Shown here: piece after piece, positions 1-36,323 of the stretch
How the letters are laid out: the number at the start of each line of letters is the position of its first letter
Numbering within the stretch: the first letter of the stretch is position 1
NCBI GenBank assembly: GCA_902778565.1
Contig: CACYYH010000013.1
Coordinates: 1-36,323, forward strand
DNA from: an uncultured Eubacteriales bacterium
GTDB lineage: Bacteria > Bacillota > Clostridia > Peptostreptococcales > Anaerovoracaceae
Direction of reading: 5' to 3'
DNA: 36,323 bases
The notes under the pieces: generated by a model
What the model was told of the DNA's origin: nothing
Seen by the model: the letters and a program-made list of their open reading frames with translations, nothing else
Database searches by the model: none
Program-made: the position numbers and the translations under genes

Positions 1-1
1 T

Positions 2-547
2 CACATGCCGGCAGATACGATTTACTCGGCAACTACGGGAAGAGCCACCAGAGAACTGTTCTTCTTAAGAGAAAAACGCGGAGAAGGCAAGGAGCATGAT
101 TTCCTGAACGTAGGATCCATGGGACACGCATCATCAGTGGCCTTCGGAATAGCCCTTGAAAAGCCCGACAGATATGTTGTGGCTCTTGACGGTGATTCGG
201 CGGCAATGATGCATATGGGCGCCATGACTATGGTAAGCAAGTATGACCTTCCTAATTTCATGCATGTGGTACTGAACAACGGAGCTCATGAATCCGTCGG
301 CGGACAGCCTTCTGCGGGCCATCTGATAGACTTCACCAAGGTGGCAGAATCCTGCGGATACAGAACCGTCGGAAAGGCAGTTGAAAATGAGGAAGAGCTG
401 ATCAACGCTATCGAACAGCTCAGAGATTGCGGACATGCATCCTTTATAGACTGCCGCATACACAAAGGGCTGAACAGAAAGCTTCCACCGATCATATTCG
501 ATCACAGAGAAGCGATCGATAAGCTGATAGATGACCTTAATAAGTAA
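2..547 (+). CDS. ppd: Phosphonopyruvate decarboxylase, C-terminal part (partial)
   Basis: This is the TPP-binding C-terminal half of phosphonopyruvate decarboxylase, which converts phosphonopyruvate to phosphonoacetaldehyde and so pulls the unfavourable PEP mutase reaction forward. The frame is already open at the window edge, so the N-terminal half lies outside. Family landmarks are TTGRATRELF, VGSMGHASS, the cofactor segment LDGDSAAMMHMG and the closing LNNGAHESVGGQP. The usual GDG of the TPP/Mg motif reads GDS here, while the metal-binding Asp and the NN pair are kept. Sulfopyruvate decarboxylase is the nearest alternative, but the NNGAHESVGGQP segment fits Ppd better. The PEP mutase gene would be expected just upstream, outside the window. 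Confidence 0.85.
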   Translation, partial: HMPADTIYSATTGRATRELFFLREKRGEGKEHDFLNVGSMGHASSVAFGIALEKPDRYVVALDGDSAAMMHMGAMTMVSKYDLPNFMHVVLNNGAHESVGGQPSAGHLIDFTKVAESCGYRTVGKAVENEEELINAIEQLRDCGHASFIDCRIHKGLNRKLPPIIFDHREAIDKLIDDLNK

Positions 548-601
548 ACACAGTTACAGTTGATTTTAAGAATATAGTTATTCGGAAAGGATTATTAGAA
601 A

Positions 602-1504
602 ATGAACAGTATGGATAAGACAAGAGAATTTCTGAAATCAATCGGTCTTCCCGGAGGAGATGCTTATGATCTTCCCACTTCAGAGAAGCGCTTCAAGGAC
701 GGAGGACAGTTCCGTTTTGAGGTTCCCGGAATCCAGGGACCTAAGGTAATGAAGGCACTTCTTGAGGCAATGGACGATTATGGCCTTTATCTCCACAGAG
801 TTACCCAGACCCAGGGCGTTATGAGACTGACTGATAAAGAGATAGAGAAGATGGTACAGTATGCTCATGACTGGCAGACAGACCTGATCCTCGCCATCGG
901 ACCCAGAGCTACCACAGATACATCTGCTTCCGTACACACCGAAGAAGGCGTACGTATGGGATACAGATTAAGAGGACAGGAACAGATCGTTCGTGCCATC
1001 GAGGACGTTAAGAGAGCTGCCAAGATCGGATGCCGCGGCTTCCTGGTATATGACGAAGGATGCCTTTGGGTCCTGAACGAAATGCGCAAGGCCGGAGAAC
1101 TTCCCGCTGACATCCACTTCAAGGTTTCTGCTCATGCAGGTCATGGAAACCCCTGCTCCGCAAAATTACTTGAGACCATCGGCGCAGATTCCATCAACCC
1201 CGTCCGCGACATTCAGCTTCAGATGCTTGCAGCAATGAGACAGGCTGTAGATTGCCCCATCGACATTCATACTGAGAATCCCAAGTCAACCGGAGGATTC
1301 ATCCGTCACTATGAGGTTCCCGAGATGATCCGTATCGCAGCACCTATCTATCTCAAGACAGGCGGTTCCGTAGCTGCTACACATTCATGGGACAGCACCG
1401 AGGACGATGCCAGAAAGAGAGCTAAACAATGCAGCCTCGTAAAGCGCATGATAGACGAATACTATCCTGAAGCTGTATGGTCCCCCAAGGGAAGCCTTAT
1501 TTAA
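602..1504 (+). CDS. TIM-barrel protein of the group often annotated as U32 peptidase-like
   Basis: This 300-residue soluble protein has no signal peptide or membrane segment. It resembles, from memory, a group of about 300-residue proteins often annotated as U32-family peptidases, sharing the opening LPGGDAYDLPTS, a central RGFLVYDEGCLWVLN, then KVSAHAGHGNPCSAKLLETIGA and DSINPVRDIQLQMLAAMRQA. Alternating hydrophobic strands and helices suggest a TIM barrel. Conserved Asp, Glu and His residues (DEGCLW, SAHAGHGN, DIHTENP) could form an active site. It sits 54 bp after ppd and 21 bp before the aldolase gene, so it is probably in the same operon. The function is unknown; peptidase activity is doubtful, and a lyase or isomerase role in a small-molecule pathway fits the neighbours better. 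That role is inference. Confidence 0.6.
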   Translation: MNSMDKTREFLKSIGLPGGDAYDLPTSEKRFKDGGQFRFEVPGIQGPKVMKALLEAMDDYGLYLHRVTQTQGVMRLTDKEIEKMVQYAHDWQTDLILAIGPRATTDTSASVHTEEGVRMGYRLRGQEQIVRAIEDVKRAAKIGCRGFLVYDEGCLWVLNEMRKAGELPADIHFKVSAHAGHGNPCSAKLLETIGADSINPVRDIQLQMLAAMRQAVDCPIDIHTENPKSTGGFIRHYEVPEMIRIAAPIYLKTGGSVAATHSWDSTEDDARKRAKQCSLVKRMIDEYYPEAVWSPKGSLI

Positions 1505-1525
1505 TAAAGGAGATGTAAATAGAAT

Positions 1526-2671
1526 ATGAGACATCATATGTACAACCCGGAATTTAAATTTGTCGTAGAGCCGGAGCACTTCGACAAATATACGGACCGG
1601 GAATTACTGCAGTACTGTCCGGGCGCGACGATGTACATGCCCGGATTCAAGGACTTCACACCTAAGATACTGGATCATTCCATGCCGGGACTGACCACCA
1701 TGGTACTTTGCTTTGAAGATGCCTGTCCTGAGGACAGGGTACCTGAAGCAATGGAAAACGTGCACCATCTTCTTTCGACTGTTGCAGATGCTGTAGACAG
1801 CGGTGAGCTTGACCCGGATTACGTACCTCTTATCTTTGTCCGTGTCCGCAACGTCAGACAGTTCAAGGAGTTCGGAGATAATCTCACAAAGAAGGAAGTG
1901 CGCTTCCTTTGCGGCGTGAACTTCCCTAAATTCAACATGTATAACGGCGAAGGATACTTTTCATACCTTCAGGAACTTAACGAAAGATTCGATGAGATAC
2001 TGTATGGAATGCCCATCATCGAAGATGCGGAAGTAATTTACAAGGAAAGCAGGATCCCTCAGCTCCTTGGCATCAAGAGGATACTTGATAAGTATAAACC
2101 CCTGGTGCTTCAGGTCAGAGTCGGCGGCACAGACTTCTCGTCAGTGTTCGGAGTCCGCAGAGGCGTTGATTATTCCTTATACGATATCCTCACGGTTCGT
2201 GAATGTCTTTCCGACATCATCAACGTATGCGGAAGAAATAACGATTACGTCATTTCAGGTCCTGTGTGGGAATACTTCAGAGCGCCTAAGGAATTGATGT
2301 TTGAGGATCTTCAGCATTACGGCATAGAGGATTACCTTATGAGACGTCAGCCTCTGGTAAACGGAGAGATCGACGGTCTTCTCAGAGAAGTTCTGCTGGA
2401 CAAGGCGAACGGATTCGTAGGACGTACCGTCATCCATCCCACCCACGTTAAGTTCGTCAACGCCCTTATGGCAGTGACCAGAGAGGAGTATGACGATGCA
2501 TGTCAGATTCTTGAGACCGACGGAGGCGTGGTCAAGGGATCGGGCGGCAATAAAATGAACGAGATCAAGCCTCATACCAACTGGGCAAAGAAAGTTTATA
2601 ACAGAGCAAGAGCATTCGGCGTCATAAAGAATGAAAGCGGCTTTGTTAAGCTGTTTGCTGTAAATGAGTAA
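1526..2671 (+). CDS. HpcH/HpaI aldolase / citrate lyase beta-like C-C bond lyase
   Basis: This 381-residue protein resembles CitE/HpcH-type TIM-barrel lyases, which make or break C-C bonds next to carboxylates using a divalent metal. Visible motifs are VPLIFVRVRN (an Arg-bearing strand), LVLQVRVGGTDFSSVFGVRR in the barrel, and FVGRTVIHPTHVKFVNA, matching the conserved HP signature near the end of CitE-like proteins. It is longer than CitE (about 290 residues) and resembles the C-C_Bond_Lyase branch known from tellurite/stress gene neighbourhoods. AAGGAGA lies 13 nt before the chosen ATG, so ATG 1538 is an alternative start. It overlaps the upstream end of the longest open frame of the hydratase beta gene. 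The substrate is unknown; phosphonoacetaldehyde or a derivative is only a guess from ppd. Confidence 0.65.
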   Translation: MRHHMYNPEFKFVVEPEHFDKYTDRELLQYCPGATMYMPGFKDFTPKILDHSMPGLTTMVLCFEDACPEDRVPEAMENVHHLLSTVADAVDSGELDPDYVPLIFVRVRNVRQFKEFGDNLTKKEVRFLCGVNFPKFNMYNGEGYFSYLQELNERFDEILYGMPIIEDAEVIYKESRIPQLLGIKRILDKYKPLVLQVRVGGTDFSSVFGVRRGVDYSLYDILTVRECLSDIINVCGRNNDYVISGPVWEYFRAPKELMFEDLQHYGIEDYLMRRQPLVNGEIDGLLREVLLDKANGFVGRTVIHPTHVKFVNALMAVTREEYDDACQILETDGGVVKGSGGNKMNEIKPHTNWAKKVYNRARAFGVIKNESGFVKLFAVNE

Positions 2672-2690
2672 TGCAGGCAGGGAGAATAAT

Positions 2691-3200
2691 ATGAAGCAAT
2701 TGATTACACCGATATCAGAGGAAGCAATATCCGGTCTTCAGGTGGGCGATACAGTGGAGATCAGCGGATACATACTTTGCGGACGTGACGCTGTTCTTCC
2801 AAAGGTCATAAAAATGATCGAAGAAGGCACGGCAGGAGACCTTGGCGTAGATCTGAAAGGCCAGGTGATCTTCCACACTGCAGTAAGCCCTGCAGGGGTC
2901 GGACCTACGTCATCCAACAAACTGGAGATAGAGAGCAGCATAGCTCCGCTGAGCGCAGCAGGTATCAAACTGCACCTGGGAAAGGGTGAGCTGCATCCTG
3001 AGACCATAGAAGCTCTGGACCGTTATAATTCTGTTTATGCGGTAATACCTCCGGTCACCGCCTTACTGGGAAGTAAAACCACCGAAAAAAGAGTTGTGGC
3101 ATTTCCTGAACTGGGAATGGAGGCTCTCCATCTGATCAAAGTTGACAAGTATCCCGCAATTATCGGCGCGGCACATGGTAGGAGTATATATGAAAAGTGA
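2691..3200 (+). CDS. Fumarate/tartrate dehydratase-type hydratase, beta subunit
   Basis: The 169-residue product matches the C-terminal (beta) domain of class I, Fe-S dependent fumarases and L-tartrate dehydratases. Evidence is the segment GQVIFHTAVSPAGVGPTSSN (family: GPTT/S), the AGIKLHLGKGEL strand-turn, IPPVTALLGSK, and FPELGMEALHLIKV near the C-terminus. The frame is open from ATG 2664, but GGGAG six bases before ATG 2691 makes 2691 the likely start. It overlaps the alpha gene by 11 bp, as is usual for two-subunit enzymes. The canonical substrate-loop sequence is altered (SSNKLEIESS), so the substrate is probably not plain fumarate or tartrate. Confidence 0.78.
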   Translation: MKQLITPISEEAISGLQVGDTVEISGYILCGRDAVLPKVIKMIEEGTAGDLGVDLKGQVIFHTAVSPAGVGPTSSNKLEIESSIAPLSAAGIKLHLGKGELHPETIEALDRYNSVYAVIPPVTALLGSKTTEKRVVAFPELGMEALHLIKVDKYPAIIGAAHGRSIYEK

Positions 3201-4038
3201 TATCGTAAGTCTCGTGAGAGACACTCTCGTAGAAGCAGGTTCTACCTTCAGAGAGGATAAAAAAGAAGCATATCGCAGAGCTATCAGCAAAGAGCAGAAC
3301 GAGAATGCCAGATGGGTACTTGAAACTGTGCTTGAAAATGCTGAGGCAGCTGAAAGAGAACACAGCCCGCTGTGCGATGATACCGGTATACCGCATTTGG
3401 TGCTGGAAGTAGGACCCGACCGCGCGGTCACAGGCAGGATGCTGGACGAGATAAGAGAAGGCGTTAAACAAGGCCTGAGAAAACTTCCCGGACGTCCCAT
3501 GGGCATAATGGGAGATGACAGCCACAGGATCGATCAGAGCGGAGGTCTGGATCAGGATCCGGCAGGAGTCGAACCTGCTCCTATCCTGATACGCCGCTGC
3601 GAGGAAGACGTTCTCAGACTGCACATACTTATGTTCGGAGGTGGACCGGCTATCCGCGCCAAGACCCTTCGCGTTTTCCACAAGCATAACACTCAGGTGG
3701 TGCTTGATGAGATCGTAAACTGGGCAAAAGAGGGCGTAGCTCAGCTGGGCTGCTCACCTTGTACACTGGCTGTGGGCGTTGGAAGATCTCATTTTGAGGC
3801 CACTTCAATGATGCTTCAGGCACAGGTGGACGGCAGATATGACGTTCAGAGCGAAATGGAGGAAGAGATAACCAGAAGAGTTAATGAAGCCAACATCGGT
3901 CCTCTGGGACTGGGAGGAAGCACCAGCGTTATCGCCACCTTTATGAAAGTAGGGCCGCAGAGAGCCAGCGGAGTACGTATAGTATGCGTTCGCCCCACAT
4001 GCTGCTTCGAGCCCAGGATCGCTACAGTAGATCTGTAA
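3190..4038 (+). CDS. Fumarate/tartrate dehydratase-type hydratase, alpha subunit ([4Fe-4S])
   Basis: This is the N-terminal (alpha) part of a class I hydro-lyase, 282 residues. It supplies the [4Fe-4S] cluster on which a 2-hydroxyacid is dehydrated or an enoate hydrated. Three candidate cluster cysteines stand in family positions: HSPLCDDTGIPH, the GCSPC segment before TLAVGVG, and VRPTCC near the C-terminus. GGAG at 3181-3184 just before ATG 3190 sets the start; an earlier in-frame ATG at 3142 lies inside the beta gene and lacks such a site. It is the last gene of the operon. Sequence around the third cysteine (CCFEPR) differs from the more usual CWA-like motif, so I would not call it fumarase. 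Partner and family are well supported; the reaction is not. Confidence 0.78.
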   Translation: MKSDIVSLVRDTLVEAGSTFREDKKEAYRRAISKEQNENARWVLETVLENAEAAEREHSPLCDDTGIPHLVLEVGPDRAVTGRMLDEIREGVKQGLRKLPGRPMGIMGDDSHRIDQSGGLDQDPAGVEPAPILIRRCEEDVLRLHILMFGGGPAIRAKTLRVFHKHNTQVVLDEIVNWAKEGVAQLGCSPCTLAVGVGRSHFEATSMMLQAQVDGRYDVQSEMEEEITRRVNEANIGPLGLGGSTSVIATFMKVGPQRASGVRIVCVRPTCCFEPRIATVDL

Positions 4039-4077
4039 ACCGATATGTAGTGTTAATTGCTTAAGATTTATTAAGAG

Positions 4078-4107
4078 CATACATCATAGTGTTGAAAATG
4101 ATGTGTG
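4078..4107 (+). promoter_or_regulatory. Stem-loop in the leader of the polysaccharide operon
   Basis: CATACATCAT at 4078-4087 pairs with ATGATGTGTG at 4098-4107 (one G-U pair), with a 10-nt loop. No T-run follows, so it is not an ordinary terminator. It overlaps a possible -35 box TTGAAA (4092-4097), so it may be an operator or a chance palindrome. It lies in the gap between the hydratase operon and the polysaccharide operon. Confidence 0.35.
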
Positions 4108-4137
4108 TTGTATGATATTATAAAATAAGTATATAAT
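4108..4137 (+). promoter_or_regulatory. Probable sigma-A promoter of the polysaccharide operon
   Basis: TTGTAT (4108-4113), an 18-bp spacer and a perfect TATAAT (4132-4137) lie about 60 bp before the first gene of the polysaccharide cluster. A second possible pair, TTGAAA (4092-4097) with TATTAT (4116-4121), overlaps it. Placement at the only sizeable gap before a 16-kb run of close-packed genes supports it. Confidence 0.55.
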
Positions 4138-4199
4138 GTGTTTTTTCAGTTTTCTTATTATTCTGATAGGGGTATTAAGGAACACAGAAGAGGGTAATT

Positions 4200-5516
4200 A
4201 TGAAGAAAACTATCAAATTCAGTCCGCCGGATATATCTGCATATGAAATTTGCGAAGTTGTAGATGCTCTTAAGTCCGGATGGATAACAACAGGATTCAG
4301 AACTAAGCTTCTGGAGAGAAGACTTGCAGCCTTCGTAGAAACAGGCAGCGTTGATATTGATGTCAATGCTGACCAGAATAAAAGAAAATATTCCAACAGA
4401 GTTGCCTGCCTGAATTCCGGCACAGCTGCTGAGGAACTGAATCTTATGATACTCGGTATCGGCCCCGGAGATGAGGTTATCGTACCGGCTTATACCTATA
4501 CCGCTACAGCCTCTCCCATTATCCATTGCGGTGCCAAGGTGGTTTTCGTCGACATACAGAAGGACGGATGTCCTTCAAGCCGTCTGCCTGAGATGGACTA
4601 TGATCAGGTGGAAGCTGCAATCAATGAAAACACCAAGGCAATAATCGGCGTTGATCTGGGCGGATTAGTTTGCGATTATGAAAAACTCTATGAGATCGCA
4701 GAGAGAAAGAAAGACCTGTTCAGACCAATGGAAAGCGATGGAACGGTCCTGGGAGATCTTTCTTCCAGAATACAGAAATCTTTGGGACGTATAGCTATAA
4801 TCGCCGATTGCGCACACAGCCTTGGCGGAAGCAGGATCGTTAACGGAGAAAGAAAGTATTGCGGAGCCCTTGCAGACTTTACAAGCTTCTCTTTCCACGC
4901 CGTAAAGAACTTCACTACAGCTGAAGGCGGAGCATCCACATGGCTTCCCATCGAAGGCGTAAGCGATGAAGAGATATACGGTATGTTCCAGTTGCTCTCA
5001 CTTCACGGACAGAGCAAAGATGCTTTTGCCAAAATGCAGATAGGCGCATGGGAATACGACATAATAGGTCCATGGTATAAGTGCAATATGACAGATATCA
5101 CTGCTGCCATCGGACTGAGACAGCTTGACAGATATCCCGGATTGCTTGAGAGAAGAGACGAGATCATTGATGCATATAACAAATTCTTTGATGAGATGGG
5201 GATCTGGCATCTGAATCATCATACTCCGGAAATGGACAGCAGCCGTCATCTGTATCTGATCAGGGTGCCCGGTATAACCGAGGAACAGAGAAATGAGATA
5301 ATGGACAAACTGGCAGAAAGAGGCGTTGCCACTAACGTTCATTTCAAGCCGCTGCCCATGATGACAGCTTACAAAAAACTTGGATGGGATATCAAAGATT
5401 TCCCTAATTCATATGACTATTACCACAACCTTATCACGATTCCTCTTCATACTTTACTTACTGACGAAGATGTGGAGTTCATATGTGAGAACGTAAAGGC
5501 TGTGCTGAAAGGATAA
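4200..5516 (+). CDS. DegT/DnrJ/EryC1/StrS sugar aminotransferase
   Basis: PLP-dependent aminotransferase that adds an amino group to a keto nucleotide sugar. Family landmarks are GWITTG near the N-terminus, LNSGTAAEELNLMILGIGPGDEVIVPAYTY (split across residues 71-100), IIADCAHSLGG, and the PLP lysine K236 in FHAVKNFTTAEGG. At 438 residues it is longer than the usual 370-400 because of an insertion around residues 170-195. First gene after the cluster promoter, 12 bp before the sugar-phosphate transferase gene. With the 4,6-dehydratase at 20441 it could make a UDP-4-amino-4,6-dideoxy sugar (PglE-like role). That pairing is inferred from the local gene set, not from adjacency. Confidence 0.85.
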   Translation: MKKTIKFSPPDISAYEICEVVDALKSGWITTGFRTKLLERRLAAFVETGSVDIDVNADQNKRKYSNRVACLNSGTAAEELNLMILGIGPGDEVIVPAYTYTATASPIIHCGAKVVFVDIQKDGCPSSRLPEMDYDQVEAAINENTKAIIGVDLGGLVCDYEKLYEIAERKKDLFRPMESDGTVLGDLSSRIQKSLGRIAIIADCAHSLGGSRIVNGERKYCGALADFTSFSFHAVKNFTTAEGGASTWLPIEGVSDEEIYGMFQLLSLHGQSKDAFAKMQIGAWEYDIIGPWYKCNMTDITAAIGLRQLDRYPGLLERRDEIIDAYNKFFDEMGIWHLNHHTPEMDSSRHLYLIRVPGITEEQRNEIMDKLAERGVATNVHFKPLPMMTAYKKLGWDIKDFPNSYDYYHNLITIPLHTLLTDEDVEFICENVKAVLKG

Positions 5517-5528
5517 GATTACTAAAGG

Positions 5529-6224
5529 ATGTTTAAAAAATGGGATGACCTTCCGGAATTCATGAGAGTTCCGGAAGTAAAACCATATTATGAAATTATC
5601 AGGGGGAAAAGGTTTTCCTTGCTTCTTAAAAGGGCCTTTGACTTTTGTGTTGCTCTGATCCTGACATTGATCCTGGCATTGCCCATGATAGTGATCGCCA
5701 TATGCATAAAGGCGGATTCCAAAGGGCCTGTGTTTTACAGACAGGAAAGAGTCACTGCTTACGGCAAGCGTTTCAAGATCCATAAGTTCAGAACCATGGT
5801 AGAGAAAGCTGATGAGATAGGTTCAGCTGTTACCGTCAGAAACGATGTCAGGGTGACAAAAGTAGGGAGCAGGCTCAGGAACCTGAGGTTGGATGAACTG
5901 CCTCAGGTCTTTGACGTACTTTCAGGAGACATGTCCTTTGTGGGGACCAGGCCCGAAGTGGTTAAGTACGTTGAGATGTATAAGCCTGAGTATTATGCTA
6001 CTTTACTGCTTCCTGCAGGCATTACTTCAGAGGCGAGCATCAGATATAAAGACGAATACAAGCTTCTCAGTGAAGCTGATGATATAGACCGCGTATACAT
6101 GGAGGAAGTCCTTCCGGACAAAATGAAGTGGAACCTTGAGACCATCAGGAATTTTGGGTTCAGAAGCGAGCTGAAGACCATGATAAGAACGGTGCTGGCC
6201 GTACTAGGCAGGGAGTATCAATGA
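5529..6224 (+). CDS. Undecaprenyl-phosphate sugar-1-phosphate transferase (PglC/WcaJ type)
   Basis: Monotopic phosphoglycosyl transferase that starts repeat-unit assembly by moving a sugar-1-phosphate from a UDP-sugar onto undecaprenyl phosphate at the inner membrane face. It has one N-terminal membrane segment (about residues 38-60), then GPVFYRQERV, KFRTM, the catalytic Asp-Glu pair in LRLDELPQVFDVL (D122, E123), and SFVGTRPE. At 231 residues it is the short PglC-like form without the long N-terminal domain of WcaJ/WbaP. Start is uncertain: ATG 5529 overlaps its own AAAGG, and no better in-frame start is seen before residue 12. It ends in an ATGA overlap with the next glycosyltransferase, indicating coupled translation. 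Substrate may be the bacillosamine-type sugar suggested by neighbours. Confidence 0.88.
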   Translation: MFKKWDDLPEFMRVPEVKPYYEIIRGKRFSLLLKRAFDFCVALILTLILALPMIVIAICIKADSKGPVFYRQERVTAYGKRFKIHKFRTMVEKADEIGSAVTVRNDVRVTKVGSRLRNLRLDELPQVFDVLSGDMSFVGTRPEVVKYVEMYKPEYYATLLLPAGITSEASIRYKDEYKLLSEADDIDRVYMEEVLPDKMKWNLETIRNFGFRSELKTMIRTVLAVLGREYQ

Positions 6225-7438
6225 ATATTTTATATATAGAACATTATGCGGGATCCCCGGAAATGGGCATGGAATTCAGACCGTACTATCTCTCAGAAGA
6301 GTGGGCGAAGATGGGTCATAACGTAACCATTATCGCCGGGGATTATTCTCATTTAAGAAAGAAAAACCCATCGGTAATAAACGATTTTACCGTTGAAAAT
6401 ATAGATGGAATAGAATATGTGTGGGTACGTACCGGTGAGTATGAGGGAAACGGCATGGCGAGAGCCCTTACAATGGCGCGCTTTGTAAAAAAACTTTACG
6501 TCAATGCCGGAAAGATAGTGAAGAGATGGAAGCCGGACCTGGTGATATCATCTTCAACCTATCCTTTGGATACATACCCTGCACAGAAGATAGCAAAGAT
6601 CGCAAAGGCGAAATACGTTCACGAAGTGCACGACATGTGGCCGTCCACGCTTTACGAAGTAGGAGGCATGTCGAAGAAACATACCTTCGTGGTAGCTATG
6701 CAGATAGCCGAAAACTCTGCATATAAGCACTGCGACAAGTGCGTTTCTCTTCTGCCCTATGCAAAGGACTACATGGTGAGACACGGTCTCAAACCGGAGA
6801 AGTTCATCAATATCCAGAACGGAGTAGTGGAAGAAGAGTGGATCGGTTCAGAGAAGATACCGGCCATACACGAGGAATTCTTTAATGAACATAAGGGGGA
6901 GTTTATCGTAGGGTATTTCGGCGGACACGCGCTGTCCAATGCGTTGGATAAGGCACTGGACCTTGCGAAGGACATGAAAGACGACGAAGTGACCTTTGTC
7001 TTTGTGGGAGACGGGGTGGAAAAACCCGGACTTGTCAGAAGAGCTGAGGATGAGCACATTTCCAATGCATTCTTCCTTCCTCCGGTCCCTAAGAAGGCCA
7101 TACCGGATCTTTTAAGGCATTTCGATTGCTCATATATGACAGGGCTGCCGTCGCCTCTTTACAGATTCGGTCTCTGTCTTAACAAGATGTACGATTCGAT
7201 GATGGGAGGACTTCCGGTTATACTGGCATTCAGCGCTCCGGATACCCCCGTAAGACAGTACGACTGCGGATACCAGTGCGATCCCGAAGATAAGGATGCT
7301 GTGGCTGGTGCCATAAGAAAGATCAAGGCCATGTCAGAGGATGAAAGGAAAAAACTGGGAGAGAATGGCAGGAAAGCCATTCTGGAAAACTTTACATACA
7401 GGAAACTGGCAGAACAATTTATTAATTCTATTAAGTAG
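6221..7438 (+). CDS. Family 4 glycosyltransferase (WbuB-like)
   Basis: This 405-residue GT-B glycosyltransferase is probably the second enzyme in lipid-linked repeat-unit assembly. The N-terminus MNILYIEHYAGSPEMGMEFR is typical of WbuB-like proteins, with the loop expected for acceptor binding. The C-terminal Rossmann half shows FIVGYFGGHA, TFVFVGDG, a donor-binding region MGGLPVILAFSAPD, and the end helix NGRKAILENFTYRKLAEQF. No signal peptide. It overlaps the preceding sugar transferase by 4 bp, which fits enzymes acting in sequence on the same lipid carrier. The sugar added cannot be read from sequence. Confidence 0.85.
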   Translation: MNILYIEHYAGSPEMGMEFRPYYLSEEWAKMGHNVTIIAGDYSHLRKKNPSVINDFTVENIDGIEYVWVRTGEYEGNGMARALTMARFVKKLYVNAGKIVKRWKPDLVISSSTYPLDTYPAQKIAKIAKAKYVHEVHDMWPSTLYEVGGMSKKHTFVVAMQIAENSAYKHCDKCVSLLPYAKDYMVRHGLKPEKFINIQNGVVEEEWIGSEKIPAIHEEFFNEHKGEFIVGYFGGHALSNALDKALDLAKDMKDDEVTFVFVGDGVEKPGLVRRAEDEHISNAFFLPPVPKKAIPDLLRHFDCSYMTGLPSPLYRFGLCLNKMYDSMMGGLPVILAFSAPDTPVRQYDCGYQCDPEDKDAVAGAIRKIKAMSEDERKKLGENGRKAILENFTYRKLAEQFINSIK

Positions 7439-7462
7439 CATACAGATAGCGAAGGTATTATT

Positions 7463-8533
7463 ATGAAGTACGCACTCATCGGCTGCGGCCGCATAGCAAC
7501 AAACCACATGAAGGCAGCTGTCAATAACGGTCTTGAGATCGTGGCAGTCTGCGACATACTTCCTGAAGCCATGGAAAACCTACTGGCAAAGCATGAACTT
7601 CAGAACTCAGACATAAAGAGATACACGGATTACAAGCTCATGCTTGAAGAATGCAAGCCTGATTTTGTATCCATAGCCACCGAAAGCGGCCCTCACGCTG
7701 AGATCGCGCTTTACTGCATCGACCATGGCGTTCACGTGATCATCGAAAAGCCCATGGCCATGAACATGGCGGATGCAGACAGGATCATCGAACTGAGCCG
7801 TGAAAAGAACGTAAAGGTGGCGGCCTGCCACCAGAACAGGTTCAACGTGGCCATCCAGGAACTGAGACGCGCCATCGAATCAGACAGATTCGGAAGACTA
7901 TCCCATGGCTCCATCCACGTGAGATGGAACAGGAACAAAGGCTACTACGACCAGGCGCCATGGAGAGGCACCTGGAAAGATGACGGAGGCTGCCTGATGA
8001 ACCAGTGCATCCACGGCATCGACCTCTTAAGATGGATGTTCGGAAACGAAGTGGAAGAAGTATACGGAGCCACCCGCCAGCAGTTCCACGATTATCTGGA
8101 AGCAGAGGACGTGGGAATGGCAGTGCTTAAGTTCAAGAACGGAGCCATCGCCACCATCGAAGGAACCACCAACGTATATCCGAAGAACCTGGAAGAGACA
8201 CTCTACGTGTTCGGAGAAAAGGGAACCGTGAAGATCGGCGGAACTTCCACCAACAACATAGACGTGTGGGATTTCCAGGATGAGACAGAGGATGACAACG
8301 AAAAGAAGGGTCTGAAAGAGCAGACCAGTAACGTATACGGAAACGGACACACAAGTCTCTTTGCAGACTTCATGGACGCAATAGAAAACGACAGGACGCC
8401 TTACGTAGATGCAGTTGCAGGAAAGAACGCTCTGGAGATAGTACTGGCGATCTACAAGAGCCAGAAGACAGGACTTCCTGTGAAGCTGCCTCTCAAGGAC
8501 TTTGCAAGCACTGACATGAAAGGAGAATTCTAA
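7463..8533 (+). CDS. Gfo/Idh/MocA oxidoreductase, WbpB-like UDP-sugar 3-dehydrogenase
   Basis: NAD-dependent oxidoreductase of 356 residues. The N-terminal Rossmann motif is ALIGCGRIATNH, followed by the family signature VIIEKPMAMN and the catalytic-domain HGIDLLRWMFG. Directly followed (2-bp gap) by a hexapeptide N-acetyltransferase and then (1-bp gap) by an aminotransferase and a UDP-sugar 6-dehydrogenase. This is the WbpB-WbpD-WbpE-WbpA set, in which WbpB oxidises C3 of UDP-GlcNAcA before transamination. Family assignment is firm; the 3-dehydrogenase role rests on gene order and the known Pseudomonas pathway. Confidence 0.83.
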   Translation: MKYALIGCGRIATNHMKAAVNNGLEIVAVCDILPEAMENLLAKHELQNSDIKRYTDYKLMLEECKPDFVSIATESGPHAEIALYCIDHGVHVIIEKPMAMNMADADRIIELSREKNVKVAACHQNRFNVAIQELRRAIESDRFGRLSHGSIHVRWNRNKGYYDQAPWRGTWKDDGGCLMNQCIHGIDLLRWMFGNEVEEVYGATRQQFHDYLEAEDVGMAVLKFKNGAIATIEGTTNVYPKNLEETLYVFGEKGTVKIGGTSTNNIDVWDFQDETEDDNEKKGLKEQTSNVYGNGHTSLFADFMDAIENDRTPYVDAVAGKNALEIVLAIYKSQKTGLPVKLPLKDFASTDMKGEF

Positions 8534-8535
8534 TA

Positions 8536-9099
8536 ATGGCAGAATACTTTGTTCATGAATCAAGTTACGTAGACGACAACGTAAAGATTGGTAAAGGCAC
8601 TAAGATCTGGCACTTCTCCCACATTCTCAAAGGCGCCGAGATCGGTGAGAACTGTTCTCTCGGACAGAACGTGAACGTAGGAAACAACGTGAAGATAGGA
8701 AACGGCTGCAAACTGCAGAACAATGTTTCCGTTTATGAGGGCGTTGAGATGGAGGACTACGTTTTCTGCGGTCCTTCCATGGTGTTCACCAACGACCTTA
8801 CTCCCAGAGCCAAGTATCCCAAAGGAAGCGCCGGCTACAAGAAGACGCTCCTTAAAGAGGGGGCTACTGTGGGAGCCAACGCTACGATAGTGTGCGGACA
8901 CAATATAGGACGCTGGGCAATGATCGCTGCAGGCGCCGTAGTCACCAAGAACGTTAAGGATCATGCGCTGATGGCAGGAGTTCCCGCAAGGCAGATCGGA
9001 TGGGTCTGCGAATGCGGAGCGATCCTGGGCGAAGACCTTAAATGCAGCGCATGCGGAAGAGAATATACTGAAGCTGAAGAAGGATTAAAGGAAAAATAA
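8536..9099 (+). CDS. WbpD-like left-handed beta-helix N-acetyltransferase
   Basis: This 187-residue protein is built mainly of hexapeptide repeats (for example VKIGKGTKIWHFSHI, IGENCSLGQNVNVGNNVKIGN), forming a left-handed beta-helix that works as a trimer with acetyl-CoA. It ends in a small Cys knuckle, CECGAILGEDLKCSACG, common in WbpD-like enzymes. It should acetylate the 3-amino group of a UDP-2-acetamido-3-amino-uronate. It sits between the oxidase-like and aminotransferase genes, with gaps of 2 and 1 bp, so translation is probably coupled. A different nucleotide amino sugar as substrate cannot be excluded. Confidence 0.83.
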   Translation: MAEYFVHESSYVDDNVKIGKGTKIWHFSHILKGAEIGENCSLGQNVNVGNNVKIGNGCKLQNNVSVYEGVEMEDYVFCGPSMVFTNDLTPRAKYPKGSAGYKKTLLKEGATVGANATIVCGHNIGRWAMIAAGAVVTKNVKDHALMAGVPARQIGWVCECGAILGEDLKCSACGREYTEAEEGLKEK

Positions 9100-9100
9100 G

Positions 9101-10237
9101 ATGCAGTTCAGAGATTTAAAGAAACAATACGAAGTATTAAAAAACGATATCGATGCCGGTATATCAGAAGTTCTGGCATCAGCCAAGTTCATTTCCGGAC
9201 CTCAGGTAAAGGAACTTGAGCAGAAACTGGCAGAATACGTTGGCGTCAAGCATTGCATAACCTGCGCTAACGGAACAGACGCCATCACCCTTGCCATGAT
9301 GACATGGGGAGTAAAGGAAGGAGATGCGGTATTCGTACCTGATTTCACATTCTTCTCCTCAGGTGAGTGCCCCGCATTCGAAGGAGCCACACCCATCTAC
9401 GTGGACGTGGACCAGAGGACATTCAACCTGGATGCTGTGAAGCTGGAAGAAGCCATCCTGAAAGTAAAGACAGAGGGAAAGTACACGCCGAAGGCAGTGG
9501 TTGCCGTAGACCTTTTCGGACTTCCTGCAGACTACAAGGCGATAAAGCCCGTATGTGAGAAGTACGGACTGCTTCTCATGGAAGATGCTGCCCAGGGCTT
9601 CGGAGGAAGCATCGACGGAAAGATGGCCTGCAGCTTCGGAGACATTTCCACAACCTCATTCTTCCCGGCAAAGCCTCTCGGCTGCTATGGAGACGGCGGA
9701 GCCATCTTCACCGATAACGATGAATGGGCTGAGTATCTGAGAAGCATCTGCGTTCACGGCAAATCCGCAAACGACAAATACAATAACGTGCGGATCGGCA
9801 TGAACAGCAGACTGGATACCCTTCAGGCGGCAGTGCTTCTGCCCAAGCTCAAGGCTTTTGCAGACTACGAACTTGACGATGTCAACAAGGCAGCGTCATG
9901 GTACGATGAAGCTCTTAAGGATACGTGCCTGACACTTCCTCTCATACCAGAAGGATTCAGATCAAGCTGGGCACAGTACACGGTGCAGCTTCCTGAGGGA
10001 GTGGTAAGATCCGACCTTCAGGCAGCCCTCAAGGCAGAAGACATACCTACAATGGTATATTATCCGAAGCCCATGCACCTTCAGGGAGCATTCGAGGGAA
10101 CGGACAGCAGCGATGCTGACTGCCCTGTTACGGAATGCCTTTGCAAAACGGTGCTGAGCCTTCCGATGCATCCGTATCTCAGAAAAGAAGACGTTGGAAC
10201 AGTAGCAGAAATGCTTAAAAAGTATTTAGCTAAATAA
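9101..10237 (+). CDS. WbpE-like DegT/DnrJ/EryC1/StrS aminotransferase
   Basis: PLP aminotransferase of 378 residues. It shows MQFRDLKKQY and SGPQVKELEQKLAEYVGVKH at the start, CANGTDAITLAM (cofactor phosphate binding), LLMEDAAQGFGG with the ring-binding Asp, and the PLP lysine K191 in FFPAKPLGCYGDGGA. The SFFPAKPLGCYGDGGA segment is typical of WbpE and related enzymes that aminate C3 of UDP-2-acetamido-3-keto-glucuronate using glutamate. Together with the WbpB-, WbpD- and WbpA-like neighbours it completes the path to UDP-GlcNAc(3NAc)A. The specific substrate is inferred from context. Confidence 0.87.
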   Translation: MQFRDLKKQYEVLKNDIDAGISEVLASAKFISGPQVKELEQKLAEYVGVKHCITCANGTDAITLAMMTWGVKEGDAVFVPDFTFFSSGECPAFEGATPIYVDVDQRTFNLDAVKLEEAILKVKTEGKYTPKAVVAVDLFGLPADYKAIKPVCEKYGLLLMEDAAQGFGGSIDGKMACSFGDISTTSFFPAKPLGCYGDGGAIFTDNDEWAEYLRSICVHGKSANDKYNNVRIGMNSRLDTLQAAVLLPKLKAFADYELDDVNKAASWYDEALKDTCLTLPLIPEGFRSSWAQYTVQLPEGVVRSDLQAALKAEDIPTMVYYPKPMHLQGAFEGTDSSDADCPVTECLCKTVLSLPMHPYLRKEDVGTVAEMLKKYLAK

Positions 10238-10247
10238 GGGAGAACAT

Positions 10248-11576
10248 ATGGAATTCAATAACATTTACAATGATCTCATTTCAGGAAAAGGTAAACTTGC
10301 TCTGGTAGGACTGGGCTATGTAGGAATGCCCATCGCCGTGGAATTTGCAAAGCACATCAACGTAATAGGCTTTGACATCAATAAGCAGAGGATAGATGAG
10401 TACAGAAACGGCATCGACTCCACTAACGAAGTGGGCGAGGCCATCAAAAATACAACAGTGGACTTCACCTCAGACCCGGAGAAACTTGGCGAAGCCAGCT
10501 TCATCGTGGTAGCAGTTCCCACGCCTGTAAAAGATGATAACAGTCCGGATCTCAGACCTGTTGAAGGCGCTTCCAGAACGGTAGGCCAGAACATGAAGCC
10601 GGGAACCATTGTGGTATTCGAGTCCACCGTATATCCCGGAGTCACCGAAGACGTCTGCATGCCCATCATCGAAAAGGAATCAGGACTTAAGTGCGGAGTT
10701 GACTGGAAGATCGGATACTCACCGGAGCGTATCAACCCCGGTGACAGAGTGCACACTCTGACAAACATCCGCAAGGTGGTATCCGGCATGGATGAAGAAT
10801 CCGCAAGAGAGATCCAGAAGGTCTATGACATAGTGGTAAAGGCAGGGACCTTCAAAGTATCCACCATCAAGACAGCAGAAGCGGTCAAGGTAGTGGAGAA
10901 CAGCCAGAGAGACATCAACATCGCCTTCATGAACGAGATCGCCATGATCTGCGACAGACTTGGAATAGACACCAACGAAGTGCTGGACGGCATGAACACC
11001 AAGTGGAACGCGCTTGGATTCAAACCCGGCCTTGTAGGCGGCCACTGCATCGGAGTGGATCCGTACTATCTGACAAACGCAGCTGAGAAACTGGGCTATC
11101 ACAGCCAGATCATCCTTAACGGCCGTAAGGTCAACGACAGCATGGGAGCATTCGTAGCTGATGCTGCCATCAAGGAGATGATCGAAGCAGGCAAGGCGCC
11201 CATGAAGTCAACAGTCGTAATACTCGGACTGACCTTCAAGGAGAACTGTCCTGACACCAGAAACAGCAAGGTTGAAGACATCTACAACAGACTTGAGGAA
11301 TACAAGATCAAGCCCATCGTATGCGATCCCTGGGCAGACCCTGAGGTAGCCAAGAAGGAATACGGAATAGAGCTTACGCCTTTCGGCGAGCTGCCTAAGG
11401 CAGACTGTGTGATCGTCGCAGTAGGACACAATGATTACAGATCCATGTCCATGCAGAAGCTGAAAGAGCTGTTCAAGGAAGAGCTTGCAGACGAAGAGAA
11501 GGTTCTGGTAGACGTAAAGAGCCTTTACAGAATGGATGAACTCAAAGCTTCCGGAATGAGATTCTGGAGACTGTAA
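10248..11576 (+). CDS. UDP-N-acetylhexosamine 6-dehydrogenase (WbpA/WbpO/TviB-like)
   Basis: Four-electron NAD-dependent oxidation of a UDP-HexNAc to its uronic acid. The protein is 442 residues. Motifs are the Rossmann start LALVGLGYVGMP, VVAVPTPV, FESTVYPGVTED, GYSPERINPGD, the central helix KTAEAVKVVENSQRDINIAFMNE, the catalytic cysteine C267 in GGHCIGVDPYYL, and VVILGLTFKENCPDTRNSK in the C-terminal domain. SPERINPGD and GGHCIGVDPYYL fit the UDP-HexNAc group rather than UDP-glucose dehydrogenase. It follows the WbpB/D/E-like genes and probably supplies their uronic acid substrate. Confidence 0.9.
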   Translation: MEFNNIYNDLISGKGKLALVGLGYVGMPIAVEFAKHINVIGFDINKQRIDEYRNGIDSTNEVGEAIKNTTVDFTSDPEKLGEASFIVVAVPTPVKDDNSPDLRPVEGASRTVGQNMKPGTIVVFESTVYPGVTEDVCMPIIEKESGLKCGVDWKIGYSPERINPGDRVHTLTNIRKVVSGMDEESAREIQKVYDIVVKAGTFKVSTIKTAEAVKVVENSQRDINIAFMNEIAMICDRLGIDTNEVLDGMNTKWNALGFKPGLVGGHCIGVDPYYLTNAAEKLGYHSQIILNGRKVNDSMGAFVADAAIKEMIEAGKAPMKSTVVILGLTFKENCPDTRNSKVEDIYNRLEEYKIKPIVCDPWADPEVAKKEYGIELTPFGELPKADCVIVAVGHNDYRSMSMQKLKELFKEELADEEKVLVDVKSLYRMDELKASGMRFWRL

Positions 11577-11605
11577 TCCCCCATAACCATTGGAGAATCA
11601 GGACC

Positions 11606-12679
11606 ATGAACATATTATTTATTTCTTGCGGCAATATGGATTACGACGGACGTCTCAGGGAACTTGTGAAAGTATGCAGGGAACTCGGTGACGTTACGTT
11701 GTTTTCCTATGGTTCAAAAGAACTTTTCCCCGGCCATCACGTATATGGCTCAGGAGTCAGCTACAAGGACTTCATTAAAAAAGTCACCGGGGAAGCAAAA
11801 AATGTAAAAGCCGACGTGGTTTTTGCAGATAACAGAAGAGCTACCATTCCTGCGCTTCTGATAAACAGAAAGAAAAAAGCCATCCTTATCCAGGACTGCA
11901 GAGAACTGTACGATGCAAGCCAGTTTAAGGAGATGTTCAATAAGATCGGCTGTTACGCAGAGAAACATTGTGCAAAGAAAGCCGACATACTTATCTGCGC
12001 CAATTCCTTCAGGGCAGATTATATGGAAAAACACTGGGGCACTAAGAGGCCCATCGTATACGAAAACGTCAGAAAACTGGAATCTGATGAAGCCGGGATA
12101 CCTGCAGCCGCTGAGCTCATAGATCCTTACCTGGGAGAAGATGAGATCAGAGTGGTTTCCACCTACGGATGCAGCGTTGACAGGACCAATGACGTTCTGG
12201 TGAAAAACATCAATAAGATCGAAGGAAATGTTAAGGTGTTCCTGGTTGGCAGCTCCGGAAAAGAAGATGAGGAGATTATCAGGAATATCATAAAGGAACA
12301 GCATGCTGAGGATAAGGTGGTGATCCTCAGACAGATGAATCAGACAGAACTGAAGTATCTGATCAGCAGATCCCATATCGGAGTCGTAAACTACAACCAG
12401 AAGGATCTGAACAACAAGTACTGTGCATCGGGTAAAATTTATGAGTTCCTCTACGAGGGACTTCCGGTGATAACCACCACAAACCCTCCGCTTAAAGCCA
12501 TGTGCGACGAATACGGAGTGGGAGAGTCTGATGACGAGTATTACTCCGGAATCAATAAGATCGTCGGGGATTATGACCGCTACAAGGCAGCCGTGTCAGA
12601 ATTTGTTAAGGGACACGACATCGAAGATAACAACAGGGAATTGCTTAATGACCTGAAAAAAATCTTAGTTAATGAATAA
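11606..12679 (+). CDS. Glycosyltransferase, GT-B fold (family 4-like)
   Basis: This 357-residue predicted cytoplasmic glycosyltransferase opens with MNILFISCGNMDYDGRLREL and has a C-terminal half with RVVSTYGCSVDRTND, NVKVFLVGSSGKEDEEII and the donor-binding stretch GKIYEFLYEGLPVITTTNPP. Two Rossmann-like halves are apparent. It overlaps the next gene by 8 bp. The operon position between nucleotide-sugar genes and the polymerase fits addition of one sugar to the repeat unit. Sugar and linkage are unknown. Confidence 0.75.
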   Translation: MNILFISCGNMDYDGRLRELVKVCRELGDVTLFSYGSKELFPGHHVYGSGVSYKDFIKKVTGEAKNVKADVVFADNRRATIPALLINRKKKAILIQDCRELYDASQFKEMFNKIGCYAEKHCAKKADILICANSFRADYMEKHWGTKRPIVYENVRKLESDEAGIPAAAELIDPYLGEDEIRVVSTYGCSVDRTNDVLVKNINKIEGNVKVFLVGSSGKEDEEIIRNIIKEQHAEDKVVILRQMNQTELKYLISRSHIGVVNYNQKDLNNKYCASGKIYEFLYEGLPVITTTNPPLKAMCDEYGVGESDDEYYSGINKIVGDYDRYKAAVSEFVKGHDIEDNNRELLNDLKKILVNE

Positions 12680-14099
12680 TAAATTATCGCTTGATAAAAG
12701 AATAATAGGCTTGGTGGGAGCATTTTTGTTTATTTCTCCCAACCTGAACATACCGGAGTCAATACTGACGTACTGCGGAATAGAGGATCACGAAACGGCG
12801 CGCCTTATCTCACTGGTTCTTTTTGTGATGCTGGACGTAGCCATAGGCCTTGCGTTTCTGAAGAACAGACCGAGCAAAAAAATGATCGGTATCCTGGTGG
12901 TTTTCAATGCGCTGTATATCCTGCCTCTGCTATTAAGCTGGGACAAGATAGTAGTCCTTCAGTATATAATGTTTGTGCTGCCTGTGACGATCCTTTCGGT
13001 TGCATTTTGCGCAGACGATGAGGTCAAAGAGAGCTTCTTTATGTATCTGAGATATATATGCAGAGCGCTGCTCGTGATAGCAGTAGTGTATATCGTTCTG
13101 CAGTATGTGAGCTCCGACAGAAATTTCAGAGGCATAGTTCAGATACATAACATGACCTATGGTGATATGGGTTATCTTTTCCTCACGGGTTTTGTAATGT
13201 CGCTTATCGACATCGCTGAAAAAAGGAGAGTCATTGGTTTCCTCGGCCTGGTGATCTTCGCCCTTGCGGTGTTCTTCTCGGGAACGCGCTCAGCTATCCT
13301 TTGCGCTGCTTTTGCCGTACTTCTTCTGATCGTTCTGGCTTTTATGAAGTCCACCAGGGAAGAAAAAAGAGCGATGGTCATAGGTATCGGTATCCTGATC
13401 GTTACTATGATCGTCGGACTGCTCATAGTACCTTCCGGGTCCAGACTGAATTTCCTGCACGTGGATCTGACGGATCCTGATTTTTCCATCAAGAGCATAC
13501 TCTTTGAGACCACTGAAAGAAATAAGAGGGACAGGCTGGTCATTTATGTACCGACCAATGAGGAGATGTATCTTTCAGACATTTATACTGAGGAGATAAT
13601 CAATAACGACAGGCCTAAAGCCGAGACTCAGAAGATACTCAGGAACGACGTAAAAAGCAATAAGAATAAATATATAAAGCTGATAAATGAAGAGGACAGA
13701 GAAGCAGCTGAAAAATTCAGAGTGACCAACCACAGGACTTTCCTGTGGAAGGCTGCCATTGCGGAATATAAAAAGAGTCCGCTGATCGGCAACGGGTCCC
13801 GGTATTTCACTACAAAATACAGCGGCTTTTCGCCTCATAACATCTTCCTGGAGATGATGTCAGACTATGGGATCATTGGACTGGTCCTTTTGACAGGTCT
13901 GGGAATATATTGTTTTATCAGAGGGTTCAGGCTGTATAAAAAAGACGGCGAAGCTAATTGCTTTAGAATCATTTTGCTTCTGTTTTCGCACGTACCCAGG
14001 TATTTGTTCTATACCACACTGTACAGCAACTGTACGATCGCAATGACTGTGATCATATTCGTATTTATGGGAAGACTTGCAGGTAAACAGGGTCAGTAA
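12672..14099 (+). CDS. O-antigen polymerase/ligase-like membrane protein (Wzy_C type)
   Basis: Integral membrane protein of 475 residues with roughly ten hydrophobic segments and one large hydrophilic loop (about residues 265-370) rich in charged residues. After the loop comes SPHNIFLEMMSDYGIIGLVLL, the Wzy_C/WaaL signature in which the HN follows the external loop. It should polymerise repeat units on the outer face of the membrane, or transfer the finished chain to an acceptor. It is one of two polymerase-like proteins in this operon (the other is at 15620), so polymerase versus ligase cannot be decided here. It begins inside the end of the preceding glycosyltransferase gene. Confidence 0.75.
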   Translation: MNNKLSLDKRIIGLVGAFLFISPNLNIPESILTYCGIEDHETARLISLVLFVMLDVAIGLAFLKNRPSKKMIGILVVFNALYILPLLLSWDKIVVLQYIMFVLPVTILSVAFCADDEVKESFFMYLRYICRALLVIAVVYIVLQYVSSDRNFRGIVQIHNMTYGDMGYLFLTGFVMSLIDIAEKRRVIGFLGLVIFALAVFFSGTRSAILCAAFAVLLLIVLAFMKSTREEKRAMVIGIGILIVTMIVGLLIVPSGSRLNFLHVDLTDPDFSIKSILFETTERNKRDRLVIYVPTNEEMYLSDIYTEEIINNDRPKAETQKILRNDVKSNKNKYIKLINEEDREAAEKFRVTNHRTFLWKAAIAEYKKSPLIGNGSRYFTTKYSGFSPHNIFLEMMSDYGIIGLVLLTGLGIYCFIRGFRLYKKDGEANCFRIILLLFSHVPRYLFYTTLYSNCTIAMTVIIFVFMGRLAGKQGQ

Positions 14100-14105
14100 T
14101 AAAGA

Positions 14106-14147
14106 ACTGATCATCAGTGCATCTTATTATATTACTAAACGTTTAGT
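14106..14147. promoter_or_regulatory. Two inverted repeats before the Wzz-like gene
   Basis: The 62-bp gap before the Wzz-like gene holds ACTGAT-C-ATCAGT (14106-14118) and a perfect 14-bp palindrome ACTAAACGTTTAGT (14134-14147). No T-run follows either, and the second ends at the ribosome binding site GGAAGG. They could be operator sites or an RNA element setting Wzz level. No promoter hexamers are convincing here. Confidence 0.35.
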
Positions 14148-14161
14148 GGAAGGAATATAAA

Positions 14162-15577
14162 ATGGATTACAAGAATTCAACAAGAGATGGAGAACGCGTA
14201 ATAATCGATATCAAGGAATTTCTTTGGAAACTGCTTGAACAGTGGAAGGCGATAGTGCTGTTTCTGATCATTTTCTCACTGGTATTTCTGCTGGCCACAT
14301 ATGTTTTGGATAACAGAGGAAACGAGGACGTGGGACCTGAGACAGTTCTGACTCCCGAACAGCAGCTTGACGGACTGAAGGGCTTGGGAAAGACCAAGGT
14401 CCAAAGCGCATACAGAATGACAAAAGAGATAAACGAGCTCAACGAATACGTGGCTAAGGCGCCGATAATGCAGATCAATCCAAAGAATGCCAACACTGTG
14501 GTATCTTTATGGTCCATTGAAGCTGAGAGCAACTACGGAAAGATCGCAGACGTATACACCAGCGAAGCTGCAAAATATGAACTGGCAGCCGGCATCTCAG
14601 AAGCGCTGGACGGAAAGTATTCGGTGGCAGAACTCTCAGACATGATCGAGATCAAAACCAATGCAGCCGAGGATTTCGCAAATGTCAGCATGACAGTGTA
14701 TCTGCCTGACAACGCAGATACTGAACAGGTCAAGGATGCTGTTTCATCCGCAGTCAGCGCAGCAGGTGTGAAGTATTCTGCTTCTGTTGGGACTCACAGC
14801 TTGAATCTGGTAAGCATGGACGTGAGAAAGATCGCCAGCGACTACGTTGCCGACAAACAGTTATCTGTTTACAGCGGAATGTATACGCTTCACGGACAGA
14901 GAAAATTCACTTCAGACAGCCTTACCGGAGATCAGAAGACTACATATAACAACCTCGTTAACGGTACTGACATTGTGATCAATCAGGTGACCCACACACC
15001 TCTCTTCAGCTTCAAGAGACTGGTGCTGGGACTCATTCTCGGTTTTGTAATATATTTGGCTGTGCTTCTCTGGCGCGTGCTTTCAGGGGGAAAGGTGCAG
15101 AGCCCTTCACATGCGGCGGACATATTTGGGATCAATAACCTTGGAGAATGCTATCCTGAGAAGGAAAAGACACCGGCTAATATGGCTTTCTGCGATTATG
15201 GAGTCGTGAAGCGCCGCCACAAAGGCTGCACTGACGTAAGCAAGAATTCTGCTGAGGCAGGGGAGACCATCGCAGCCGTCCTCAGAAAGGATGACAAGAA
15301 CAGCGTGGTTCTGGTATCAAGCCTCAATGCAGAAGCATATACAAAGGCTTATACTGAAGCCCTGAAGAAAGAACTGACAGACAAGGGTCTGACAGTTACC
15401 GAAGCTTCGATAGACAGCAAGAACGGAGCATCTGTCGGTGAGGACGTACTCATGTCTTCCGACGGAGTGGTAATGCTGGTTGATAAGAAGGAATCAAGCC
15501 TTAAGGATATAAAGGATATATGCAATAAGTGTGATTATTGCAGAGTGCCTCTGTTAGGCGCAGTTTACGTAGGGTAA
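14162..15577 (+). CDS. Wzz/YveK-like chain-length protein with degenerate BY-kinase-like tail
   Basis: Polysaccharide co-polymerase of 471 residues: a short cytoplasmic N-terminus, a membrane segment at about 30-48, an extracytoplasmic domain (about 50-284), a second membrane segment at about 285-306, then a cytoplasmic tail of about 160 residues. The tail looks like the tyrosine autokinase domain of CpsD/YwqD/Wzc proteins in outline: VVLVSSLNAEAY stands where the Walker A strand and loop would be, and GVVMLVDKKESSLKDI followed by RVPLLGAVY matches the family's late strands. The P-loop G-K-S/T is absent, and there is no C-terminal tyrosine cluster. It is probably a catalytically dead scaffold controlling chain length. 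No separate kinase gene is seen in the window. Confidence 0.72.
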   Translation: MDYKNSTRDGERVIIDIKEFLWKLLEQWKAIVLFLIIFSLVFLLATYVLDNRGNEDVGPETVLTPEQQLDGLKGLGKTKVQSAYRMTKEINELNEYVAKAPIMQINPKNANTVVSLWSIEAESNYGKIADVYTSEAAKYELAAGISEALDGKYSVAELSDMIEIKTNAAEDFANVSMTVYLPDNADTEQVKDAVSSAVSAAGVKYSASVGTHSLNLVSMDVRKIASDYVADKQLSVYSGMYTLHGQRKFTSDSLTGDQKTTYNNLVNGTDIVINQVTHTPLFSFKRLVLGLILGFVIYLAVLLWRVLSGGKVQSPSHAADIFGINNLGECYPEKEKTPANMAFCDYGVVKRRHKGCTDVSKNSAEAGETIAAVLRKDDKNSVVLVSSLNAEAYTKAYTEALKKELTDKGLTVTEASIDSKNGASVGEDVLMSSDGVVMLVDKKESSLKDIKDICNKCDYCRVPLLGAVYVG

Positions 15578-15619
15578 TTCAGCGGGACCGTTCCCGTGAT
15601 CGGAGTAAGAGGATACTGA

Positions 15620-16918
15620 ATGTACGTTGTAAATATAATATTTGGAATAGTACAACTGATCCTGATAGGATACATATTGTATTCGGAAGTGGTGAAAAAG
15701 TCACCTGCAGTATTTCTGTGGGCAACTTTGTTCCTGATGTTCGCCCTTCCTCATACGCTGGCAGTGTTCATACCTGACGAGGAGTATTCCATCGACGTCA
15801 TCACAAGAGCATCTGCCTTTGTCACTGTATTCTGTCTGCTTTATATTGCCTTCAGAAGGAAAGATAAGATCGATTACGTCAAGCTTAAAGGTGAACGCCT
15901 GGAACTGGACGGTACCAAAGTCAAGCACTCATATTTTGAATTGCTTTGCGTTGCGATCTTCATTGCATCCATCGCCATATACATGGCTGATTTTGTCATA
16001 AGCCAGGGAGGATTGCTGAAGACTTCATGGGCAACTGCGAGAACTGTGACAGAAAGCTACGTCAGCCTTTCAGGACTTGCAGTGAGGATAATCCTTACAT
16101 TCTCAGGATTATCACTTTATTACTTCCTGACCAAAAGAAAAAGCATGGCGCTGGTTGTTGTAGCTCTGCTTGTTCTGATGGTACTGCTTACAAGGAACAG
16201 AGTGCAGGTGATCCCGGTACTGGTACTGCCAATAGCCATAATGCTCCTCAAGATAAAAGAGGTCAAACCGAAGCACATAATCATGGCAGGCTTCATGGCC
16301 GTTGCCGTAATTTACATCGTATACGGCATCAGGGCATTCAGATGGCTGGGAACGCTGCAGCATGCGCTGGACGCATTTTCCTTTGAATACATGAACCGTA
16401 CCATTCTGGGATTCCTGAGGGATCAGGATGGAGAACTGGGTCTGAGAAGGATCTTCTATTTCTTTATAGACAACAACAACCAGTTCGAGGGATTCAACAA
16501 AGGAAGCACTTATCTGAGGATGCTTCTGGTATTCGTGCCCAGCAGACTGACTTTCGGCATCAAACCTGAAAGCTTCGATCTCATCATGGGTCAGGCCATA
16601 GGTATGGCTGAGGGCGGTTCCACCCACCCGACGCTGTTCGGAGACTGCTTCGGCAACTTCAGCTGGTTCGGAGCTGCGATGGGTATCTTCTGGGCATTGT
16701 TCTGCAATGCAGTGGATTATATCATCGAAAGAAGACCGGACGATTTCTTTAAGATCATGATATATTTCATGGCAGCCTACGCCTATGTGGTAATGGGCAG
16801 AGGCTCTGTATATAACGGATTCCAGGCCTTGGCTTGGGGCGTTTTGATACTGTTACTGTTTGAGATCTTCCTATACGATCTGATAAAAAAGAAGATAGAG
16901 ATCGCCGTTTATGTGTGA
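15620..16918 (+). CDS. O-antigen polymerase Wzy-like membrane protein
   Basis: 432-residue polytopic membrane protein with about ten to twelve hydrophobic stretches, beginning with VVNIIFGIVQLILIGYILY. A hydrophilic stretch with FIDNNNQFEGFNKGSTYLR and a later GGSTHPTLFGDCFGNFSWFG resemble external loops of the Wzy family that polymerises repeat units using lipid carriers. It lies between the Wzz-like protein and the flippase, the usual place for Wzy. Start ATG follows AAGAGG at suitable distance. Polymerases are poorly conserved, so assignment rests on topology and context. Confidence 0.72.
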   Translation: MYVVNIIFGIVQLILIGYILYSEVVKKSPAVFLWATLFLMFALPHTLAVFIPDEEYSIDVITRASAFVTVFCLLYIAFRRKDKIDYVKLKGERLELDGTKVKHSYFELLCVAIFIASIAIYMADFVISQGGLLKTSWATARTVTESYVSLSGLAVRIILTFSGLSLYYFLTKRKSMALVVVALLVLMVLLTRNRVQVIPVLVLPIAIMLLKIKEVKPKHIIMAGFMAVAVIYIVYGIRAFRWLGTLQHALDAFSFEYMNRTILGFLRDQDGELGLRRIFYFFIDNNNQFEGFNKGSTYLRMLLVFVPSRLTFGIKPESFDLIMGQAIGMAEGGSTHPTLFGDCFGNFSWFGAAMGIFWALFCNAVDYIIERRPDDFFKIMIYFMAAYAYVVMGRGSVYNGFQALAWGVLILLLFEIFLYDLIKKKIEIAVYV

Positions 16919-16938
16919 CCGGCGATAAGATTTAATAA

Positions 16939-18399
16939 ATGGGTAAAAAGATTCAGCCATTATTAGACAAATACAATAGTCTGCCGGTCCAGGCAAAAGC
17001 GGGGTTCTGGTTTCTGGTATGTACCGTCATACAGAGATCGATAACCATCATAACCACGCCGATCTTTACCAGACTGCTTTCGGAGTCAGAATATGGCGAA
17101 TACGGCGTATTCATTTCCTGGATGGGTATTTTGTCATGCTTTGTAACGATGTATATATTTTCCGGACTCTATCCTCAGGCCATCGTTAAGTATGACTATA
17201 AAAAAGATGAGTATTCCTCCGGGATGCAGGGCTTTACCCTGACACTGGTGGTGTTATGGTGCCTGATCTATTACTTCGGAAGGAACCTTTGGAACGGACT
17301 CCTTTCGATGAACACGGTCGAAATGTTTGCCATGTTCATCGTAATGTGGGGAAACGCTGCCTTCGGATTCTGGTCAGCAGAGCAGAGAAACGACTATAAA
17401 TATCAGCGTCTGCTGGTGATAACTCTTACTGAAGCCGTGCTGCAGCCGGTCTTAAGCATCATTTTGCTTCTGAACTTCGAAAATAAGGTAAACGGCCTTG
17501 TGTGGGGGATCGCCATAGCAAACCTGGTCTGCTATGCGCCGCTCTTCGCAGCTCAGATGATGAAGGGAAAAAAGTTCTTCTCAGCGGATGCATGGGGCTA
17601 TTCGCTGAGGCTGGGCATACCTCTGATACCTCACTATCTGTCATCTGTCGTACTTAACAGCTCCGACAGGATCATGATACAGAAACTGGTAGGGGAAGGT
17701 CCTGCGGGCATATACAACCTGGCATATACCATATCCATCTGCGGAACGCTGATCAATCAGGCGATGCTTCAGACCATCCAGCCCTGGGTCTATCAGAAGA
17801 TAAAAGAGGAAAAATATGCGGACATAAGAAAACTCGCTTATCCGGCGCTGGTGATGATAGGCTGCATTAATCTCTTTGTTATCCTGGTGGCTCCTGAGCT
17901 CATAATGATATTTGCTCCTGCATCATACTATGAAGCGATCTGGGTAATGCCTCCGGTTTCTCTGAGCGTTTACTATATGTTCACCTTCAACCTGTTTTCA
18001 TATTTTGAATTTTATTATGAAAAGCCGGTTTACGTTTCAGTGGCTACCTTCATCGGAGCCGGTCTGAACGTGTTGCTGAACTACATATTCATACAGAAGT
18101 TCGGCTACGTGGCTGCCGGATATACGACTCTGGTATGCTATTTCGCATTTGCTGTGGCTCATTACATTTTCATGAGAATAATATGCAAAAAAGAGATCAA
18201 CGGCGTCAAAGTATACGATATAAAGATCATTGCTGCCATCTCGCTGGCAGTTACCGCAGGCGGCTTTATAATAATGCTGACATATAACAATATATATATC
18301 AGATACGGACTGCTGCTGGCGGCATTGATAGCATGTGTTCTGAAAAGGAACTTCATTAAAGATCAGATCCTCAGCCTGTTGGGCAAAAAGCAGGCATAA
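16939..18399 (+). CDS. Wzx-type polysaccharide flippase (MOP superfamily)
   Basis: 486-residue membrane protein with about 12-14 hydrophobic segments, of the oligosaccharide flippase family that turns lipid-linked repeat units to the outer face of the membrane. Characteristic parts are the early FLVCTVIQRSITIITTPIFT and LLSESEYGEYGVFISW, the middle RLGIPLIPHYLSSVVLNSSD with RIMIQKLVGEGPAGIYNLAY, and the GLNVLLNYIFIQKFGYVAAG segment. It stands 21 bp after the Wzy-like gene and 10 bp before the LicD gene. Substrate specificity cannot be read, but should match the locus's own repeat unit. Confidence 0.9.
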   Translation: MGKKIQPLLDKYNSLPVQAKAGFWFLVCTVIQRSITIITTPIFTRLLSESEYGEYGVFISWMGILSCFVTMYIFSGLYPQAIVKYDYKKDEYSSGMQGFTLTLVVLWCLIYYFGRNLWNGLLSMNTVEMFAMFIVMWGNAAFGFWSAEQRNDYKYQRLLVITLTEAVLQPVLSIILLLNFENKVNGLVWGIAIANLVCYAPLFAAQMMKGKKFFSADAWGYSLRLGIPLIPHYLSSVVLNSSDRIMIQKLVGEGPAGIYNLAYTISICGTLINQAMLQTIQPWVYQKIKEEKYADIRKLAYPALVMIGCINLFVILVAPELIMIFAPASYYEAIWVMPPVSLSVYYMFTFNLFSYFEFYYEKPVYVSVATFIGAGLNVLLNYIFIQKFGYVAAGYTTLVCYFAFAVAHYIFMRIICKKEINGVKVYDIKIIAAISLAVTAGGFIIMLTYNNIYIRYGLLLAALIACVLKRNFIKDQILSLLGKKQA

Positions 18400-18408
18400 A
18401 GAATAACC

Positions 18409-19212
18409 GTGAAAAAACTTGATTTAGAAGAACAAAAGGAAATACTGCTGGATATCATGGCGGATTTTGACAGGGTATGCAGAGAGAACGGCATCGGCTA
18501 TTCCATCGCATACGGAACTCTTCTGGGAGCTGTGAGACACCATGGATTCATTCCCTGGGACGATGACGTGGACGTTGTGGTCACCAGAGAAGATTACAAC
18601 AAACTCAGGAGGCTGCTTAACAGCCAACTCGATGAAAATCATTGTTTTGTCTGTGCTGAAGATGATAAAAGATTCGCAGCGCCGCTGGCAAAGGTCATCG
18701 ACAAAAGGACTGTACTGAGACAGCTGGAGCATCATTCCGACAGGATGGACCTGGGAGTGTACATCGACATTTTCGTTCTTGACTATATCCCGGACGATCC
18801 TGAGAAAAGGCTCAAGGCTCTTAAGAAATCAGTGCTGATGAGAAAGATGTGGAGCTTCTGCGGTACGGTGAACGAGGATAATCCGGCGCCGGTACGCTTC
18901 GTAAGAAAGCTGGCGAACAAGACGCTTATGGCAAGGAACATCGCGGTCAGTGTAAACAAATGGGCAGAGCACAATACCAAAGACAGAAATTCCATGAACA
19001 TACTGACCTTCAACGATGACCAGATGGAAAGATACATCATGGAATCAGCGGATATGAAGGATCTTATCGAATACGAATTTGAAGGCCGCTCCTTCTTAGG
19101 CGTAAAGGAATACGATAAATATCTTAAATTGTGGTATGGAGATTATATGGAACTGCCTCCAGAAGACAAGAGAGTGAGCCACCATATAACAGAAGTATAC
19201 TGGAAAGAGTAA
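18409..19212 (+). CDS. LicD family phosphotransferase
   Basis: 267-residue LicD-family protein. LicD enzymes move phosphocholine or similar phospho-substituents from a CDP-activated donor to a glycan. Visible are GIGYSIAYGTLLGAVRHHGF (start of the nucleotidyltransferase-like core), then IPWDDDVDVVVTREDYNKL with the metal-binding aspartates, and DLGVYIDIFVLDYIPDD. The reading frame starts at a GTG with only a weak upstream A/G stretch; no ATG near the start is in frame. It is packed between flippase and epimerase genes. A choline or ethanolamine donor is not indicated in the window; a phosphonate donor is an alternative because Ppd is encoded nearby (inference). Confidence 0.85.
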   Translation: MKKLDLEEQKEILLDIMADFDRVCRENGIGYSIAYGTLLGAVRHHGFIPWDDDVDVVVTREDYNKLRRLLNSQLDENHCFVCAEDDKRFAAPLAKVIDKRTVLRQLEHHSDRMDLGVYIDIFVLDYIPDDPEKRLKALKKSVLMRKMWSFCGTVNEDNPAPVRFVRKLANKTLMARNIAVSVNKWAEHNTKDRNSMNILTFNDDQMERYIMESADMKDLIEYEFEGRSFLGVKEYDKYLKLWYGDYMELPPEDKRVSHHITEVYWKE

Positions 19213-19219
19213 TACCGTT

Positions 19220-20341
19220 ATGAAGAAAAAAATACTGACCGTTTTCGGCACCAGACCGGAAGCAATAAAAATGTGTCCTCTCGTAAACGAGATGAAGAAA
19301 AGAGAAGGCCTTGAAGTAGTTGTCTGCGTCACCGCACAGCACAGACAGATGCTGGATCAGGTGCTTGAGACCTTCGGCGTGGTCCCTGACTATGACCTTA
19401 ACATAATGAAGGACCGTCAGACTCTGTTCGATATCACGACGAACATCCTGAACAATATCAAGGAAGTCCTGGAGGAAGTGAAGCCGGACGTAGTTCTGGT
19501 GCACGGTGATACCAGCACCACCTTTGTGACAGCCCTGGCATGCTTCTATCTTCAGATCCCGGTAGGTCACGTGGAAGCAGGCCTCAGGACCTATAACATC
19601 TATTCTCCTTATCCTGAGGAATTCAACAGACAGGCCGTGGGTATCCTAAGCAAATATAATTTTGCGCCAACACAGCTTGCTGCCGATCATCTGATCAAAG
19701 AGGGAAAGGATCCTTCCACCATATATATTACAGGAAATACTGTAATCGACGCTATGCAGCATACCGTCAAAGAGGACTATGGTCATCCGGAACTTGACTG
19801 GGTAGGCGACGGTAAGCTCATATTCATAACCGCTCACAGAAGAGAGAATCTGGGAGAACCTATGCATCACATGTTCAGGGCCATACGCCGTGTCCTGGAG
19901 GAACATCCGGAGTGCAGGGCAGTATACCCCATTCACATGAACCCTCTGGTAAGACAGGCGGCGGATGATGAACTCAAGGGTTGTGACCAGATACACATAA
20001 TCGAGCCCATCGAAGTGTTCGACTGCCATAACTTTGAGGCGAGATGCCATCTTTGCCTGACGGATTCAGGCGGGATCCAGGAGGAATGTCCTTCCTACGG
20101 CAGACCGGTACTGGTCATGAGAGACACTACCGAGAGACCTGAGGGAGTTGACGCAGGAACGCTGCGTTTGGTAGGTACAGACGAAGAAACGATCTACCGC
20201 AACTTCAAGGAACTGCTGGAAAACAAAGAGGCATATGATGAGATGTCCCATGCCTGCAATCCTTACGGAGACGGACATGCAAGTGAGCGTATAGCTGACA
20301 TACTTGAATTCGGCACCTATGATCCATGGGTCGCAAAATAG
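19220..20341 (+). CDS. wecB: Non-hydrolysing UDP-GlcNAc 2-epimerase (WecB/MnaA/WbpI family)
   Basis: 373-residue epimerase that interconverts UDP-GlcNAc and UDP-ManNAc, or the diamino-uronate equivalents. Family motifs are VFGTRPEAIKMCPLV, VHGDTSTTFVTALA, VGHVEAGLRT, EEFNRQAVG, FITAHRRENLG, and TDSGGIQEECPSYGRPVLVMRDTTERPEGVDAGT (split by conserved residues; about 280-313). Near-canonical throughout. It is the last gene of the long operon. In the presence of the WbpA/B/D/E-like set it may act as WbpI to give UDP-ManNAc(3NAc)A, but sequence alone looks like general WecB/MnaA, so the exact substrate stays open. Confidence 0.9.
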   Translation: MKKKILTVFGTRPEAIKMCPLVNEMKKREGLEVVVCVTAQHRQMLDQVLETFGVVPDYDLNIMKDRQTLFDITTNILNNIKEVLEEVKPDVVLVHGDTSTTFVTALACFYLQIPVGHVEAGLRTYNIYSPYPEEFNRQAVGILSKYNFAPTQLAADHLIKEGKDPSTIYITGNTVIDAMQHTVKEDYGHPELDWVGDGKLIFITAHRRENLGEPMHHMFRAIRRVLEEHPECRAVYPIHMNPLVRQAADDELKGCDQIHIIEPIEVFDCHNFEARCHLCLTDSGGIQEECPSYGRPVLVMRDTTERPEGVDAGTLRLVGTDEETIYRNFKELLENKEAYDEMSHACNPYGDGHASERIADILEFGTYDPWVAK

Positions 20342-20359
20342 ATCAGCGAAAGCAAATTG

Positions 20360-20388
20360 TTGAATTAAAGGACATATTTTGGTATAAT
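20360..20388 (+). promoter_or_regulatory. Sigma-A promoter with extended -10 for the dehydratase operon
   Basis: TTGAAT (20360-20365), 17-bp spacer, TATAAT (20383-20388), with TGG just before the -10 hexamer giving an extended -10. It lies in the 99-bp gap after the epimerase gene and about 50 bp before the dehydratase start. One of the best promoter matches in the window. Confidence 0.78.
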
Positions 20389-20440
20389 AAACCTTTAGAA
20401 AATATGTTCAGATACTTTCAGAAAAGAGAACAGTTTTAAA

Positions 20441-22543
20441 ATGGAAAAGAAACCAGCTAGCATAGAAAAAATAATAGACCGGAATATGAAGAGCGTACGT
20501 CACGCGCAGCTCATAGCCACATATCTGGGCGTATATGACGTGATCGCTGTTACCGTTGCATATTTCGTAGCTCTATGGCTCAGATTTGACCTTCAGTTCT
20601 CAGCCATTCAGGGTGCATATTTCAAGGTATGGCTCATAGGAGCTCCCATATATGCGGTGATCTGCCTTCTGGTGTTCCGCTACTTCAAAATGTACCGGAG
20701 CATGTGGCGGTTTGCCAGCTATACCGAACTTCAGCGGGCTATCTATGCCAATGCGGTGACCATTGTGGTACAGGTAGTACTGATGGCAGCGATCTTCTAT
20801 TTCGTATTTCCCGATCTGGCGCTTAAGAGGATGCCTCTGTCATACTATTTCATGGGAGCTGTATTCCAGTTCATACTGACTGCGGGCATCAGATTTTCTT
20901 ACCGTTTCCTCCTTCTGATCAGAAACAAGAAGTCGAAGGAAGATCCCATCAATGCGCTGGTGATAGGAGCCGGAGCAGCTGCTACCATAGTAATACGCGA
21001 ACTGAAGCAGAAGAGTTTCATTAATGAAAAGATCGTAGGAATCATCGACGACAATCCCAACAAATGGCACAGGGATATCGACGGCATTCCCATCATAGGC
21101 GGAAGGAAGATGATCCCCGAAGCCGTCAAGAACCTTGACGTTACCAAGATCTACATGGCTATCCCCAGCGTGTCCGCAACGGAAAGAAAGGCCATAATCG
21201 ATATATGTAAAGAAACCGGCTGCGAACTCATGACTTTACCGGGCATGTACCAGCTGATGCTTGGAAACGTAACGGTGAACTCCCTGAGAAAGGTCGAAGT
21301 AGAGGACCTTCTCGGAAGAGATCCGGTAAAGATGAACAGCAGAGAGACCAGGAGCTTCCTTTCAGGAAAGACCGTACTGGTAACAGGCGGAGGCGGAAGT
21401 ATCGGATCCGAACTCTGCAGACAGCTGGCATCATTTAAAGAACTTAAAAAACTCATAATCTTTGATATATATGAGAACAACGCTCACGCCATCAAGCTTG
21501 AGCTGAACGATAAATATCCGGAACTGGATCTTGAGGTCCTTATAGGATCTGTCAGAAACAGCAGAAGACTGAAACAGGTATTCAGCGAATACAGACCGGA
21601 CATCGTTTTCCATGCGGCTGCGCATAAGCACGTTCCTCTCATGGAGGACAGCCCCTGCGAGGCTATCAAGAACAATTCCATCGGAACCTACTATACTGCA
21701 TATGCAGCCATGCTTTTCGGCTGCGAAAGGTTCGTACTTATCTCCACAGACAAGGCAGTAAATCCTGTAAACGTAATGGGCGCATCCAAGCGTATCTGTG
21801 AAATGGTGGTACAGGCCTTTGCAAGGAAGATCGCAGCTGGCAAAGCCCACGATCTGCCGAATCTTCAGGGACATGTTTCCTACGGAAAGAGCGCCTTTGA
21901 TGAGATGGCTCTTCCTTACAAGCCGAAGACTGAATTCGTAGCAGTAAGGTTCGGAAACGTACTGGGAAGCAACGGTTCGGTTATTCCCAGATTCCGCGAG
22001 CAGATCGCTGCCGGCGGTCCCGTAACGGTTACCCATCCTGATATCATAAGATACTTCATGACCATTCCTGAAGCAGCATCCTTGGTACTTCAGGCTGCCA
22101 CAATAGGCGGGGCAGGAAACATCTTCGTTCTTGATATGGGCACTCCCGTCAAGATCGACGATCTTGCCAGAAACATGATCAAGCTCTCAGGCCTCAAGCC
22201 CGACGTGGACATAATGGTAGAGTACACAGGACTTCGTCCCGGTGAGAAACTTTACGAAGAGCGGCTTATGGATGAAGAGGGCATGAGGAAGACCGAGAAC
22301 GAACTCATCAACATCGGAAGCCCCATCGAATTCGATGACGATAAATTCCTTAGACAGCTTGAAGATCTCATGATCGCAGCATATCAGGAAAGAGCAGACA
22401 TCCGCGATCTGATAGAGGAAGTAGTTCCTACCTATCATCCTGCAGGACGGCACGGAACCGAAGAAAAGGGCGAGGCTTATCAGGAACAGATCGAGGCTAT
22501 GGAAGCCAAGGCTGAAGAAAAATCAGAGCCAAAGGAAGAATAA
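20441..22543 (+). CDS. Membrane-anchored UDP-sugar 4,6-dehydratase (PglF/WbpM/CapD family)
   Basis: 700-residue enzyme that converts UDP-GlcNAc to a UDP-4-keto-6-deoxy sugar. Four membrane segments fill about residues 25-160; a CoA-binding-like Rossmann domain follows (ALVIGAGAAAT, 172-300); the dehydratase domain begins at VLVTGGGGSIGSE (312-324). Catalytic features are LISTDKAVNP, then VMGASKR, where Met (446) takes the place of the usual Tyr, as is typical of the long-form dehydratases, with K450. RFGNVLGSNGSV and GLRPGEKLYEE are family motifs. An unusual insertion of about 30 residues (464-496) separates the active-site helix from RFGNVLGS. The tail is charged and Glu/Lys-rich. Transcribed from its own promoter with the following GNAT gene. 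Confidence 0.9.
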   Translation: MEKKPASIEKIIDRNMKSVRHAQLIATYLGVYDVIAVTVAYFVALWLRFDLQFSAIQGAYFKVWLIGAPIYAVICLLVFRYFKMYRSMWRFASYTELQRAIYANAVTIVVQVVLMAAIFYFVFPDLALKRMPLSYYFMGAVFQFILTAGIRFSYRFLLLIRNKKSKEDPINALVIGAGAAATIVIRELKQKSFINEKIVGIIDDNPNKWHRDIDGIPIIGGRKMIPEAVKNLDVTKIYMAIPSVSATERKAIIDICKETGCELMTLPGMYQLMLGNVTVNSLRKVEVEDLLGRDPVKMNSRETRSFLSGKTVLVTGGGGSIGSELCRQLASFKELKKLIIFDIYENNAHAIKLELNDKYPELDLEVLIGSVRNSRRLKQVFSEYRPDIVFHAAAHKHVPLMEDSPCEAIKNNSIGTYYTAYAAMLFGCERFVLISTDKAVNPVNVMGASKRICEMVVQAFARKIAAGKAHDLPNLQGHVSYGKSAFDEMALPYKPKTEFVAVRFGNVLGSNGSVIPRFREQIAAGGPVTVTHPDIIRYFMTIPEAASLVLQAATIGGAGNIFVLDMGTPVKIDDLARNMIKLSGLKPDVDIMVEYTGLRPGEKLYEERLMDEEGMRKTENELINIGSPIEFDDDKFLRQLEDLMIAAYQERADIRDLIEEVVPTYHPAGRHGTEEKGEAYQEQIEAMEAKAEEKSEPKEE

Positions 22544-22544
22544 T

Positions 22545-23081
22545 ATGGAATTTGAGACAAAAGATCTTATCATAAGAGAAAGCAGATTCGAGGACTGCGA
22601 TACCTTCTATGAGTGGGAGACATGGCCCGAAGTGACTGAGTTTTTCAGCATAAGCTGCCGCCAGACCAAGGAAGATGTATATCAAAAGTTCTTTGATGAT
22701 CAGGCAAATGAAGCTTCTGAGCAGTTCACCATCATCCTTAAAGATACCGGGAAACCCGCAGGACGTATCGTCCTTGGAGATCTGATCCCGGGCTGGAAGG
22801 GTGAGATCTGGAGAATATATATTGCGGATAAGGAGCTGAGAAACAAAGGCCTGGGCGGACAGGCTCTCAAGGCTACCATGGATCACATGTTCCGGGATCT
22901 GGATATGCAGAGAGTGTATCTGGATTTTTATACCGGAAACCCTGCTGAATTCCTGTATAAAAAGATGGGATTCACGGAAGAAGGCGTCTTAAGAGGAAAC
23001 TGCAGAAAGGACGGCGTGCTCCACGACGTACATCTGATGTCCATTATGAGAGACGAATATGAAGAAAAATTCGGTAAATGA
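22545..23081 (+). CDS. GNAT family N-acetyltransferase (RimJ/RimL-like)
   Basis: 178-residue acetyl-CoA dependent acetyltransferase. It begins LIIRESRFEDCDTFYEWE, typical of the RimJ/RimL branch, and carries the acetyl-CoA motif RNKGLGGQALKATMDHMF, then FYTGNPAEFLYKKMGFTEEGVLR. It starts 1 bp after the dehydratase stop codon and the two genes end at a shared terminator, so they are one transcription unit. This link suggests it might acetylate the 4-amino group made by dehydratase plus aminotransferase, a job done by PglD or PseH elsewhere. That is inference; RimJ-like proteins also acetylate protein N-termini or small molecules. Confidence 0.82.
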   Translation: MEFETKDLIIRESRFEDCDTFYEWETWPEVTEFFSISCRQTKEDVYQKFFDDQANEASEQFTIILKDTGKPAGRIVLGDLIPGWKGEIWRIYIADKELRNKGLGGQALKATMDHMFRDLDMQRVYLDFYTGNPAEFLYKKMGFTEEGVLRGNCRKDGVLHDVHLMSIMRDEYEEKFGK

Positions 23082-23085
23082 CCGT

Positions 23086-23111
23086 AAAGCCCCTGTGAAA
23101 GGGGCTTTTTT
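23086..23111 (+). terminator. Intrinsic terminator after the dehydratase-GNAT operon
   Basis: AAAGCCCCT (23086-23094), loop GTGAA, AGGGGCTTT (23100-23108), then a continued T-run. It begins a few bases after the GNAT stop codon. Confidence 0.9.
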
Positions 23112-23170
23112 AATGGAGAAAAGAATACACTAAAAAATGTATAAATATATATACAAAAATAAAAGGGATA

Positions 23171-23179
23171 TGGTATAAT
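23171..23179 (+). promoter_or_regulatory. Extended -10 promoter of the YegP-like gene
   Basis: TGGTATAAT at 23171-23179, about 55 bp before the start codon. No good -35 hexamer 16-18 bp upstream (the area is A/T-rich), as is common for extended -10 promoters. Confidence 0.6.
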
Positions 23180-23234
23180 GGGGATGTAGAACAACGAAAC
23201 TCATTGTTATGATTACTATAGAAGGAGGACCAAA

Positions 23235-23609
23235 ATGGGTAAATTTGTAGTATCAGAAGTCAAAACAGGGGTAAAATTCAATCTTAAAGCTAACAACGGA
23301 CAGGTCATCTGCACATCTCAGGTTTACAAGACATTTGAGACCTGCAAGAAGGGAATCAATTCCATCAAGAAGAATGCTCCCATCGCAGCAGTAGAAGACC
23401 AGACAGTTGAAGGATTTGAAGTAAAGAAGAATCCTAAGTGGGAGATCTACACAGATAAAGCAGGTGAGTTCAGATTCAGACTGAAAGCAAGAAACGGCCA
23501 GATCATCTGCGCAGGCGAGGGCTACAAGCAGATGTCAGGACTTAAGAACGGTATGGAGTCCATCATCAAGAACGCTCCTGACGCTGAGATCGTAAAAGAA
23601 GAAGCATAA
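23235..23609 (+). CDS. YegP-like protein with two DUF1508 repeats
   Basis: Small 124-residue soluble protein made of two similar halves: KFNLKANNGQVICTSQVY with a following GINSIKKNAP, and RFRLKARNGQIICAGEGY with GMESIIKNAP. This is the tandem DUF1508 arrangement of YegP-type proteins, which have no established biochemical role. A strong ribosome site GAAGGAGG stands seven bases before ATG, a clear promoter precedes and a terminator follows, so it is a single-gene unit, probably well expressed. Confidence 0.88.
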   Translation: MGKFVVSEVKTGVKFNLKANNGQVICTSQVYKTFETCKKGINSIKKNAPIAAVEDQTVEGFEVKKNPKWEIYTDKAGEFRFRLKARNGQIICAGEGYKQMSGLKNGMESIIKNAPDAEIVKEEA

Positions 23610-23642
23610 TATCGGGCATTTGCCGTTATAAAAAAGTTAAAT

Positions 23643-23676
23643 ACGGACCGGAAGTTTTTCCGGTCCGTTTTGTTTT
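23643..23676 (+). terminator. Intrinsic terminator after the YegP-like gene
   Basis: Perfect 11-bp stem ACGGACCGGAA (23643-23653) and TTCCGGTCCGT (23658-23668), loop GTTT, then TTTGTTTT. The T-run directly abuts the next promoter. Confidence 0.92.
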
Positions 23677-23677
23677 G

Positions 23678-23686
23678 TGGTATAAT
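23678..23686 (+). promoter_or_regulatory. Extended -10 promoter of the macro-domain gene
   Basis: TGGTATAAT at 23678-23686, with no recognisable -35 since that position is taken by the preceding terminator stem. The start codon is about 20 bp downstream, with GGGAGGAAG between, so the leader is very short. Confidence 0.6.
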
Positions 23687-23706
23687 TATTCCGGGAGGAA
23701 GAAGAC

Positions 23707-24963
23707 ATGCCTTTTAAAATAGTAAGAAATGACATAACAAAGATGAAAGTGGATGCTGTGGTGAACAGCGCCAATCCTCACGTGGCGGTGGGCCGCGGAG
23801 TGGATCATCACATTTACAGCGCAGCCGGATGGGACAAGCTTTTTGAAGAGCGAGTGAAGATAGGTCCCATGAGAAGGGGAAGCGCAGCCATCACTCCGGC
23901 ATTCGACCTTGATGCGAAATATATAATACATACTGTGGGACCCAAATGGAGAGAGGAAGACCCGGAACCTGCCAGAAGGCAGCTGAGAAGCTGCTACGAC
24001 AATGCCATGAGCCTGGCAATCGAGAATGGCATAAAGAGCATTGCCTTTCCTTTGATATCCACGGGAAACTACGGCTTCCCGAAGGAGGAGGGACTGAACA
24101 TAGCCTTCACTACCATCAGCAAGTATCTCTATACCACGGAAATGGACGTATATCTGGTGATATACGATGAAGAGGCATTTTCTCTTTCAAAGAAGCTGCT
24201 GGATGACATCGATGAATTCATTGACAGCAGATATGTGGAGGAGGCTGAGAGCACCTGGGATGGAGACAGGGCGTATATGAACTACAGCCCTGCATCATTT
24301 GGAAATATGGCCGGTTCGGGTCCGGAAACTCCTGCCATGGAAAGCGTCCAAAGGAGTGCGCCGCCTGAGAGTCTGCCTAAGGTTTCTTCGAAAAGACGTC
24401 TGAGCACGGGATTGTTTTCGAGAAGAAGGAGAGAAGAGCGTCAGACTGAAGAGGCTGAGATCATTAAAGCAAATAAAGTGGTTCCTATAGAACCTGTTCC
24501 TGAATTTCCGGAAGCTGAGGATTTCATGGCTGAGGCCGATGCTTACCACGGCAAAGAAGAGACTCCGGATGAGAGCATTGCTTTCGATGAGTACGGCAGC
24601 CTGGAGGATCTGCTGAAGCACTACAAGGGCGAGACTTTCCAGGAGAGGCTTTTCAGGTTCATGGACAGGACAGGGAAGAGCGACGTGGAGATCTACAAGG
24701 GAGCAAATCTTACGAAGCAGACTTTTTCAAAGATAAAGAAGCCCGGACACATACCGAAAAAGAGAACAGTGCTGGCGCTGGCAATATCGATGGGACTTTC
24801 CATAGACGACACCAAGGATCTTCTGGAAAGCGCGGGTCAGGCTTTCTCACCGTCGGATAAAATAGATCTGGCAGTCCAGTACTGTATGGATCACGGAATA
24901 TACAGCATACTTGAAGTTGAAAGAATACTCTTCGAATTATTCGAGGAAACTCTGGTGAGCTAG
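23707..24963 (+). CDS. Macro domain protein with C-terminal HTH-like domain
   Basis: 418-residue fusion. Residues 1-175 are a macro domain, which binds ADP-ribose or removes it (or O-acetyl groups): VDAVVNSANPHVAVGRGVDH carries the conserved Asn pair, IIHTVGPKW follows, and PLISTGNYGFPKEEG is the phosphate-binding loop. Residues about 180-300 are a charged, probably disordered linker. Residues about 308-418 are a helical domain with a helix-turn-helix-like region, SDVEIYKGANLTKQTFSKIKK, followed by TVLALAISMGLSIDDTKDLLESAG, like Xre-family domains. Upstream is its own extended -10 promoter; downstream lies a VWA protein gene 101 bp away. A function in ADP-ribose signalling or stress is possible; no partner ADP-ribosyltransferase is seen in the window. 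Confidence 0.82.
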   Translation: MPFKIVRNDITKMKVDAVVNSANPHVAVGRGVDHHIYSAAGWDKLFEERVKIGPMRRGSAAITPAFDLDAKYIIHTVGPKWREEDPEPARRQLRSCYDNAMSLAIENGIKSIAFPLISTGNYGFPKEEGLNIAFTTISKYLYTTEMDVYLVIYDEEAFSLSKKLLDDIDEFIDSRYVEEAESTWDGDRAYMNYSPASFGNMAGSGPETPAMESVQRSAPPESLPKVSSKRRLSTGLFSRRRREERQTEEAEIIKANKVVPIEPVPEFPEAEDFMAEADAYHGKEETPDESIAFDEYGSLEDLLKHYKGETFQERLFRFMDRTGKSDVEIYKGANLTKQTFSKIKKPGHIPKKRTVLALAISMGLSIDDTKDLLESAGQAFSPSDKIDLAVQYCMDHGIYSILEVERILFELFEETLVS

Positions 24964-24965
24964 AA

Positions 24966-25042
24966 GTCGCCTATCAGGCGACCGAAAACCATCTCGGTTC
25001 TGTTATCATCACATTGTAAACAGTAAGAAAGCCCTTCGGGGC
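24966..25042 (+). promoter_or_regulatory. Structured leader before the VWA gene
   Basis: Three small hairpins stand in this 101-bp gap: GTCGCC-TATCA-GGCGAC (24966-24982), an overlapping and mutually exclusive ACCGA/TCGGT (24981-24998), and GCCC-TTCG-GGGC (25031-25042) with a stable UUCG tetraloop just before the ribosome site. None has a T-run, so none is a clear terminator. The meaning is unknown. Confidence 0.35.
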
Positions 25043-25064
25043 AGATATAAAAGGAGGCAATGAG

Positions 25065-25724
25065 ATGAAAAAGGGACTTACAGAGATGGTTTTTATTTTA
25101 GACAGAAGCGGATCCATGGGAGGACTTGAAAAGGACACTATCGGAGGATACAACTCACTCATAGAGAAGCAGAAAAAGGAAGAGGGAGAGGCCCTGGTAT
25201 CCACGGTACTCTTCGACCACGAGCAGGAAGTGCTCCTGGACAGAGTGCCTTTGGATAAAGTAAAAGAAATGACAGAGGACGAATACTACGTCAGAGGCTG
25301 CACGGCGCTTCTGGACGCCATAGGGGGAGCGATCCATCATATTGGTAATATCCATAAATATGCAAGAGAAGAAGACGTGCCTGAAAAGACCATTTTCGTC
25401 ATCACGACGGATGGACTTGAAAACGCCAGCAAGCGTTATTCCTACCGTGACATAAAGAAGATGATCAAAAGACAGGAAGAAAAATACGGCTGGGAATTCC
25501 TTTTCCTGGGTGCGAACATCGACGTGGCAAAGGAGTCTGACAGACTGGGCATCAGACAGGACAGAGCAGTGCGCTACGTAAATGACAGCGAGGGAATAGA
25601 GCTCAATTACGAGGTCGTAGGCTGCGCCATGAGCGCCATGAGATCCATGCCGGATTCCAAGGCAATGGACGGCAGCTGGAAGGAGAAGATCGAGAAGGAT
25701 TTCAAGAAGCGCGGCCGCAGATAA
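25065..25724 (+). CDS. Stand-alone von Willebrand factor A (VWA) domain protein
   Basis: 219-residue VWA protein with no signal peptide. The metal-ion-dependent adhesion site is intact: FILDRSGSMGG (DxSxS at D13, S15, S17), the Thr in RGCTALLDAIGG, and the Asp in VITTDGLENAS. Such cytoplasmic VWA proteins, TerY-like in outline, bind partner proteins through a divalent metal; the exact role is unknown. AAAGGAGG stands before ATG. It follows the macro-HTH gene in the same direction, probably sharing its transcript because no clear promoter hexamers are seen between them. Confidence 0.85.
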   Translation: MKKGLTEMVFILDRSGSMGGLEKDTIGGYNSLIEKQKKEEGEALVSTVLFDHEQEVLLDRVPLDKVKEMTEDEYYVRGCTALLDAIGGAIHHIGNIHKYAREEDVPEKTIFVITTDGLENASKRYSYRDIKKMIKRQEEKYGWEFLFLGANIDVAKESDRLGIRQDRAVRYVNDSEGIELNYEVVGCAMSAMRSMPDSKAMDGSWKEKIEKDFKKRGRR

Positions 25725-25811
25725 GCAGAAGCAGTGATTTTAAGGTAAACATAAGAAAAAAAGTGGCAAAACATTGGGTGACAGCCCAAATCAGAAGAGA
25801 GTTTTTGTATT

Positions 25812-25833
25812 TCTTCACAAAATCTTCACAAAA
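25812..25833 (+). promoter_or_regulatory. Tandem TCTTCACAAAA repeat upstream of opp operon
   Basis: The 11-bp sequence TCTTCACAAAA occurs twice back to back (25812-25822, 25823-25833). TTCACA with 5-bp spacing resembles the direct-repeat site used by PhoP response regulators in Bacillus (TT-A/C/T-ACA repeats of 11-bp period). It lies just upstream of a possible opp promoter (TATAAT 25869). The region is AT-rich, so this may be chance. Confidence 0.35.
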
Positions 25834-25871
25834 ATCAAAAAAATAATGAAAACGATATAACGATGTAGTAT

Positions 25872-25913
25872 AATAAAGCAGAGGCGGAGTATTCTCTGCT
25901 TTATTGTATTTTT
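25872..25913 (+). terminator. Hairpin between VWA gene and opp operon, terminator-like
   Basis: Perfect 12-bp stem AATAAAGCAGAG (25872-25883) and CTCTGCTTTATT (25894-25905), 10-nt loop, followed by GTATTTTTTA. Best read as the terminator of the VWA unit. The 5' arm overlaps a TATAAT (25869-25874) that could be the -10 of the opp promoter, so it may instead shape the opp leader. Confidence 0.6.
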
Positions 25914-25941
25914 AAGACCTCGAAAAGAAGGTGAAGTGTAA

Positions 25942-26871
25942 ATGAGCAAAAAGAATCTTTCGTATATCCTGAAGCGAATCATTCTGGCCATACTGACTGT
26001 CTGGGTAGTTATCACCCTTACGTTCTTCGTAATGCGTGCAGTACCCGGCGGTCCTTTCATGAGTGAGAAAGCCATCACTCCTGCCGCACAGGCAGCACTG
26101 GAAGCCAAGTATGGACTGGATAAGCCGCTGTTTGAACAGTATGTGACCTATCTTAAGGACATTGCTTTCCATCTGGATTTCGGTCCATCACTGAAACAGA
26201 GAGGCAGAATGGTTATCGACGTCATCACAGACGGACTGAGGACTTCAGTTAAACTTGGTGTCATCGCTGCAGTTTTCGCTGCTATCTTTGGCATTGTTCT
26301 CGGGGCGGTGGCCGCCCTTAACCGGAACAAGTTCATCGATAAATGCATCATGGTCCTGACAACTGCCTTGATATCGATGCCCACCTTCATCATAGGATCC
26401 CTGATGCTTATCTTGTTCTCTGTAAAGCTGGGATGGCTCCCGGCTAACGGTGAGACTGCCAAGGGTCTGATCCTTCCGATCATCAGCCTTGGGCTTTACC
26501 CCATGAGTTATATCACTAGGCTTACAAGGTCGTCCATGCTGGATGTTCTGGGTCAGGACTATATCAGAACTGCTAAAGCCAAGGGCGTAAGCAAAGTGAT
26601 GATAATCTTCGGACACGCTCTTAAGAACAGCCTTATTCCTGTAATTACATACTTCGGACCCATGCTTGCGTACATCGTAACCGGATCCCTGGTAGTTGAG
26701 CAGATCTTTGCTGTTCCCGGTATCGGCCGTGCCTTCGTAAACAGTATAACGAACCGTGACTATCCGCTGATCATGGGTACCACCATCGTGCTGGCAGCCC
26801 TGATCGTAATAATGAATCTGGTCAGTGATATCCTGTATAAGGTAGCTGACCCGAGGATCAATCTTGAGTAA
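25942..26871 (+). CDS. oppB: Oligopeptide ABC transporter permease OppB
   Basis: 309-residue inner-membrane permease with six membrane segments, starting ILKRIILAILTVWVVITLTFFVMRAVPGGPF, the usual OppB opening (quoted to residue 40 in two parts by family consensus). The EAA loop that docks the ATPase is DYIRTAKAKGVSKVMIIFGH and the C-terminal part has GSLVVEQIFAVPGIGR. First gene of an oppBCDF-A cluster that imports peptides. GAAGGTGA precedes ATG. Close DppB/AppB relatives exist, but the OppA-like binding protein downstream favours oligopeptides. Confidence 0.92.
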   Translation: MSKKNLSYILKRIILAILTVWVVITLTFFVMRAVPGGPFMSEKAITPAAQAALEAKYGLDKPLFEQYVTYLKDIAFHLDFGPSLKQRGRMVIDVITDGLRTSVKLGVIAAVFAAIFGIVLGAVAALNRNKFIDKCIMVLTTALISMPTFIIGSLMLILFSVKLGWLPANGETAKGLILPIISLGLYPMSYITRLTRSSMLDVLGQDYIRTAKAKGVSKVMIIFGHALKNSLIPVITYFGPMLAYIVTGSLVVEQIFAVPGIGRAFVNSITNRDYPLIMGTTIVLAALIVIMNLVSDILYKVADPRINLE

Positions 26872-26885
26872 GGAGGGGTGAGGAT

Positions 26886-27950
26886 ATGTTTAACAAAGAA
26901 AAGTTATTCAGCCTTCAGCAGGATCCGAACCTTTTCCTTCCTGCTACTGATGAAGAAAAAGAATATATGGTGCAGATGCGTGAGTCTTCCACCTTCTTTA
27001 AGGACGGAGTCAAGCGTCTCCTTAAGAACGACGTAGCGGTAGTCAGCATCATACTCATAGTTATTATTACATTGTCTGCGATCTTTGTTCCCATGTTCTG
27101 GCCATATTCATATGACAGAATGCTGGGAGTAGCTCCGGGTAAACAGGTAGACAACTCATATAACAACCTGAGACCTTTTGAGTACGGAACTACTGAACAG
27201 GCCAAGATGGATGCCGGCGAGAAAGTCTTCCCGCACATCTTCGGAACAGATGCCCAGGGCAGAGATTACTTCATACGAGTGGTCTATGGCACCAGGATAT
27301 CTCTTGCGGTAGGTTTCTTTGCAAGCCTTATCGTACTGATAATAGGTATGCTGGTAGGTTCCATATCGGGATATCTGGGAGGTAAGGTGGACCTGATCAT
27401 AATGCGTATAGTGGATATCATTTATTCACTTCCCGACATGCTGATGGTAATCCTTCTGGCTTCGGTAATGAGGGTAGCCCTCACGCCGGTCATTGAAGGT
27501 ACTGTCCTTGCCAAGATCGGTGCCAACATCATCTCTTTGTTCATAGTTTTCGGCGTACTCTACTGGGTATCAATGTCCAGACTTATCAGAGGACAGATCC
27601 TTTCCCTCAAGGAACAGGAATACGTGCTTGCTGCAAGAGCTGCAGGAGCGAAGGGCGGCTGGATCATCAGAAAGCATCTGCTTCCTAACTGTATTTCAGT
27701 AATCATCATTTCAACTGCTCTTCAGATCCCCAGCGCAATCTTTACAGAGAGTTATCTGTCCTTCCTGGGACTGGGTGTAAATGCACCAATGCCTTCACTT
27801 GGATCTCTGGCATCTGATGCTTTGAACGGAATCAATTCCTATGCTTACAGACTCGTGATCCCCGCGATCATTATTTCACTTATAGTACTTTCTCTGAATC
27901 TTTTCGGAGACGGCTTAAGGGACGCATTTGACCCTAAGCTGAGACGCTAG
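26886..27950 (+). CDS. oppC: Oligopeptide ABC transporter permease OppC
   Basis: 354-residue second permease. It has a longer cytoplasmic N-terminus (about 50 residues), a first membrane segment VVSIILIVIITLSAIFVPMF, then an external stretch with HIFGTDAQGRDYFIRVVYGT, the conserved OppC/DppC signature, and five more membrane segments. The EAA loop is YVLAARAAGAKGGWIIRKHL. The gene lies 14 bp after oppB, with GGAGGGG for ribosome binding, and 15 bp before oppD. Confidence 0.92.
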   Translation: MFNKEKLFSLQQDPNLFLPATDEEKEYMVQMRESSTFFKDGVKRLLKNDVAVVSIILIVIITLSAIFVPMFWPYSYDRMLGVAPGKQVDNSYNNLRPFEYGTTEQAKMDAGEKVFPHIFGTDAQGRDYFIRVVYGTRISLAVGFFASLIVLIIGMLVGSISGYLGGKVDLIIMRIVDIIYSLPDMLMVILLASVMRVALTPVIEGTVLAKIGANIISLFIVFGVLYWVSMSRLIRGQILSLKEQEYVLAARAAGAKGGWIIRKHLLPNCISVIIISTALQIPSAIFTESYLSFLGLGVNAPMPSLGSLASDALNGINSYAYRLVIPAIIISLIVLSLNLFGDGLRDAFDPKLRR

Positions 27951-27965
27951 GAAAGGAGGAGAGAA

Positions 27966-28967
27966 ATGGCATTACTTGAAGTTAATGATTTAAGAACATC
28001 CTTCTTTACTGCTGCAGGCGAAGTCAAAGCCGTAAACGGCGTATCCTTCAGCCTGGACAGACATAAGGTACTCGGAATAGTAGGAGAATCCGGGTCCGGC
28101 AAGTCCGTTACCGCTTACTCCATCATGCAGATACTGGATCCCAACGGCAGGATCGTAGGCGGCTCCGTCAAACTTGATGGGCAGGAGCTGGTAGGCGCAG
28201 GCGAAAAGGTCATGAAGACCGTCAGAGGAAATAAGATATCCATCATTTTCCAGGATCCCATGACATCCCTGAATCCTACGTATACCATAGGACATCAGCT
28301 CGTCGAAGCCATAACCCTTCATACTGACCGTGACAAGAAGCAGGCTTGGGACAGAGCTGTTGAACTTCTCAAACTGGTAAACGTAAATGAACCTGAAAAG
28401 AGAATGAAACAGTATCCCTTCGAGCTTTCAGGAGGTATGCGTCAGCGTGTAATGATCGCCATGGCTCTCTCATGTGAGCCGGAGATCCTGATAGCTGACG
28501 AGCCCACCACCGCTCTTGACGTTACCATTCAGGCACAGATCCTGGAACTCATGAAGAGCCTGCAGGATCAGCTGGGAATGGCCATCATCATGATCACTCA
28601 CGACCTGGGAGTTGTTGCTCAGCTTTGCGACCAGATAATCGTAATGTATGCCGGTTCCATCTGTGAAAGAGGAACCGCAGAGGATATCTTCTATAATCCT
28701 CATCACTCATACACCAAGGGACTTCTGAAGTCCATTCCTACGGTAGATATGGAAGGAAAGAAACTGGAACCCATCACAGGTACTCCCATCGACCTTCTGA
28801 ACATGCCCAAGGGCTGTCCCTTTGCACCGAGATGCGATGATGCAATGCATATCTGCATAAACGAGAAGTGCGACTATATAGACATCAATGAACACCATTC
28901 GGCTGCATGCTGGATGAACGTAAAAGAACTTTTAGAGGAGCAGAAAGGAGGTGCTTCAAATGAGTGA
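27966..28967 (+). CDS. oppD: Oligopeptide ABC transporter ATP-binding protein OppD
   Basis: 333-residue ATPase that energises peptide import. Walker [10 protein letters not shown]-loop [12 protein letters not shown], signature LSGGMRQR, Walker [13 protein letters not shown] and the switch His in MITHDLGV are all intact. The C-terminal oligopeptide-transporter extension has cysteines in [20 protein letters not shown], the region that binds a Fe-S cluster in some OppD structures. It overlaps oppF by 8 bp. Confidence 0.94.
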
Positions 28968-29943
28968 AGAAAAAGAAGTAATCATTCGCGTTGAACACCT
29001 TAAAGAGTATTTTGACATAAGTACCGGATTCTTCTCCTCTAAGCCTCTGAAGGCTGTTGATGACGTATCCTTTGAGATCAAAAAAGGAGAAACTCTGGGA
29101 CTTGTAGGAGAGTCCGGCTGCGGCAAGACCACAGTAGGTCGTACCATTCTCCATCTGTACAAGCCCACCGACGGAAAAGTATTTTTCGAAGGCAAAGAGA
29201 TCAAAACCAAGGAAGACCTTGACAATCTCCGCAAAAAGGCTACTATGGTATTTCAGGACCCCTATTCATCACTGAATCCACGTATGACGGTCAGTGATAT
29301 CATTGGAGAGCCTCTGGATATCCATAAGATGTATACGGATAAAAAAGCCAGACAGGACAGGATCCTTGAACTCATGGATCACGTTGGACTGAACTCAGAG
29401 CATGCTGCAAGATATGCCCACGAGTTCTCCGGAGGACAGAGACAGAGAATCGGAATCGCCAGAGCTCTGGCGCTGAATCCGTCATTTATCGTCTGCGATG
29501 AACCTGTATCCGCACTGGACGTATCCATTCAGGCTCAGGTCATCAATATGTTCGACGAACTTCAGGACAAGCTGGGGCTGACCTATCTGTTCATCGCTCA
29601 TGACCTGCTGGTAGTAAAGCATATATCAGACCGTATCGCTGTAATGTATCTGGGCAAGATGGTGGAGCTTGCAGACTCCGATGAGATCTATCATCACTCC
29701 CTGCATCCTTACACCAAGTCACTGATCTCGGCTGTGCCTGTACCGGATCCTCAGATCGCCAGAGCCAACAAGCGTATAGCTCTTGAGGGAGATATCCCCA
29801 GCCCGCTGAACGCTCCGTCAGGCTGTCCTTTCAGAACCAGATGCAAATACGCCACTGAGGCATGCTCCCTCAGTATGCCTGAATTCAAGGAAGTCACCCC
29901 CGGACACTTCGTTGCCTGCCATAGGGTGGACGAAATCAACTGA
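28960..29943 (+). CDS. oppF: Oligopeptide ABC transporter ATP-binding protein OppF
   Basis: Second ATPase of the transporter, 327 residues from ATG 28960. AAAGGAGG ends nine bases before this ATG, whereas a GTG at 28951 lies inside that ribosome site and is rejected. Motifs: Walker [10 protein letters not shown]-loop [12 protein letters not shown], signature FSGGQRQR, Walker [13 protein letters not shown], and [10 protein letters not shown]. The C-terminal Cys-bearing segment [16 protein letters not shown] matches OppF. It ends before two hairpins that separate it from the binding-protein gene. Confidence 0.93.
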
Positions 29944-29949
29944 TTTAAG

Positions 29950-30004
29950 ATCATCAACGTGTTTAACCACGTGAATGATAAATTAAAAAGCTTTTTAATT
30001 TTTT
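29950..30004 (+). terminator. Two hairpins between oppF and the binding-protein gene
   Basis: First, ATCAT-CA-ACGTG / CACGT-GA-ATGAT with loop TTTAAC (29950-29979). Second, a perfect 22-bp palindrome AAATTAAAAAG-CTTTTTAATTT-like (29980-30001) running into TTTT. The second may partly terminate or protect mRNA ends so that permease and binding-protein levels differ. No separate promoter is evident. Confidence 0.5.
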
Positions 30005-30023
30005 AGAAAGGAAGGAAAGCAAC

Positions 30024-31784
30024 ATGAAAAAATTATTAGCAGTACTTCTTATTCTCGTCATGGTATTCACCTTCGCAGCATGCGGATCTTCCGGCGGCGG
30101 CGGAGATGAAGGCCCTGCAGCAGTCAGCGTAGAAGACGAGGTTAAGCAGGCAGAGATCCGTCAGGCAATCAGCCTTCTCTTTGACAGAAACTACATCTGC
30201 GAAGAAATCGGACAGGCCGGACAGCTTCCTGCAAACACTTTCGTAGCTATGGGTATGACAGACGCTGACGGTTCTCAGTTCTATCAGAACGCTAACGGCG
30301 GCCAGGGATACTACAGCGTAGATCCTGCTGATTTCGAAGCTAACGTAAACGAAGCTATCGAGATCCTCAAGAAGTATTATGAGTGGGATGAATCCGCTCA
30401 GAAGTTCACCAACTTCCCTACACTTACTTATCTCTATAACACAAGTGAAGGACACAAGGCTATCGGTGAATATCTCCAGAGCGCTCTCGCTTCAGTTGGT
30501 ATCACTATCAACCTGGAGAACCAGGAGTGGAACACATTCCTCAACACACGTAAGGCAGGAGATTACTCCATCGCTCGTAACGGCTGGTTAGCTGACTACA
30601 ACGATCCTATCTGCTTCCTTGACATGTGGACAACAGATTCCGGTAACAACGACGTACAGTTCGGCAGAGGCAACCACGGAACTCTCGCAATGTACAGCGT
30701 TGACACCACAGACCTTGGACTTGACCTCAAGGTAGAGAACGGAACATGGTCCGAGACCTATGATCCTCTTATCTCCCTCGTTAAGACCACCACAGATCCT
30801 GCAACCAGATATGCTCTTATGCACAAGGCTGAGGACCTTCTTATGTCCACCGGAGCTATCTGTCCTCTGTACTACTACACAGATCCTTACATGATCTCCA
30901 AGACAGTGGACGGATTCTTTGCTAACCCTCTGGGCTACAAGTACTTCATGTACACCACAACATCCGACAACCTTGACACTCTCAACGTATGTATCGCTTC
31001 CGAGCCTGATACACTTGATCCTGCAGCTAACTCCGCAGTAGACGGAGCTACAATGCTGGCTCACCTGTTCTCAGGTCTTGCTAAGTGGTCACAGGACGAA
31101 AATGGAGTTCTCCAGATCGTTCCCGATGCTGCAGAAGAACTCGTTGAAGGTGTTGAGAACGAAGACGGAACAGTTACCTACACCTACACTCTCCGCGACA
31201 TGACATGGTCCGATGGACAGCCCGTAACCGCTAAGGATTACGAGTTTGCATGGAAGAGAGCAGCTAATGAAGAGAACGCATTCGACTATGGATACATGTT
31301 CGAGAACGTTGTTGGATATCCTAACGATCTCGCTGTAACCGCACTCGATGACAAGACTCTCGAAGTTACCATCGCAAACCAGGTAGCATACTGGAACGAA
31401 CTCCTTGCATTCCCTACATTCTTCCCTGTAAGAGAAGACGTAGTAGCTAACGAAGGCTGGAACACAGATCCTTCAACCTATGTATGCAACGGTATGTACA
31501 CCATGGACGCTTGGGATCATAACAGTGTAATCACTCTCAAGAAGAATGAGAACCACCCTGACGCTGCAGAGGTAACAATGCCTACACTTAAGTTCTATCT
31601 GAGTGATGATGCAAACAACATGCTCACCAACTTCAAGAACGGCGAGTGGAAACTCATCGATGACGTTCCTACAAATGAAATGGCAGCACTGAAGAAGGAT
31701 TATCCTGATGAATTCGTAGTAGCAGGCCAGATCGGAACATACTATGTATGCTGGAACATCAACGAGGATATCAGAGCTTGGTAA
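30024..31784 (+). CDS. oppA: Circularly permuted OppA-type peptide-binding lipoprotein
   Basis: 586-residue lipoprotein: signal MKKLLAVLLILVMVFTFAAC with lipobox Cys20 and a Gly/Ser linker. Then the lobes come in the wrong order. Residues about 35-312 match the C-terminal lobe of SBP_bac_5/OppA proteins (EIRQAISLLFDRNYI, LTYLYNTSEGHKAI, LENQEWNTFLNTR, RNGWLADYNDP, ALMHKAEDLL, CPLYYYTDPYMI). Residues about 313-583 match the N-terminal lobe (LNVCIASEPDTLDPA, LFSGLAKW, MTWSDGQPVTAKDYEFAW, LDDKTLEVTI, CNGMYTMDAWDHNS, YYVCWNINEDI). In E. coli OppA the last strand YYYEINNQ is followed directly by the segment that here begins the mature protein. The frame is open throughout with normal codon use and the ribosome site is good. 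Likely still binds peptides if the two lobes fold together; this needs testing. Confidence 0.9.
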   Translation: MKKLLAVLLILVMVFTFAACGSSGGGGDEGPAAVSVEDEVKQAEIRQAISLLFDRNYICEEIGQAGQLPANTFVAMGMTDADGSQFYQNANGGQGYYSVDPADFEANVNEAIEILKKYYEWDESAQKFTNFPTLTYLYNTSEGHKAIGEYLQSALASVGITINLENQEWNTFLNTRKAGDYSIARNGWLADYNDPICFLDMWTTDSGNNDVQFGRGNHGTLAMYSVDTTDLGLDLKVENGTWSETYDPLISLVKTTTDPATRYALMHKAEDLLMSTGAICPLYYYTDPYMISKTVDGFFANPLGYKYFMYTTTSDNLDTLNVCIASEPDTLDPAANSAVDGATMLAHLFSGLAKWSQDENGVLQIVPDAAEELVEGVENEDGTVTYTYTLRDMTWSDGQPVTAKDYEFAWKRAANEENAFDYGYMFENVVGYPNDLAVTALDDKTLEVTIANQVAYWNELLAFPTFFPVREDVVANEGWNTDPSTYVCNGMYTMDAWDHNSVITLKKNENHPDAAEVTMPTLKFYLSDDANNMLTNFKNGEWKLIDDVPTNEMAALKKDYPDEFVVAGQIGTYYVCWNINEDIRAW

Positions 31785-31824
31785 TCTAACACTTGATTTA
31801 AAAGCTTAAATAGGTTAAACTCGA

Positions 31825-31855
31825 ATAGGGGACCCCGCGGGGTCCTCTATTTTTT
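31825..31855 (+). terminator. Intrinsic terminator after the opp operon
   Basis: ATAGGGGACCCC (31825-31836) pairs with GGGGTCCTCTAT (31839-31850) with one G-U pair, followed by TTTTT. The nominal 2-nt gap means that the top pairs open to make the loop. Confidence 0.9.
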
Positions 31856-31877
31856 AGAGTAAAGGAGTTTTTAATTT

Positions 31878-33248
31878 ATGGGAGTTTTGATCGAAAAGAA
31901 AAACGGCTATGACGTGATCTCCGCAGAGGAAAAGACTGCAATGGAAGATTACTGCAAAGCTTACATCGATTTCATGAACGCAGCCAAGACCGAAAGAGAG
32001 TGCGTTGTTGAGTGCATCAAACTTGCTGAAGCAAAAGGATTCGTGCCCTATAAAGCCGGCATGGAACTGAAACCCGGCGACAAGGTATACTACAATAACC
32101 GCGGAAAGAACATAGATCTGGCAGTCATCGGAAAGAAGTCCCTGGTTTACGGCGCCAACATTGCCGCAGCACATACTGATTCACCCAGACTTGACCTTAA
32201 ACCCAATCCGTTATATGAAGCTGAAGAGATGGCGTTCCTCAAGACCCATTACTACGGCGGTATCAAGAAGTTCCAGTGGGTCACCATTCCCCTTGAACTT
32301 CACGGAGTGGTTTGCTTAAAGGACGGAAGCAAGCTGGAAGTGAAATTCGGACATGGCGATGAGCCTAAATTTGTCATCACTGACATTCTTCCTCACCTTG
32401 GAAAACAGCAGGCTGCCAAGCCCCTGGGAGAGGCTATCCCCGGCGAGAACCTGAACCTTCTGATCGGTTCCGTTCCCGTAGAGGACAAGGAAGCCAAGAC
32501 AAGAGTTAAACAGTACGTAATGGAACTGCTGAACGAGAAGTACGGCATGGTGGAGGAAGACTTCCTCTCAGCTGAACTGGAGACCGTTCCCGCATTTGAC
32601 GCTACAGAGATCGGCTTCGACAGAAGTTTCATCGGTGCTTACGGCCACGATGACAGAGTATGCGCATTTGCAGAACTCAAAGCTCTCCTGGATATGGAAG
32701 AGATCCCCGAAAGGACTGCAGTATGCATCTTTGCTGACAAAGAAGAGATCGGCTCCATGGGAATCACCGGCATGATCTCACAGGCATTCGAACATTTCAT
32801 GAACGACATGTGCAAAGGACAGGGCGTTGATCTTTATGACTGCTTTGCTAAATCCTTCTGCCTGTCTGCAGACGTTACCGCTGCGCTGGATCCCAACTTC
32901 ATGGAAGTATTTGAAGCCAATAACGAATCCAGAGTAAATCACGGTATCGCCATCTGCAAGTACACCGGAGGCCGCGGCAAGGGCGGAGCATCAGACGCTA
33001 ACGCAGAGACAGTTGCTTACGTGAGAAAAATATTCACAGAAAACGGCGTTCTCTGGCAGCTCACCGAGATGGGCAAGATCGATGAAGGCGGCGGTGGAAC
33101 AGTCGCTCTCGACATGGCTAACAGAAACATTGAGACCATCGACGCAGGAGTTCCTGTTTTAAGCATGCACGCACCTTTCGAAGTAGTGGCCAAGCTGGAC
33201 TGCTACATGACCTATAAGGGCTGCAAGGCGGTATTTGAAGCCAGATAG
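31878..33248 (+). CDS. M18 family aminopeptidase
   Basis: 456-residue cytoplasmic zinc aminopeptidase of family M18, which removes N-terminal residues from peptides as a large homo-oligomer. Two-metal site residues are visible: His and Asp in AAHTDSPRLDLK, the Asp in GAYGHDDRVCAF, Glu residues in FADKEEIGSMG, the Asp of LSADVTAALDP and the final His in VLSMHAPFE. Ribosome site AAAGGAG ten bases before ATG. Placed right after the peptide-import operon, it could process imported oligopeptides; a terminator separates them and no promoter is obvious, so it may be read-through dependent. Confidence 0.92.
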   Translation: MGVLIEKKNGYDVISAEEKTAMEDYCKAYIDFMNAAKTERECVVECIKLAEAKGFVPYKAGMELKPGDKVYYNNRGKNIDLAVIGKKSLVYGANIAAAHTDSPRLDLKPNPLYEAEEMAFLKTHYYGGIKKFQWVTIPLELHGVVCLKDGSKLEVKFGHGDEPKFVITDILPHLGKQQAAKPLGEAIPGENLNLLIGSVPVEDKEAKTRVKQYVMELLNEKYGMVEEDFLSAELETVPAFDATEIGFDRSFIGAYGHDDRVCAFAELKALLDMEEIPERTAVCIFADKEEIGSMGITGMISQAFEHFMNDMCKGQGVDLYDCFAKSFCLSADVTAALDPNFMEVFEANNESRVNHGIAICKYTGGRGKGGASDANAETVAYVRKIFTENGVLWQLTEMGKIDEGGGGTVALDMANRNIETIDAGVPVLSMHAPFEVVAKLDCYMTYKGCKAVFEAR

Positions 33249-33262
33249 TTTTGTGATATAAT

Positions 33263-33289
33263 AAAGGAGATCCAAGAGGATCTCCTTTT
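33263..33289 (+). terminator. Intrinsic terminator after the M18 aminopeptidase
   Basis: AAAGGAGATCC (33263-33273), loop AAGA, GGATCTCCTTT (33278-33288) plus T. Begins 14 bp after the stop codon. A TATAAT (33257-33262) directly before the stem is probably incidental. Confidence 0.9.
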
Positions 33290-33344
33290 AAAATATCTTT
33301 TTCCGGTACTGCAAAACCCGTTTATCTTTATAAGAATGATCTGA

Positions 33345-33556
33345 TTGTGGCTTAATGATCATACCCCTTGATTTTAAGCCATAAAAACAGTTTCGAATTG
33401 TGGCTTAAATGGGGAGGGCTATGGTATTTAAGCCATAAAAAAATTGGTGAAGCGATAATAATTATGGCTCAAAACCGGCATTGCTTAAAAATGAGCCATA
33501 ATACACGGGAAAATTTATGACTTAAGATGAGGGGCCCCTTATTTCAAGCCACAAAA
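33345..33556. repeat. Array of four tandem inverted repeats with TTRTGGCTTAAA arms
   Basis: This fills most of a 322-bp gene-free stretch. A half-site near TTRTGGCTTAAA recurs about eight times in alternating orientation, making four hairpin units: 33347-33355 with 33374-33382; 33397-33410 with 33426-33438; 33461-33470 with 33493-33502; and 33513-33534 with 33535-33556 (the last less exact, with GGGG-CCCC at the centre). Arms are conserved while loops differ in sequence. No T-runs follow, so these are not terminators. Spacing and changing loops are unlike CRISPR. No ORF with a ribosome site is seen here. Confidence 0.7.
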
Positions 33557-33570
33557 CGTTCACAAATAGT

Positions 33571-34248
33571 ATGATTTTTAAGACGATCCCCGGAAAACTG
33601 AAGAACAAGACCATCGTAGGTGCTATCGATAGGCTGAGGAAGATAGAAAAGCTTATCAAAAGGAATTTTACTCAGAACGATATCTCCAACGTCCAGGCCT
33701 ACAGAAAGCGCATGGCAGAGAAGCCGGGATTCCGCACAGCTCTCATCGAGCGACAGGCGGACTTCACGGACATGAGTCTGGGAAAGTCCACGCTGGATTA
33801 TTCCGGCTGCGAAGTCATCGCGGTATACAATCTGCTTCTGAAATATGGAGGCGGTGATCTTAAAGTGGAACTGCCGGATCTGATAGAGATATTCGAAAAA
33901 GACGGCATCCTTCACGCGGGACGTTTCGGCGTGTCCATGAAGTCAATAAAGAAATATCTGGGAGAGATAGGCATCGAGGTGAATTACACCACTGATGAGG
34001 AAGATTTTGACCTGCTGGGGCACTTTTGCGATCACTTCATACTGACCGTTATGAACGACAGGGAGGACATCTTCAGGCAGATACACACCTTCTATATCTC
34101 GAAGGACGGCGAGCGGCTGATCGCTCATAATGCCGGCCTCAGGATGAGGTACTACAGCATAAGCGAGATCATCGGAGCGCTGAACGGAGGCAAGGCCAAG
34201 GGCATATGCCTCATGGCAGTAAAAGAGAGATCCGAAAAAACAGAATAA
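33571..34248 (+). CDS. C39-like cysteine peptidase family protein
   Basis: 225-residue protein resembling papain-like C39 peptidases of unknown substrate. The likely catalytic Cys is C80 in LDYSGCEVIAVYNLLL, with H172 in RQIHTFYISKDG and a following Asn/Asp region AHNAG. LPDLIEIFEKDGILHAGRFG and SMKSIKKYLGEIGIEV match the substrate-side helices of this group. There is no signal peptide, membrane segment or ABC domain. The ATG has no Shine-Dalgarno sequence and no other start is open upstream before an in-frame stop at 33523. It directly follows the inverted-repeat array and is convergent with the next gene. Start and expression are therefore less certain than the frame. Confidence 0.72.
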   Translation: MIFKTIPGKLKNKTIVGAIDRLRKIEKLIKRNFTQNDISNVQAYRKRMAEKPGFRTALIERQADFTDMSLGKSTLDYSGCEVIAVYNLLLKYGGGDLKVELPDLIEIFEKDGILHAGRFGVSMKSIKKYLGEIGIEVNYTTDEEDFDLLGHFCDHFILTVMNDREDIFRQIHTFYISKDGERLIAHNAGLRMRYYSISEIIGALNGGKAKGICLMAVKERSEKTE

Positions 34249-34288
34249 AAAACATCCCCGTGAAGTTCACGGGGATGCGCTGTTTTTT
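34247..34288. terminator. Bidirectional terminator between convergent genes
   Basis: CATCCCCGTG (34253-34262) pairs with CACGGGGATG (34268-34277), loop AAGTT. A-run before (34247-34252) and T-run after (34283-34288) allow it to end transcription on both strands, serving the peptidase-like gene and the minus-strand gene. Confidence 0.88.
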
Positions 34289-34292
34289 GAAC

Positions 34293-35930
34293 TCACAGGA
34301 ACCTGTCCATCAGGCCTTTGATGCCTTCTTCGTGAAGTATATCCTGATAGTAGGCCAGTTCCTCAGCTACCAGCTCGTCTATGGCGCGCATGCTGAGGAG
34401 CTCAACCGGGGCCTTGTCGTCTGTCATGACGCGATTCCCCGGAGAATAGAGCGAAAGGTTTGAAGAGACCTTGGTCATGAGATCGGCCAGGGTCTTGTTT
34501 TGTTCCAGGGAAACGTTTGCGGCAAAGTGCTCCATGACCTTCGGATCGTTTGATGCGAAAAGCTCGCGGTTGGTGTTATAAGGAACGTCGACGGTGTACA
34601 CCTCACTGAAAACAGAGGAGATGGTGTCCGACAGGTACTGGTTGATATTTCCTTCCTCTGTGCTTCTCATATTCATGTTTACCAGCATGACGCCATCGTC
34701 TTTCAGATGGTCGCGGACCATGTTGAAGAATTCAACGGTGGCCATCTGGAAGGGGATGGATATATCCTGGTAAGCGTCCACCATTATAATGTCATACTTT
34801 TCATTCACCGCATTGAGATAGGCGCGGCCATCGTACTTAGTGACCTTAACAGACTCAGGCAGCGCAAAATATTCCGTAGCAAGATCTGCGATCTTCTCAT
34901 CGATCTCCACACCTTCAAAATTCATGTTGTCATAGAACTTCAGGCACTGGGTGGCATAGGTGCCGGTGCCCATACCCAGGATCAGAACGTCCAGCTGATC
35001 CTTTTCATGGAGTCCGGCCATGTAAGGCGCGGCCATGGCGTAGTCGTAATACATGCCGGTGAGTTCGCCTTCCTTGGGATAGATGGACTGCACACCGAAG
35101 AGCACGTTGGTTGACAGTGTGACGTTCTTGTCATCCTCAGTGACTTTGATGTAATTGTAGATAGATTCATCCTCGACTATGATGTCGCTTTCCCAGAAAG
35201 CGAAGCTGTTGCTGTGCCCCAGGATCACGCTGAGCAAAAATATGACGCAGCCGATGATCATGGCTTTGCCGGGACGGATGCGGGATCCATCGCCAAAAGG
35301 CGATGTGAAGTAGATTATCGAAAGGGCCAGAAGTATGCCGCCGAAGATCAGAAAAGTAATGGAAGTTCCCACAGCAGGGATGCTTACGAAGGTGGGAACG
35401 AAGGTGCCTATTATTGATCCGATGGTGTTGGATGCATTGAGTTTTCCTACGATACGACCGTTATCCTCCAGGCTGTCCATGGTGTATTTCACAAGTGAAG
35501 GCGTCACGGTTCCAAGAAGGAAAAGGGGGAACACGAAGATAACGATGCAGGTGATAAAGGCTGCGATGACCAGTAGGTTGTGGCTCACGGTGAATATAAG
35601 AAGGCCGGAGATCCCCAGGATCACGTATTTACCCAGGACAGGGATCAGCGCGATCCAGCATGCGGCGATTATGATGCGCCTGTAGAGCTTGTCGGGATTG
35701 GGGTCTTTGTCCGCCCAACGGCCTCCGAAGATGTTTCCGAGAGCCATGGCGATCATAATGGTTCCGATTATTATGGTCCATACGATCTGGGATGAACTGA
35801 AATAGGGCGCCATAAGTCGGCTGGCACCCAGTTCTACTGCCATCAGGGACATACCTGAGAAAAATTCCGTCAGGTAGAGATATGTTTTATTGCTCAGGAT
35901 CCGGCGTCTGCTGCATTTAGGATCATTCAT
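34293..35930 (-). CDS. Membrane protein fused to spermidine-synthase-like methyltransferase-fold domain
   Basis: 545-residue fusion. About residues 15-240 hold seven or eight hydrophobic segments, including SGMSLMAVELGASRLMAPYF and IWTIIIGTIMIAMALGNIFGG in outline, the pattern of so-called fused MFS/spermidine synthase proteins. Residues about 250-500 form a Rossmann-like domain with DVLILGMGTGTYATQ (SAM-type glycine loop), GVEIDEKIADLA and DIIMVDAYQDISIPFQM, where spermidine synthases have their DAF/F-P motif. It probably binds an S-adenosyl or decarboxylated-SAM ligand, but activity as a synthase is uncertain. Good ribosome site AAGGAG and a strong promoter lie upstream on the minus strand. 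Convergent to the C39-like gene with a shared terminator. Confidence 0.88.
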   Translation of the reverse strand: MNDPKCSRRRILSNKTYLYLTEFFSGMSLMAVELGASRLMAPYFSSSQIVWTIIIGTIMIAMALGNIFGGRWADKDPNPDKLYRRIIIAACWIALIPVLGKYVILGISGLLIFTVSHNLLVIAAFITCIVIFVFPLFLLGTVTPSLVKYTMDSLEDNGRIVGKLNASNTIGSIIGTFVPTFVSIPAVGTSITFLIFGGILLALSIIYFTSPFGDGSRIRPGKAMIIGCVIFLLSVILGHSNSFAFWESDIIVEDESIYNYIKVTEDDKNVTLSTNVLFGVQSIYPKEGELTGMYYDYAMAAPYMAGLHEKDQLDVLILGMGTGTYATQCLKFYDNMNFEGVEIDEKIADLATEYFALPESVKVTKYDGRAYLNAVNEKYDIIMVDAYQDISIPFQMATVEFFNMVRDHLKDDGVMLVNMNMRSTEEGNINQYLSDTISSVFSEVYTVDVPYNTNRELFASNDPKVMEHFAANVSLEQNKTLADLMTKVSSNLSLYSPGNRVMTDDKAPVELLSMRAIDELVAEELAYYQDILHEEGIKGLMDRFL

Positions 35931-35965
35931 AGTTAAAACTCCTTGAAAGCCTGTAAATTAAGGAA

Positions 35966-35994
35966 AGTATAACATTTACTTAAGACTTAGTCAA
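35966..35994 (-). promoter_or_regulatory. Sigma-A promoter of the minus-strand membrane protein gene
   Basis: On the minus strand TTGACT (35994-35989), 17-bp spacer, TATACT (35971-35966), about 35 bp before the start codon. Near-consensus. Confidence 0.8.
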
Positions 35995-36015
35995 TTTTTG
36001 TATCTGTAAAAACAC

Positions 36016-36044
36016 TTGCTAAGGAATCGCTAATGAAATATAAT
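36016..36044 (+). promoter_or_regulatory. Sigma-A promoter for a small ORF
   Basis: TTGCTA (36016-36021), 17-bp spacer and perfect TATAAT (36039-36044), divergent from the minus-strand promoter, about 60 bp before the small ORF at 36107. Confidence 0.65.
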
Positions 36045-36106
36045 GTTAAATACACGACTACATTATTGAATGGTTAATATACTATTATATTATTGGAGGT
36101 ATTATC

Positions 36107-36238
36107 ATGGGCTTTATTAAAGGCTTTCTTAAATTCCTGCCGGTATTCGTGCTCGCAGGACTTATGATCTCAGGTCAGGATGCCATGATCGCAGCGCCTT
36201 TGGCTTTCGTCTGCGCTGTAGTGGTAGCCATGGTATAG
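36107..36238 (+). CDS. Small hydrophobic protein, 43 residues
   Basis: Short ORF of 43 codons, ATG to TAG, with strong ribosome site TTGGAGG eight bases upstream and a promoter in front. Product MGFIKGFLKFLPVFVLAGLM then a short polar turn ISGQD and a second hydrophobic stretch APLAFVCAVVVAMV: likely a two-helix membrane miniprotein. I do not recognise the family. A minus-strand frame that enters from the right window edge overlaps its end, so the coding strand of the last 60 bp is not certain. Confidence 0.5.
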   Translation: MGFIKGFLKFLPVFVLAGLMISGQDAMIAAPLAFVCAVVVAMV

Positions 36239-36323
36239 GCAAGCATGAGGATGAAGAGCGCTACCAGGATATTTTTAACAGAACCCATAGCTGCGTCTAA
36301 GCATTCCTGCCATTTTTTCTTTT

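What the first reader, a model, noticed from the sequence alone, without database searches (positions are those of the whole stretch)
30024..31784. Circularly permuted peptide-binding protein in an opp operon
The order of the two lobes of an OppA/SBP_bac_5 protein is reversed behind a normal lipoprotein signal. Residues about 35-312 align to the C-terminal half of E. coli OppA (from PPFNDVRVRTAL to the end) and residues about 313-583 to the N-terminal half (from the first strand to CTYYYEINNQ). The new ends fall exactly at one loop, and the old ends are joined by a short TTTSDNLDTL linker. Both junctions are in frame and key motifs of both lobes are intact, so it looks functional. A simple single misjoin of tandem copies cannot produce signal-C-N order without a second junction. 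I know of no described natural permutation in this binding-protein class, but I could not search.
Basis: partly seen in the sequence, partly recalled or inferred. Interest (0 to 1): 0.93.

Follow-up and report, generated by a model that had tools for sequence, protein, structure and literature searches.

The report
Peptide-binding protein with swapped halves
In an uncultured bacterium, the binding protein of a peptide importer has its two halves in swapped order behind an ordinary membrane-anchor signal, and about 300 catalogued relatives carry this or a second swapped order, so the protein has likely been re-cut several times in evolution while keeping its predicted peptide-binding job.

Summary
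Window 30024-31784 (+) encodes a 586-aa lipoprotein whose residues 37-312 match the C-terminal half of OppA and 319-583 the N-terminal half. It is not an assembly artefact: 5 of 6 other genomes searched in the genus carry it full length (89-96% identity), and it is under purifying selection in both halves (dN/dS about 0.05-0.13). AlphaFold2 gives one confident fold (pLDDT 87.9, pTM 0.83). It occupies the last slot of an oppBCDF operon, where relatives carry an unpermuted protein.

Among 337 homologous protein clusters, 126 have this order (cut A), 180 a second order cut inside the C lobe (cut B), 30 the normal order and one is N-C-N (the queries favour permuted forms). A third cut (C) and a remote family with cut A, including a one-contig genome, also exist. 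One common clade of near and remote cut A is rejected (p about 1e-94); one origin of A, or of B, within the subfamily is not.

A natural permutation is published for a sugar-binding protein, TpMglB-2 (PMC4990184); ten searches found none for SBP_bac_5. Function, and any advantage, are inferred.

The parts
30024..31784 (+). permuted oppA: 586-aa substrate-binding lipoprotein, order signal - C half - linker - N half
30024..30083 (+). lipoprotein signal peptide; lipobox ...FAAC with Cys20 invariant in 53 aligned cut-A homologues
   Evidence: sequence
30084..30131 (+). Ser/Gly-rich spacer between the lipobox Cys (acylation predicted) and the first helix of the C half
   Evidence: pLDDT below 50 for residues 1-30
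30132..30959 (+). C half of OppA (residues 37-312), now N-terminal; holds the residues aligned with OppA His371, Trp397, Arg413, Trp416, Asp419
30960..30977 (+). short linker (about residues 313-318) joining old C-terminus to old N-terminus; same length in 136 of 139 cut-A proteins
30978..31772 (+). N half of OppA (residues 319-583), now C-terminal
31773..31784 (+). new C-terminal tail (RAW) and stop codon; cut A
25942..26871 (+). oppB-like permease
26886..27950 (+). oppC-like permease
27966..28967 (+). oppD-like ATPase
28951..29943 (+). oppF-like ATPase
31827..31852 (+). GC-rich hairpin followed by T run, likely operon terminator
   Evidence: -24.3 kcal/mol, z -5.2; not listed by the scan

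Best explanation
The gene encodes a circularly permuted OppA: a lipoprotein in which the C half of the peptide-binding protein precedes the N half, predicted to fold into the usual two-lobed peptide trap that would feed the OppBCDF importer encoded just upstream. Shown: order, intact frame, conserved junctions, purifying selection, fixed place after oppF, and the existence of two other cut points in relatives. Predicted: the fold (AlphaFold2) and peptide binding (conserved site residues). Inferred: it arose from tandem oppA copies that fused (C end of copy 1 to N start of copy 2) and were then trimmed at both ends, so the lipoprotein leader now precedes lobe III instead of lobe I; all three cut points seen lie in what corresponds to lobe III, so each permutant would be tethered to the membrane by the opposite lobe. 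Whether this re-tethering is an advantage is not known.
Against: No binding, expression or transport data, and no permuted copy was traced to a named isolate. P0007 is on a single 3.5-kb metagenome contig and could be a chimera. No decayed remnant of a lost half was found within 500 bases of 25 permuted genes at E up to 1 (the one hit, beside L165, is a remote paralogue fragment). Only 1 of 79 genome-contig loci shows a tandem pair. The motif around OppA His371, as I wrote it, matched 133 of 139 A but only 120 of 187 B and 89 of 116 normal proteins. The three-of-three placement of cuts in lobe III is not significant by itself, and the domain limits of OppA are recalled. Sequential structure aligners cover only the N half of the window's model, so the lobe arrangement there rests on pTM and on the homologous cut-B model.
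Confidence: 0.83

Rival explanations
1. Assembly artefact: a mis-join in a metagenome bin reorders a normal gene.
For: The window comes from a draft genome of 86 contigs; the named permuted records are titled MAG or uncultured.
Against: Same order and junctions in 5 of 6 other genus genomes and in 6 of 6 aligned loci, whose record titles point to several studies (five of the six may be the same genomes as). A remote family has the same cut in a one-contig 3.1-Mb genome. The junction codons vary between copies.
Confidence: 0.02
2. Permutation arose by fission and fusion: the two halves existed as separate genes and re-fused in the other order.
For: Cut A falls at a lobe boundary, where halves could stand alone. 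One row (G093, 28% identity) matches the N half only in a 347-aa open frame and was not examined.
Against: All 83 match rows lie in open frames of 341 aa or more, longer than one half; cuts B and C fall inside a lobe; one N-C-N protein exists. The protein searches could not see halves shorter than 0.55 of the query.
Confidence: 0.13
3. One shared C-to-N fusion in the subfamily ancestor produced a fused dimer, and A, B and the present normal forms are different trims of it, rather than separate fusions.
For: Linker of 4 (A) and 3-4 (B) residues in nearly all, with a common V/I-x-G pattern in many A and B proteins; AU tests do not reject one clade for A, B or A+B (p 0.087 to 0.71).
Against: Free trees place normal proteins inside, needing 5 changes for A and 2 for B, 5 and 3, or 3 and 4 on the oppBCDF tree; the linker length could be set by the fold; the window clade's own linker lacks the pattern. 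It cannot cover the remote A family (p about 1e-94).
Confidence: 0.4
4. The permuted protein is not a transporter component but a sensor or a decayed, non-binding remnant.
For: No functional data; the downstream gene is not a transporter part.
Against: Place after oppF wherever the contig reaches, conserved site residues, purifying selection; no second close relative in the genome.
Confidence: 0.05

Closest known systems
OppA / SBP_bac_5 (PF00496) peptide-binding proteins, e.g. B. subtilis OppA 8are, DppE 8ay0, Salmonella-type OppA 1b05
   Same: Homologous over both halves; same site residues aligned; lipoprotein leader; linked to oppBCDF.
   Different: Order of the halves is swapped; the lipoprotein leader precedes lobe III; old termini joined by a short linker.
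TpMglB-2 (Tp0684), circularly permuted glucose-binding lipoprotein, proposed Type Ic / Cluster Bc (PMC4990184, passages read)
   Same: Natural circular permutation of an ABC-transporter binding lipoprotein, shared with gut Gram-positives; authors also discuss tethering.
   Different: Different class (Type I sugar binder); there three strands of the N lobe move from start to end of the chain; one permutation described, against three cut points here.
Unpermuted subfamily members in Clostridia, e.g. P0064, isolate Lachnospiraceae AB2028 (L059)
   Same: About 59-78% identical per half, same operon slot.
   Different: Normal N-C order.
Permutation by duplication as in DNA methyltransferases and saposin/swaposin (PMC3320104, passages read)
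   Same: Predicted intermediates with one extra half; P0007 is N-C-N.
   Different: Only one such intermediate seen among 337 proteins.

Membership tests
SBP_bac_5 / OppA | Match to PF00496 above the curated cut-off | tested here: met
   194.7 bits against 32.4, in two stretches
SBP_bac_5 / OppA | N-terminal half before C-terminal half | tested here: not met
   Order reversed; so described as a circularly permuted variant, not as an ordinary member
SBP_bac_5 / OppA | Two-lobed OppA fold | tested here: inconclusive
   Predicted one compact fold, pTM 0.83; N half superposes on OppA; the whole cannot be aligned by a sequential aligner; cut-B relative superposes across both lobes
SBP_bac_5 / OppA | Residues that hold the peptide (Asp419, Arg413, His371, Trp397, Trp416 of OppA; roles recalled) | tested here: met
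   Aligned with Asp191, Arg185, His144, Trp169, Trp188; invariant or at least 90% conserved in 53 cut-A homologues
SBP_bac_5 / OppA | Binds peptides and delivers them to OppBCDF | not testable with these tools
   Only operon linkage
Bacterial lipoprotein | Signal peptide with lipobox Cys | tested here: met
   Cys20 invariant in 53; lipobox pattern in 135 of 139 cut-A, 183 of 187 cut-B and 107 of 116 normal proteins
Type Ic / Cluster Bc (TpMglB-2) | Type I/Cluster B sugar-binding fold | tested here: not met
   Pfam and the listed PDB sequence and fold matches are to SBP_bac_5-type proteins such as OppA

The most novel reading that the evidence does not exclude
The peptide-binding protein of Clostridial Opp importers is a natural circular-permutation hot spot: in one and the same operon slot, fused tandem copies have been resolved into at least three different cut points and, at the hinge-side cut, at least twice independently, each time moving the lipid anchor from lobe I to lobe III. 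That re-anchoring is selected because it changes how the trap is presented to, or opens against, the OppBC channel.
Probability: 0.3. Interest if true: 0.83.

Novelty: new variant of a known kind. Interest (0 to 1): 0.72.

Why it matters
Circular permutation is a standard engineering trick for binding proteins and biosensors, but natural, apparently functional, recurrent cases within one family are few (general knowledge). Here normal, A-cut, B-cut and C-cut forms sit in the same operon slot; normal, A and B forms share closely related transporter partners, so nature supplies a ready-made comparison of how chain order and anchor position affect folding, trap closure and docking. It also warns that annotation hides permutation: the names and Pfam labels shown give no sign of it, and sequential structure aligners report only half of the window's molecule.

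Tried and rejected
Assembly artefact: rejected. Many separate origins of cut A inside the subfamily: suggested by the free trees (A 5 and B 2 changes; A 5 and B 3; A 3 and B 4 on the oppBCDF tree) but one clade for A is not rejected (p 0.33, or 0.66 without L052; 0.54; 0.09 and 0.29), so not claimed. One clade for B is not rejected (0.71; 0.60), nor A+B (0.24; 0.087); in several of these tests the free search had missed a better tree. Near plus remote A as one clade: rejected on OppA, borderline on oppBCDF (p 0.055). These tests do not tell gain from loss; normal order is taken as ancestral. Unfinished: the last test and A+B+C. Relics of a lost half beside 25 permuted genes: none convincing. 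An apparent match beyond the stop of L050 did not come back. An early idea (note) that cut A leaves a single covalent lobe crossing was dropped: the last strand (residues 572-577) may keep the crossing, and no coordinates were available. Foldseek and VIA-align rows for the C half of the window's model are absent because the alignment is sequential. Ten literature searches listed no permuted SBP_bac_5; the library lacks most subscription papers and one search showed 20 of 33. PMC2588589 held the words only by coincidence.

Counts and selection: the 337 proteins come from three searches with an A, an N-C-N and a B query, each showing only its best 120 of nearly 8000, so they overstate permuted forms. 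In the genome-contig scan (best 79 loci) the split is A 7, B 7, normal 65. In 391 class-wide genomes, 14 had a match at 1e-75, only the window's being cut A and one (G425) cut C (architectures). In 31 and 28 genomes of two other orders, 3 cut B by match range and 1 normal, and 3 normal, were found. In 394 genomes of another order, 11 matched at 1e-140: 2 A, 7 B (one of them, G706, by match range only) and 2 normal (this threshold disfavours normal forms). Tree rows were thinned by identity and one frameshifted row (L080) was dropped; three outgroup rows were dropped; some rows were left out by hand.

Full report
What is there. The ORF at 30024-31784 (+) encodes 586 aa. Pfam finds SBP_bac_5 at 194.7 bits in two stretches. 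Against solved structures the query halves map in swapped order: for B. subtilis OppA (8are) query 316-561 = chain 18-271, 42-211 = 294-450 and 245-308 = 456-519; DppE and Salmonella-type OppA give the same picture. The own genome (1.78 Mb, 86 contigs) holds three other SBP_bac_5 genes, each matching the profile as a single normal stretch; only this gene matches as 214-367 followed by 2-210. No other close relative of this protein is in that genome.

It is real. Five of six other genomes searched in the genus carry the full-length permuted protein at 89-96% identity; the sixth has only a 40% normal paralogue. Clusters of it come from several databases, one on 32 contigs. Six loci from genome contigs (82-96% identical; five may be the same genomes as) keep both junctions, the linker TTT(S/T)D(N/K)LDT and the terminal NED(I/L)R(A/V)W. 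dN/dS against the window is 0.06-0.10 over the whole gene in 6 of 6 comparisons (dS saturated for L042) and 0.05-0.13 for the separate halves where dS could be computed.

A remote case. G060 (one contig, 3.1 Mb), G070 and G081 carry proteins of 30-37% identity to the P0064 core with cut A. In 297 genomes of the window's order, 7, G060 included, match the G060 protein nearly full length. These nest with normal remote proteins, and a tree joining them with the window's cut-A proteins is rejected (log-likelihood 494 lower, p about 1e-94). With normal order taken as ancestral, cut A arose at least twice; with B and C this makes at least four distinct outcomes. Inside the subfamily the number of events is open: free trees need 5 changes for A and 2 for B, but single clades are not rejected.

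Where it sits. In the genome-contig loci, as far as each contig reaches, oppBCDF lies directly upstream, whether the binding protein is normal, A or B (L060, L064 and L073 start too close to the gene to tell); the same holds for the fetched A, B, C and remote-A regions, with only oppF in reach for G081. The permutation therefore appears to have happened in place, and the transporter partners of normal, A and B forms are mostly 70-85% identical to the window's.

How it may have arisen and what it does (inference). The C-to-N linker is 4 residues in 136 of 139 A proteins and 3-4 in 180 of 187 B proteins, often with a common V/I-x-G pattern, which suits either one ancestral fusion or a length set by the fold. 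A tandem pair of normal genes exists (L057), and P0007 has the extra half that permutation by duplication predicts (PMC3320104, passages), though it is on one short contig. All three cuts fall in what corresponds to OppA lobe III (domain limits recalled), so the lipoprotein leader now tethers lobe III instead of lobe I. Brautigam and colleagues raised tethering as a possible reason for the permutation of TpMglB-2 (PMC4990184, passages). Whether it matters here is untested.

What is known. Passages read of PMC4990184 describe TpMglB-2 as a circularly permuted Type I glucose-binding lipoprotein with relatives in treponemes and gut Gram-positives. Ten full-text searches listed no natural permutation in SBP_bac_5. 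The kind is thus known, the family and the multiplicity of cuts are apparently not; the library does not hold most subscription papers.

Noticed in passing
P0007 (879 aa, single 3512-base contig): N-C-N protein with two different N halves; C and second N resemble cut-A proteins such as P0205 and P0086 (90-91% over 62% of the query), the first N comes before them as in a normal gene. Candidate duplication intermediate or assembly chimera.
   Followed up: partly
P0053 (716 aa): Cut-A protein with a near-identical internal repeat of about 106 residues of the C half.
   Followed up: no
L165 (G558), downstream of the cut-A gene that ends at 9389: A fragment 30-40% identical to part of the C half of OppA, without an N half in front of it.
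   Followed up: no
G093:C7:44113-44910: A remote (28%) match to the N half only, in a 347-aa open frame: possible stand-alone half or truncated gene.
   Followed up: no
window 31878-33248: M18-type aminopeptidase (PRK02256) directly behind the importer; found at the same place in 3 of the 7 cut-A loci (L039, L042, L051).
   Followed up: partly
window 1526-2671, 4200-5516, 7463-8533, 20441-22543: C-C_Bond_Lyase, DegT aminotransferase, GFO_IDH_MocA oxidoreductase and Polysacc_synt_2 dehydratase proteins: looks like a surface-sugar cluster upstream of the importer.
   Followed up: no
window 33571-34248: 225-aa protein without Pfam or NCBIfam match, kept behind the aminopeptidase in L039 and L051 (72% and 64%).
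   Followed up: no
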